Positions 1 through 64,000 of a stretch of 64,000 bases of DNA are shown piece after piece. Position 1 is the stretch's first letter. Every line of letters begins with the position of its first letter. This stretch comes from Astropecten irregularis (Eukaryota > Echinodermata > Asteroidea > Paxillosida > Astropectinidae). The stretch lies in the NCBI GenBank assembly GCA_963971285.1, contig OZ020252.1, positions 17,273,662 to 17,337,661 of the forward strand, written 5' to 3'. The translations under genes and the position numbers were made by a program. The notes beneath the pieces are model-generated. The model did no database searches. It was not told the origin of the DNA and worked only from the letters and a program-made list of their open reading frames with translations.

Positions 1-999
1 ATTTCTTTCGTTTAATTATAACCCTTTAAAAACAAGTCTTTTTAATTATTTTTTTCATTCAGGGGAAAACAATTTCCACAAAACGTTGTTTCTCGGATAT
101 AAGTATGGAGACTTTAACCGTCAGTTTGCATTATCACAGGTGATATAAATAGACACATTGACAAAAGATTAATATAAACGGTTAATAACACAGAGTATTG
201 TGGCATACAATCAAAGGAAATGAAGTGATTGTCCAAAAAAAAAAAAAAGAACCACAGGGGTGTCTGTCCTTGCTAAGAAGGATCTCTCAAAGAGCCCAGT
301 TGGACTCCTTTATGAAATCTTGTGGTCAGCAGGTTGCTTTGACCATAGGCAAGGCCCCTGGGCCTTAAACTACCGGCTGATTTCATAAACAAAATCAGAA
401 CTTCGTGAGACCCACCACGTCAACAAAATAATCTCTCACAAAATTGTGTTTATCTTATTGGCTATTTTCTCCTGTTTACATTTAAAAACGAAATTCAATT
501 TAGGTCTGGCAAAATCATCATTGCTTAGGAGTTTACGGGAAAACAATACTTTTACTGTTTATGTTGGACATGGTTTGGACAGGCTGTGTAAAAAACAGGT
601 CAGGAAAGGGTCACTTTTGACCCCAGGGGGCTATATACAATGGTCACCTTAAATTGCCCCAATTTTAAGGTCAGTGCTGGTATAGGGGCTTAATGGTTGA
701 CAGCTGAACAATTGTGGTCTTAAGCGGTTCCTCCCGTGGGAGGGCGCTGTTATAAGCCATTAATCTGACAAGTGAGAAAACACCCTTGATCCTGACAACA
801 CTCCAATGTGTCCAGATGACAATGGTAAAATTAAGATGGCTCAACTGTCAAGGAGAACGGCACTGACCATTGCCTTCAAACTGACCGCTGGCAAATGATG
901 TCACGTAGGTCAGTATAAATACCGTACACAGTCGGTTTTAAGTTTTAAGCAAATATAACCATTGTGTTACACGCTATCATTGGAGCCATGTGCCTCTAC

Positions 1000-1200
1000 G
1001 GAATGAGGATTGAGGCTTAGGCTTGGGATTTATTTAGCTACCGCCATTTTGTGTCCTAAATAGAATGGAGGACTTGAGATATACGGCGGAGCTGGAGCCT
1101 TCCTTCGGCTCTGTTATGACTGTGGCCAATCCCCTCAATTTGTGCGTCTCAAATGATGGTTGCGAAGTAAGTCCCAAGCCTAACCTCAAGCCTGGTTTCG
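1000..1200. mobile_element. Inverted-repeat element, AGGCTTGGGATTTATT family, copy 1
   Basis: The left end (TGAGGCTTAGGCTTGGGATT, about 1010-1030) and the right end (CTTAGGC... read from the opposite strand at about 1165-1195) are imperfect inverted copies of each other. Between them is a GGCGGAGCTGGAGCCTTC segment found in copies 2 and 3 (2641-2841 and 48445-48657). The layout is that of a short non-autonomous DNA transposon with no coding capacity. It lies in the intron after gene A exon 2. Confidence 0.65.
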
Positions 1201-1411
1201 TTATGGCCCGTTTGTATAGCGACTGGTGGAATCGAAATTCATTTAACAGGGCGCCCTCTATTTACGGCAACTCAATCAGTCATAAACCGTTCTAGAATGT
1301 GTTTACCTTGCAAATTATTTGAGTCAAAATGATCTAACATTAAATTGGAACTGTACAATATAATTTGGCGGGAAGAACTTTGGCGGCAAAAGACCATTTC
1401 ATAAAACTTAC

Positions 1412-1468
1412 CAAGTGTGGGATCATATTCGTAGATGAACCGCCTGGTCACGAAACGCACCGTCATAG
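1412..1468 (-). CDS. Second coding exon of Ras-like GTPase gene A (alpha-1 and start of switch I)
   Basis: This 57-nt internal exon lies between a polypyrimidine acceptor (AAATTTCCAG) and a donor (CACTTG|GTAAGT), both on the minus strand. It enters in phase 2 of a split Ala codon and leaves in phase 1. It encodes (A)MTVRFVTRRFIYEYDPTL, which matches helix alpha-1 and the start of switch I in RERG/RERGL-type proteins (pattern [AV]LTVRF[LV]T[KR]RFI.EYDPTLE). The phase and residues join exactly to the exon at 15255-15417, 13.8 kb upstream in the gene. Switch II, the NKxD motif and the C-terminus must be encoded left of position 1; I saw no further exon in 1-1411. RERG-like proteins normally lack a CAAX lipidation box, but that end is not visible here. 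Confidence 0.87.
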
Positions 1469-2640
1469 CTGGAAATTTACAAAAGGGAAAATGCATATAA
1501 TTAGTTGCTAAAATTTCAACCCCCAAAAAAGTTATAAACTTTTCATACAGCCGGCAAGAACCTGGGACAAATACTTTTTTTTTTCATGGTTGATTTAATT
1601 TGTTTATGCTGAAGGAAATTGGAATCAATGTTTGGAATAATTACGACAATTCACAGGAGCAGAAATGTTGGAAATCTGTTTAGAAGAAAATAATTACTTG
1701 TCCTTTGCATGCCGATACACTCGGTGATGAATAAGAAGGATTGTTATACAAGAAATGCACGGAATAATAACGGAGGGATGAAAAGGACTTCCCCCACAAA
1801 GAAACTACATTCCTATGGGACTTTTGTCACTGATCTAATTGCAATTGCCGGCCTCCTACATATTCTTTGTAGTGGACTGGAGTGTTTACTCGGAGGCCTA
1901 CGGCAGTTATATACACATCGGGGCAAGAACGGTGCCGAGAAAACACCGTCGGAGGCCCGTCATGTAGTCACTCCCTGTCCGGTGACTTGGGGGATCGAGT
2001 CACTAGTACAGGGCCTACTGTTTGGGGCTATTGTCGGTGCCATCTCTGAGAAATAACCGACTTGCTGTCCCTAGGCCAGACCAAACATCAATGCAAGCCA
2101 ATTGGAGTTTTTTTGACGAAAGTGTGACATTAAAATAACAAACATTCATTCCTACTTAGCGTCAAGGAGGAGGACAGAGTCACAGAATGGCACGGAGAAT
2201 GTCGGTATCCGCCCGCGTCCAAAGAGGATCAAATGAGATGGGGGAGGGTCAAATACCCCCTCCCGCTGATATGCTTACAATTACCCTCAATATGAACTCA
2301 AATAAAAAACCTTGTTGTAGGAGGCTTACGTCAAAATGTAAAAAAAAAATGTAACAACTTAAATTATGACAAACTGTTGCCTGAGGGCGTAATGCTTCGC
2401 TTGTTAATACTGTCAATGAACCCACTGCCTACAACCATGGAGGTATAACCAAAGGTAACACAGAACACAGACCCGGTCCATTGAACACGAGGAGGGAACG
2501 TCCCTTCATTGGATGAGAGTTGTGCTGCATGGAGCGTGTTTGCACGTCAACCGTTAACATCAAAGATGGCGGCCAATGCAAGGGGTCCATCAATATGTCT
2601 TTCATTTTTAATCGAATTACCAACACATTAGGCCTAGGGT
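1469..2640. other. Left part of gene A intron 1; no gene seen
   Basis: This is intronic sequence of gene A. A 115-codon open frame on the plus strand (1709-2056) has two hydrophobic stretches but matches no family I know and has no splice or start context that favours it. I regard it as chance. A pyrimidine run at about 1574-1585 and an A run at 2340-2350 are the only other visible features. Confidence 0.4.
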
Positions 2641-2841
2641 CTTTACGAAATGAGGCTTGAGGCTAGGCTTGGGATTTATTTTTTCTATCACCATTTTGTA
2701 TCCTAAATGAAATGGAGGGCTTGAGATGCATGGCGAAGCTGGAGCCTTTCATCGGCTTCGTCGTGTAACCAATCCCGTTCTCGTTTCGTGGGCCTCAAAT
2801 GGCAGTAGGAAAATAAGTGCAAAGCCAAGCCTTTTGTAAAG
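2641..2841. mobile_element. Inverted-repeat element, AGGCTTGGGATTTATT family, copy 2
   Basis: It begins CTTTACGAAATGAGGCTTGA and ends with an inverted form (AAGCCTTTTGTAAAG). The interior (ATTTTGTATCCTAAATGAAA, GGCGAAGCTGGAGCC) aligns with copies 1 and 3. The outermost CTTTACGAAAT is shared with copy 3 (CGTAAAG at 48651-48657) and defines the true terminus. It lies in intron 1 of gene A. Confidence 0.65.
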
Positions 2842-5027
2842 GCTTTACAGCCGGAGTTATCTGACTATAATTAAACAGCGCCCTCGCTATAGTGACCTGA
2901 CAACTAGTCTGATGTAACATTTCTAATACTGCACCCATGTATCCTTGAACTGCGAATAACTTCTCTTTGTTCTCGGAGAAAAAAAATCTGCTTTTGACAA
3001 AAAAAAAAACCTTCCTCAATTGTGAGCTGGCTACTTTGTATCAAACTGACTGAAATGATGATTCATTGCTATATTAATTGCCCTATTAAAGCAAAGATAC
3101 AATGGTAACGCGTTCGTTTACGAGGGGCATGATGGAACAGCTAAGCAATTTACCCACAATGGCGGCTATTTGGCAAGCTGATGACTTCAAAATAAAAATG
3201 TTTTGTCTGCTTATAGGTTTAGGTTTTTTTTCTTTCTTATCAAACAGTTTATGGAATGCGGCCGATGAGATGGCATTCATTAGATTCATATTTTTCTCTC
3301 CTGAATGGTAATAGCTCGCATTGGTTGATAATTCTATTACGCTGACAGCCATCTCCGCCTGCCAATAACTTCACGAAGGACGCAAGAGAGAAAAGCGATG
3401 CTTTGATGCCAGATACAAATCTTTAAAGGGGGTAAAATTGGAAACAAGATCGACCATAATGCTTCCTGGTACTTGAGTCTTGAGCTAAATGACAAGATAT
3501 TGCAAGGGCTCTTGATCGAGTCTTGCCAGTCAAAAACGTTTTCAGTTAGGACTCTCTCGGTGCAACTATCTCCACGATGCTGAGAACCAGCTGGGTCGGC
3601 CCGACTCCGATGACCGTGGCACGCACGCCGTGATGGTCGGGCCGTGAATGCCTTAAAATCTCCGGTATCAAGACGGTAGTGAGAACCTGCCAGTCAGTGA
3701 TATACCAGCTGAGAGAAGGGAACGGGGGACTTCCGCATTACTGGCATGTTTTGAATGGTTCATGTTCAAGAAGTTCAAGGGGATTATTATACGAGTCCGA
3801 AATAGAACTAGGCTGCATGATGAGCAATATCGGATAAGACATCCATGTGTGGGAGTTGATGGATATGGATTTCTGTTCCTAAGGCCTTGAGATGGATCCA
3901 AATAAAAACCAGTTTCTTGAATCACGGCTTGGGGTATGGTTCCGTCGGACATTCCCAGTTCAGGTTCAAGAACTTAAAATCTTCCAAAATGGGTCACGAA
4001 AGTCCTTATGTTTTATGATAGGGCCAGTAAGTTTAAAATATTTTTACCACGCAATCGGTTCGGTTCATTTTGATATATTAGCTTATTTTCAATACATTAG
4101 TAATAGGCTAAACTGCTGCAAACTGTTCATCAGCTAAAATAATGACCTGAAATTTATATAATGCTTTGAGTTAGGAGGGCCTAACGCGTTTCGAATTCGA
4201 TCAAGTGATCTCTATCGGATCGGAGGCTAAACGACAATGCGATCAAGCTAGAGGGGTCATCTGACCCATGAGGGTCTGTTTCAAATGACGGTACACGAAA
4301 AGTCAACATTTGGTTTCATAATTAGACCGTGTAACGAATTCTATTGCAGAGATAACGGAATCAACTTGTTAGACATCATCACGTATATTGGCACAGCGGG
4401 CAAAAGACATCCAACTCAAGCAAAAGAAGTTCCTTCGGGGTTGTCACGAGCTCTATTATACTACGACCCACCAAGCATATCATTAATCACACAGTCAATC
4501 ATATAAGCTCATCAAGGAACACCAGGACTGAGACCTACTTCCAATTCAAGCCAGGCTTCCTTTCTCATCTAACCGCTAGCTCGATCGTCTAAGAATCCCC
4601 CAACACTTCTGCGAGTTCCTTGCAACAACAAACAAGCATTATCCCGTGTAAAAAGATGTTTTTTTCGGGCGAATTTGGGACATTCTTTGGGAGGGTGGCC
4701 AGCCCAAATTGGATTTGTTGGAAAGCTGTGGTACTAAGGCTTGTAGATTTAGATTAATGCATCAGCTGTGGCTGTGAGGTATTTTCATTTCTGGGTTTTC
4801 CATCCGGCGATTCTTCTTCTTGTTTTTTCTTTCTTTAGAGGCGGCATTTAACATCAGAAAGAACTTTTTGTCCGGAAATTACAGACATGTAAAGAACCTC
4901 AACGTGGTAGCTCACAATTTATGTCTTTTACCAACTGCATTTCTTGTTATAACAAATCCTGACGTGGCAAGGGGTCTGTGGTCGATTTTACGAAGCACTG
5001 AGATTTGACTTCTAAAGTGATTCTAAA
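2842..5027. other. Gene A intron 1; mostly unassigned, one repeat relic
   Basis: No exon or RNA gene was recognised. A short inverted repeat of GGTCGGCCCG/CGGGCC type is at about 3594-3648. The segment 4100-4240 is annotated separately. The rest looks like unique intronic sequence. Confidence 0.35.
4100..4240. repeat. Repeat relic shared with 40916-41100 (possible Penelope-like end)
   Basis: The text AACTGCTGCA..., AAAATAATGACCTGAAATTT, GAGTTAGGAGGGCCTAACGC and GTTTCGA recurs in the same order around 40945-41030. Part of it recurs inverted just after, at 41060-41095. A fragment also appears at about 16190-16300. CGAAACGTC-type motifs beside inverted repeats are common at the ends of Penelope-like elements, but no reverse-transcriptase remnant is visible, so the class is uncertain. 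Confidence 0.4.
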
Positions 5028-5335
5028 TTAAAAGGTATAGGCCTAATACATGATTGGTAATGGTAACAGAACAGCACTCACAATTTGTCTAATCCAACTA
5101 CATGTATATGAAATAACACACCTGTGGACATTTGAGATCAATCGGACATCTGAGTCTGTGAGTCACAAGAAAATAGCGAAAACCCGACTTAATTTGTCTT
5201 ATAAAACATAAAGAATGGTTTTGATCTTACCCCGAGATCAAACTGTTTTCGGTCTTTGTTTGACTAATTTCTGGATAAATATACAATTTCATGCGGAAAT
5301 ATTTGAACGGTATGTTTCCTGTTCTGTACAATGCG
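5028..5335 (+). mobile_element. TTAA-2 element, copy 1 (right end missing)
   Basis: It starts TTAAAAGGTATAGGCCTAAT and follows the TTAA-2 consensus: ATGATTGGTA, the ATCGGACATCTGAG block, then the centre GGTTTTGATCTTACCCCGAG, which folds back on itself, then the half shared with TTAA-1 (TTTCTGGATAAATA, ACGGTATGTTTC). The right terminus is lost after about 5335. Confidence 0.7.
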
Positions 5336-5371
5336 ATGACGAGAGAGATGCAGTATACCGCAATCATCTCT

Positions 5372-5934
5372 TTAAAGGGTCACTGCAATGCGAATATTAT
5401 GGCCTGAACATGTGCCAATCAAAAAACTGTACATGGGAATTGTGATTTTACCCACTTCCTCACATTGATTCAGGGTTAAAAACAGGTTTTTCAGTTTGTA
5501 TGCTAATTAGCATTTCCATATTCATGAGCAAAACTGTGATGTCATCTGGGGAACTGAGAGCAGTAACTCAATTGATTTGTGCACAAAAAGTTCCGGGTTT
5601 TTTATAGGTTTTCTGACAAAACTTTCCCCCTCAATGGGTTTTTTCGTGCTGAATATGTTCCTTTCACTCAACTGGTGGTGTAATTTTTTTGACAAACCAT
5701 TTCTGGGGGTCATGTTTGCCTCTTCATTTGTTTATGTTTTTTCATTATATTTTGGCTGTTGGTTCCCTACATGAGTATGCATGAAAATCCCCCATTTTGC
5801 AAAGCCCTTCAAAAGAAAACCAAGTGCTGGTTTTAAACCAAAATAAGACTTGCCATTCATTATCTGTCGGTATATTCTCTGTATGAAGGCAAAAAAATAA
5901 CCTGACTGAAATAAGCACTGCAGCCGCCCTTTAA
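5372..5934. mobile_element. Candidate 560-bp non-autonomous element with TTAA ends
   Basis: The ends are TTAAAGGGTCACTGCAATGC and, read inverted, TTAAAGGGCGGCTGCAGTGC. That is a TTAA flank followed by a roughly 19-bp imperfect terminal inverted repeat. The interior has no open frame of interest. TTAA flanks are typical of piggyBac-type insertion, so this may be another family using the same kind of transposase as TTAA-1 and TTAA-2. I saw no second copy in the window. Confidence 0.5.
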
Positions 5935-6475
5935 TTTTGTACAACGCAATTTTCTTGTTATTGCGTATGGCTTAATTATCAGACTGGTGCTTTGTGCGTG
6001 TCACTCAATGTATACAACTGCCCGAATGTTTTAGGGAACAAGACGGTACCCTGTCTAGACATTCTGTGCTAGACATCAGCTGAGCTTCTGGTCTGAGAAG
6101 AATAATACCAGGATGAAGGTGTTGATTTAAGTGCGAATCTGCTGTGTTTGTGTGTAGATCCCATTGATATTCTGTAATCTATCCACATACTAATAAGAGC
6201 TCTGGAGGTTTAGTCTTGTATAAAAATGTGTCACTCTCGACGTCTTGTGTGTGTAGAAACTGACCGAAACGAGTTAAGACGATGAAATAAATACAACCGG
6301 CGAAAATAAAAGCAGATTCACGAATAAAAGGCAGAGCACCATTATTACCGAATTGAGGTATAGTGTTATAGTGGGGATTTACCTTGGGAGGAGTTCATCT
6401 GATAATATGCACAGACATGGGGTGGAGGTTATAGAAGGCACAATTGTCAATCAAATCTTGCGTTTTCCAACACCA

Positions 6476-6732
6476 GGGGCCAATTTGATAGAGCTGCTTA
6501 AGCACCAAAATGTGCTTAAACACCAAAAACCTTGGTAAATAAAATCAGTATGCTAGCCCTAACTCCTTGTGAATGTTACAGTCAGCAAACAATGGCTAAA
6601 TACAAGTCAAAAGCCGTAACGGTAATGTTTAAAACATCACATGACATTTTGGTTGGCAATCCTGTTTGATCAAGGTAAACTGTTCATGCTTAATCAAATG
6701 TTGTGCTTAAGCAGCTCTATGAAACTGGCCCC
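6476..6732. mobile_element. Short element with ATAGAGCTGCTTAAGCAC inverted ends, copy 1
   Basis: The left end reads GGGGCCAATTTGATAGAGCT followed by GCTTAAGCAC. The right end, inverted, reads GGGGCCAGTTTCATAGAGCT followed by the same GCTTAAGCAC. The roughly 30-bp inverted ends and 257-bp length fit a hAT-like miniature element, though I could not find a clear 8-bp target duplication. Copy 2 is at 8783-9029. Confidence 0.7.
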
Positions 6733-7699
6733 AGATTGCTTCAACGTGTTCTCTCTCATTTGATGATATTACAAACAAGGACTTAGATGTCAGCGATCCA
6801 CAATACTGATGTCAACCATCAAGCGCCGATATGTGTCTTTACAGGGAGTCCCTGCCATTCTATTATTCTCTTCTTCTATATTCTGCTCTTTTTGAGGGTT
6901 TCTTTGAGGGGTTTGAGTTAAGGGGAAAACAGCAGGTAAGTTCCGGTATAAAGATAGAGGGTCCTTTTGTTTAGCATCAGAGAGTGACAAGAAGTATTAA
7001 AATGCTCACCCTTGCTCAGTCTGTGGCCTTTTGGCCGACCAGAGCGGATTATAGGGCGCATGGGATGCACCCTAGTCCTCATCTTCCAGCATTCATCAGG
7101 GTAACACTAACTCGGTGAGATTCGCTTTTTTTCATTCAAAAAGGATGAAAGTACATCCAGTCTCCATTACAGACTTTGTTAGAGTTGACAAATAAAACCT
7201 TGACAAGCTGATCCGTGGGAGTCATATAATAACTGCAGGAACCGTAAGTAATGCACTGTGTGGTGTAAAAAGGCCCGTGCGGTGACAGCAGTGAATATAC
7301 TCAGACAATCCTTAACAGTGGAAGAAGCCCAAAATATTCAAATCTGCTTTTAACTTTACAAGCTTATGGTGCTATAAGATGCTTTAAGTGCCCGGGTTAT
7401 CGACTTTGCTACGGAGGCTATTTTTATCCATAAGTGTACATGTTTATCTTTGATTACTGGTGCATGTCAAATGACAGTACATTGCCAAACAAGTTTTGAA
7501 GTACACGCTTTTAAAGATGCACTTTGACCTGCATGTAGTACAGAATAATTTTACTAAAGTGATACTTAATCGGCCAGTTCGTGTAATTTTGACAGCAAAT
7601 TAAAAGATATCATATCAATTAGAGAATTTATTGTTTTTTTCTTCAAAATAGTATTATAAATTGGTAAATTAATTTTTTTAAATGTATTAAAAAATGGCA

Positions 7700-7805
7700 G
7701 TCATCGTGCCTCCTGAAGACGAACAGAGCACACCGTTCGAAACGTCGAGTGTATAACAAACCCGAAGGCTTCTCAGAACCACACACTCTTACAGAAGAGG
7801 TTCTT
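7700..7805 (+). repeat. Repeat with CTGAAGACGAAC...GTTCGAAACGTCG hairpin, copy 1
   Basis: The motif can fold as GACGAAC/GTTCG..CGTC around an AGAGCACACC loop. It is followed by GGCTTCTCAGAACCACACAC and TCTTACAGAAGAGG. The same order is found inverted at 22555-22650. The hairpin with GAAACGTC is reminiscent of sequences at the 3' ends of Penelope-like retroelements, a family assignment I make with low confidence because no coding part is present. Confidence 0.45.
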
Positions 7806-8188
7806 TGCTCTTCAGCAAATCTTACTTTATTCAGAAAAAAATTTGCTTTTAAGCTGAATAAATGATAGGTTTTCCTGCATAGCGGTGAAAAGAACGATTT
7901 TTCAATGAGTACATTTCTTTATCCCCATTCTTAGAAATCTGATTTATTCATCTGATGCGTTACCATGGAAACTACGTTGACGTGATTGCGAATGGGCGAA
8001 TCACTTATACGCGTACCTGACACAGTCTCTGTTCATGTATTGTGCACTTTCCTGATCCTCTGTCAAAAGCGCGGGAAACATGGCCGGTGCCTTGCTAGGA
8101 AAGACCTACAAACTGATGGTGGGGTCGAGAAATGTGGGTTTGCCAATGGAGGAAAAAAGTTCTTCCTCCATGGGTTGCCTAACCACCC

Positions 8189-8439
8189 TTAAAGGTACTA
8201 TCATACTTTTGTAACATACCGAAACAGAGATCTTCACGTATTAACCTATAACTTACAGGGTATAAAGAAGTCTGATAAAGATAGTGCTGGTAGAAACATA
8301 CCGTTAAAATGTTTCTGCCTGAAATGCTGTATTTATTCAGCACAGAGTTAAACCAGTGATAAAAAATTATTTTTGATCTTTTTGTTATCTTTTGCCCATG
8401 AATCTGTATTTCTTTGACAAAAACCAAAGTATGAAGTTG
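8189..8439 (-). mobile_element. TTAA-1 element, copy 1 (internally deleted)
   Basis: It begins TTAAAGGTACTATCATACTT and ends ACCAAAGTATG without the final ACCTTTAA. It keeps the CAGGGTATAAAG, GTAGAAACATACCGTTAAAA and CCTGAAATGCTGTATTTAT blocks. The CGGTGCCCAC block and part of the centre are missing. Confidence 0.75.
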
Positions 8440-8782
8440 TATGTGGTTGCAGGATGATGACCAACAATAATTGAAACTCCCAGAGAGTATAGACCTACTC
8501 TGTTTACCCGAGAATGCTCAATTTTTGCTCTTTTTTGTGTTTTTTTCTCTGACTTCCTCTCTATTCCCCGGAGGCTTTTGAATTCCGGTGCATTTATCTC
8601 CAGTAATCCCGGTCTATCATGGAATTCCATAATTATTGGCAACCATGATGGGAAATGTGGAAAACGTTTTGAATTATTCATTCGTATTGCATAATTATAG
8701 GGAGCAAGACAGACACATATGAAGTTCAAACTGTATCTTTTTATAGCACATACAGCAGTGTTTAGCAGGTAGGTCTCCACAC

Positions 8783-9029
8783 CTGGGACCAATTTCATAG
8801 AGCTGCTAAGCACGGAAGTTTGCATAGCATGACATTTCTGCCTTAATAAAAACAGGGTTAACAATCAAATTTCCACATGTTGTGTATCACTTGTGATTGT
8901 TCTTTGGCTGTGTTGTACGCTGACCATGAATATCAAATGGAATTTGCAATGGTGGTTTGTTTTATTGGGCGAGACATTTTTGTGCTAAGCAAATGTTTGT
9001 GCTTGGCAGCTCTATGAAATTGGTTCTAG
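8783..9029. mobile_element. Short element with ATAGAGCTGC inverted ends, copy 2
   Basis: The left end, CTGGGACCAATTTCATAGAG then CTGCTAAGCAC, faces the right end, inverted CTAGAACCAATTTCATAGAG then CTGCCAAGCAC. The ends match those of 6476-6732, but the interiors are hard to align by eye. It is in intron 1 of gene A. Confidence 0.65.
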
Positions 9030-12000
9030 ACCAACGCAAGGTTGAGTGACCTGACAATGGCCGAGACAAGCACATTCTTGATTACTGAAAGATTGAACAA
9101 CCTGGGTCATGCCATAATTTTGCCCAAATGTCAGTTTTTCCCAGATCCAGTCTAGAATGAAATTGAGATAAATGGCTTGACGATTTATCATCCAGGTTGC
9201 AAAGTCTGACAGGTTATGCATATATACGTCAACCATCAACCGGCGATCAAGTTCAAATAACATGGGGGCCGTTTCGCAGGGCCAAAAGCCCACAACCCTC
9301 GTGGGATTATGAAAAGAACTTGGCTGTCCATCTCACTCCACTGGTTTTATCAAACTGGCCAAATAATTGGTCTGACCTTGTAATATTCAGAGTTCAACCT
9401 CAAGTTGATAGGCCTATATTTCATGGCGATAGTTTCGTATGCGAGTCGAGTTGGAGCAAACAACCAGACGTTTCCTCTATTTTTAACAGATTTTGGCGCC
9501 TTTTTGACTTTGTGCTTCTTTGTTGCCATTCGCAGCGTTATTGTCAGTCCAAGCTGCATTGTACTTCTTAAAGCTGTGATTTTGACAAATGTGTCCTCAT
9601 ATCCACAATGTTCGAGAATGGAACATAAATATTGCATGGCATATTTCATATGATGAATCGTTCATCATTCCATTAAAGTTTGGATGGATGGACAAAAGGA
9701 GAATTTCATCACTGGTCCCAGAATGAGGCATAAAATCACCCAGTCGAATAATGGATTGTGGTGAAACCTTGTACGCCTACCTGGTCTGGTCTAATCCACT
9801 GGCTTACATATCATACATATAATATATAGTCCCCCTATTACATAAATATGGGAACACTACTAGCCCGCTGTGGTACGAAAATCTTACAACGTATACTCCA
9901 TCGAGTGTGCCAAGTTTCTGCCAACAACGAGACCAACCTGGGCTCGCGACACCAACACATCGATTTTGCAATGCTCCATATGAGTTTCTGTGGGATAGTG
10001 TCCGTAGTCTTCTTCATTGGTTAGGCCGTGGTTAGGCCTAACAAAATGCAGTATCATGACTCGACTCGGGTCAGACTCTTAAGTCTGGAGTCAACTGATT
10101 AACCATCAAACAATAAACTGAAGGTCAAGTGGATCTAAACTGGAGTGTTTGGAGAACTTAATTGGGTTAACAGAAATAATGTCATGGTGACCTTCACTCG
10201 TCACCACACGCCACCCAGTCACTGAGTAGACTCATGCACGTTGAATCCCACCGGTCAAATTGACCCAATGATGAGGTTGACAGTCAGTAAACGACCCTAA
10301 AATGTATTTCGCTATTTGCTGCCGGATTGATGAAGCAATGCCCAGTAGTCCCAAGAAAATTGATACATTTCAGCGGTTAACGGTGGTGCGCCTGGTCAAA
10401 AGAGGGTATTTTCTTAAAGATATAGATTAATGTTTCATAACATAGATTACACAGAGAATGTGTTTTGAGTTGAACGGAATGCAAAGTCGAAAACATTTTG
10501 ACCTTTGGTCGAAAACATCAGTTTTTGAAGACTTGAAGAGTCTTCCTCCTCACAATAAGACAAACATCTTCTTCAAGAATGGCCAAGAATTACAGATCGT
10601 GTTGGCATAGTTTTCAGTATGGAGCTACGTATAGTATACGGTCATAGCTAGGTCTACGCACAGCCATATATCGAGTGAAAATTCTGCCTTCACGCCTGAA
10701 TCTCCGCGGAGAAAAAAACAGGCATCTTGAAGAAACTGATTCTGACAGGTGGAGAGCTCATCCACTAAAGCCACACAGTCTCCATGGTCTGATTTCAGCG
10801 GGATGGGGGACGGTAACAATGCGACCCTTTTGCTCTACTACGGTTTCTGTACTCCCTCGGGATTCCAAAATCTAGCCACTTTACAATGTCCATTTGTCCA
10901 ATCCTCTCTGTGGACTATTAATAAAGATCACAAACAGATCCCAGGGGATATACAGGATAATGCTGCAAGAATTTGGCTCCCAACACATAAGTTTGACGAG
11001 GGTCTAAGCTTACACCGAAGCCCAGCCGCTGGGGACCTTTCGGCTTGGTACGGCCCAGGGGAACGAACATCCGAGAAAGTGATCTAGTTTACCCCAATCC
11101 GTGTAAAGTGCATCTTTTCTTGAGTGCATGTGCGACTGGTAGATTTATTGTCTGGTCTAACAGGTGGCGAGCAGGGAATCTCTTGTTTCACTTCCCCTGT
11201 GCAATCAGTTTAAGAAACATGTAAGTCCTCCTTTTCGCCAGGGGAAAGGGCGAAAAGGTAGCTTTTCAGGGTGACGTGTATAGTGTGGGAGTCAGGCGAA
11301 ATAATAGTGTTTTGGTTGCTAAACACACCAATGGCTTATTAGTGAACGCATGCTCTTTGGGTGGTTACATCATGACAAGAGTGTGACCCGTGGCCTCATA
11401 GCATGGAGGCAAATGGCCATAGGGGCGTGGTTATCACCAAAGAAGGGGGAGGGCTGGAAGTAACAGAATCATTTGTGGTGAAAGTTGTACGTCACAGAAA
11501 ACGTCAGGTTTGAAAACTCCCAAGAAATATCGAGGGGCCATGCAAAAGGAGTGGATTGTTATTACCGACACCCATTCAAGCCTCATTATTAATGGCAGTC
11601 ATTTGAGAGAATGTGCCTTTTCGGGAAACACCGATCAGTCATAGGGCATTTAACTGGCTTGATTTGACCCGGACAAAAACTATCCCAACAGAGTGTGACA
11701 AGACTCAATTACCGCGCCCCAGCCATCCCAGTCTCCGGTTTTCAACCCCATTCGTCGCAAGACATTCGCTTCCAACAAAAGAGGAAATGTTACCATGTTA
11801 TTCATTAGGCGAATAGCCTCGACTGGAGGTCAATCATTGGACAAATGTAACAACAAAGTAAATAGTGGCAATGACGATTTTTAATGCTTATAAATCTGCT
11901 TGGACTATAATGGAGGTTCCTTGAAATTGCATACAGGCTTCCGTGTCTGGTTCCCTGTACCTGCGGTATTGGCATCACTTACACGTCACGACACGGTGGG

Positions 12001-15000
12001 TACCAGACCAAATTGTGTTTAACTTAAAGGACTAACCCCAAAACAACATTAGGAGAGATTACACTCGACGTTTCAGACAGAATGTTGTGATCGTCGGCAT
12101 GATTATCAAAGCACATCAACACAAGAAACATTTCAACACGCAGTCACCTTGACTATAACCAAATACTGCATACCAACTCGAAAAATCACGACTTCAAAAT
12201 AACCCTGCCACCAGTGGCAACACAAAGGCAGGAATATAACAACAACACGTGTCAAGGAATGATCAACTACAACGAAGCTGTATAATGCTATGATTAATGG
12301 TAGAACTGTGGTAGAACATACAAGTGCAAACAAATACCACACTGTATGGGTCTTTTGTTAGGCGAAACGGGACATTCAAAACTGAAACTTGACTTATAGG
12401 CCTACAGGCGTGGGGATTTTTGTCCTAAATCCCTGATAAGGAAATGTATTTGGGAAATCTTTGCCAAATAATGCACAATTTTCAATACTTTGGTTGTGCT
12501 ATGAGTCACACACTATAGTCCCAAACACAAGCCTGGACGCATATTCACAATACGGTTATCCCTACCCCAGGTATGATATAAGTTAAGGCGAAATAATTGG
12601 ACTTTTCATGATTGATAGGAAAACAACCACATAATGTCACTGCACGCCTTTTCAATACTACAATGAAAATTCCCGTGTGCCAACTTCCTTGTCGCCGAAA
12701 CCAAGACTTTTGGTGGCGTTTGGATGGGGGAATGGTTGAAAAAGTAAGCAGCAACATTACATTTTCTTTATTACACAAGGCAAGACTTGGACTAAAAAGA
12801 TCCCGATTTGATCAACCTACAATTTAAATAAAATTTTCGGCTGTCACTTTGTATTCAGGTACTTACTGATGACGATTCCAGCTACTTCTTATTCCCAATA
12901 TAATAAAGATCAGTTTTCGGTTTCTTACATGGATCACGATCATCAAACAACCACACTGGTTTACTACCCACATTTAACCTTTGAGAAAGATCCTGCTACT
13001 GCTTTGATCGAAACGCGTCCTAACTCCTATAGCATTTTTATAAATTTCAGGTAATTTTGGAATTTGGTTAATGAACAGTTTGCACTAGTTTATTACGTGT
13101 ATTAACCACATTAAGGCTAAGAATTAACTCCAGTGAACTGAAAAGAAGATGGCAAGTTTCTTAGTTCACCATTCGCATAGATCAATGATGACCACAAACT
13201 TGATTTCCCTTAAAGATCTATCATCAGTTAGAAGGGTGTTCCTTTCCTTGATGTGAAGCCATGGAATAGGAGCAAAATTCCGAGAAACCTTGTTCAATAT
13301 CGAGAGGCCTGATGGGGTTGGAGTCTGATGAATTGACAAAGAGTTCAATACGATGAGCCATAATTGAGGCGAATTCTCTGGACCGAGGGACCATGGCATG
13401 CTCGCTAAATCGTGCGGGGAGACACCACGGATCACTAGACATTCTCCGCTCAGTGTTTCTGTCCTTTTAAACCACCTTCCATTCACAAGGAAATGGGATT
13501 AAGTATACTTCAAAGCTGGGTTTGGCTCATGAAGAGAATGCTGCGTGTATACAGCGCATCAACAACTGCTTGGGTTGATAACAAACCAGTGATGATACAA
13601 AAACATGTATACAGTATATGCCTTGGATGCAGAGGCAAAACATTATGAACCCAAATACAATCGAGACTATAGATTCTGGCTTGTCCATGACACTTGATCA
13701 ACAATAGACTCAAATTCATTTCACATTCACATTTCCGGATGTACCCCGTGATCTGCAAGGAGTCTGGGCTATACCGGTCGGCAAGCAAAAACACATTCCT
13801 CCCATATACCTGTGCGATTCACTTCACTTTTCGCCTCGTGTTGGTTGAGAAACAAAAAAGCTAACAACACTCAATGCGTCATCACCCTCCGAAAGCTGCC
13901 ATTCCCCCTTGAATGCAGACTGTATACCGTAACCATTTGAGCTCATTTTGAACAAAGACACGTCTCAATTTCTTGGTCACAACAGGGCGTGCGTGAACCT
14001 ACCTTCCAAGCAAAGTGACCGAGTAATTAACATGAACATTATAAGGGTGATAGACACCCTATGAAAAGAAACTAATCGCCTTTAATTTGGACATCAATAG
14101 GTGTTGCTATCCTAACCTACGCCTATGACGTAGATAAAGAAGAATTGCGGTCATCAGTGTGACTGTATAGGTCCTACGTCTACCGGCTTTTCACTTTGAA
14201 GTTTTTGTGGTGTCCTAAAATACTGCCTACCAGAAGATATCAGGGACACTATAGATGGAAACTTGAACAATAATGTATTGTCCAACTTGTGTTTAGACTC
14301 GTGATAAGTATTTAATGGCCAACTCTCGATAGATACAGTCATTTTATGTATAGCAGTCACATGCCAAATTATGCAGCGTGGACCATGTGGTATTCATTTA
14401 TAACCGAAGTCCCCTATTTTCGACTTGAAAATTGTCTTCTAAGATTGGACAGATTGGTATACGATTTTGATATTTTGAGGAAAATGGAAGGCTTCGGGAT
14501 CTCTGTTTTACAGGGCAACCACATTTTATCTTTTACAGAGTACCAAGAGTACGTTGGTTTCCTAAACCAAGACCCATTCAAAAGCACATGGCATCATTGC
14601 AGTTCGCTTTTAATCGACCACGTTGCATCTAAATACATTGCGTTATCCACACATCATCTAAACGTACAACACGAATCAAGACATAAAGAGCAAGGAACTA
14701 TGATCTAAAATGACCTGCTACATGCTAACCGAATCATCAATAAAAACGTATGACCTCGCACTATATCATAATACATTAAACGATCGCTGTGTTGTTCCAT
14801 AAATCACCTCAACTTGGCTTGGCAGGGTAGACAAAACTATGTCTCGAGTAATAGTTTCGACGCCAACGTCAACATTCTTTTTTTATAAAGAGTCCAATTT
14901 TAGGACCAGGAAGCCATAAACTGGCCTGGCTTTGCGGGTACGGGGCCTCTGAGACATTTCTCATGTATCTTATGCATCCACACCCTGCTTCGGTAAACAT

Positions 15001-15254
15001 TAATGTCATCTTTTTCCAGACTACATGTACCTTATACCGCGCGTTTAAGGACTACAGATAATTGCACGTTAAATGGCAAGGCGAGAGCCGAAGATCGTTA
15101 AAAATAATGGCCACTGAGACTATAAGTTTAACACGTGGTGGGCGACTGCATGTGCTGAAATGTTCAAACATGCTTCTGCGTGCTAACAACGCAGTGTGCA
15201 TGGAAAATTTCAGACACTTTAGTGAGCTTCTATCTTCATATTTTCACATCTTAC
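9030..15254. other. Gene A intron 1, largest unique part
   Basis: Six kilobases next to exon 1 without any of the repeat families listed. The only open frame that looks at all natural is 14346-14708 on the plus strand (120 codons). It matches nothing I know and runs against gene A. Otherwise I see no exon, RNA gene or tandem array, only the short hairpin at 11230-11258. Confidence 0.4.
11230..11258. repeat. Perfect short hairpin CCTTTTCGCC / GGCGAAAAGG
   Basis: Two exact 10-bp inverted arms (11230-11239 and 11249-11258) flank a 9-base loop in gene A's intron 1. I see no tail of T residues or gene context that would give it a role. Confidence 0.6.
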
Positions 15255-15417
15255 CTGTTTTTCCAACGGATGCCTGTCCCAGCACGATCACCCTGAATGG
15301 CTTGGCCTGTACCACTCCATTCCTCCGCGTGGAGGATGTCTTCCTCTTGATCCCGCTCATGTAAGCGCTGCTGTTGTTGTTGGGCGGCGAACTGGCTCTA
15401 GACATATTGATGGGCAT
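15255..15417 (-). CDS. First coding exon of Ras-like small GTPase gene A (RERG/RASL type)
   Basis: This exon encodes the N-terminal arm and P-loop of a Ras-superfamily GTPase, a GTP-binding switch protein. Reading from the ATG at 15417 it gives 54 residues plus one base. Residues 1-39 are a Ser/Asn/Arg/Lys-rich tail with no recognisable domain. Residues 41-54 are beta-strand 1 and the G1 motif, FRVIVLGQASVGKT, with the invariant GxxxxGK[ST]. The exon ends in a consensus donor (ACAG|GTAAGA) in phase 1. The split codon joins exon 2 (1412-1468) as G+CT = Ala, giving GKTA, as Ras-like proteins have. The ATG at 15417 has a fair context (GTTGCCATGC). The frame stays open upstream to an ATG at 15600, so a 61-residue longer N-terminus is possible. 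The family (RERG, RERGL, RASL10/11/12) is inferred mostly from exon 2. Confidence 0.85.
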
Positions 15418-16614
15418 GGCAACTGTTTGTAGGAAGGTTCTCAGGGAGAGGGCACGTGTAGAGATGAAGAAGGGGTGTGTATAGTAGACCTGGGGTGGTT
15501 GAGGCTGTGTGGTCGGGATGCCGTGACAATTTCTGTCCAGGAGATGTCCACAATCCAATGCAAATATCGCCACACCGTAAGGTAACCAACTATCCCTCAC
15601 AGCATAGCTCTATGCTCACAGACACGTACCAGTGAAATATCCTGGAACTTTCGGTGCAACAATTTCGTGGAGGGAACACGGGTCGTGAACAATCACCAAC
15701 AGTTCCACAAGTACGGACTCTTCATTCAAGTCATCAACATTCCACTGACAGGCGCAGACTTCTGATGGCCGTGTCTCCCCCCTCTCTCTCTTTAGCCTTG
15801 TGCAGCGGTATTCTGCAGGTTGTTTGAACTAGGTCGAGGCTGGGTGTGCGCTTACAGTCAGTCAAGGTGACTTGATTCTTCGTGTGGTTAAACCTTCGTG
15901 CTTGTAAAGACTAGTCTCGTCGATGCCTGTAGGCGGGAAAAAGTTTGAAGACCGACAATAAAATGACTGCCAGTTATGGCGTGATCAATCATATTTTGCA
16001 AAAAAACACAATGCTCACATTTCAGTTTTTGTCCTCTTTAAAATGAAAGCAACACCGCCAAGATAGCCAAACCGCAAATAATCATTCATCATGTTTAATG
16101 CAAGACAGGGAAAAGGAAATCTTACAATGAAAAAAAAAATCAGATAACCGTTCACCTCTATCATCACCACCAAATTGCCCATTAGACCCGAATAATGACC
16201 TGAAATATACAATGCATAGGATCAGAAGTGACGTTTCTATGGTAAAATACCTATCCCAGGGGACATGAAGCACTGCCCTTATAGAAAGATCGAAACGTCA
16301 AGCACTAAACGCTAAGCACCATCCGAGTACCCTACATTAATCATACTCTCCTCTGTTACATAAACAAGTGTCTATTTAAAGAGATGCCAAATAACTTCTT
16401 GGTAATAAATGGGAGGTGTATAAAGACACTTTGCCCAGTTTTATTATGCCACGTACATTTTATAACCCCTTTGAAGTCAATTCGCTGGGTACTATTATAC
16501 AACTGATAATAACCATGGGTTGTCTTTTGACTTATTATACATCGATGTAGTTTAACTAGAAGTGACTCAAAGGCGAAATGGGTCATCTCGTACCCAAGTT
16601 AAGTCGCACTAAAT
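15418..16614 (-). promoter_or_regulatory. 5' flank of gene A; promoter expected here
   Basis: This is the sequence upstream of gene A's first coding exon on the minus strand. The part nearest the exon (15418-15600) stays open in frame and is either 5' UTR or an N-terminal extension. Further out are a pyrimidine-rich stretch at about 15775-15795 and ordinary unique-looking sequence. I see no TATA box. At 16190-16310 there is a fragment, including a GATCGAAACGTC motif, that resembles the repeat seen at 4100-4240 and 40916-41100. The region ends at the pair of TTAA-1 elements beginning at 16615. Confidence 0.3.
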
Positions 16615-16965
16615 TTAAAGGTAGTATCATACTTTGGTAAGAGACCAAAACAAAAATGTTCATAGATTTACGTATAACTTACAGGGTATGAAGATGGTGC
16701 TGGTAGAAACATACTGTTAAAATTGTTCTGCCTGAAATGGTTTATTTATCCAGAAATTAGTAAAACAACGACCGAAAATCTTTTTGATCTTTTAAAAGAT
16801 CAAAAATAAAAGAGAAAACACTGTGGCCTTTTTTCGCTGTTTTCTCAAAATTGGGCAACGTATGGGACTGAAATTTCACAGATTATTTTACTGTATCTCC
16901 CTTAATATTTTTGACCATAAATCTGTATTTCTGTGACAAAAACCAAAGTATGATATTACCTTTAA
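16615..16965 (-). mobile_element. TTAA-1 element, copy 2 (complete)
   Basis: Complete copy from TTAAAGGTAGTATCATACTT to ATGATATTACCTTTAA. It contains the TAGAAACATACTGTTAAAA block, the central palindrome GATCTTTTAAAAGATC, the GCAACGTATGGGACTGAAAT block and AATCTGTATTTCTGTGACAA. Its right TTAA (16962-16965) is also the left TTAA of copy 3. Confidence 0.85.
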
Positions 16966-17317
16966 GTTACTATCATACTTTAGTAGCAATGATACAAAAC
17001 ATAAATCTTCACAGATAAGTATAACTTGAGGGGAATATAGATGGTGATTGTAGAAACATATCTTTCACGTTTTCAGCCTGAAATGCTGTATCAAGATAAG
17101 AGTAAAACCAAAGACCAAAAACGATTTTGATCTTTAAAAGATAACAAAAATCAAAGGTGAAAAGATTCTTTATCCGCTTTAAAAGTGTCTCAAACCGGAC
17201 ACCGTATGTGACTGCATGGAAAAAGTTCACAGATGACTGTTGCTGTATCTTTCGTGATATTTTTGCCCATGAATCTGTATTTTTTAGACAAAAATCAAAG
17301 TATGAAATTACCTTTAA
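16962..17317 (-). mobile_element. TTAA-1 element, copy 3 (complete, abuts copy 2)
   Basis: It starts TTAAGTTACTATCATACTTT and ends GTATGAAATTACCTTTAA. It is in the same orientation as copy 2 and shares the single TTAA between them, giving TTAA-copy 2-TTAA-copy 3-TTAA. The two copies differ by many substitutions, so this is not a recent tandem duplication. A later insertion into an existing TTAA flank explains it best. Confidence 0.85.
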
Positions 17318-18009
17318 TAATATGAAGAGTGCTTTGCTTTTTTTACACCGTCAATCTCCCGGTACTAAAAATACAGCTTGGAATACAGAGAGCATCATGA
17401 GTGCCACTATATACTTAACTTGCTGGATTCTAAATGTTAACACGGCAAGCGGTAGGTGGAAGTGCCTTTGGGTTTCCATTAAATTGGATTTCAAAAAAAA
17501 AAGTGAGCCCAAATAGGTTGGCTAGGTTTAATGGGTTTGAAGTGGTCGAGATATTGACTGTTGCAAATGGGATTTGGTACAAGTGGGACCAGACCGAGAC
17601 ATGACAACTGAAATGGTCTTCGCTGACAAATGACTGGTACACAGTCAGTCCGCACTGCGTGCTGCAATGTACACGATAGTCTATTCATCATCCCGTGGCC
17701 TTCTCAAGTTCTCAGTACCGCCGTACCGTACCGATGCCAGGAAATTCAGAAGCCAGACCATAATGCCTAATGGTCAGCATTGTTTGTGTACGACATTTGA
17801 AGTGTACCAAATTCAACAAACTGAAAAGAGAATTCCAAATATTTGCTAGATTTAGACCGTCTTGGCTGAAGCACGCCGTCCTAGTGTTTGCCATGTCTGG
17901 GTTATCTATGATCACTTAACCAAACTGAAAAATAATCGTATTATTACAATACATCATTGACTGATGATTGATGTGATGGGAAGAATCCATCCATGACAGT
18001 GGTCAAAAC

Positions 18010-18034
18010 CATAGAGCTAGGGCCTAGCTCTATG
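18010..18034. repeat. Perfect 25-bp palindrome
   Basis: Two 12-bp arms (CATAGAGCTAGG / CCTAGCTCTATG) flank a single central base. GTCAAAACC stands on both sides as a short direct repeat. AGAGCT/AGCTCT motifs also cluster at 19290-19390. The function is unknown. Confidence 0.7.
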
Positions 18035-18293
18035 TCAAAACCAAAGTCCAAACAAACATACAAACAACAGCTCGATGAAAGAGGCCGAATCGGTTCACGG
18101 ACATTTGTATAAACGTAGATAATAGATCAATGTCCAGCGCCAGTATTGCGTTGGCCCCTGCTTTCATACAACGTAACCCTGGACTAAACTGCCACGAACT
18201 TATGGATTTTTACCACAAGCTTCAACGAACTTACCTAACACAGCTATCCTGTCACGTGTCAAATATCACACAAAACTATGGGCATTAACGACA

Positions 18294-18536
18294 CTGAGGC
18301 TAATGCTCAGGCTCAGGCTCAGACTCCAGCTTTGACATCCATATGCAGGCATGCTGGAAATATAAGTTGTGGTTTCTCATTGAAGCTATAACTCTGTTTT
18401 CCTTTTCAAACCAGAGAATCTACTTCAGAACCGCAGTCAAAAGCCTCTATTTTGATACCCGTTAGTTTAGAATGGATTCACGAAATGGAGCCGGAGCCTG
18501 AAACGGAACCCGAGCCTCCGTTTCGTAAACGCCCTA
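18294..18536 (+). mobile_element. Hexamer-ended element (GGCTCA type), copy 1
   Basis: The left end is made of GGCTCA units (about 18300-18325). The interior runs TGCTGGAAATATAAGTTGTG, CAAACCAGAGAATCTACTTC, AAGCCTCTATTTTGATACCC, TAGAATGGATTCACGAAATG. The right end carries the inverted hexamers (GAGCCGGAGCCTG...GAGCCTCCG). The interior is collinear with 24259-24495, 29019-29268 and, inverted, 39229-39492. Confidence 0.7.
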
Positions 18537-20379
18537 TGAATATAAATTTAAAACGCTCAACGACGGATTTTACTTCGAAATTCATCTTTACGATCTATTT
18601 ATGGCTGGACAAATCATTATATCAGTAGAAAACTGAAATGAAATGCATGACCCAAAACTTCCATGAACCGAATTATCTAACGGGGTAGAATATGGAAGCC
18701 ATAAATAGGCCTATAGATATTGTATATTGGACTTATAATCCGCCTGCCCTGACACGGAATTATTCCTCACTCCTGATGCATCCGCCCTCTGTCGGGAGTA
18801 AACAACTGATATCACCGTGATATCACCACTGAAGCGCTCAAATTACTTAAACAATTCAGACATTGTGAAAAAGTGTAAGAATTTCAGCCTCGTGAAAATG
18901 AGCATCACAAAGTGCGAAGTGGCACCGTTGGTATAATCAGCCTAATCCGCCATCAATAAATTTCCAATGACAAAAATGCAATCTCTTATGGACATAATTA
19001 TATGCCTATACAACCTGGCGTGTGTCTGCCAGTCAACCAATATTATATACAGACTGAAACGACTAAGTACAACCAACCCCCAGAAGTAGAAATAATGATG
19101 TAATTGTGGTGATGTATGACTACTATTATCAAGGTATATACCTCTCACTTCAAATCAATAATCCACATCCCATAGTACATTCAAACATTATTTTCCTGGT
19201 CGTTCCTCTGTACTAACGTCGTTTGGTTTGTTTACCGAAGAAAGTATTCCCAATGGAGCTCCATGGTATTCCACAGCCACTTCACGCAACCATAGAGCAT
19301 GGAGGATGTACCTCCATGCACAGAGCTACTCCTGTTTGAAAGCTCTATGTCTGCATCATAGAGCTACAAACAGACAGCTCTATGATGTGATCCAACACGC
19401 AGTTGGTCCGTCCCTCGAACAATAACTCCACCTCACCTCATCTACACCCTTCTGACCTTCAAGGGGAGGTGTCAAGAGATGTCAAGAATTCAGATGAGAG
19501 AGACGGGGAGTTGAGTCCACAATTTGCACGGACATCTTATAAAGTCAGTGGCGGTCGGTCACCGCTATGTTAGTGAAGCCCCTTCATCAACCAACGGCAT
19601 GGCAAGATAGGGGAGTTTTTTGGAGGGCAACTCAACACCTGTATAAATACCACCCGTGTGTACTTTTTTTTTTTTTTAAATCGCCAGACAAGGCTGTACA
19701 AGGGTGAAGGCGAGATACTTACTAACATTCTGTCTGACTTCGAACGAGTGTATTTATACACATGTAACACGGCATGGGTTGACTAAAAGGAAGTTGCTCC
19801 CACAGGACCGAAAATGATGGATCGTACTCTCTAAAAACTCGGGGTGAACATCCGATAGGATGCTAGTGCTATTACATGTAGTAATACTATAGACATCACC
19901 GATATCTATTGAACTCTATGATTATTCCATAGTTGATATGATGATAGCTGATGAAGTGTTGCATTTTAAGTAAAAGAAAAATCAAAGAGTGGTCGGCTTA
20001 GCAGCCACAATGTAGGAGTTAAAATGAATAATTCTTGTACAACTGATGACTATCTCTCTTAAGAATGCGCATCAAGACACACCATAAATGCAAGATGCAT
20101 TACCACTAGATGCCTTTTCACCATTTTATAAAATAAGCCTGCGTGCATAATGCATTGGCTCAAATGGGCAATAAATCAGTATTGTAACAATATACCTATG
20201 TCATCAGCTTGCAGGCCCGGGACACGTGAGCACCATTTACACTGACCTATCCACACAATAATAGGATCTTCGCAGAAATTCAATTAAAAGTATTAAAAGG
20301 TCCCAACATTCTGAAGCCGATCGGGCCACTTGTTCCCACAACACACCGCACTTTTAAGTCCCTTAATATGCAAATGTTG

Positions 20380-20470
20380 ATGACGTCAGAGCACCTCGCT
20401 CGGGATGCCCCAGACTGATATCTGCGCGGAATGCAGACGGAAACTTAAAGGGTCATTTCTATGACGTCAT
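20380..20470. promoter_or_regulatory. Two CRE-like TGACGTCA sites with a nearby octamer-like motif
   Basis: Two perfect TGACGTCA palindromes lie about 80 bp apart (near 20381 and at 20462-20469; the second extends to ATGACGTCAT). An ATGCAAAT octamer-like motif sits just before the first, at about 20368. TGACGTCA is the known binding site of CREB/ATF factors. The cluster lies between the divergent starts of genes A and B, so it could be an enhancer for either. Chance occurrence cannot be excluded. Confidence 0.2.
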
Positions 20471-22554
20471 GCAGATTAACATATCTGTTAAGGATTAAAG
20501 GCAAGAATCAATATTGATGACACTTTCACCTCGGTTCAAGTTTCACGACCCACTCCTGATCCTCCCAATCATTATATGTCTTTAATCATTAATGATTTAA
20601 ACTAGCTAACTCCCAAGGAACCATGCCATGTATTCCCTTTTAGTACTAAACTGGCAACACAACTTGCTAAACAACTTGCTAACCAGCAAATTAACTGCAA
20701 ACTACATGTACAGGGTATAGGGCCTATGTACTTAGCGACAATACTGACAACTGACAAACCAGTAAACCAAAATAACAAGCCATTAACTTCTTGAAATTGT
20801 TGACGACCCGAAAGGCACGCATCGTTGAAGTTGCTAAAATTTCATGATCATTCTCCGAAAATGAGTTATGAAGGGATGTTTTCGCATCAACCCACCGACT
20901 CCACCAACCATCAACAAATACGGAAGGGAAAGAATTCCACTGATGACCATTACGGAAAAAGGATAATATCCTCCAAGAGTTAACTTATTGGATACAAATT
21001 ATGATGAACTTCAATCTCAGGTGTGGAAAACTTGGGTAGCATATCTGAAAAGTGAGTTTTACAGGGTTTTTTTACCTACAAATTGTACACTTCCTATATA
21101 CCGGCAGCCATCTTGCTCAAAACGCCCTCTATTGGTTCCATTGAGTTGTGCACAAATTATGGTCATCAGTGGAATTCTTTCCCAAACGGCTTAGTATAGT
21201 AGTGTCCAACGTGATGTGCATATTTTCCATTCCTGTCTTTGCGTGCACTGGATTGTAACATCAGACTAAATCGATTACGATCAATACCGGACTCATTCAA
21301 CTTTTCAAGACTTCCCTCCCTGAAGACAGCTGGCTTCCAAAATGATTCGACAGTTTTAAATTCCTGTGGTTTCTGTTCACCCTTTCAAAGTTCACGGAAA
21401 GATGGATGCGAGAAATGGGAAACATACTCACCAAACTGTCAGATCATGAGGGAGTTAAGGAACGCCGGCGCTCCCTGTATTTTAAAGGGTCTCAACGTCA
21501 GGTCTCAGGCTAGCGAGGGGTGGACGGTGGAGTTGACCGGTGTCTGATCCGTGGAAAGAGTCAAGGCGTGTGAGGGTCTTCCCCGTCACGCACGCCGTTC
21601 TGATTCTCGGCCACCAGTGCGGTGACCGCAAAGGCTTGTTAGTAGTGTCGATAGAGCAAGTCCCTCATCGATTTCAAACTCCAATCTTACCAACCATTTC
21701 AGACATCGGAGAAGATAGTAGTTCCTCTCTTTGATAAATAATCAACTAATTTTGTTGTCCTGCCGACTTAATAACTGGAAAGGCAAAACTATGAATGATC
21801 AAGTACATGGACTAGTAATCCCAATGTTACTGCGACTTGTGTCCAACTGATGCCACGGCTATTCACACTGATCTGCTTCATGCGTTTAAGCCGTGTATTT
21901 ATAGCAGACTCATACTGCACGGTATTCAATACAACTGCCGAGGCGTGCACACTGGTAAAAGCTCGCTGAGGCGTGGGCTTCAGATCAGATGTGGTCAACT
22001 GAGGTCTGTCTCTTTTGTCCGTTAGGAAAAAAACCGACAACACTTGACTTCTTCCCGAGAATTTAACAATTTCCACGTAGATATAGAATGGAGGAGTGGG
22101 ATGAAAATGTCACGTGGAAGCAACAAAGGACTGATAAATCACCATGACAACAGTTCATCATAGAACATTCATCATTAATTTCTCCAAACTTTGCAACAGA
22201 AAAATGCCGCACGATTGAAACTTTTTATGTTAGCTTGTCGGCCTAGTATCTATAGGCCTGTATATCAATACTGTATGTTCTCCATAATTCAAGATCTTTC
22301 CAATGCTACTCAACATAAATTGTATAGGCCCTTCTCCGATTTTCAAACAAAATATTACGGCAGCGGCAAAAGTTAAATAATTATTATAGTGTCTGAAAAG
22401 AAATGATGCAGAGCTATAGGAAAACGTTTATTACCTCCAAGTCAGGACATTTGACATCAATCTCGTGTACAATCTGGGTGGTTTTTATAATCCGTTGTGT
22501 GACTACTACGATGGGCTAAAATAAGGTACGGTAGGTTAGCGGTGACACCATGCA

Positions 22555-22650
22555 ATCTCTTCTGTGAGAGTGTGTGGTTCTGAGAAGGTGGTATTATCTG
22601 ACGACGCTCTGAACAGTGTGCTCTGTTCGTCTTAAGGAGGGCAACTGGTT
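22555..22650 (-). repeat. Repeat with GACGAACAGAGCACAC hairpin, copy 2
   Basis: Read on the minus strand this gives CCTTAAGACGAACAGAGCAC, then ACTGTTCAGAGCGTCG, then CTTCTCAGAACCACACACTC and TCACAGAAGAG. It is collinear with 7700-7805, with substitutions in the GAAACG part. Two collinear copies with a shared tail make this a dispersed repeat and not a chance motif. Confidence 0.45.
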
Positions 22651-24258
22651 GCCTGACTAATAGTACTTCCAGAAGAAGTTCCAGTCTTCCACCATGCATA
22701 CTAGCTTCAAGTCTTATCTACTACAATGTTACAATGTTGGTGGAACTAGAACTAGAACTAGAAGGCACCTCCGGTTCCAGTTCATACGGAGAAGGTTCTC
22801 AGTCCGAAGTCCACCCTCTGAATTCACCCACCGTACCGGCTGGCCCACATCACACCCGGTACTGATATACCGTCGGCACGGGCAGACATTACTGAGTAAG
22901 CCATAACTAAGAAACAAATCACTGCAATTATCTCACATTATCCAATAATATTTCACATAGCTACTACATCCATGCCATTTCACTTTCCCTATCCATATTA
23001 TCCTCAACACATCCGTTCTGAACAAAATTTCGCACTGGCACAAAAATCGACCGATTAACTAATCCAACAAGCAAATGTAAACGGGTTCTCAAGCCAATAA
23101 ACGTCATAAGCAGAGTAGGGGGAAATATTAAGAAAAATAGGGAAATTGTATGGTACATACCAAATGCAAGGATGGTGTGATGCTGATAGGTAAATAATGA
23201 TGTCCCTAATGTACTTCCACGGACAAACTAGTGCTGTTCATCCACAAAGTGCCGATGGAGTGTTTACACAGTAAACTTACACGCAGCCAACCGTTTTCTC
23301 GCATCCACTTCATGTAGCTCAGTCAGTAAATTGCAGATCCGTAAGACTACGTCTGTTTAGTTTCATTGGTTGCAAATCAGTGTGAGTGCTGGCCTCGGTG
23401 TGTCAGTCACACAATGGAACATAGCTGGTGTGGCACACACACGGAGCTGGAGAAACAACCGAAAGTTTTGGCGCTTATTTGTGTCGGACTTGTCCTAGTG
23501 GGATTACGGCTTTACAATTCATACTGATCCCGTGCTCAAGTCACAACGACGACATGTAATGGGGATGGAGACCCACTGTCGCGCAAAATGTCGTTTATCT
23601 TGCCTCAAATTTACGTCTGATCGTACCAATCCCGCACTCAGGTAACTCCGTATGGCCTTAAAAAACCTCACTTAAATAACGCCCGACACGAGAGAGGGCG
23701 CTATTCATGTAAATCGTGTTTGCGTTTGCTGTTGGACTTTCATTGTGTACAATTTCTCTCAAGCGATGATCCGGCTGTTTCACTTTTCCCAAACAAGTTT
23801 TTAAATCCATACCTGAGATATTTCACCGGATTAAACGACATATCCATCGTATATATAGTAAGATTAGAGCATAGTTAATTGGTGACAGGGACCAATATTT
23901 AACTATGGATAACTAACACTGAGATCACAGTGTACATGTATTTATATTTTGGTTCAAGGAATGCAATGCTTATCTATGCACAATTCTTCTTATAGGCCTA
24001 CACATCTTTTATTAATAATATTATTAGCATTATTAATTTTAATAGCTGCAAGTAGTTCTTTGAGATTATTACATGGAGAGAAAATTTATTTCAACACGTT
24101 GAGAGAACCAATATAAGCCTTGGTGCAAATAGATCGTGGATTTGTAATAAGCCCATTAAGTAAACATTCCTGGCGATGATTAAAAGTTGTTTTGATGCAT
24201 ACTGAAAAATAAGGAACAACATTTCTCCGTGTTACTTATACAAGCCAAGCCATCTCCA

Positions 24259-24495
24259 GGGGCCTTTCTCAAAGCTCGGCTCCGGCTCAGGCTCCGGCTT
24301 CATCTCTGTCATCCATGTGCTGAAAATATAAGTTGTGGTTTTGCATTGAAGCTGAAACTCCGTTTTCTTTTCCAAACCAGAGAATCTACTTCCGAACCGC
24401 AGCCAAAGTGCAAGTCTCTATTTTGATACCCCTTATTTTAGAATGGATTCACGAAATGGAGCCGGAGCCTGAGCCGGAGCCTAGCCAAAGGCCCC
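24259..24495 (+). mobile_element. Hexamer-ended element (GGCTCC type), copy 2
   Basis: This copy shows the true ends best: GGGGCCTTTCTCAAAGCTCG followed by GGCTCCGGCTCAGGCTCCGG on the left. On the right, inverted, it is GGGGCCTTTGGCTAGGCTCC followed by GGCTCAGGCTCC. The terminal inverted repeats are thus GGGGCCTTT plus hexamer arrays. The 190-bp interior matches the other copies. Confidence 0.75.
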
Positions 24496-24689
24496 TTGTG
24501 CAATAAATGGTTCAGTTGCAATCGATCTGGGGTTGGTTTTTTTTTTTTGCTCTGCAAGTTCATGTACTGCTGCACTAAAATGATGAATCGGTATCCCCGA
24601 TAATAACATTCAGTTCTCCAAGAAGCCAATCAATTGTCATATTAATTTCATAAAGCTGTCAAATCAGAATATACAATACATAAATGCAT

Positions 24690-25033
24690 TTAAAGGTACA
24701 GTACAGGATTGGTAACATACTCAAACAGAAATTTTCACAAATTTACGTATAAATTATGAAGACGGTGCTGGTAGAAACATACCGTTAAAATAATTATTTC
24801 CGCATAAAATGCTGTATTTATCCAGAAATTAGTCAAACAAAGACCGAAAACAGTTTTGATCTCAGGGTAAGATCAAAACCATTCTTTATGTTTTTAAAAA
24901 GAAAAACTGGGTCGGGTTTTCGCTATTTTCTCGTGACTCAGAATGTCCACTTGAGCTCAAATGTTCACAGGTTTATCATTTCATGTACATGATGGATCAG
25001 ACAAAGTGTGAGTGTTGTTCTGTGAACTTTTAA
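24690..25033 (-). mobile_element. TTAA-2 element, copy 2
   Basis: The left end TTAAAGGTACAGTACAGGAT leads into AACAGAAATTTTCACAAATT and CTGGTAGAAACATACCGTTA, which TTAA-1 also has. The TTAA-2-specific half follows: centre GATCTCAGGGTAAGATC, then TTTTCGCTATTTTCTCGTGA, TGAGCTCAAATGTTCACAGG and TGGATCAGACAAAGTGTGAG. The right end is decayed to AACTTTTAATA. Confidence 0.75.
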
Positions 25034-26518
25034 TACAAATAATGAGTGAAAAGAATTGAAATACAACCTGTTATTGATAGAATGACTCGAAACCAGATGG
25101 TAGTACAAAGATCGGGGGGAGGGGTCACTACAAGTGACAGCATGAGCATTACCAAGGTAACTAAACATTTAAAAGGCAATCAACTTGGCCCATATCGTGA
25201 CCCTATTACTTCCACGAGTGACATGTGAGTGTCAGATGGAACGTGATATTATTCTATGGCCACACACATCCCAAAACCCATGTCATAGTCTCTGTGGTAT
25301 AATGTATACCTTGAACAGATTGTATATACTCAAGTCAACTCGACCACCCTGATTGCCCAAGTCGCCCACACCACCACAAACGGGGCGTCAACCACCAAAG
25401 TGCCCCTCCCACGGAACGATTTGAAATACAGTATGTAATCTAAACAATTCCGTTTTTGGTTTCATTTTTCCACAGAAACTTCACTTAGGTATTATAAACA
25501 TCCTCCAAACCAATTAACTTGCAATTGACGTATGTTCATATTGAGTGCATTCCCTGTCTTCCGTATTAAAATATGGAAGGCAAAAATATGTCTTTAAAAG
25601 GTAGCTAGGGAGACACCGAAAAGTCTCCCTATTTGCAGATGTCTCCCAAAATCTTCACTTTTAGACGCTTAAGTGTCTCCCTTAGATGCAATTTAGATAC
25701 ATTTCATTTCGCGTTTCATAATCAAAGTAAATCTTCATGCACACTACATACAATATCATACTAGTCATCGCCACAAAGCCAAGCTATGATCCCCCTGAAG
25801 CATGTATCTGAAATAGTCGGGACATACAGTCTGGTTTCTATCACAGCCTGCTTATGAATGTAACTACAGCGGTAATTAAAAGAAGTTAGGTAGGAACAAA
25901 GCGCCTTGTTTAAAAGGACATAAGGCCCGACTAGCCTAAGTCTGGATGTTGGTTGTTTATTGGATTATATTGATATGTTTGTTTGGTTTCTTTAATTGTG
26001 TACATTACTAATGTATTTATATTAAGATTATATTTTTCATGATGCCTGTAATTGGCAGATCTCTGCTGTTAATGGTTATCTAATAAATAAATACAGACCA
26101 CTATAGTCGAATAATCACTAACTTTAATACATTACAAGTACCGGTAACAACAATGTAACAAAAATTGTGAAAATATCTTACCTTTTGTTGTATCTAGTAG
26201 AAGGAGATGTGTGCAGCGTACTATCTGTGCTCGCCTACGTACCGCGTGAATGTAACCACCTTGCAACTAACAGTCCGCTTATATATATATCACGAAACAA
26301 TCCCCTCCCCTTGCCGCTTTGCATCCTGGGTAATACCAGCCAGTACGTGCACGTGATCGCCGCCTAAGTACGTGCGTTCAACATTGATACATTTTTCCTT
26401 GAGTTAAAAATACCAGGCATCTATATATCTCATTATAATTGTGGGGTTTCCGGCAGTAGCAGTAATTAAGCAACTGATTTTCAGTGTGTCATTTCCAGGG
26501 ACATTTGAATAGCTTAAT
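25034..26518. other. Intergenic; possible retroelement tail near 25.92-26.10 kb
   Basis: The stretch ends around 26090 in TAATAAATAAATAC after AT-rich text. This resembles the tail of a non-LTR retroelement, but there is no coding remnant and no second copy. A GGGAGACAC/GTCTCCC pair is at about 25608-25640. Nothing else was recognised. Confidence 0.25.
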
Positions 26519-26882
26519 TTAAAGGTAGTATCATACTTTGGTTTTTATCAAAGAAATAAAGATTCATGGGCAAAAATACCAAGACAGATACAGTAACAGT
26601 CATCTGTGAAAATTTCAGTCCCATACGTTGCCCACTTTTGGAGAAAACAGTGAAAACAGCCACAGTATTTCTTAAGTCTTTTCTCTTTTATTTCTGATCT
26701 TTAAAAAGATCAAAAAGATTTTCGGTCGTTGATTTACTAATTTCTGGATAAATACACCATTTCAGGCGGAAACATTTTAACGGTAGGTTTCTTCCAGCAT
26801 CATCTTCATACCCTGTAAGTTATACGTAAATCTGTGAACATTTCTGTTTTGGTCTCTTACCAAAGTATGATACTACCTTTAA
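26519..26882 (+). mobile_element. TTAA-1 element, copy 4 (complete, near consensus)
   Basis: A well-kept 364-bp copy. It runs from TTAAAGGTAGTATCATACTT to TATGATACTACCTTTAA with matching inverted ends. In order it shows GATTCATGGGCAAAAATACC, ACAGTAACAGTCATCTGTGA, CATACGTTGCCCACTTTTGG, the central GATCTTTAAAAAGATC palindrome, TTTCTGGATAAATACACCAT and ATACCCTGTAAGTTATACGT. It has no open frame of note, so it must have been moved by a transposase encoded elsewhere. Confidence 0.88.
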
Positions 26883-27089
26883 AGAACCATCTTATGGTGA
26901 AGACAGATGTTATTGCAGTACACTACATGTACAGTATATTGATACATTCGATTTATCTAGGCACGGTTCTAATAGAAGTACTGTACATGTATAGCCGCAA
27001 AGAGATGCATGACTACAACATGCATTCATGTATAGTTATTTTTTTCACCAGTTATTATTTCCCATTCGTTTTATCGATCGCCCAAGTGC

Positions 27090-27960
27090 TCGACATGTAC
27101 TCAGCAAGAACTCGGCAGCCACACGACAACCAATCGCGGCACTCGGCAAGCACTCGGCAAGCACTCGGTAAGAACTCGGCAAAAACTTGACAAGATCTCG
27201 GCAACCACACGACAACCACTCGCGGCACTCGGCAAGCACTCGGCAAGCACTCGGCAAGCACTCGGTAAGAACTCGGCAAGAACAGGGCATGTACTCAACA
27301 AGCACTCGGCAAAAACTTGACAAGAACTCGGCAACCACACGACAACCACTCGCGGCACTCGGCAAGCACTCGGCAAACACTCGGTAAGAAGTCGGCAAGA
27401 ACTTGACAAGAACAGGGCATGTACTCAACAAGCACTCGGCAAAAAAGACAAGAGCTCGGCAACCACACGACAACCACTCGCGGCACTCGGCAAGCACTCG
27501 GCAAGCACTCGGTAAGAACTCGGCAAGAACAGGGCATGTACTCAACAAGCACTCGGCAAAAACTTGACAAGAACTCGGCAACCACACGACAACCACTCGC
27601 GGCACTCGGCAAGCACTCGGCAAACACTCGGTAAGAAGTCGGCAAGAACTTGACAAGGACAGGGCATGTACTCAACAAGCACTCGGCAAAAAAGACAAGA
27701 GCTCGGCAACCACACGACAACCACTCGCCAAGCACTCGGCAAGCACTCGGCAAGCACTCGGTAAGAACTCGGCAAGAACTCGGCAAGAACTTGACAAGAA
27801 CAGGGCATGTACTCGCCAAGCACTCGGCAAGAACTTGCCAAGAACTCGGCATGCACTCGGCAAGCACTCGGCAAGATCGGCATGAACTTGACAAGAACTC
27901 GGCAAGCTAGCAGTCGGCAAGTACTCGGCCGTGCACTCGGCACTCGTGCTTGACTATTGA
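27090..27960. repeat. Minisatellite with 11-bp unit and higher-order structure
   Basis: The unit is CACTCGGCAAG (11 bp), with variants such as AACTCGGCAAG, AACTTGACAAG and CACTCGGTAAG. A marker, AACAGGGCATGTACTC, recurs at 27281, 27411, 27528, 27658 and 27799. The spacings are therefore 130, 117, 130 and 141 bp, an alternating two-part higher-order unit of about 247 bp. A second marker, GGCAACCACACGACAACCAC, recurs in step. Because 11 is not a multiple of 3, all frames of the minus strand stay open with an 11-residue peptide period. I do not regard these as genes. Confidence 0.9.
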
Positions 27961-28791
27961 AAGGGCAAGTACTCGTGTAAGAGGCCACGCCAGGGGAGTT
28001 AGCATCTGTACTCGAAATCGTCCATCACGCGGTACTCAAAATAATACTCGATACTCATCAGAAAAAATCGTATATCACACAACGGTGGACAATACGTCGA
28101 AAGCTTAAGAAAAACACAATAGTGCAAGGGAACAATACTGTAATATTATTGATAATGAACATTCTGAACACAAAAATAATCAGCTGATGCTGGCCATGAG
28201 TTCAAGGAAAGTTGAACGGTGAACGGTGAACTTTTGTTTTCTCCGTGGGGGACCTTGAAGTCAATCCATGGACATTGCTAATGACCCGAGGCCAGTACCG
28301 GTAGTTTACTAATGAGCACGTTGACCTATCACCCAAAAAAAGACATTTCATAATAATACACACAAAAATGACATGATGACAGGAGCTGACAGGTGAACAC
28401 AATGACTAATATCAACAGGAAGACATCCCAAAACAATAACAAATAGACAGAAAAAACAATATTAAACTAGCCAAATTAACAAAGATAATTGACAATTGGC
28501 TCCGGATAGACCAAAGTTCCAGAATTGATGTAGTCTTGGTTTAAGACGTTGTTGCTGTGGATATTCGAACCTATGAACTGACCCGCACTGACGTGAACCC
28601 GCACACACGTACATGTAAATAAGGACCTGTCCGCACGGACGTGCGTGCGGATCACTGGTCCGTGCGTTCGAGAGGTATGTACGTACGTTTCAGTTCGGGT
28701 ATTAATCGGTTCGCACGTTTGAGTATCCACACCAACAACGTCGTGAATCAAGACTACACTATTGATGCGGTTTATACAATTTTAAGTTTTG

Positions 28792-28935
28792 TACAGAGCT
28801 CTAGAGGTGCCATCTGACTTGTTGGGATCCTGGGATGAATTATGTCAGGATGAGGACAAAGGGCAAGATGACGACATCCTGATATAAATTATCTCAGGAT
28901 CTCAACAAGTCGGGTGGCACATCTAGAGCTCCGTA
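28792..28935. mobile_element. Fold-back element at 28.8 kb
   Basis: The left arm GAGCTCTAGAGGTGCCATCT, GACTTGTTGGGATCCTGGGA, TGAATTATGTCAGGATG faces the right arm, inverted GAGCTCTAGATGTGCCACCC, GACTTGTTGAGATCCTGAGA, TAATTTATATCAGGATG. About 60 bp per arm match at roughly 80 percent, with a loop of about 25 bp. It is probably a miniature DNA transposon. No second copy was seen. Confidence 0.6.
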
Positions 28936-28973
28936 GTTGGCGCGGTATTAAGACTGCGCACTCAGTCTTGTCA

Positions 28974-29268
<295 letters not shown>

Positions 29269-29504
29269 GGTAGTTTTGCCACCAGTCCAATCCATTTGGA
29301 CCAACAGGTTACCGTGAGCCATTTCCAGCGCTCTGGGTACCAGTGGTTATCATCATTGTGGTCATCTGTACTGTTGACCATCTTACTGAAACACGCCTGG
29401 AAACAAAATCTATCACTCCGGAAAATTAGTAGTGGCCGCAATTTTTCCATTTTCCGAGTATAAAACGGCTGGATTTCACCACGAAAATCATTTTAACTGT
29501 GGTC

Positions 29505-29733
29505 TGGGGTCGGTTCCACGAAGCCCTACGATCGATCGTAACTCGAGGTACGAAGTATAACCCATCATCGTATCCTACATAGGCTGCAATGCATCACACG
29601 ATTCCACGAAGCCCTACGATCGATCGTAACTCGAGTTACGCATGATAACCCATCGTATCCTACATAGGGCTGCAAGGCATCATAAGTCCTACGATTAATA
29701 ATAAGTTACGGCGAGTTTGGTGAAATTGACTCG
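29505..29733 (+). mobile_element. GGGGTCGATTTCAC element, copy 1, with internal duplication
   Basis: It starts GGGGTCGGTTCCACGAAGCC and ends GTGAAATTGACTCG. The block TTCCACGAAGCCCTACGATC through GCAATGCATCA occurs twice with an 88-bp offset (from 29514 and from 29602). The family is about 145 bp in its other copies. CGATCGATCG sits near the left end of each. Confidence 0.7.
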
Positions 29734-31621
29734 TGGTTAGCACGAGGGAGTACCACAAAATTATTTCCATGTACATGTGCATTTGAATTGGTTTGAAGAT
29801 GGGCCTCGTATACAAAAGTCGCATTATGCATAGATAGATGTACATGTACATCCCAATGACACAGTCTGTTTCCATGTACATGTACTTCTATGATTTACAA
29901 TTATTCTCAAAAACATAAACATAGTGTCATAATAGATATACGAACCCGGACATTTTTTATTATTGCCAAACAATAAAAACGTCAACTGATGAGGATTTTG
30001 GACTCCAATATTTGGTATTTATTGCAGTACATGTATTCCCTGTAAACAATAAAGTTTGTTGTGCTGAGGCTTTTTGATGATACTTGGTATCAAAGCAGTG
30101 ATGTCAGGCTTTGAAATGCGATCCAATTTCCGAGGGATAATCCCCAAGACCCTGAAAGTCGATAATCATATATCAGAAAGATTACCGAGTTTGTTGGATT
30201 TGGGAGATAATTCTCAGACACCATGGACTGTGAAGTTTGTCCATGTCGGTATTACAGAATATATCATACTGTCCTGGATTCTTGCGTGGATGGAGGAATT
30301 CTTCTTGTTGCGTGTTCGTTCAATTTACATGGGGAGATTACCGGCCCCTTGTTGGTCAGCTCACTGGACACTTTCACTCCGGCCAACTTAATCCATCCAT
30401 ACCATCCATCTCGTGATCCTTAATCCCCGTCCATTTGCCCTAATTGCCCCTGAATGCATGTTTGTTTACCCGTTTGTTGGAAAGCTTGGTTTGTTGACCT
30501 ACTTGGCCATCCAGTTCCAGTACATGGGGAGTAATCTCACTATATTGAGCTCACTAGTCCGGTTTCCCATCAACTCCCACCTCTGTTGTTCCGGTAAATT
30601 TCGTTAAATTGCACCGCCAATTCTCTCCTTTCGTCGCCCGTCAAATCGCGTTTTTCGCCCCGTGCTTTGTCCGTGATCGCGTGCCGTGATGTCGTTGTGC
30701 TGGTGTCTCCTGACTCGCAAATCGCTCCTTTATTCTGAGTCAATCTAGACCATTAACCCACCAATGTATAAGCTCTCATCATCAGATGGTGTTTCTGGTT
30801 TGAAGTGGGAGGGGAAACTGAGCCCTGGAGGTCTTGTGAACAAATCAATTCTGCCAGAGAATTTTCGAAATTTCAACAGGAGATGTGGCGAGTTGGTGTC
30901 GTTTTTACGTTACGCCTGTCTGAAAAATATGGTGGTTGGTTATAATGTATGTTTGCCAAAAAAAATGTTTTGAAAATATAAAATATGCGTAGAGAACACA
31001 AGGCATGTAAATACATGTATTTACTAACAAGTTAATTTAGATGAGCTTTTAACAAAATATTGTATAATAATTAGGCCATTTGTTTGGCAAAAACTATAAT
31101 CATAGTTGGTATGCCAATTTGAGTCCGCTATGTATGATTGTGAGTGTCATGTGATCTTAGATACAGCATCGTGATTGGATAGTTCGTAGATTGATATTAG
31201 GGAGAGCGTCCTCTTAGTAATCATAAATAATCGAATGTGATTGGCTGACGACGGGGTGGTTGTCAGTTTTCTAATGCCATAATAAGTGCCGTAACGGTAA
31301 CTGTGGTTGGACGAACTGGTTTCATGGAAGCTGGTTTATTAGAAAATTGACCAATCATTAGCTCTGTTTCAAACATTAAACTTTACTGCTGACGATCCAA
31401 TTATTTAAACTTAATGTGAAACTAGGAATATCTGTGGTGAAAACTACAATCACACTTATGAAACATCCATCATTATCTTTTGATTAAGGCTACTTTAGAA
31501 ACACTGACAAATATTAACAAATTTCGAATTCTTCTGCGTCCGTAACAATGTTTCCCCAACCCCAAATGAGAGAAGACGTGCGATGTACCGTGGTCATACA
31601 TGCCTATAGGATTTTATCATG
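29734..31621. other. Intergenic, no gene recognised
   Basis: It contains clustered TACATGTACA motifs (29770-29885) and a locally CG-richer patch at 30600-30720. The patch could be a promoter, but no exon follows that I can identify. Open frames of up to 105 codons at 30074-30391 show no family features. Confidence 0.3.
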
Positions 31622-31767
31622 CGGGGTCGATTTTTACGAATCCCTACGATCGATCGTAACCCGAGTTACGAAAGATGACCCATTGTATCCTACGCAGGGC
31701 TGCAATGCATCATAACCCCTACACTATTGATAGTAAGTTGCGATATAACTTAGGTGAAATAGACGTG
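31622..31767 (+). mobile_element. GGGGTCGATTTCAC element, copy 2
   Basis: It begins CGGGGTCGATTTTTACGAAT, then CCCTACGATCGATCGTAACC, CCATTGTATCCTACGCAGGG and CTGCAATGCATCATAA. It ends with GGTGAAATAGACG as a decayed right TIR. Confidence 0.7.
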
Positions 31768-32426
31768 TCCATACTTGGCCTATAAAAAAAAACTTGCACA
31801 AGTTTTTCTGGATTTTGCATAAACCTTTACAACAGTATACAACAAGGTCAGTATTGTTTCTGTACTTGGTTCAATACAGCATACCGTAAATTCTTCATTA
31901 GAATAGTATTTGTCAAAGAGATCTCACTGTATTATATTTCGTTTCCCATTGTAGTGAATGACTAAATACTGATCAGAGAAAAAGTTCCAAAAGATGCCGG
32001 TATGCTATTTAGGCTAGGCACGTCTATCTTCACTTGTTATTGTGATACAGGTGGTTAGGAATGAATAAAGTGCGCTAAGCTATTATAAAAAATTGTAACA
32101 AAGACATCAAGGCCAATATTCACGACTAATCCATCACAAAATATCCAGTAATTACCTGATTATAATTGATTAAGGCCACAAAAAGACACAACAAAAGATT
32201 CCGACACGAATAAACCCACCGGGCAAATTGACTTTGTTCGACTGAAATGCCGAAATTCGGCGGGGTCGCTTTTTTATGTCTACGGGAATTGGAATAACCT
32301 TGGACAACACTATTTCAAAAGGATCTAACTTTGTGAAAGTTTTTATTTTTGAGATTTTTTTTATCTGGACAACATGGTACATGATAGAATCCAGATGCAT
32401 GTCAATCGAACGTTCCCTCAAGTAAA

Positions 32427-32851
32427 CAGGGTGTCCCAGAAAAAAACCGCAATGTGTCGGGACCCGTTATGTTAAAATTAAACTGTTTATTACTTCAAGA
32501 TTCAGATATGTGATACAGCCATGTCTTGGCTATCACCATGTAGAATTTAAGCATATTGGCTGCTGAAATTGGCGAAAATATGACCAATTGAAAGAGTACT
32601 CCTTAACAACAAATTTGGAAGGATAACACGCATAGTGGTCATTACACACATAATGTGTATGAAAGAAAGATGAAAATCGGGTTTTGAGGTTGGTAGTTCA
32701 GCCTTAGTTTTTTTTCACTCAATTTTAGTCGAATTTTGCTCAAATTCTACATGATAGCCAAGACATGGCTGCATCATATATCTGAATAAACAGTTTAATG
32801 TTCATATAATAGTTCTCGACACAAGTATTGCGGTTTTTTGGGGACACCCTG
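32427..32851 (+). mobile_element. CAGGGTGTCCC element, copy 1
   Basis: The ends CAGGGTGTCCC and GGGGACACCCTG are inverted copies. Each half contains the same text facing inward: AAACTGTTTATTACTTCAAG, ATTCAGATATGTGATACAGC and CATGTCTTGGCTATCACCAT on the left, and its inverse at about 32748-32800. The element is a long imperfect palindrome of 425 bp. Ends of this kind with TA flanks are seen in Tc1/mariner-type elements. Confidence 0.72.
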
Positions 32852-34403
32852 TATAGAGAAAATAAACAGTAAAACTATTTGCCTATATGTAAAAGGTTCA
32901 CGTCAGAAACACAAATTCAACCAAACTTTAATTGACTTGAATGTTCAGATTTTCAAGAAGGCAAAAATCCAAAATATTGATATAGTAGACCTAGTTTCTT
33001 TGAAGTTGGGGTGTTTATATAGAGGTTTCTTGGCACGAATTGAAGATCAAATTCTTCGAATTCCAAGGTTTTACAAAATCCTCCAAATTAGCTTTGGTTT
33101 GATAGCAATGTTGAATTATGTGGACTGTCCACTGTTTTGTTAGTTGTTTGTTTTGATTCTGGGAACCATTCTGTATCTCCTTGCAGTAACACGGAATGTA
33201 CAATAGAGGACAAAGATGGGGGCTGGTCCACAATGTACCCAAAGAAAACACTTCATATTGCTAAGGCTCAATGTTCCAAGGCTTTGCTCTGTGTTGAAGT
33301 ATGCCGGCGTAAAGGACCGAGGGAACCGGGGTGGATTTCAGGGAAGAAAGGATGGTGAATAGGCACGGAAAGTGATGGTGTCAGTATAGGCCTCTCCTGC
33401 CCACTTATCGAAGTGCCCGAAGACATAAACCTTTCACCCCTTCGAATAACCCTGCGTTTTGACGATACTCAACAAAAACACAAAGTACACATTTCTGAGA
33501 TGCTGAGGATCATTATTTATGACCACATTCTTCAAAGAGCGTGGCATTTCTATTTCTCGGTATTTGGAATAAATACCCCAAACATCACGTGGCTTTATTA
33601 TTTTCCCCAGTTCGGAACCAAGGTTTTGTTTATGTTTGTATAAATGCACAGAGACGTCAAATTTTCCATGTCCTCTCAATGTCTCCGTACTTGGCACAAA
33701 ATATGAGAACATCTTTATCACCAAAAATGTTGTCTACATTGGCCCCCGAATGTATGTTTTTCCGTGCGAGAATGATAAAAAAATTACCAGCACCCAAATA
33801 TTTCAAAGTTCTGATCCATACGTACAGGAAATAATTAATATTTGTGATTATTAGGCCATAATGATATACATTTCATATGATGGGGTTATCCGGTTACCGG
33901 TAAGCACCAATGTTCCACTCAAAGGAAACCATACAAATATAGAAAATAACGAGGCCAATGAAACATCTGGCAATATGTTAATGAGCCAATTAAACTTCCA
34001 ATATTAGCCATCCGAGAAAGATTTGAAAATGAAGGTACTTTCCGGGCTCCCAGTTAATGCAACCAAATTGGGTTTATTTTCCCACACAATCTGCCAATGG
34101 ATGTGTAGTTTTGCTATGCATGAAAGGTATTAAAGCAATTTGTTTTTACAAAACAAGATATGCATTTCATACAAAGAGATGACCTCTTATTTATCATTAT
34201 CTATTTTTGTACAAAATCCTTGACTGGTTCATTGTATATTGCACGTGGACAAACACGTGAGAAACGTCTTTCATAAAACTCAGAAATATTTGGCAAACTT
34301 TTGAGGCCACTACATTGCACTTTTTGTCGCTAGAATGATGTTACTTTTTCCACTTTTTGAACGATGGAAATTTTAATTCCAATCACGTAGCAACGAAAAT
34401 CAT

Positions 34404-34968
34404 TTAAAGGGCATGTACAACATAATCAACATTAGTCAACAAACAAACATAAATCTTCGTGAAATAACCACAAGGGAAACTGACTGGGTTTTTTTTAAGT
34501 CATTGAAAAGTGAACAAAGAAAAATTGACTGCAGCGGGATTCGAGCCGGCGACCTCCTGAATACCGTACAGGCGCTCTACCAACTGAGCCATCCAGCCCT
34601 ATAAATAGGGTCAATTTTTCTTTGTTCACTTTTCAAAACATAAATCTTCACAGATTGACGTATAACTTATACAGGGTATGAAGACGGTAATGATAGAAAC
34701 ATACTGTGCCAATCTTTCTGCCTGAAATGCTGTATTTATCAAAGAAAGGGAGTAAAATCAAAAACCAAAACATATTTCTGATCTTGGAAAGATCAAAAAT
34801 GAGACAGCAGGGCCTTTTCTCACACCATTTGGAGTATCAATTGCAACGAGTTTCGATCAATTGAGCTGAAAATGTCACAGGTTTGTATTTATTGATTTAT
34901 TCCATGACAAATTGAATTATGAGCAGCCTGCAGATTCTCTGTCACCCAATGTTATATATGCCCTTTAA
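34404..34968 (-). mobile_element. TTAA-2 element, copy 5, split by a tRNA-like retroelement
   Basis: The left terminus TTAAAGGGCATGTACAACAT (34404) and the right terminus ATATGCCCTTTAA (ends 34968) are inverted copies. Between them is TTAA-2 type text (GAAACATACTGTGCCAATCT, GAAATGCTGTATTTATCAAA, TTGAGCTGAAAATGTCACAG). The element is interrupted at 34459-34635 by the tRNA-like insert. The insertion duplicated AAACATAAATCTTC (34445-34458 and 34636-34649). Without the insert and one duplicate it would be about 374 bp, a normal size for the family. Confidence 0.75.
34459..34635 (-). mobile_element. tRNA-like SINE-type retroelement, copy 1 (fold-back form)
   Basis: On the minus strand 34598-34527 is a tRNA-like sequence. 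The acceptor arms pair GGCTGGA with TGCAGTC (one mismatch more than in the other copies). The A box TGGCTCAGTTGG is intact and the B box is GGCTCGAATCC. Two 27-bp arms, 34503-34529 and 34610-34636, are exact inverted copies that flank the tRNA-like part. The insert sits in a TTAA-2 element between 14-bp direct repeats (34445-34458 and 34636-34649), the kind of duplication left by LINE-driven retrotransposition. It is not a working tRNA gene: the anticodon-loop position 33 is C instead of T, and the T stem has a C-C mismatch. Confidence 0.75.
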
Positions 34969-35269
34969 CTAAGTTGTGTCACAAATACATGTATATTTTA
35001 CACGGATTTAGGCAATAATTTTGGCAAGCTGCAGAGTTACTCGCGCAATACCCAAAAATATACCCCAAAATTCACGACGGCAAGAGATGTTTTGACTGCG
35101 ATAGAGATCTGTATTTACATGAACACTCACACGAAGGAACATTAATCATTATACACAGTCACAAACACATTTCGTCTCGTGTCAAGTTTGTCTAGCAACA
35201 CCATAATACATGAACCCAAGGGCATTGCCTGGTGTTACTAAAGGTGAGCAAATCATGGGCGTAGATCCC

Positions 35270-35324
35270 GGGGGGGGGGGGGGGCTAGGGGGGGTTACAA
35301 CCCCCCCCCCCCCCCCCCCCCCCC
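35270..35324. repeat. G15 / G7 / C24 homopolymer cluster
   Basis: A run of 15 G (35270-35284) is followed by CTA, 7 G, TTACAA and 24 C (35301-35324). The G and C runs can pair as one hairpin, and either strand could form a quadruplex or i-motif. The lead-in GGGCGTAGATCCC looks like the start of a dispersed repeat. Run lengths here are likely to be uncertain in any assembly. Confidence 0.85.
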
Positions 35325-35968
35325 AGGTTTTCACTTTTTATAAAAAAATATTTTGTGCACAAACGTATGGAAGAACGACCCAGCTACACAGGTTTGAGGA
35401 CGTGTTTACACTACTGGAGCCAATCGTTAGCTTTTTAACATGCTTCGTGTCTTACTGATGGACATGGTGGGGTGCTAATGACTGTTACGATGGGCAAAGA
35501 AATCGTAATGTAAATCGGAACTGATTACGCGAACTTTGTTTCATTTTGTTTCTTGTGTAATCGTTGGCGCGGTTTACCCAGTAAAATGACTGTGTTGGGA
35601 CTAAACTTTGTATATCGTCAACTTGGGATGCATTCCACGAAAAAGAACATTGACCCCTAAACTATGCAAGTTCGTGAACCATTCCCATCCTAGAAAAACA
35701 AACTACGAAAGACTCATATTTGTCCTTAATCCTTATTTCAAGTGAACTTTCACAGAGGTGAAAAGAAAAACCATAAAATTTGGAATGAAGAGAACAACGC
35801 GTTTGATTTTCAGCTATTGGCGACTTTAGGCCTATTTGAGGACCCCCAGTGAATGTATAGAACTACTTCCCTATGTAAAGAGCATTTCAGGCTATGTAAT
35901 GGAAGAAGATTTCATTTCATTGATTTTTATAGTCTAGTCACACGTCACCGAGTTTCTGTATAATGTCT

Positions 35969-36200
35969 TTAAAGGTAATATCATACTTTGGTTTTTATCA
36001 AATAAATACAGATTCATGGGCAAAAATATCAAGACAGATACGGTAACAGTCAACTGTGAAAACTTCAGTCCCATACGGTGCCCACTTTTTGTAAAAAAAA
36101 AACGGTGAAAACCAGCCACAGTATTTTTTAAGTCTTTTCTCTTTTATTTTTGATGGTTTTCGGTCGTTGTTTGACTAATTTCTGGATAAATACACCATTT
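35969..36200 (+). mobile_element. TTAA-1 element, copy 5 (right third lost)
   Basis: It begins TTAAAGGTAATATCATACTT and follows the consensus to TTTCTGGATAAATACACCAT. It is then cut off at the border of the TATA-bearing repeat at 36197-36672. The missing part does not resume beyond that repeat, so this was a deletion or replacement and not a clean insertion. The central palindrome is also partly deleted. Confidence 0.75.
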
Positions 36201-36672
36201 ATCCATTTTCCATTGATCTACACAAACCCTTGACATTTGTATGTACCCTTGAAGTTAACAAATGCAACAGCGCCACCAAGCGGTTGCATGACCTCATAGC
36301 AAGTTGTAAGTATTGTGGGGACATTCTCGAAACCTGTGTATAAAACGCTACAGGTAGAGAGCTTTGTGAATTGAAAACAGCAACGAACTTTCAAGCAACA
36401 GCAAACTGGACATGACTTTGATCTTCTTTAAAAAAAACTTTGCATAATGACAAACATGGACGAAACCATAATGCAAGGACTTATTGTTTGTATACAAACA
36501 TCCTTATACGACCACCAGGATAGAAGCAATTAGAAACTCTTTGGGTTCAGTCTACACACGGTACATATGGCCTCCATGTTGGGCTTCGATTCAGGGTACT
36601 AATGATCACTGAGACATGTAATGGTCCTTCCCATTGACCTGTACTATAACCAAGTAAAAAGATTGTCAGGAC
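36197..36672 (+). repeat. TATA-bearing repeat, copy 1
   Basis: In order: ATTTTCCATTGATCTACACA, AATGCAACAGCGCCACCAAG, CTCATAGCAAGTTG, GTGTATAAAACGCTACAGGT (TATA box 36339-36345), AGAGAGCTTTGTGAATTGAA, CAACGAACTTTCAAGCAACA, TTGCATAATGACAAACATGG, TATGGCCTCCATGTTGGGCT and GATTGTCAGGACTTGAG. No coding part is present. The strong TATA box followed by a conserved leader suggests an LTR or another transcribed repeat. Confidence 0.65.
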
Positions 36673-36939
36673 TTGAGTTATATTGATGTACGAGAAATTT
36701 ACAAATGCACAGATACATTGACGAGTGAACAGAGCTTACAAAGATTTCTCCTAAATACAGAAGTATAAAATGATTATTATATTTAATATGATTACGCCCT
36801 TTCTATTTTGGCAGAAGTACCCCTTACATGAATAAAAAAAAATTAAACTATGCAAATTAGGTTTGCCCTTCACCGACGTAGATGAGCCCTGCATATATAC
36901 TCAACCCAGTACTGTTAGGTGCATTAACAACCATTCGCC

Positions 36940-37004
36940 GGCTCTGGTGGGATTCGAACCCAGGACTTTCTGCTTACTAGTGCAGTATACCTATCGGCAA
37001 CAAA
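36940..37004 (-). pseudogene. 3' half of a second, unrelated tRNA-like sequence
   Basis: The minus strand reads CAGTATACTG-like text followed by CCTGGGTTCGAATCCCACCA and GAGCC. It has a good B box (GGTTCGAATCC) and a TGGG/CCCA T stem, then a poor anticodon arm (CTGC/GCAG with an 8-nt loop). The 5' half with the A box is missing at the point where the GGGCCTGTTTGTTT element (37005-37114) begins. It is probably a SINE fragment. Confidence 0.5.
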
Positions 37005-37114
37005 GGGCCTGTTTGTTTCACGCAAAGGATCCGATATTTTGGGATCCACCTCCTATGCAGGGTACGCTTAAATGGGATCCGGATCCACAGGATTCGTCAT
37101 AAACAAACAGGCCC
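37005..37114. mobile_element. 110-bp fold-back element with GGGCCTGTTTGTTT ends, copy 1
   Basis: The left end GGGCCTGTTTGTTTCACGC faces the right end, inverted GGGCCTGTTTGTTTATGACG. GGATCC motifs recur inside. The ends and size fit a hAT-like miniature element. A related element is at 50192-50308. It abuts the broken tRNA-like sequence at 36940-37004. Confidence 0.6.
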
Positions 37115-37196
37115 CAAACTAGCTTGACGAGCAGGGTGAGTCGAATCCAATATCGTAGCGGCCGAGGAACCAGGACGACTAGGACCGGATGTCGGT

Positions 37197-37308
37197 CACT
37201 TCGCCCTCTTTCCACTTCGCCCACGCGTCACTTCGCCCACTTACCACTTCGCCCACGAGTAACTTCGCCCACGTGTCACTTCGCCCACGCGTCACTTCGC
37301 CCACTTAC
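37197..37308. repeat. 16-bp tandem repeat (CACTTCGCCCACGCGT), seven units
   Basis: Seven consecutive 16-mers start at 37197, 37213, 37229, 37245, 37261, 37277 and 37293. The last four bases vary (CGCGT, CTTAC, CGAGT, CGTGT endings) in a pattern that partly repeats. A related half unit, CAGTTCGCCAACTTCGCCCA, follows. Downstream, AACCAACTCGG occurs twice (about 37340-37375) and faces a GAGTTG inverse. Confidence 0.85.
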
Positions 37309-37885
37309 TCAGTTCGCCAACTTCGCCCAGTTAGCAATAAACCAACTCGGACCCAAGCATAACCAACTCGGCCCCGTTGTTGGGTCTGAGTTGACTCGAA
37401 ACTGCAGCAGGTACCGCGATTAATGAGTTTTGTTTGTTAATTTGCTTTTACCAATTGGATCACAATATGGATCACTGATGCTCAGAAACAAATCAAACGT
37501 ACTGGCTGGCATGGGAGGTCAGATCGAGGTGGCAAGAATTGTTTTTTGTAATTTTCTGGACAGACGAAATTGTGACAAAATTCAGCATTTTTGTATAAAA
37601 CCTAATACGTCCATTATCGGTTTCAGATTATAAAAGAAGTTAATGCTAATTCTGAATGTCTATGGCATGATACTCGGAACATTCTATAAGATTCTGAGTT
37701 TCTCCTTTGCTCTGATTGATCTCAACTTTCTGAGTTTTTCCTCAACTCGAGTTCCTTTTCCAACTAGTATCTATATCAACGGAATTCATGTGAGACAATT
37801 CTGGTGTATTTTGTGTAGTTTAGTTTAGACCGCATGCTGCACAAAGCTCTTCAGCAAAGTAATCTATACTCTCCTTGGAAAATTT

Positions 37886-38277
37886 AGCGGTTCAAATGCA
37901 ACAGCGCCATCATGCGGTAGCATGAACTCGTAGCAAGTTGCAGGTATTATTATTGAAGGGACATTCTCGAAACTTGTGTATAAAACGGCATAGGTAGAGA
38001 GCTTTGTGACTTGAAAATATCAACGAACTTTTAAGCAACAACAAGCTGATATTGTCATAAACAACAACAACTTTGCATAATGACAAACACGGACGAAACT
38101 ATAGAACAAGGACTCGTTGTTTGTATACAAGTATCCTAAAGAAAACCAGCAGGATAAAACCAATTACAAACTTTTTGGGTTCAGTCTGCACTCGGTATAT
38201 ATGGCCTCCATGTTGGGCTTCGAGTCAGGGTACTAATGATTACTGAGACACAGTAATTTGGTATTTTCCCTTGATCT
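37886..38277 (+). repeat. TATA-bearing repeat, copy 2 (head-to-tail with copy 3)
   Basis: Collinear with 36197-36672 from AAATGCAACAGCGCCATCAT to TGATTACTGAGACACAGTAA, with the TATA box at 37979-37985. Its end runs straight into the start of copy 3. The repeat period between copies 2 and 3 is about 427 bp. Confidence 0.62.
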
Positions 38278-38590
38278 ACACTAACCCTTTACATTACATT
38301 GGCGTACCGTGGAAGTTTACAAATGCACCAGCGCCACCAAGCGGTAGCATGAACTCATAGCAAGTTGCAGGTATTATTGCAGGGTCATTATCTAAACCTG
38401 TGTATAAAACGCTACAGGTAGAGAGCTTTGTGAGCTGAAAACAGCAACGAACTTTCAAGCAACAACAAGCTGGATAGGACTTTGGTATTCTAACAAAACA
38501 ACAACAACTTTGCATAATGACAAATGGCTTCGATTCAGGGTATTAATGACCACTGAGACAGTAATGGTCATTTTCATTGGGTCTGCAGTC
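38255..38590 (+). repeat. TATA-bearing repeat, copy 3 (internally deleted)
   Basis: It starts TTTTCCCTTGATCTACACTA, has the AGCGCCACCAAGCGGTAGCA block and the TATA box at 38403-38409. After GCATAATGACAAA it jumps to GGCTTCGATTCAGGGTATTA, losing about 150 bp present in copies 1 and 2. Confidence 0.62.
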
Positions 38591-38714
38591 TCTGCACTGA
38601 GGCCGTGTCCGAAACGGGCTTCCAGGGCTACGGCTAGGTCTATTGACTTGTTATCTGCGCGTATTTCCAATGGAGCGAAGACCTAGCTCTAGACAACAGA
38701 TTCGGATGCAGCCT

Positions 38715-38951
38715 AAAGCCCACCGCACACTATACGATCCGACTATAGGACCCGACTGGTTTTTGGAAGGATCACAAGGCATTCTGGGAGACTTAACCGT
38801 GATTCGACAGTCGAATCTTGCCGACTGGCCATCAGAGTGGGTCTGCGACTGGGAACAATCACGGTTAAGACTCCCAGAATGCTTTGCGATCCTTCCAAAA
38901 ACCAGTCGGGTCCTAGTCGGAATGTCGGATCGTATAGTGTGCGGTGGGTTT
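38715..38951. mobile_element. Fold-back element with roughly 90-bp arms
   Basis: The left arm (38715 to about 38805) and right arm (about 38862 to 38951) are inverted copies. Both carry CCCACCGCACACTATACGAT, GGACCCGACTGGTTTTTGGA, AGGATC.CAA.GCATTCTGG and TTAACCGTGATT. The right arm has one extra segment of about 9 bp. The ends abut TAAA/TTTAA. Confidence 0.7.
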
Positions 38952-39094
38952 AACCTACATACGTACGTACAATGACCCAATGCGTATCTGGAAAGGGTCG
39001 ACCGATTCCGCGCGTTGTGATTGGCCAACGGAATACAAACTCTTGGTGGCGCACTGTTGTGAATCGCCCGTGTAAGCAAACTCTTTGGTTTCAT

Positions 39095-39225
39095 TGGGTG
39101 CATTCGTTTAGCTCCCCCAGGTCGACACCAGTCAACCTCGTCCCCATTATCTCGCTTGTTTTGTGCAGTAAAACACGACCATTACCAGAAAGGGCTGACC
39201 CGGAGGAGCTAAACGAATGTACCCA
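39095..39225. mobile_element. 131-bp element with TGGGTGCATTCGTTTAGCTC ends
   Basis: The left end TGGGTGCATTCGTTTAGCTC and the right end, inverted TGGGTACATTCGTTTAGCTC, match at 20 of 21 bases. The centre has no feature. The end sequence and size suit a hAT-like miniature element, but a target duplication is not obvious. Confidence 0.65.
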
Positions 39226-39228
39226 TTA

Positions 39229-39260
39229 TGTGCCATTTCGAAACGGAGGCTCTGTCACTG

Positions 39261-39308
<48 letters not shown>

Positions 39309-39492
39309 CGGTTCCATTTCGTGAATCCACTCTAAAATAACGGCTAGGCCTATCAAAAAAGAGGTTTTTGACTGGGGTTCGGAAGTAGATTCTCTGGTTT
39401 GAAAAGGAAACCAGAGCTTCAATGAAAAACCACAGCCAGTAATGCAGCATAATTATGAATGACGGAAACGGAGCATGAGCCCTTAGCCTCCG
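39229..39492 (-). mobile_element. Hexamer-ended element, copy 4, with GGCTCA array
   Basis: This copy is inverted relative to the other three. It has an almost pure GGCTCA array of eight to nine units (39260-39311). CATTTCGTGAATCCACTCTA, GTTCGGAAGTAGATTCTCTG and GTTTGAAAAGGAAACCAGAG follow, which are the interior blocks of the family read backwards. Its far end is GAGCCTTAG-like text next to the 36-bp TIR of the element at 39499. Confidence 0.72.
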
Positions 39493-39498
39493 TATACA

Positions 39499-40267
39499 GG
39501 TGTGGCGGTCTCAGCTGACTCCCCGTCTCAGCTGCCCCCCTTACTAAATATAGTACCAATACGTCATGTTATCTCTGCGCACAACAACGGTAAAGTCGTC
39601 CGTTTAAGTGGCGTACTGAGCTGTGGTCGAGCTGTGCATTCCACGCTACACAACACAACAGGTTTTTTCCTTCTTTTGAAGGCCATTGCTTCTGTGTGAT
39701 TTATTACACAATACTACAGGAAAGGAATGGACACGCTACAAAAACACTGAACCAGAGGTTTTAACGTAAAGTCATGGAAGTCAAGGAAGGGGAGGGGTGA
39801 ATAAGGGAAGAAACTGAGAAGGGGGGAGAAGACAGGCATATGGGAAAAGAAATTTGGGGAGGGGGGGGGGGTGGTTTGGTTTAATAGTTCGGGGTCAAAT
39901 GGTTGAAGGTTGACAGATGGAACAGTGGGTAGACATAAATTAACCCATCATAGGATGTAGGACGATCGAAGTGTTATTTGTTTTAAATTGGACCTGTAGA
40001 CCCTTATATAAATTGACGAATATTCCCCAGAGATTGCTCACTCTACGTACCCAAGAGAATACTTCATTAAAGTAATTATTGAATTAATAGCATCAACTAA
40101 TCTCTCGCTATATGATTATGAGGCACGGTACCGTGCGATAGTTACTGTAGTCATGGGGAGACATCTCAGCATGGGAGACCAACGAGACCAAGCACGTGTC
40201 GGACTGAACTGTCTCCCTAAGTCAGGGGAGACAGCTGAGACGGGGAGTCAGCTGAGACCGCCACACC
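39499..40267. mobile_element. 769-bp element with perfect 36-bp terminal inverted repeats
   Basis: Bases 39499-39534 and 40232-40267 are exact inverted copies over 36 bp, beginning GGTGTGGCGGTCTCAGCTGA. Both arms hold nested GTCTCAGCTG/GACTCCCC motifs, and GGGAGAC motifs recur inside the right part. The 700-bp interior has no credible gene and includes a purine-rich stretch (39775-39890, with a G11 run at about 39861). Perfect arms suggest this is one of the youngest insertions here. Confidence 0.72.
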
Positions 40268-40915
40268 GGCCTAGTATGAATCTCCACTTCGGTTGGAATT
40301 CGATCCCAAGGGGTTACGTGGTAAGACTGTCTCATTAAAACTATAGTACAAATATTGCCAGGACTTACCGGTACCACATTTTATGTATACGAGAACATAT
40401 ACAAAATGTACTGATATACATTGAGGTCAGAGCAAATTGGATTGATTGATTTCTGTTGAATGAACGTGCGGCCAGACGAATGCTTCTGGGGACATATCCC
40501 ACTGATCTAAGGTAGTGCTCAAGGAAATGATCACCGTCTGCAAGTCCTGAAATAGCGAGACCGGAAGTCCCATGACTGTTTGATGCATCAATCAAACTGG
40601 CGCCAGTCTAAAGTGTGTGATATTCTGGGACCTCTTTCCCGAATCTTACAGATGCCCTCGTCTCAAGAACGTTGCGATTCTGCAGCGCCAGGGGCTGAAC
40701 GTGACTAGAGCAGAACTTCCTGTCTTATGTGATTCGAACACATAAAGTATGACTTCGCCTTGTGGGGAGACACATTCGATAGATTTATGGAGGCTCCGTA
40801 GCTTAAGGGGGACACGTGGTTCTGAGTTGTATAATACCTCACGGTTCTTATAGATCTACATGCATCCCTCTCCTAAGTAGCGTTGCTGACATAGTGCACC
40901 CTGTAATGCCGTATC

Positions 40916-41100
40916 ATTCCATTATTTATTTTGAAACAAGTGATAAACTGCTGCATACTGTACTCTCATCAACCAAAATAATGACCAGAAATTATATAAA
41001 GAGGGTCTGATGTTTCGACCCTTGCAGGATCTTTGAGAAAGATCCTGCGCGACGGATCGAAACGTCAGGCCCTCATAACTCCAAGCAAGTTGTTTAACTT
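40916..41100. repeat. Hairpin repeat with facing GTTTCGA / TCGAAAC motifs
   Basis: GGGTCTGATGTTTCGACCC, then TGCAGGATCTT, faces AAGATCCTGCG, then GGATCGAAACGTCAGGCCC, around a TGAG loop (about 41006-41074), giving about 30 bp of inverted match. The flanks match 4100-4240 (CTGCTGCA, AAAATAATGACC.GAAAT; AGTTATGAGGGCCTGACG on the opposite strand). Such GTTTCGA hairpins are reminiscent of Penelope-like element ends, but no reverse-transcriptase trace is near. Confidence 0.5.
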
Positions 41101-41156
41101 ATGATACGTTACCCTTGAAAGTTTATCAAATAATCCAGTGCCTATTATGGAAAATA

Positions 41157-41533
41157 TCACATATCATACTTTGTTTTGTTTTTCTTTATCAAAGAAATGC
41201 AGATTCATGTGCACAAATTAATGTCAAGGGAGATACAGTAAAAGCCATCTGTGATAATGTCAGTCCCATACAGTGCCCACTAATTTAAAATAACAGTTCA
41301 GAGTAGGCATATTTTTGTGTTATCCTAAAACTCGTTATTTTTAATCTTTAAAAGATCAAAATTGTTTTTTGGTCATTGGTTATACTCTTTTCTGGATAAA
41401 TACATTATTTAAAGCAAAAACAATTTAGCGGCATGTTTCTACCTATCACAATCTTTATACTCTGTAAGTTACAGGTAGGCCTAAATCTATGAAGATTTCT
41501 GTTTCGGTTTCTTACCAAAGTATGATAGTACTT
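41157..41533 (+). mobile_element. TTAA-1 element, copy 6 (both ends decayed)
   Basis: The inner TIR is visible (ATATCATACTTTG on the left, CAAAGTATGATAGTAC on the right), but the outer AAAGGTA/TACCTTT and TTAA flanks have decayed. All internal blocks are present. It ends where the CG-rich region before gene B begins. Confidence 0.75.
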
Positions 41534-41539
41534 GGCCGT

Positions 41540-42434
41540 ACCTCCTTAGTGATTCAATATCGACAAGACACACACTTTCCATTATGTCAAATTGCTACCA
41601 ATGAAGCAGCTTGGTAAATACAACTCAGTCGATTCCTGTGTTTCTATTTACCATGACTCGACTGCGTCACGCGAATTGCTTCCACGTTGTCACTTTGCGC
41701 GCCAAACGGTTGCTGACCAAAAAAGCGCGGGCTCGCAGACAGAATGGTCGCCATTGAAACCTGAATACACTGCTCCTGAGTACTGCGCAAAAAAACTCAA
41801 CTACAGCTCTCCAAACGAGATATTGACTTTATTTTTGCTGTTGCAGATTCCTGTTGATGTTTACCTGCATTGGCCGGTATTATTCAATATCGTAAAGCAA
41901 TGGGCGTGGCCACTTGGGAGTTGCTATAGGCGGCTGTTCAATGTCATTCGCCCGGTCTTGTCAACAGTTTAGTACGGCGCACGCGTATTGCGAACTCGAC
42001 CGGTGACTGTGCGAGGCCGTGGTGTGTAGTGTGAAAACGGCGGGAATCACTGTTTAAAAATCGTCTGCCTTGTGGCCAGCTTGCTACATGAACGTCACCA
42101 ACAGACATCGCAGGATTATCAGCTCACTGGGTCGGTTTTGTAGGATGTCATAGTGTGCCGCAGTCGATACTCAATCACACACGCACGCTCACGCACTGTT
42201 CGCTTGTAATTCATATAGGAAATAGACAGTAGCTAACGGCATTCAGATGTGCACAGGGCGAACATTTTGAAGTACTGAGCTGAGTAAGTTTTATGTAATT
42301 CTTCGTATCGACACCTGACTGATTCTCTTCGGCGTCATACTGAGCCAGACAATGGAAGAGCAACCCTAACTCCTTGATGCACGGTGGTCGTTCTTTGTCA
42401 TCACCTGGTGCTCGAATGTTGTGATGCAGTTGCC
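41540..42434 (+). promoter_or_regulatory. Probable promoter and 5' UTR region of gene B
   Basis: The 900 bp before gene B's start codon are clearly richer in CG dinucleotides than the surroundings, for example near 41660-41760 (several GCGC and ACGCG steps) and 41970-42040 (GCGCACGCG, CGACCGG, CGGCGGG). This fits an unmethylated promoter. I see no convincing TATA box. The stretch is free of the transposon families listed here, whereas the TTAA-1 copy at 41157-41533 stops right at its left border. The transcription start cannot be placed by eye. An open frame at 41592-41972 overlaps this region, but resembles nothing I know and is not annotated. Confidence 0.4.
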
Positions 42435-42522
42435 ATGGCGACAGGAATCAGGAGATCACCTTTAATCTTCCAACAAGACATGAAGTTTACTGTCCTGGGC
42501 AAACCTGGAGTTGGGAAGTCGG
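42435..42522 (+). CDS. First coding exon of Ras-like small GTPase gene B
   Basis: The ATG at 42435 has an excellent start context (TTGCCATGG). The exon encodes 29 residues plus one base: a 15-residue arm, then MKFTVLGKPGVGKS, which is beta-strand 1 and the G1 P-loop (GKPGVGKS) of a Ras-superfamily GTPase. It ends at a strong donor, TCGG|GTAAGT, in phase 1, exactly the point where gene A's first exon ends. The next codon therefore begins with G, consistent with GKSA. The P-loop is close to the RERGL/RASL10 style, but one exon cannot settle the subfamily. I looked on the plus strand to 64000 for a matching alpha-1 exon and found none, so intron 1 is probably longer than 21 kb. A TTAA-1 element begins 65 bp past the donor. 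Confidence 0.83.
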
Positions 42523-42587
42523 GTAAGTCTAAAGTTTCTTTCGTTTAATGACAGACTAGTCGCAAATACCGTCTCTAAATGCGAAAT

Positions 42588-42957
42588 TTAAGGGTAATAT
42601 CGTAGTTTTGTTTGTCAAAGAACTGCAGATTCATGAGCAAAACTATCAAGAAAGATACAGTAACAGTCATCTGTGAAATGTCCAGTCCCATACGGTGCCC
42701 ATCATGCACTTTTTGATAAAAAAGTGGAAACGCTTACGGTATTTAAAAAAAAAATTATAATCTTTTAATGATCAAAATTGTTTTTGGTCATTGGTTGTAC
42801 TTTTTGGGGGGGGATAAATACAGCATTTCCGGCAGAAAAACTTAAAAGAAAAATTATGTTTTCACAATCACCATCATTCTTTATATCCTGTAAGTTATAG
42901 GTAAATCTGTGAAGATTTCTGTTTCTGTATGCTACCAAAGTATGATAGTACCTTTAA
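42588..42957 (+). mobile_element. TTAA-1 element, copy 7, in gene B intron 1
   Basis: It runs from TTAAGGGTAATATCGTAGTT to TATGATAGTACCTTTAA. It starts 65 bp after gene B's first donor site. Internal blocks are GCAGATTCATGAGCAAAACT, CAGTAACAGTCATCTGTGAA, CATACGGTGCCCATC, TGGATAAATACAG-type text at about 42812 and ATATCCTGTAAGTTATAGGT. Its position so near the donor means it is always transcribed as part of the pre-mRNA. Confidence 0.82.
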
Positions 42958-44467
42958 TATGAATGGACACATTAAACTACCTATAATATGGACAAAATGC
43001 TTCGTAAATATAAGTTAGTTATTACTAAAAAGATTTCAGAGATGAGTATTTGTCGAAATATTTTGTGAAGCAGCGTTTCGGATGGAAAGTTGCATTTTGT
43101 TTTGTCTGCCAAAATTCGCCGTTAAGGATAACGAGAAAAACATGTTAATTTCACATGATGCGAAGCAATGATGCATGACTGTATATTAAGTAATGGCGAT
43201 TTCGATTATGAGTTTGTGGTAGATAAAATTGTGCGAAACTCAAAACGGCTGTTCTTTGTTAGCTATTTCTGTGTGCTTTACGAGTGCTATACTAGTTTGT
43301 ATACATGTTTTCATGATTCATGACCAAATCTAATATTAATGAAGTAATTTTTAATCAAATCCAGTTGTGAGCAGGATTGCTTGTTGAGCAGGATTAAAAA
43401 AAAATAAATAAATAAACAAACACCCACAACAAACAAGAACTTTCACTAAGCTAGTGTATTCGTCTTAAGCAAGGTCCTGTTTATCAGCCAACAGGGATAA
43501 ATTTGTTCACTTGAAATTGTATGGGCTTCCCTCGCCTACAATAAGCGTACATAACAAATCCTGTTTAAAAAAAGACACTTTAAACACTGTATTCTTCACC
43601 TAAATTATGCCTACACTTTCGGTTTTGTGTTGTTATGGGTAGCATTTTAAAAAGTGCATCTTTGAAAATTGCTCAAAAAGCACTATAGGGGCTTTTTAGT
43701 GTACATTGAAAAAAAAAAGAAAGATATAGCGTCAAAGAAACACATAATTTATACACGAGTGGCATTATTATAATTGTGTAGTTTGTATTAACGTGTGTTG
43801 GTAATAGGTAAGCTTATTGTCTGTCTGTCACGACAAAGAGTAATGTACCATGACACGGTAATGGAAGGATGGGTACATATTGCAACATTGTTTTCAAGGC
43901 AACATCAATATCCATTACGACGCCAGGTTATTTCGCTAAGGACTGTAGCAAATGGAGTCATTAAGGAATTATGAGAAAAAGTTACATTGAACCGTAAAGG
44001 TATACTCGTTATATTATTTCAATTACTGGAGAATACACGCACATCACGAGTCATAGACTATTAATCATTATTGACATCCTGATGAGAACAAAAGTACTAT
44101 GGCCTTGGCATCGTGCCAAGCGTGCAATTGTTTAGTCCTATTCCACATTAAATTCACTCTACAACTCCTAACGATCTTGCACTCGCCATTTCAATTCCAG
44201 TAAATTGGAATATTTATATCTTGGCTGGTGTGTTTGCTGATAAATCTTGCTAAATACCTGACGATTTTCAACTCAAATTCAATAGTTTTTGCGTGCCCTA
44301 TGCATGGACATGCTTGGTTTGCATCAGTTCATTGGTACTCTGCACTAGTACATGACTTGTATTGGACACGAAGTACGAGCGGCTATTTGTTGTTTCTGCT
44401 CAACGATTTCACTTGAATCGGCTTCGAAACGGTGAACAATCCAACGATCCTATTTAATTCCTAATCA
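42958..44467. other. Presumed gene B intron 1, first unique stretch
   Basis: AT-rich sequence after TTAA-1 copy 7 with A-rich runs (43397-43415, 43709-43720). No alpha-1 exon of a Ras-like protein is visible, and no repeat family was recognised before the composite tRNA-like element. Confidence 0.4.
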
Positions 44468-44526
44468 GTGAGATTTGTAATCATCAACTAACCACAAAGG
44501 AAACTGACTGAAATTAAAGTCATTGA

Positions 44527-44598
44527 AAAGTGAACAAAGAAAAATTGACTGGAGCGGGATTCGAACCGGCGACCTCCTGAATACCGTACAGGCGCTCT
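44527..44598 (-). pseudogene. tRNA-like sequence in composite element, unit 1
   Basis: On the minus strand: acceptor GGCTGGA/TCCAGTC (7 pairs, one G-T), D arm GCTC...GAGC, anticodon arm CCTGT/TCAGG with loop ACGGTAT, T arm GCCGG/CCCGC. Taken literally the anticodon would be GGT (Thr). However, position 33 is C where tRNAs have U, the anticodon stem closes with T-T and the T stem has a C-C mismatch. The internal polymerase III boxes (TGGCTCAGTTGG and GGTTCGAATCC) are intact. I read it as the promoter head of a retroelement, not a translating tRNA. Confidence 0.7.
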
Positions 44599-44869
44599 AC
44601 CAACTGAGCCATCCAGCCCTATGTTGGTGTTGACCCCAATAGTCAACCATCTTTGTTCGTTTGGCAGTCAGAAGCCATGAAACCACGCACACACCGCCAC
44701 ACCCCAGGGATCGTTTCAATGATACACGCAACAATGCTGCAACCTGGGAACGGTACATGGGGGATCACTCAAAGAGGATACGGCTTTTTAATTATTATAT
44801 TTGTGAAATAACCACAAGGGAAACTGACTGAGTTATTTTAAGTCATTGAAAAGTGAACAAAGAAAAATT

Positions 44870-44941
44870 GACTGGAGCGGGATTCGAACCGGCGACCTCC
44901 TGAACACCGTACAGGCGCTCTACCAACTGAGCCATCCAGCC
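44870..44941 (-). pseudogene. tRNA-like sequence in composite element, unit 2
   Basis: Identical to the unit 1 sequence at 44527-44598 apart from a change in the anticodon loop (ACGGTGT instead of ACGGTAT). The A and B boxes are intact and the same structural defects are present. The near identity of the two tRNA-like parts, against more divergence outside them, suggests recent duplication or gene conversion. Confidence 0.7.
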
Positions 44942-45702
44942 CTATGTTGGTGTTGACCCCAATAGTCAACCATGAAATTAAAGTCATTGAAAAGTGAACA
45001 GTCAGTCAGAAGTCGGAAGCCATGAAATCACGTACACACCGCCACACCGTGAGATTTGTCTTTGCGTTGTTTTATTGTTTATATATATTATTTCCTGAAA
45101 GAAATTTAGACTTGGTTCTGTACCGAAGCACGACTTTATACCTCACACGTCATCTTAAAATAATGTTTGAGGGGGAAAAAAATGTACTATAGCTATTTCT
45201 CTAATACGGTTTCGGTCGTTTCAAGGAACTGAATCAATCTGGGTCAATACGCTATCGCATTCCAAGCACTCGACCGAGCTAAAAGCTGTGTATAAGCCCA
45301 TCACCTCGCTCCCAATCAGCCTAAAATGAGTCATAAGTCCCTATCATGCAGTCGTGCCACTTCAAGGGGAGAAGAGCCATCCCTGGGCCTGGGGAATCGA
45401 TTAGACACGTCGGCTTGATATCAAAGCAGACGTCATATCTACCCGTGCTCTCTCGGCGATGTACACTATAGATAACTATATATCATCCCATTACAAGTTC
45501 AATGCTAATCTCTGCTCTATAAGTTCGGCCCAAGATTTCCTTTAAAGGAATACTTTATTATACAGCAAGTGTGAACTTGACAAAACCTCCCTGAAACTCC
45601 ATATTACTGTTTGTACAGCCACTCTCAGACTTGTTGTCCAATTTGGTCGACCAGTGACGGTTTGGGCGATGTAGCAGCACAGCCATGATCATTATAAACG
45701 TC

Positions 45703-45970
45703 TTAAAGGTATAATACATGATTATGTAAAGGTCACAGAACAGCACTTACATTTAATCTCATCCAACATGTACGTAAAATAAAACACATGTGGAACTTTG
45801 ATCTCAATCGGACATCTGAGACACATGAAAACATCGAAAACCCGACTCAATTTTTCTTATAGAACACAAAGAATGGTTTTGATCTTACCCCGAGATCAAA
45901 ACTGTTTCCGGTTGTTGTTTTACTAATTCTGAATTAATACACCATTTCTGGCGGAAATATTTAAACGACC
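45703..45970 (+). mobile_element. TTAA-2 element, copy 3 (right end missing)
   Basis: It starts TTAAAGGTATAATACATGAT and shows TTTGATCTCAATCGGACATC, ATGAAAACATCGAAAACCCG, GGTTTTGATCTTACCCCGAG and CCATTTCTGGCGGAAATATT. It breaks off after TTTAAACG, at nearly the same place as copy 1. Confidence 0.72.
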
Positions 45971-46432
45971 CTTGGTCCTATTTGCAAAGATGTGCGTTTT
46001 AGCTGAATTTGGTACTTAAACAGAAGGTCTTAAATTTCCTTACATAGATGTTGTTTCATGTACATTTTTACGCTTTGTTCATCCGGATAGCAGAAATACG
46101 GCCGAAATAATCTCCCCCCCCCCCACCCGGAATCCTTCTCGGTTACACCACGCTTTCGAAATGCTTAAACGATCGTTCGGACACTAAATCTTGATTTCCG
46201 TGAAAAATACAGCATCTAATGAACCAGGATTTTCCACGGTGACTGTTTGCACTGTTTACGAACTGTTGTGTACATTTTCTGTCTCAAACTCAATACTTTT
46301 TTTGAGGCCGTGCAAATCCTGTACGCTGCCTTTAACTACTATGAACGGCACGCAAATCACACATGCGTGTTGTCTCGATGACATACAGGATGAGTGTTAC
46401 GGATTATCTCGACGTATATGATGAAGGCCGGG

Positions 46433-46796
46433 TTAAAGGTAGTATCACACTTTGGTTTTTGTCCAAGAAGTACAGATTCATATCAAAAATATCACGGAAG
46501 ATACAGTCACAGTCATCTGTGAACATTTCAGTCCTATACGGTGCCCACTTTTTGAGAAAATCGTGAAAAACGGCCACAGTATTTCTTAAGTCTTTTCTCT
46601 TATATTTTTTATCTTTTAAAAGATCAAACAGATTTTCGGTCGTTGTTTTACAAATTTTCGGGTAAATACACCATTTCAGGCTGAAAAATCTTAACGGTAT
46701 GTTTCTACCACCACCATCTTCATACCCTGTAAGTTATAGGTAAATATGTGAACATTTCTGTTTTGGTTTCTTACCAAAGTATGATACTACCTTTAA
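46433..46796 (+). mobile_element. TTAA-1 element, copy 8 (complete)
   Basis: A complete 364-bp copy from TTAAAGGTAGTATCACACTT to TATGATACTACCTTTAA. It contains the central ATCTTTTAAAAGAT palindrome and all the consensus blocks in the same order as copy 4, which has the same length. It lies 172 bp before TTAA-2 copy 4. Confidence 0.85.
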
Positions 46797-46967
46797 ACTG
46801 GTGACGCAAATGGGGACGGATTGAACATTGAGACCATGTAGCACCTGGGTCTGATGAAGACGGGTCCGGGAAAGATCCATCCCCCCCATGACGCCAGCAA
46901 ATTGAGGACCGACTGTAAACGGCCTGAATTCATTCGATCCGTTTGTTCACAAGTCCTCGCTGTTGTA

Positions 46968-47331
46968 TTAAAGGTACCGTACAGGATTGGTAAAATACCC
47001 AAACAGAAATGTTCACAGATTTATTACGTAAGTTTCAGGGTATGAAGATGATGCTGGTAGAAACATGCCGTTAAAATAGTTCCACCTGAAATGCAGTGGC
47101 GTCACCAGACTTTGGTGTATTTATCCAGAAATTAGTCAAACAAAGACTGAAACAGTTTTGATCTCGGGGTAAGATCAAAACCATTCTTTATGGTTTCGCT
47201 ATTTTCTCGTGACTCAGATGTCCGATTGAGCTCAAATTTTCACAGGTTTGTCATTGTATATGTACATGCTGGATCAGACAAAGTGTGAGAACTGTTATGT
47301 GACCTATACCAATCATGTATTATACCTTTAA
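46968..47331 (-). mobile_element. TTAA-2 element, copy 4 (complete)
   Basis: A complete copy from TTAAAGGTACCGTACAGGAT to CAATCATGTATTATACCTTTAA. The centre GATCTCGGGGTAAGATC folds back. A 23-27 bp extra piece (AGTGGCGTCACCAGACTTTG, about 47094-47118) interrupts the GAAATGC...TGTATTTATCC block and is absent from the other copies. Confidence 0.78.
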
Positions 47332-48444
47332 GGGCAATGTGGATTGTTTCACTCAACCTGTACAGAGTGCCATCCTGCTGATTGCTCATGGTATTGTTGA
47401 TGTTTCAAATGTAGGTCTCAATAATCTCACAACCGAAGTTTCCATTTACACGTTTCAGACGTTCCATGTTTTCGCACGACATATTCGGACGAAATATAAC
47501 ATACGTGTTAGTACTATACAATGCAACAGTATGGTACCTTATTTATCAAGCTGAATATTTAAACGAAATATGTCATTAACAATGCTGTCTGGTGTACATA
47601 GACGAGTGTGCTGTCCCATAGTGTGAAATATGATCCTAATTACAATGTCGCTCAGGAAGTCTCATATTCAGAAAGGTGTAAACGAGACGAAAGGTGTCTC
47701 TCCGATTCTAAACATGATGTAACTTTAGCTCGACCTATAATATGCTAATTACCAGACCAATGAAAGGTGATACACGTTGACACGCCTTGTTTGTTGCAAA
47801 TGATCGCTGTCTGGTATTATTGGTAAATTCTGGCGGGAAAATTGGCTTCTACACTTCATTTCATAGGCCGCGTTAAAAAAAAAGAGCGCCAAAAAGGTCG
47901 TGTGTCAATCATGTTGCTGTTAGCTCAAGTAATAATGAATCTTAATTGGATTAACATGTTTCACTGGCCAGCTCTAGGGAGCCGGAGATGAGGCGAAAGG
48001 TACCGACTGGAAAAGATTCAGTAAATTCAAGCGTGCCTTTTCCGACTGAGAGGATGTTAAAGATCGCGGTTCATCAGAAAGTTTTTGTGGGCGCGCAAAC
48101 GCAATTACTCTCGCCGTTGTGTCAGCCATTTCCATTGTTTGTTTATTGTGGGGTTGTTGTTGTTGTGTTTGAAGGGGACGTGTGGGCAATATACCTTCTG
48201 CGTCAACTTCTTGAAAGACGAGGCCGAGTCAGCAGTTCAAAACGTGCGTGTGGGATTGTTATCTCAGAAAACAAGTTGAGAATGCAATAAAGTTGTTGGA
48301 TCAGACCTTCGAATCTTGTCATTTGTTGTGTTTGTTTTTATTCTAACCTTATTATTAAGCATATACTAATTTGCATGTGACGTCATGAGCAATGCCCAAT
48401 CTTATTGCGAGCTGTGTGGTCACATGACGAAGTTCTTGGTGACT

Positions 48445-48657
48445 GGGCCTAAGTTGAGGCAATTATAGGCTAGGGACTTATTTTGCTACTGCCATTTGAG
48501 GCGCACAAAATGGAACAAATGGATTGGGCCACATGGCGAAGCCGAAGAACTTAAGGCTCCAGCTTCGTCATGTATCTCAAGCACTCCATTTTCATTGAGG
48601 ACACAAAATGGCGGTAAGCACAAATAAATCCCAAGCCTATAGCCTAATTTCGTAAAG
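48445..48657. mobile_element. Inverted-repeat element, AGGCTTGGGATTTATT family, copy 3
   Basis: This is the same family as 1000-1200 and 2641-2841. On the opposite strand it reads CTTTACGAAATTAGGCTATA, then GGCTTGGGATTTATT and CCGCCATTTTGTGTCCTCAA. The middle holds two facing copies of a GGCGAAGC/GCTTCGTC motif. The element is therefore nearly palindromic overall. It lies in the presumed intron 1 of gene B. Confidence 0.6.
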
Positions 48658-49059
48658 GTCCATGTCAGTCCACAATAGCAAACTAATTTGAAAAAATCCT
48701 CCAGATAAAAAAATTCCATTAACTGCAATAAACATGTGTTTCTTATGGGGAAGCATGCTTACGTTTATTAAAAACAATACCATTAACATATGGCATCCAT
48801 ATTGTGTAAATTCCTCGTTGTTATGCTGACAGGCAATATATACTAGAGAAGGGATTTCTGCCAAAACAAAGTCCATTAAGTGCAATATCAATGACCTGAA
48901 TGGAACTAATTAATTCTCAACGATGTCAGTCGATCCCTGGTAATTAACTGGTCAGTTTGGCTGGGTCATCAGGGTCAAATGTTTACGATCATGCTGACCT
49001 GCTCTTGATTTCCGTGGGTTGTTACAAACCTCGGGGTACGGTATGGTGCACATTTACTC

Positions 49060-49190
49060 TTCGTAACTTAGTATCAATCGTAGGACTTTTGATGTATTGA
49101 AACCTTACGTGGGATAGGCCCACTACGATGGGTTATATCCTTCGTAACTCGAGTTACGATCGATCGCAGAGCTTCGTGAAATCGACCCCT
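49060..49190 (-). mobile_element. GGGGTCGATTTCAC element, copy 3 (one end decayed)
   Basis: Read on the minus strand it starts GGGGTCGATTTCACGAAGCT, then GCGATCGATCGTAACTCGAG and ACGAAGGATATAACCCATCG, and ends near AAGTTACGAAGAGTAA. The terminal GGTGAAATCGACCCC of the far end is missing. Confidence 0.68.
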
Positions 49191-51671
49191 GATATTTTGG
49201 CGCGATTCTGTGATAATTGTGCATTATGATCATTATTCTGAACCACAAGAGAGCGCCTACCAGACATAAAACATGAAGTTGTGCTTAAAACGTCATATCG
49301 TGACAATGTTCGGCATTGATCTATTTAAATATAATTGATTTGATTTGATTCCGTTACATTTGTAAAGTAATTAAAAAAGATTGAATCCATGATTTTGTCT
49401 TTCTGAATTGTCATGTCCCCAAATATGGCGCCCACATTACGCCCTCAGCGACAGACACAACATGTCCGTGTTTCGGGCCAGCTGGTATGATTTTGGCGTG
49501 GGCTATTCCGTTCTGCATTGAAACTGTGACTGACCAGTGCAGTAATTTCACGCATAGAGCCGTTTCTGTATCTCAACATGTTACATCGGTATAATTAAAG
49601 CTACACGAACGACAAATTATGTATAAATGTACATACCATTTCAAAATCAGCTGTATCAAGTACGAAGTCTTCACGTCATTCATCACATAACCCCATATAC
49701 CCATGCTATAGGTGTATACACCGTGCACGTCAATGGTATTGGTACAACGTCACAGGGGGAAATTTAGTTTGACCTGGCTCGAAGTCGAAGTGTGAAGACC
49801 GATATCCGGTATCCTGTCCTCAACTAATTTAGTTGTCATTGCTTATACGATTGTATTACCCAATGACGTCAAGGAACAAGACGTATAATGGGGTCTTTAC
49901 TGATTGAAAGTTAACGAAAGACCTGCACGTATAATTGAACGTGCACGTGTACGACGAACGTGCAAAGTATGCGGATATAGATTTCTGGTGTCGCAAATAC
50001 ACCAAATGAAATTTGTCCACAGACAAAAAAACAACAACAATATGCCTCGTTAGGGTCCGGTTGTGAAACTCACGTGTCCGTGTGTCGATGGGTAAATAGA
50101 TAAACAACGTACAATCGGGAGGGGGGAGAACAGGTGAACAGAGAAAAATAATCAAAATGTAACTTTCCATTCATTCAGTTTGTTATTCAGAGCATGTTTG
50201 TTTCAGGCACGTGATCAGTGATCCTGCTGCTCCGGATCCAATTTTAAAGTATTCTGCATGGGACGTGGATCTGTACTCACTGATCGCGTGCATGAAACAA
50301 ACAGGAACCTTAGTAGAGAGCCACTTATAACAAAAATGGTATTAACTTAATGCAATTATAACTTTTCTTTGCCCAGCTAGCACTGCACTGCCAAACAAGG
50401 TGGGTGCATGCCGATTTCAGCTATAACAGCTAGACATAAATTGAGCCAGAAAACGACCTGTACGCTCAACAGGCATAATAATAATGCCACGTGCTACTTC
50501 TCATCCGTTGTCATCAGTTCTGTGAAGCTTTTCTGAAGAGTTTAATGGAATAAAGTCAACATACATTTCTCTTGCAGTGTTTTTGTAAGATGAATGGCAG
50601 GGGGGGGGGACTTTTTTAGACTACCTTGTTTCTATGGTATTCTAGTCACGTATACCATTGTTGATACATTGTTTCTACTCATTATTGTCACGTGCATTAA
50701 CTTAATGCGTATGGATAAATTGTATCATCACAGTAGTTACCTCCACGGAATTGAGAAAATCAAGAAATATCAATATTTAGCTTCTTTCCAAAAGCTTTAT
50801 ATGTCTTAAGCTCATACTTGAATCAATACCTCTGGGAAATATTTCCCCTAAAAAGAAATCATATTTAGGACGACTGCTTCTGACAAAAAACCTGAACAAT
50901 ACCAAAATGACGCATGTGTAAAAACTGGTAGGCCTAATTGACTTTGCGTGTCTATTCATATGTGAACATAAAACTTAATGACTATAATCACCACAGTTAT
51001 GATGCTCACGCAAACAGGATATAAAGATGTCCTATCAACATAATGAAATATTACATGGAAACAAACCCATAATCACAATACTGAAGCCATTATGCAAATC
51101 AGCAGTAATTATATGGAACTGAGTAGAGTGGTCTGTTTTACTGTACGAACTGTTCGTTACAAATGGCATTTATTTTTGCTTACGGACGTGTATGTTGGGT
51201 TGCATGATTGTGCAGTAACAATTTATTCCGAAGGTGTCCGGATAATGAGGCATAAGCAGCCCCTTATGGTTATTTGGTCTTCGTCCAATCTTTCAGTTCA
51301 CACCGATTATAATGCATTGGCAAGCATACATCGCTTCATTTGATCAATATTCCGGCTTCGTTACGCTTGGCGCCAAAAAACGCAAAATCAGACGACCAAA
51401 CAATAATCGTCCAATCAGAGACCTCCCTTACGAATCCCATAATAAGTGGAGGATTTTCTTCGCTGGATTAATGCACGGGAGTATGCTATGCTATCCTATA
51501 TGCAAGTTTATAGATAGTTCTGCTGATAAATGGCGCTCAAGAAAATTACGCGGGAAATTGTGTAGAACCCCGATCGACTACATATCCTTTGAATTATCAG
51601 AATGTCAGTAAAAGACTAAAAGGTCACCTATAAAGAGCTTCTACGCACAGAATGAAATGTACCAAGTGTAA
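49191..51671. other. Presumed gene B intron 1, unassigned
   Basis: Apart from the small fold-back element at 50192-50308 and a G9 run at 50601-50609, I see no repeat and no exon. A CAG acceptor-like site at 50575-50578 (CTCTTGCAG) is followed by a stop codon in the phase required by gene B, so it is not its second exon. Confidence 0.35.
50192..50308. mobile_element. Fold-back element with TGTTTGTTTCA ends, copy 2
   Basis: The left arm GCATGTTTGTTTCAGGCACG then TGATCAGTGA faces the right arm, inverted CCTGTTTGTTTCATGCACGC then GATCAGTGA. That is nearly 28 bp of inverted match around a GGATCC-containing centre. The ends resemble 37005-37114. Confidence 0.6.
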
Positions 51672-52107
51672 TGGGTGCAGACCAATTATTTCCCATAGGC
51701 TCCCATGCAAAATGGCAAATTACAAAATAATAAATGCAAATATACTAACAGATTTCTGAGACAATCTAGCCATACAGCAAAATTAGGCTGAGATCTTTAA
51801 TTTTCATATTCTTTCCAATTTTCCATAGGTTAACCGATAGCAATTTTGAGAAAGGCCTATTCATAGAAAAAATAGCCCTAAAACTGCCAAATGGAACTAT
51901 ACCCCTCCACAACATGGCAAAAGTAAAGTGACTTTAGGGCCTGAATTCATCCAAACAGCTTAAAGGTGAAAATCCAAAATCATGGGGAACGGGTTCCGTC
52001 CATTTTTTTTTTACATGATTTCCCTTGTATGGCCCAGCAAATGCTTGTATGTTTTTTTAATGAATGTATAGGCCTGATTTGGACCTATGTCAACTGGTCT
52101 GCACCCA
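51672..52107. mobile_element. 436-bp element with TGGGTGCAGACCA ends
   Basis: TGGGTGCAGACCA at the left and TGGTCTGCACCCA at the right are exact inverted 13-mers. Inside both ends CCATAGG/CCTATGT extends the similarity loosely. The interior is unremarkable. It is a single copy in this window. Confidence 0.55.
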
Positions 52108-53028
52108 ACTTAACAACGTCGAACCCGGTAGAAAGCAGGTTACCAGCTAAAACAATACCCATACGATTCGCTATAGACAAAAGACGTTGGTACTTTGAAA
52201 CAAGCAATTCACTCTCATAAGGAATATCCACTGGCTACCGACTTTTGCTAGAGGCCTAATTATTAGCCCCATGCAAAAGTTGCACATTTAATTGGGTCAC
52301 ACTGTGAACTTGGCGCCAAAAAGCAGACGGTTTCCCTCGAAAGAGATGTGTGAGCATCCGTGCCACGATGACATGGCTCAGATAACCACCCACGAGTGTT
52401 GCTATATTGACACAGTACAGAGGAGCTTCCTGCTCTACAACACGTCATTATATGGATTGCCAACATTATCGCAAGGAATTCAGTTACATGTCAATTGTAA
52501 ATTGCAAAAACCAAAATTCATGGTGTTTACCAAATCACGGTGTTGTCACGTCAACTTGAAATATGCTGGTACTAGGTCAAGTTATGGAGTGGATTTTCTT
52601 ATGCTATTAAACGCACTGCATGGGTGAATGGAATGATTAATGTTGTGGAAAGGTAAAATGAAAACTCGCCATGCAGGTCAGACTGGTAATTTATCTAAGC
52701 TAATAAATCTTAGCTCTGTTCACACCAAGGGATCAAAGAATGTAGGTCATCTTCCCTCTAGCTAATCCCAAAATAGCGTCATAATGACCTAAAAAGTTCT
52801 TAGGTTATGTGATGACATTCTTGTAAATACTAGCCCTTTTTCTTTAGCTCATCATTGTTTTCATAACATCTATCAGGATATGCATTTCACAAAGCTAATG
52901 TTTTAGATGAGCATTATTAGCATTGTGAATATTATTGTGGCATTGAATCTTTTATTCCTTTTTATACAGAACAAGTTTCATCTAGATCCGTTTTAGATGA
53001 ATCTGGTTATCTTTCAGTGAAAACTTGT

Positions 53029-53371
53029 CAAGTCCTGACAATCCTTTTACTTGGTTATAGTACAGGCTCAATGGGAAGGACCATTACATGTCTCAGTGGT
53101 CATTAGTACCCTGAATCGAAGCCCAACATGGAGGCCATATATATCGTGTGCAGACTGAACCCAAAGAGTTTGTAATTACTTCTATCCTGGTGGTCGTATA
53201 AGGATGTTTGTATACAAACAATAAGTCCTTGCATTATGGTTTCGTCCATGTTTGTCATTATGCAAAGTTGTTGTTGTTTTGTTGGAACACCAAAGTCCTA
53301 TCCAGCTTGTCGTTGCTTGAAAGTTCGTTGCTCTTTTCAAATCACAAAGCTATCTACCTATAGCGTGTTTA
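53029..53371 (-). repeat. TATA-bearing repeat, copy 4 (inverted, left part lost)
   Basis: Read on the minus strand it covers AGCTTTGTGATTTGAAAAGA, CAACGAACTTTCAAGCAACG, GCATAATGACAAACATGGAC, ACCACCAGGATAGAAG, TATGGCCTCCATGTTGGGCT and GATTGTCAGGACTTG. It lacks the AGCGCCACC block, and its TATA box has decayed. It confirms the 3' end seen in copy 1. Confidence 0.62.
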
Positions 53372-53927
53372 GAGAAGATTTCCGAATGTAAATATCTGCA
53401 ACAATACTGAAAACATTATGCTTAGTTTGATATTCGGCGGTCTGGCCTTTTTTTACCTTTTCCTGGTATAAAAACAACTTCAAATGTCGCCATTTTCCAT
53501 CCAGTAAGCTGCTATACCGTTACCAATACCATCATTAAATTGAAACCAAATATTTAGTTCTGCTACATCGTCCCTTGACTTTAATATTGTTAAAAAAAAA
53601 GTGGAGCGGGGGAGTATGAATAATTCTACCGTGGTGTTATCAAGATGCCCTGCAAATTCATCAGAAGAGTTTAAAATGCAAAATTCATGAAGCTAATGCA
53701 CCATCATGAAAAATGAATTTCCATCAGATTTGAAAAGGCGATAATAAGTTGGGCACACGGTTTCAGAATGGGCGTGCAAATGCAGCAAAAAAGTTCCTTA
53801 ATCATTGTAATTTCCAACTGATGAATAACACAGTGAATAATGTACAAGCGTTGAACAGGTGTTCAAGTATTGATGTACATCACAAAATGTTTGCTGTGGG
53901 TCAAACTTTCAAATTATTCGACAGACA

Positions 53928-54268
53928 TTAAAGATGCTATCATACTTTGGTAGCATACAGAATATCTGTACTTTAATACAGGGTATTAAGATGGTGATGG
54001 TAGAAAATATACCTTTAAAGTTTTCTGCATGAAATGCTGTATTTATCCAGACATGAATACAACCAAAGCACAAAAAACAATTTGTGAGATCAAAACTCTT
54101 GTGAATAAAAAAATATGAAGATACCGTGAGCGTTTTCACCGTTTTCTCACAAAGTAGGCACCATGTGGGACTGGAAATTTCACAGATGATTGTTACTGTA
54201 TCTTTCGTGGTATTTTTGCCCATGAATCTGCGTCTCTTTAACAAAAGCCAATATGAAGTTATCTTTAA
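53928..54268 (-). mobile_element. TTAA-1 element, copy 9
   Basis: It begins TTAAAGATGCTATCATACTT and ends with a decayed right TIR and ATCTTTAA. It keeps GTAGAAAATATACCTTTAAA, GAAATGCTGTATTTATCCAG, GCACCATGTGGGACTGGAAA and TTTTTGCCCATGAATCTG. Confidence 0.78.
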
Positions 54269-57200
54269 AGGGTATAAACACAGATGTCATATAGGCACTG
54301 GTATATGGTAAGAATTATCAATATATCTGTCTTTCTGTGGTTTATTTTAAACACTACCCTCTTTAGAGATTTCACGGCATGATTTACAAGGAGACACTGA
54401 GGGCCCAGTATTATAATTATAATCAACGATGAAATTCAATCGTATGTACACTTCGCGTGGCGATTTGTGAATGGGGAATTCCTTGTGTGGTTTCATACAG
54501 CTCTCCATCTCATTATATACTGCGATGGGAAGATGGTATAGTTTAAAGCTTCTTAACTCTCTGATCCGTTAATCTGCTCGCATTATCTCAATCCGCTATG
54601 ATCGCTTTTACCATGGGACAAACTGTCCGCGTTTCCAGCCTGAAGGTAAATGGAGGTTAAGGACGTTTTTCGGTCTGTGCACATCATGCGTATTATAATG
54701 GGCGCGCGTGTAGCACATTATAAATACGTATACAGTGCATGTATGAGGTAGAACACATTATGCATATTCCTGAGCATTACTGTAAAATTACTGTAAAATA
54801 CAGGTTGGACCTTAAAGCAAACTTCACCGACCCAAAACAAATCTGCAAAAAAACTGCAATTCGGGGCATCTGTTTCATAAACAAAACGATTTGCACAAAC
54901 TAGACTCCGACTTCGGAAGAAGTCCATGTTTTAATATAACAAGAAATGCTCCCAAATTGAACATAATTATGTCAATTTCAAGTTCATAGCTTTGGAGGAT
55001 GGTTAGGAATAGTTAAGTATAAAGTTTGTGCACGACCCTATGGGAATGTCTCCCTATACAGGTACCTATTAGAGGACATCGTTAATAACTAAAGCAATGT
55101 TGGGATCAATGTGCACGTAACAAAACCAGGCCACAGGGGTCGATTTCACGAAGCCCTACGATCGGTCGTAACTCCAGTTACGAAGGATAACCCATCGTAT
55201 GCTATGTAAGACTGCAATGCATCCGGCAAGTCCTACGATTGATAGTAAGTTACGATGAGTTTGGTGACTGAAATCGACCCCCATGTATGTGCGCTAATCG
55301 TATAGGCCCTATAGGATCCTGAAGACCGGGAAAACTGACTTCCAACAAGATTCAAAGAACCATAGAAATTTGCAGAATTAAACATCGTAAAACTTCGAAG
55401 TTCGTGACGTGGATTCGTATAAGGGAAATTATACATAACGTTCGTACTCCCAAATGTCCCATGAAAGTCCGCCGTAATCAACGGTAGGCTACACGGCTCT
55501 CGGCGATTTCACGGTGGAGCAATTTTAACTATGAAATTCGAGATGAAAGCAGGCTCGAATTCCGAACAAGCGAAGCTGGTTCCATCCTTCTTCGTACGGG
55601 GAGACAGGTGCTTCAGGCCAATGAATGGACCAAGAGCGAGTTATTACTTATTACTCCTCTACATGCTGCGTTTTATTTGTATTTTTATCTGTAAGTCCAC
55701 TCCTGGTGTCTCCTTCATCAGCTACTGCCGATTGCTATATACATATACCGTTTCATTATGCGTCATGCTCCCTGCCACTGCAACAAACCGTTTAATTGTC
55801 CATCGTGAATTCCGAGAAGTAGTTCGGCCGCTGTAAACAGGCACGAGGCGGCGAAAGGGGAGCCTCTTCAGCTAGGTTCAAGTTTTATCAAGTCTCTACG
55901 TGCATGCATGCTCGAGATTACAGCTTCAGAGGGGACACCCTCGCAATGTCCGGCAGTAATTAAGGCCTACTTGAGGAGGATGAGGAAATTGCTTCTCTGG
56001 GTTGGGATGTTGTTCAGAAGAGGCGCCAAATGTTTGGGCTGAATTGTTTGGCTGTTTGTGCAATTTGGTACGAGGGCAGCCGCATATACTCATCTGAGGC
56101 TCTGGGATGGGAACCTGCGACGCCTCTTACATACTGAGGTTGCCAATAGTTCAGGCCTAATCGACAATCACGCTGCTGCAGCTGCAATTATTGTCCAAGG
56201 AAATACACATATCAAGTGTCCGATTTCCTAAATCATTCTTGGACTCAAATATAAGCATAGAACTTGTTTTTGAAATGTGAAAACGGTGGAATGGACATAA
56301 TATCGCTTCAAGGTATACTATTATACTTCATGGTAAAGATCCATTACTTTTCTACCGTATCATTTGGCAGACTGCGTCTAGTCAAAAAGCAGCAGCCTAG
56401 AGCAGCATATTTCTCTGGTGGCATTTTTCATTTCAAGTCAAATGTACACTGGTTTTAATGGTTTCGAGAATGATCTGCCACAGCTGCGATGGATCTCTTA
56501 TCGCCAACATTTGACAGAAACCTGGATTTTAGATAGTGGCTACGGCTTGCAATCAGTACACGCGAGTCTACGGTGAATGGCTGCAGCCACTTTACAGACT
56601 TGCGTGTACAGTCAAGTCGTAGCCAAAAATTGTAGATAGGCCTACTTATATTACCTTTGGAAGATAAACTAGATATAGCTTGTTATGGTGACTATATATC
56701 ACAATGCAGAATACCATTCTGAGACAAGACACCTGACCAATGTATTGAACGAATATGCAACCCTTATACAGCGCTGTTATCAACCGATTTCCAGCCAAAA
56801 TGTCTGAAGAATGTTTCTAAAGTAAGTGAAATTCTTGAGTGATAATTGTAACTGGATGACAATGTAACAGATATACGAGAAAAGTCAGCGAAACCATTCC
56901 AGTATTTACGGGCGTTTGTTTCCTAATCTTAGGGAGGATCATAAACCTCCGGTTTGCAGGGTAATGACATCCACGCCCTGTGTTAAATGCGTTTGGTCCT
57001 TAAAAAACGGTTATTTATCAAATTTCTGTCTTCGTTGGCAAGACTTACAAGTCGGAAATGGAGCTCTGAAAACTGTTGTCATGCACAGAGTCCACTTGTA
57101 TAATATGATCGCTGCATTCATTCTTTATTCTTTACGGCCATACCAGCCATTTATGTAGCGGTGATTGCCCTACATTCTATAGGCGTAATTGCCCCAGCGC

Positions 57201-57692
57201 GGTCCCGTTTCCAAAAGGAATGATCGCCGAACTAGGGCAAACGTCAAACCGATGTTGGCTCAAAGATGAAACAAAATAGATGGTACTGGCTAGGGTTGTA
57301 TCAATCATCCGTACCATTAGTGTTATTATGATAGTGATGAATGATCCGGGGCACATCCATATCTCCAAAATCATCATCAAGGAATATTGCTCTAGAGAAA
57401 CATATGGTGAAAACGTCAACATAAATTGATATCACCTGACCAACAATGATGATGGCAAAATCCCCTGGAAAATATGCATATCGGTGTGGGCTGATTACTC
57501 AAACGAGATAGTTTCCCCTGTGAGCGGGCTTCGTAAGGATGACTCTTAAGAGGTTAATGTTTTAAGGTAGCTATGCACAACTACCCACTCCATCGAGCAG
57601 TGCCACTCCCAAAGAACATTTTACCTTATCTACAAGATCTTAGTTCATAAATGTTTAATAATAGCATTGAGAATTAGCTTACGCTCGCTATA
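54269..57692. other. Presumed gene B intron 1 or downstream, mostly unassigned
   Basis: Only the GGGGTCGATTTCAC element at 55136-55282 was recognised. An open frame at 55531-55836 has a hydrophobic stretch but no recognisable domain. Nothing else can be supported. Confidence 0.3.
55136..55282 (+). mobile_element. GGGGTCGATTTCAC element, copy 4 (both ends intact)
   Basis: It runs from GGGGTCGATTTCACGAAGCC to GACTGAAATCGACCCCC. Terminal inverted repeats of about 13 bp and a length of 147 bp define the family. It has no coding capacity. A second, inner inverted pair (CTACGATCG.../CTACGATTGATAG) makes most of the element self-complementary. Confidence 0.75.
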
Positions 57693-58129
57693 CAGGGTGT
57701 CCCAAAACACGCAACACTTTGTATCGAGAACTAATATATGAAAATTCAACTGTTTATTATTTCAAGATTCAGATATGTGATACATCCATGTCTTGGCTAT
57801 TACCTTGTAGAATTTGAGCATAATTGGACTGAAATTGAGGGGAAAAACTAAGACTGAATCACCCAACCTCAAAACCCGAATTTCATCTTTCTTTCAATAC
57901 ACATTACGTGTGCATTGACCACTTATTCTGGAATACTGCAAATTTGTTTTTAAAGAGTATTCTTTCAATTGGTCATACTTTCGCCAATTTCAGCTCGATT
58001 TTGCTTAAATTCTACATGGTGATAGCCAAGACACGGTTGTATCATTATAGCTAAATCTTGAAGTGATAAACAGTTTAATTTTAACATAATGGTTCCCGAC
58101 AAAGTGTTGCGTTTTAAGGGGACACGCTG
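57693..58129 (+). mobile_element. CAGGGTGTCCC element, copy 2, flanked by TA
   Basis: It is preceded by TA and followed by TA, with ends CAGGGTGTCCCAAAACACGC and, inverted, CAGCGTGTCCCCTTAAAACG. The arms again carry ATTCAGATATGTGATACATC and CATGTCTTGGCTATTACCTT with their inverse near 58015-58070. It is collinear with 32427-32851. The TA flank supports a Tc1/mariner-like origin. Confidence 0.75.
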
Positions 58130-58300
58130 TATATCATTATCAGAGCACCAACAAGAGTATAGACATGCATGACCTGGTTAAAAAGTGCACATTGATCTAG
58201 TACCTCTCTACTTATATAAATGATGCTACATAAGTACGCGCTACGGTGTCAAAGCAAGCAATGTGAGAAGAATTCCCACTTGTATCTAGGTTAGAGTCTC

Positions 58301-58652
58301 TTAAAGGTAGTATCAAACTTTGGTTGGAAACCAACACAGAAATGTTCACAGATTCAACTATAACTAACAGGGTATAAAGATGGTGATGGCAGAAACATAC
58401 CGTTGAATTTTTTTCCGCTTGAAATGCTGTATTTATCCAGAAATTAGTAAAAGCAACGACCGAAAATATTTTTGATCTTTTAAAGAGAAAAGACTAAAGA
58501 AATACGGTGGCCGTTTTTCACTGTTTTCTCAAAAAGTGGGCACCGTATGTGACTGCAATTTTCACAGGTAACTGTTACTGTATCTTCCTTGATATATGTG
58601 CCCATGAATCTGTATTTCTTTGACAACAACCAAAGTATGATATTACCTTTAA
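58301..58652 (-). mobile_element. TTAA-1 element, copy 10 (complete)
   Basis: A complete copy from TTAAAGGTAGTATCAAACTT to ATGATATTACCTTTAA. It has CAGGGTATAAAGATGGTGAT, GAAACATACCGTTGAAT, AAATGCTGTATTTATCCAGA and GGGCACCGTATGTGACTGCA. The central palindrome is reduced to GATCTTTTAAAG. Confidence 0.85.
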
Positions 58653-59819
58653 GATACATCGTGTAGACACAAATACGAATTAGACTGAATGGAACCTTTT
58701 TGGTTTGAAGCGAGAGAAAAAGGTTACACAGCGGATTTGTATTTCCAAAACAGCCTGACCCATACGAATGTATTTCTCAAGTCTGAAATGGATATGTCAA
58801 AAAAGGGGAAAATCATACATCACATAAAAAACACGACTCTTGCTTTTCAGCAGCTGGAATGGTATATCACGGCATACCTGTCGTCGTTATTCATCACATA
58901 TCCATTAGTGTAATACCTTCATATTACTGATATTACTAAAGCATGCCGATTGCGACTGCACAGAATGAAGATAAACTGACCGTGTAATGAAAATTGAGAA
59001 CGGACAAAGTCCAAGAGTTCCTCTGTGCGTCATGCATCAAAGAGGACCACACCAAGTTATCAACGCACATACGCAGTGTCACTCCCATGATGTTTTCAAT
59101 AATGAACCCTCTGTAGAGGTACAGAAGTTCATTTATATTTTTACACTGTGAGTTCGAAGAACGCAACTAATTAAATTAATCAATCCCCGTTCCAGAGTCG
59201 TGGAAACAACTCACACCGTGCAGAGTTTCCCGGTGGAGCAGTGATTTTCAGGCAGAATACCCCCTACAACCTGTCACCGATACTGAGCCTCCGAGTGAAT
59301 TAGGCCTATGTGGATGAAACCATAAACCACTAGTAAAATTGAGTCCGTTTATATTAACGGATTCTGTCGCAGAGCATAAAAAGAGTTAAATGACAGCACG
59401 GTTTCCGTGGTATGTTTGTGAACGTATAAAAAGACACCATCAACAACAACAACACTCTCGTAAATACTCACAGTGCCTCTTGAAAGAATGAAAAATGAGC
59501 AAAGCTGTACTTTTATGTGACCATTACAGCCAGCCACATAATCTTGTTATACGTTAATAGCCTTGGTGTCTCTTTCATCCATTGCTTTATCGTCACATGC
59601 ATGGATCATGGGAGTAAAGTTATAGAAGGTGGTGACAGGTCTGTTTCAAAAGTAAACATGATATAAGATTGAGATGTTTGTTTGGCCAAATGAACGAAAT
59701 GTTACTTTTCCCTGAAAGTGAAGACAGTATATTGCTTGATGGATTATGTCTGGGCCTTTATAGGCCTTTGCAATGGGAGTTGTTTTGACTGAATTTACAG
59801 TTGTAAAAATAACAACATT

Positions 59820-60174
59820 TTAAAGGTAGTAAGACACCAAAACAGAAATGTTCACAGATTTACGTATCTTACATGGTATGACTGGTAGTGGTAGAAACAT
59901 TCGGTTAAAATATTTCCGCCTGAAATGGTGAATTTATCCAGAAATTAGTCAAACAACGACCAATCTTTTTGATCTTTTAAAAGATCAAAAATAAAAGAGA
60001 AAAGACTTAAGAAATACTCGTTTTTCACTGTTTTCTTAAAAAGTGGGCACCGTATGGGACTGACATTTTCACAGATGACTGTAACTGTATCTGTCTTGAT
60101 ATTTTTTGACCATGAATCTGTATTTCTTTGACAAAAAAAATCAAAGTATGATGTAGTACCTTCAAGGGATGCAG
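59820..60174 (-). mobile_element. TTAA-1 element, copy 11
   Basis: The left end TTAAAGGTAGTAAGACACCA has lost the ATCATACTTT part of the TIR. The right end, CAAAGTATGATGTAGTACCT, carries a small insertion and ends TTCAA instead of TTTAA. The central GATCTTTTAAAAGATC palindrome is intact. Confidence 0.8.
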
Positions 60175-61195
60175 CTTCAAAGTTGAGGTACAGGAAGTGG
60201 CAAAGATATAAACAAATATCATTCCTTAATATCATTATGCTGAAGCTATAGCTAATGATGAGGTCCAAACTAGAATCTATGTCTGTCAAATATCCCAACA
60301 AAATAGCCAACGTGTATTAAGTCACGTAGGCCTATACAAAAACCACCAGACCCGTACCGTTATGTGTTGTTTTCTTGAAAACGTACATAAATTCCGCTTG
60401 TCACTTGTATGTATGATATGCATTTTGCAAGCTGCTGGATTGGAATGATACTTTCCTTAAAAAAAAAAACAGCACAAACCCAATCATGTACTATACTTAT
60501 ATACACCCTCCAGACAAATTAAAATATAGAAAGTCGCGTGTTGCTTTGGGCATGATTGAGCCGTCCAAGATGTCGACACGTGCCTGTCTACGCACGGCTT
60601 TGCTTTTTGCTCGTGTTTGGTGTCATTTTACGGTGATTTAGTTCGACCTGTACTGTCTTGACGCTGCACCGTTAATTTTTACGCTTTTAAGAAAGTGCAG
60701 ACTTAACCCCATGGCGATGCTACGTTAATGGTGCATCGGATGATGAAATATTCCCTCTGAGCTGTCAATCACAAAATGTGTCCAAATGCGTTACATTCAA
60801 CCGTCTGGATCATTTTTAGGGACGTCCTTAATGATATCAACATGACAGCATAGAAATAAAGTCCGTATAGAATGATTTAGTGCAGTGTAACCCCGCTGCA
60901 TATTCCCTATTGGTGATTCTGGCGCCTTTTTTCCTGCATTGAATGTATATGTCATAAGGTGACGTGTTCCAACATGGGAAATCTAAATCTCGCCGCTATT
61001 TAAGTCAGGAGACCACAAATCATACTTAGGGCATTCAACATGACAAACAAACGATAGCTTGATATATTTAAGCGAACCGGCGCATGTAGGTCTATGTGTT
61101 GCGTATGAATATGAACGCGAACCATTCAGACGTGTTTTAGTTTCAGGAGGGTTCAATATAGGACTTTGAGAATACTACACAATTCAAGTGCTACT

Positions 61196-61365
61196 TATAC
61201 TATCATACTTTGGTAGCATAGCTTTTCACTGTTTTTCTCAAAAAATGGACACCGTATAGGACTGGAAATTGCATAGATGTCTGTTGCTGTATCTATCTTG
61301 ATATTTGTGACCATGAATCTGTATATTTTCCTTTGACAAAAAATATGATATTACTGTACCTTTAA
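61196..61365 (-). mobile_element. TTAA-1 element, copy 12 (half-size deletion form)
   Basis: Only 170 bp remain. The left TIR (ACTATCATACTTTGGTAGCA) jumps straight to the TTTTCACTGTTTTTCTCAAA block and then to GGACACCGTATAGGACTGGA, CATGAATCTGTATATTTTCC and ACTGTACCTTTAA. The whole TAGAAACATACC half and the central palindrome are missing. Confidence 0.72.
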
Positions 61366-62171
61366 GATGTATGCGCTTGATACTCAAGGATGCAATGTCA
61401 TATAGAACTGTATGAATTTTACACTTATGCTACGAGACCATGATCAACCTTGTTGTAAATTAACGTGCTTAATAGTGTCAAATATACACTGTATACATAA
61501 ATATACATCATACGTAGATAGGCCTACACACTGAGCATATTTCGCTATACAATTTTGTATTCAAGGAATCTTACGTGCATATAGTTGGCCATTTGGGTGT
61601 AAAAAGTTTAACACTCTGTAATTAACTATAAAGCAAGAACCAATCAATGGAAAGAAACTTTAATGAAAGGTCTTTGATTCGCTGACACGATTTAAATTTC
61701 AACTAGCTATTATGTAAGTTATCCGGATCAATTTGAGACCATTGATCGAGAGCAGTCTACGGTGTCTCATTAGGGACATTGCATATAGGCCATAAGGGGC
61801 GGTGTCTTGGAGCACAAGCCGGAGGGTGTATATCAGACCCAGGATAATAGAACCAGAAACCGTGAAATTGAAGGACGAGGTTAAGGAGTTTAAATCATTG
61901 GCGTCGGCCGTGCCCCGAGAAGGAAATGAACAACTAATAAATATTGATGACATCATTACAGAAAGTGAATTATAGCTATGTTCCTGCCCTCGTATTAAAA
62001 GCGTTGTCGTCACGAAAGTGTATTTCACATTTAATGAAACTATATCGCGATTTCGTAGAAAACACACACATTTTGCGGGGTTGATGATTACATCTTGAAT
62101 TTTATTTATGAAGATTATCAGTTCACGTCCGCTCCTTAAAACAAAACTTGCCGACGGAGAAATTGTCTTGG

Positions 62172-62537
62172 TTAAAGGTACTTTGGTAGTATACTGAAAC
62201 AGAAATCTTCACAGATTTACCTATAACTTACAGGGTATGAAGATGGTGATGATAGAAACATACCATTAAAAATGTTTCTACCTGAAATGCTGTATTTATA
62301 CAGAAAAGAGTAAAATCAATATTACCAAAAACAATTTTAATCTTCGGAAGATAAATATCTTGTGAAAAGAAAAGATTTAAAAATACCGTAGGTGTATTTC
62401 ACTGTTTCGTCAAAAATTTAGCACCGTATGGAACTGGACATTTCATCACAGATGACTGTGACTATATCTTCCTTGATATTTTTGCCCAATGAATCTGAAT
62501 TTTCTTCACAAAAACCAAAGTATAAAATTACCTTTAA
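62172..62537 (-). mobile_element. TTAA-1 element, copy 13
   Basis: It begins TTAAAGGTACTTTGGTAGTA (the inner TATCAT is deleted) and ends AAGTATAAAATTACCTTTAA. It has CAGGGTATGAAGATGGTGAT, GAAACATACCATTAAAAATG, CCTGAAATGCTGTATTTATA, TAGCACCGTATGGAACTGGA and TTTTTGCCCAATGAATCTGA. Confidence 0.8.
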
Positions 62538-64000
62538 GCGGTTCTCACAATTCAAGCTTTAATATTTGGACAGAATAATTATTATTGAGTGAATTTTCAA
62601 ATCAAGTTCTAGCATTAATATTTTTACATGATTTTGATAGTTTACCAAATCATGAAACTGTTGCCGTTTTATAATTATTTCAATTGAATACCAAATCCCA
62701 GATTCATGAACGTGTCCTTGCAAAATTGAGATTATTAGTGACCTGTGAGAGGTCACAATAGAAATAAGTTTGATCGATATTAACATTTCTTGTTATGTTC
62801 ACTGAGATGTCGCCTCGTTTACGTGTTTTGGTATAAGTAATTTTCTTAAAAGGTTGTCAAATCTACGAAGCCCCTAAAGGGACATTCGATGAAAACAAAC
62901 TTTCCAACAAAATACACATTTAAGAATTAATTCGTTCGCACAAAATCATTTCGTGCGCTCAAAATAAACTGTTTCGTGCACTCAAAATAAATAATTTTGA
63001 GTACATGAAATCATGTCATAAAATTGTTGAATCTGTTGAATCAGCGAAGGGTCGGGGCAACTGGTGTTGTGTATCGAGTCGACCCAACTGTAACCTGCAA
63101 TGCCCTTCCTGCCTTACTACTTGTGCACTTAGACCATGGAGATAGTGCTTAGACACTGTAACGAATCCGATTCAATCAGCTATGTCCACGCCAAGAGATG
63201 TACACGAAGGCAGGCCCACAACCTCCTCTACTTTTTTGCAGGAGGTTGAACCTGAGCTGAACTTTCACTATCAACAAGCCTCGGTCAGTGTCGCCCGAGG
63301 ACTGTGGCTTATTATTGCCGTGAAGTGCACAGCCGGTCGTATAGCAATCCTGCTGCTCTAGGCAGCTAGGTATAAAGTGATGTGGAAACGTTACCGATAT
63401 AATACAAGTGTTTGACAAACAGCATTGCAACACGCAACGTGGTTGTGTATACTCTTAAGGGTCAACCGAGAAGGCTGTGCTTGCAACGTGATGGGCTTTA
63501 CATCTAAACAAAAAAATGTTATGTTATTCTGTATGAGGGACCCGCTGCATTGGAGCCGCATACGCATGCGCAAATGCCAACTTGCAAACTTGTCACGGTT
63601 GCAATCTCAGCACGTCACACTGGTCAATGACACGTACCAGAGTGCTTAATGGTTGTCAACCGTATCGAGTCTAGCTACTTGAGAGGCAAACTCCACTATC
63701 CTATGGAGCTAAATCTCCATCTGAAACATCTGAACCGTTACCAACGTTGGTTAGAGTTTTCATTAAATCGACAAGATTATGAATATGTTGTGAATTAGTG
63801 TGATCTTTCGACGTCAAATTGTTTTATAAATATGACTATAGGTAAATTGGCGTTTCGTCCTTAACAGCGGGGAACTATCAAAGGAAAGCCTCTATCACGC
63901 CATAAGGGACACTGCTCATCAATCAAGCATGCAAGTTGGCATCATAATCCTAGTATAGCCCTAGTCCTACTGGTTTGGTATAGCAAGCAGGCTAAGCAGC
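62538..64000. other. Right edge, no gene recognised
   Basis: Apart from the small repeat at 62942-63018, no exon, RNA gene or known repeat is visible to the end of the window. The sequence becomes locally richer in CG after 63050. Confidence 0.3.
62942..63018. repeat. Short inverted and tandem repeat around TTTCGTGC.CTCAAAAT
   Basis: TTTCGTGCGCTCAAAATAAA is repeated 25 bp later as TTTCGTGCACTCAAAATAAA. A decayed inverse (ATTTTGAGTACATGAAAT) follows. It may be the remains of a small fold-back element. Confidence 0.4.

Follow-up and report, generated by a model that had tools for sequence, protein, structure and literature searches.

The window, which is the whole stretch of 64,000 nucleotides analysed here, carries at 44468-45059 a composite insertion consisting of two units of about 225 bp each, both with a tRNA-like gene, and a 109-bp centre between them. 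One exact 11-bp repeat, GTGAGATTTGT, encloses both units and the centre (Table 1). The earlier note on this DNA had described two units with A and B boxes, the centre and the single flanking repeat, and had proposed that all of these moved as one piece. These claims are borne out, as both tRNA-like genes were recovered by ARAGORN and Rfam, the boxes can be read in both, and one duplication surrounds the whole. The units are not "tRNA-headed", as they had been called: the tRNA genes sit on the minus strand, and in the RNA sense a unit consists of a leader, the tRNA, TTTTT and a tail. The 5' unit carries a replaced stretch that is similar to the linker behind the tRNA.

Table 1. Coordinates of the two element copies and their parts in the window
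Feature	Position	Strand	Basis or remark
Second, independent element copy	34453..34636	-	one tRNA unit ending at site A, plus inverted piece
tRNA of second copy	34526-34598	-	part of the tRNA unit
Inverted piece of second copy, 27 bp, ending at site B	34610-34636		
Left copy of target-site duplication, 11 bp, GTGAGATTTGT	44468..44478	.	identity to 45049-45059
3'-terminal unit (RNA sense)	44479..44703	-	outer edge 44479 at site A; terminal-tail variant GATGATT
Site B, approximate (monomer 95-109)	44510..44524	-	position inferred by alignment; end used by other copies
TTTTT directly behind tRNA 1, pol III terminator-like	44540..44544	-	sequence
tRNA-Thr-like gene 1	44546..44618	-	ARAGORN, Rfam; A box ~44600-44611, B box ~44557-44567 (read off sequence)
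"Centre", 109 bp, remainder of the 323-bp monomer	44704..44812	-	comparison of loci
5' unit (RNA sense)	44813..45048	-	variable 5' end at outer edge 45048
TTTTT directly behind tRNA 2	44863..44867	-	sequence
tRNA-Thr-like gene 2	44869..44941	-	ARAGORN, Rfam; A box ~44923-44934, B box ~44880-44890 (read off sequence)
Right copy of target-site duplication, 11 bp	45049..45059	.	identity to 44468-44478

The second copy of the element, which the earlier note does not mention, is flanked by a 14-bp exact duplication at ~34445-34458 and 34636-34649 that overlaps the element ends in part. Two other features of the window were recorded in passing. Cys/Leu-rich repetitive open frames at 27045-28024 on the minus strand, recognised by eye, are likely a minisatellite, and a long G-run/C-run inverted repeat lies at 35267-35327.

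A 22-base core of the tRNA has 2,877 exact matches in the 476-Mb genome and a 21-base pattern of the tail 915, against no match for the reversed pattern in either case. A DNA similarity search of the genome with the element gave at least 75 matches. A unit together with the centre forms a 323-bp monomer (46.7% GC; numbered from the tRNA 5' end in the RNA sense), copies of which follow one another head to tail in arrays that hold as many as five full tRNA genes. The centre is the rest of this monomer and is matched, wholly or partly, in 37 of the 39 loci compared (the exceptions are L033 and L035); it is not a separate module. In 39 complete monomers, between 0 and 6 alignment sites deviate from the majority base, and these copies are young because the differences are so few; older copies, at about 92%, are also present (L091, L092). 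The fold energy of the monomer is unremarkable (z = -0.76, 100 shuffles).

A 323-bp monomer is too short for an ORF with reverse transcriptase (RT) and GIY-YIG domains, and no ORF of at least 120 aa was found in L048, a locus that bears the element three times. L048 was considered as an autonomous form, having a 2,644-bp period and sharing the 21-mer; it proved to be a tandem-duplicated stretch with an element copy in each unit. The tandem unit at this place (G000 C1:37453000-37462900) is repeated with 99.9% identity.

Both tRNA-like genes of the insertion at 44468-45059 have the anticodon GGT and resemble tRNA-Thr. They score 52.8 and 51.2 bits, well above the Rfam cutoff of 29, and both have consensus A and B boxes. 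Inspection by eye reveals C instead of U at position 33 and a U-U mismatch in the anticodon stem. The element tRNA is probably not a working tRNA, because the anticodon loop is abnormal and the stem contains the mismatch. Among 122 full tRNA copies in the fetched loci, the A box is exact in 115 and the B box in 117, and TTTTT stands behind the tRNA in 117. The exact boxes suggest that the genes are competent for pol III transcription. The TTTTT behind each tRNA should stop pol III transcripts before sites B and A (see below). Full-length RNA is therefore hard to derive from pol III, and the template may come from read-through transcription or from pol II. Shared variants per site amount to 0.08 in the tRNA, 0.25 in the linker and tail, and 0.06 and 0.08 in the remaining parts of the monomer. 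By this measure no conservation of the tRNA beyond that of the leader regions was found, and selection on the tRNA itself is unsupported because its variants are rarer than those of the linker and tail, yet not rarer than those of the rest of the monomer.

The 3' ends of the insertions are fixed at two places of the monomer, site A at about 144-148 and site B at about 95-109, both windows having been set after the data were seen. Alignment of the flanks of genomic copies, as the earlier note had suggested, uncovered exact duplications of at least 10 bp around 24 of 40 insertions in a first set, as opposed to 11 of 1,560 mismatched flank pairs, and around 14 of 18 in a second set, as opposed to 4 of 306 mismatched pairs; in the latter, L083 duplicates L081. 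The second set comprises 16 small loci, L049 and L050, all from contig C1 among the matches listed, and the second copy in the window. As the reversed patterns have no match and the duplications are far above the level of the mismatched pairs, chance is excluded as an explanation of the element. The target duplications have a mean length of 13.3 bp and are 83% AT (n=24), compared with 60% AT for the window; the commonest length is 13 bp.

In the 37 insertions with an exact duplication of at least 10 bp, to which the end count is confined, 57 of 58 3' ends fall at A or B. Two-part head-to-head insertions with such a duplication combine one A end with one B end in 20 of 21 cases, whereas A+A and B+B were each found in none. 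The remaining one, L079, combines A with the 3' end of the tRNA. With equal odds for A and B, 20 mixed pairs out of 20 would have a probability of 1e-6, a value to be read with the under-sampling of B-B insertions (but not of A-A insertions) that arises because the locus queries contained site A. Insertions with duplications below 10 bp were left out of the count, namely 16 of the first set (L011, L016, L019, L021, L024, L028, L029, L030, L032-L036, L038, L044 and L046) and four of the second (L077, L078, L084 and L085). Also left out were L001-L008, which repeat other loci; L083, the reverse-complement duplicate of L081; L076, which is cut by the locus end; an extra piece next to the counted one in L031; and the element copies in L048, L051, L052, L057, L058, L069, L071, L072 and L091-L094. 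Among the 16 of 40 and 4 of 18 insertions that have no exact duplication of at least 10 bp, L029 has a 13-bp duplication in a wider flank comparison and ends at B, and some others end elsewhere: L019 at monomer position 187, L046 at 157 and 197, and the inverted part of L024 at 173.

The 5' ends vary along the monomer, and many copies have an inverted piece. For 49 copies the distribution of 5' ends does not depart from a uniform one (KS p = 0.47), with a small cluster noticed near positions 230-238. Tandem units and a head-to-head inverted piece occur together inside one target duplication. One and the same insertion, with its duplication, is present in both L081 and L083 (C1:4.79 Mb and C1:5.50 Mb), oppositely oriented, and represents either an inverted segmental duplication or an artefact of the assembly.

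The same genome contains a Penelope-like element (PLE), designated PLE-A, with which the element was compared; the comparison covers this one PLE family and no LINE. PLE-A is 3,267 bp long and has an intact ORF of 921 aa with an RVT_1 domain (28.7 bits, just below the Pfam cutoff of 29.6) and a GIY-YIG domain, and a partial tandem of it was found. Its copies end at p3201-3213 or at p3260-3267, and in each of the head-to-head copies L056, L068 and L073 one end is of the first kind and the other of the second. Of 15 PLE-A copies, 9 are flanked by exact duplications of 10-15 bp, a count that has no mismatched-pair control; these average 12.3 bp and are 78% AT (n=9). PLE-A and the element are thus alike in their two-site ends, duplication length and AT-rich targets. 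Furthermore, a hammerhead-like stretch of PLE-A (stem II, GAAACGCGTC), which has no Rfam match, ends about 21-33 bases before site B, and the tRNA of the element ends 22-36 bases before site B. The hammerhead-like stretch in PLE-A therefore has the position of the tRNA in the element. PLE-A is unproven as the partner because no sequence similarity was detected between it and the element, the start-site region included.

Several loci combine sequences of the two kinds or relate to PLEs in other ways. In L093, hammerhead-like PLE repeats, four of them and an incomplete fifth, are joined to a piece of the tRNA element that ends at B; there is no clean target duplication, and the junction is possibly a template switch. 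The tandem hammerhead-like PLE units of about 60 bp at L093:525-785, to which small pieces in L066, L067 and L074 are related, possibly represent a second PLE-dependent family of short repeats. L057 and L058 were examined as chimeras of a PLE and the element and were found by eye to be nested insertions with their own target duplications. In L051 an element fragment stands tail-to-tail with a PLE relative. L071:2398-4035 (G000 C24), L054 and L059 contain an ORF with B-box and NHL matches that ends in a PLE-like GIY-YIG domain with about 73% DNA identity to PLE-A; the ORF is perhaps a host gene with a captured PLE endonuclease. L070 (G000 C94, a 24-kb contig) looks bacterial, with three long ORFs of which one, UvrC-like by eye, has a GIY-YIG match, and probably belongs to a symbiont or a contaminant in the assembly.

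Published work describes similar behaviour of PLEs. In PMC11167929, a lizard PLE initiates internally at two sites of its RNA, with the interval between the sites forming the tail in the genome, and cuts both strands of AT-rich DNA; two internal RT start sites with an optional tail between them are given there as a PLE signature. For rotifer PLEs, PMC3846280 reports pseudo-LTRs in direct as well as inverted orientation, together with an optional tail of 31 bp and duplications of 8-10 bp.

Taken together, these observations make the copy at 44468-45059 very probably a single insertion of a retroelement that is non-autonomous and was mobilised by PLE machinery. In the genome the element consists of head-to-tail 323-bp monomers, each with a leader, the tRNA-Thr-like gene, TTTTT and a short AT-rich tail that holds sites B and A, which would be the two start sites of reverse transcription. 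To judge from the insertions, a sense RNA longer than one monomer, either multimeric or circular, would be copied into AT-rich DNA opened by a staggered break of about 13 bp. In the two-part copies, A would serve as the start for one DNA strand and B for the other. Synthesis would proceed upstream across at least one tRNA monomer and stop at varied places, giving the variable 5' ends and the inverted pieces, and leaving a single target duplication around the whole insertion. The protein might be supplied by a PLE such as PLE-A. The tRNA, standing in the place of the hammerhead, may act as an anchor through its structure, offer a site for processing or serve as a pol III promoter, and the arrays may arise from repeated passage around one monomer in a circular RNA or from tandem transcripts.

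Some arrays provide information on the template. Alignment site 191 is uniform in all 10 of 10 arrays that have two or more complete monomers, a result reached by 5 of 100,000 shuffles. Variants recur along arrays, as does a TTG deletion in both monomers of L016 and an A insertion in all four monomers of L010 (three with AAA added, one with two added A), and single monomers also differ inside arrays, for example in L019. The uniformity fits copying around one monomer as well as homogeneous tandem sources. In the window copy, which is a heterodimer, and likewise in L032, L034 and L036, a circular monomer template is disfavoured because the units differ in tail; these four copies suggest a linear heterodimeric template. 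The same four form a sub-group by their tails, the terminal tail being of the GATGATTA type and the array-internal tail of the CACGAATA type, and this pairing of unlike tails also suggests a heterodimeric source.

The 11-bp duplication had been taken in the earlier note to speak against an LTR element and for mobilisation by a LINE or a PLE. It does point away from LTR elements, and the further details favour Penelope over LINE. That note had considered a dimeric SINE. A SINE of tRNA origin, dimeric or multimeric, that a LINE mobilises and whose inverted pieces result from ordinary twin priming would account for the exact A and B boxes of most copies, and the long target duplications, 5' truncation and 5' inversions fit LINE retroposition. 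Twin priming by LINEs leaves scattered internal ends, whereas the element has two alternative fixed ends, both internal, and in 20 of 21 two-part insertions the inverted piece has its far end at the site not used by the other part. In addition, no poly(A) or simple-repeat tail was seen at the 3' ends inspected, the tRNA is internal and followed by TTTTT, and the dimer is just one form of arrays that carry as many as five tRNA genes head to tail. A SINE of this type is accordingly quite unlikely. The miniature LTR element with a tRNA in its LTRs, which the earlier note had likened to Cassandra, has in its favour that two tRNA-bearing direct repeats flank a centre and that animal Helenus families exist, some with tRNA-Thr-like sequences (PMC10886601). 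The same paper describes Helenus (TRIMp3) as two LTRs around one internal region with a PBS, a PPT and a duplication of 4 bp in animals or 5 bp otherwise. The commonest duplication of 13 bp and the lack of a two-LTR architecture place the element outside this class; an array can hold as many as five tRNA units, so that the centre is no internal region, and the 5' ends are variable and often inverted. Duplication length, array number and the 57 of 58 ends at A or B rule out a Helenus/TRIM element, and such an origin is scarcely credible.

A strict retrozyme, that is, a hammerhead-bearing circular-RNA element whose ribozyme was missed, would agree with the monomer length, the tandem state, the GC content and the length of the duplications. 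Metazoan retrozymes have tandem monomers of 150-450 bp with less than 50% GC and duplications of more than 4 bp; they bear type I hammerheads and were shown to exist as circular RNAs, with PLEs proposed as helpers (PMC7229834 and PMC7761336). However, an Rfam search up to E = 5 of 901 bp spanning the element revealed no hammerhead or other ribozyme family, CTGANGA is absent from either strand of the monomer, and the collected loci contain no core with a paired stem II. A missed ribozyme is very improbable. The Penelope option is the best supported of those that had been raised, and the SINE and LTR options are not supported.

Mobilisation by PLE machinery can be extended to the role of the tRNA, tentatively and with an outcome that is on balance doubtful: the tRNA may have taken over from the hammerhead as RNA module in a retrozyme-like cycle driven by a PLE. 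Host tRNA enzymes might cut or hold tandem transcripts at the tRNA, a circle of monomer RNA or a multimer might form, and the PLE protein might copy round it from both A and B. L079 fits this reading, as its template borders fall at the tRNA ends. The template of one strand of this two-part insertion ends at about monomer position 74, just behind the tRNA, and that of the other strand covers about positions 1-70, i.e. the tRNA itself. As a single case, it hints that cuts were made at both ends of the tRNA.

Short retroelements with a pol III gene ride on LINEs, as do SINEs, or on LTR elements, as do Cassandra, Helenus and Ajax. If the description given here is true, riding on Penelope-like elements would be a third route. 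Among the matches listed in a literature search, mostly open access, no tRNA-bearing element mobilised by a PLE appeared in titles or abstract openings. The many young, near-identical copies with readable ends would form a record of how DNA synthesis of the PLE type starts; in the counted two-part insertions both start sites would be used, one per strand. With a tRNA in the place of the hammerhead, the unsolved role of the hammerhead in PLEs could be tested by comparison. The elements also add thousands of tRNA-like genes to the genome and will confuse tRNA counts.

Among the known systems, tRNA-derived SINEs, including dimeric ones, have a tRNA-derived region with A and B boxes and long target duplications. 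The element differs from them in its internal tRNA followed by a terminator, the lack of a visible poly(A) or simple tail, its higher multimers and its two fixed ends. Helenus, Cassandra and Ajax (TRIMp3) share with the element a small-RNA gene with pol III boxes in the repeated unit of a short non-autonomous element, but these have LTR-type integration with duplications of 4-5 bp and PBS/PPT, whereas the element has PLE-type ends. The metazoan (non-LTR) retrozymes are likewise non-autonomous, with tandem monomers of a few hundred bp and duplications of more than 4 bp; in the element no hammerhead was found, and a circular RNA is putative. Compared with autonomous PLEs, the element lacks an ORF with a telomerase-like RT and GIY-YIG and has no match to PLE-A; its monomer is 323 bp long, and a tRNA-like gene occupies the place of the hammerhead, which was not found. 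With the PLEs that have a C-terminal GIY-YIG domain (Penelope, Poseidon_Ac and the Pen families of Adineta vaga) it shares the tandem or partial-tandem state, the head-to-head inverted pieces, the optional tail between two start sites, duplications of a similar order (8-10 bp in rotifer PLEs, 10-15 bp in PLE-A) and the AT-rich targets.
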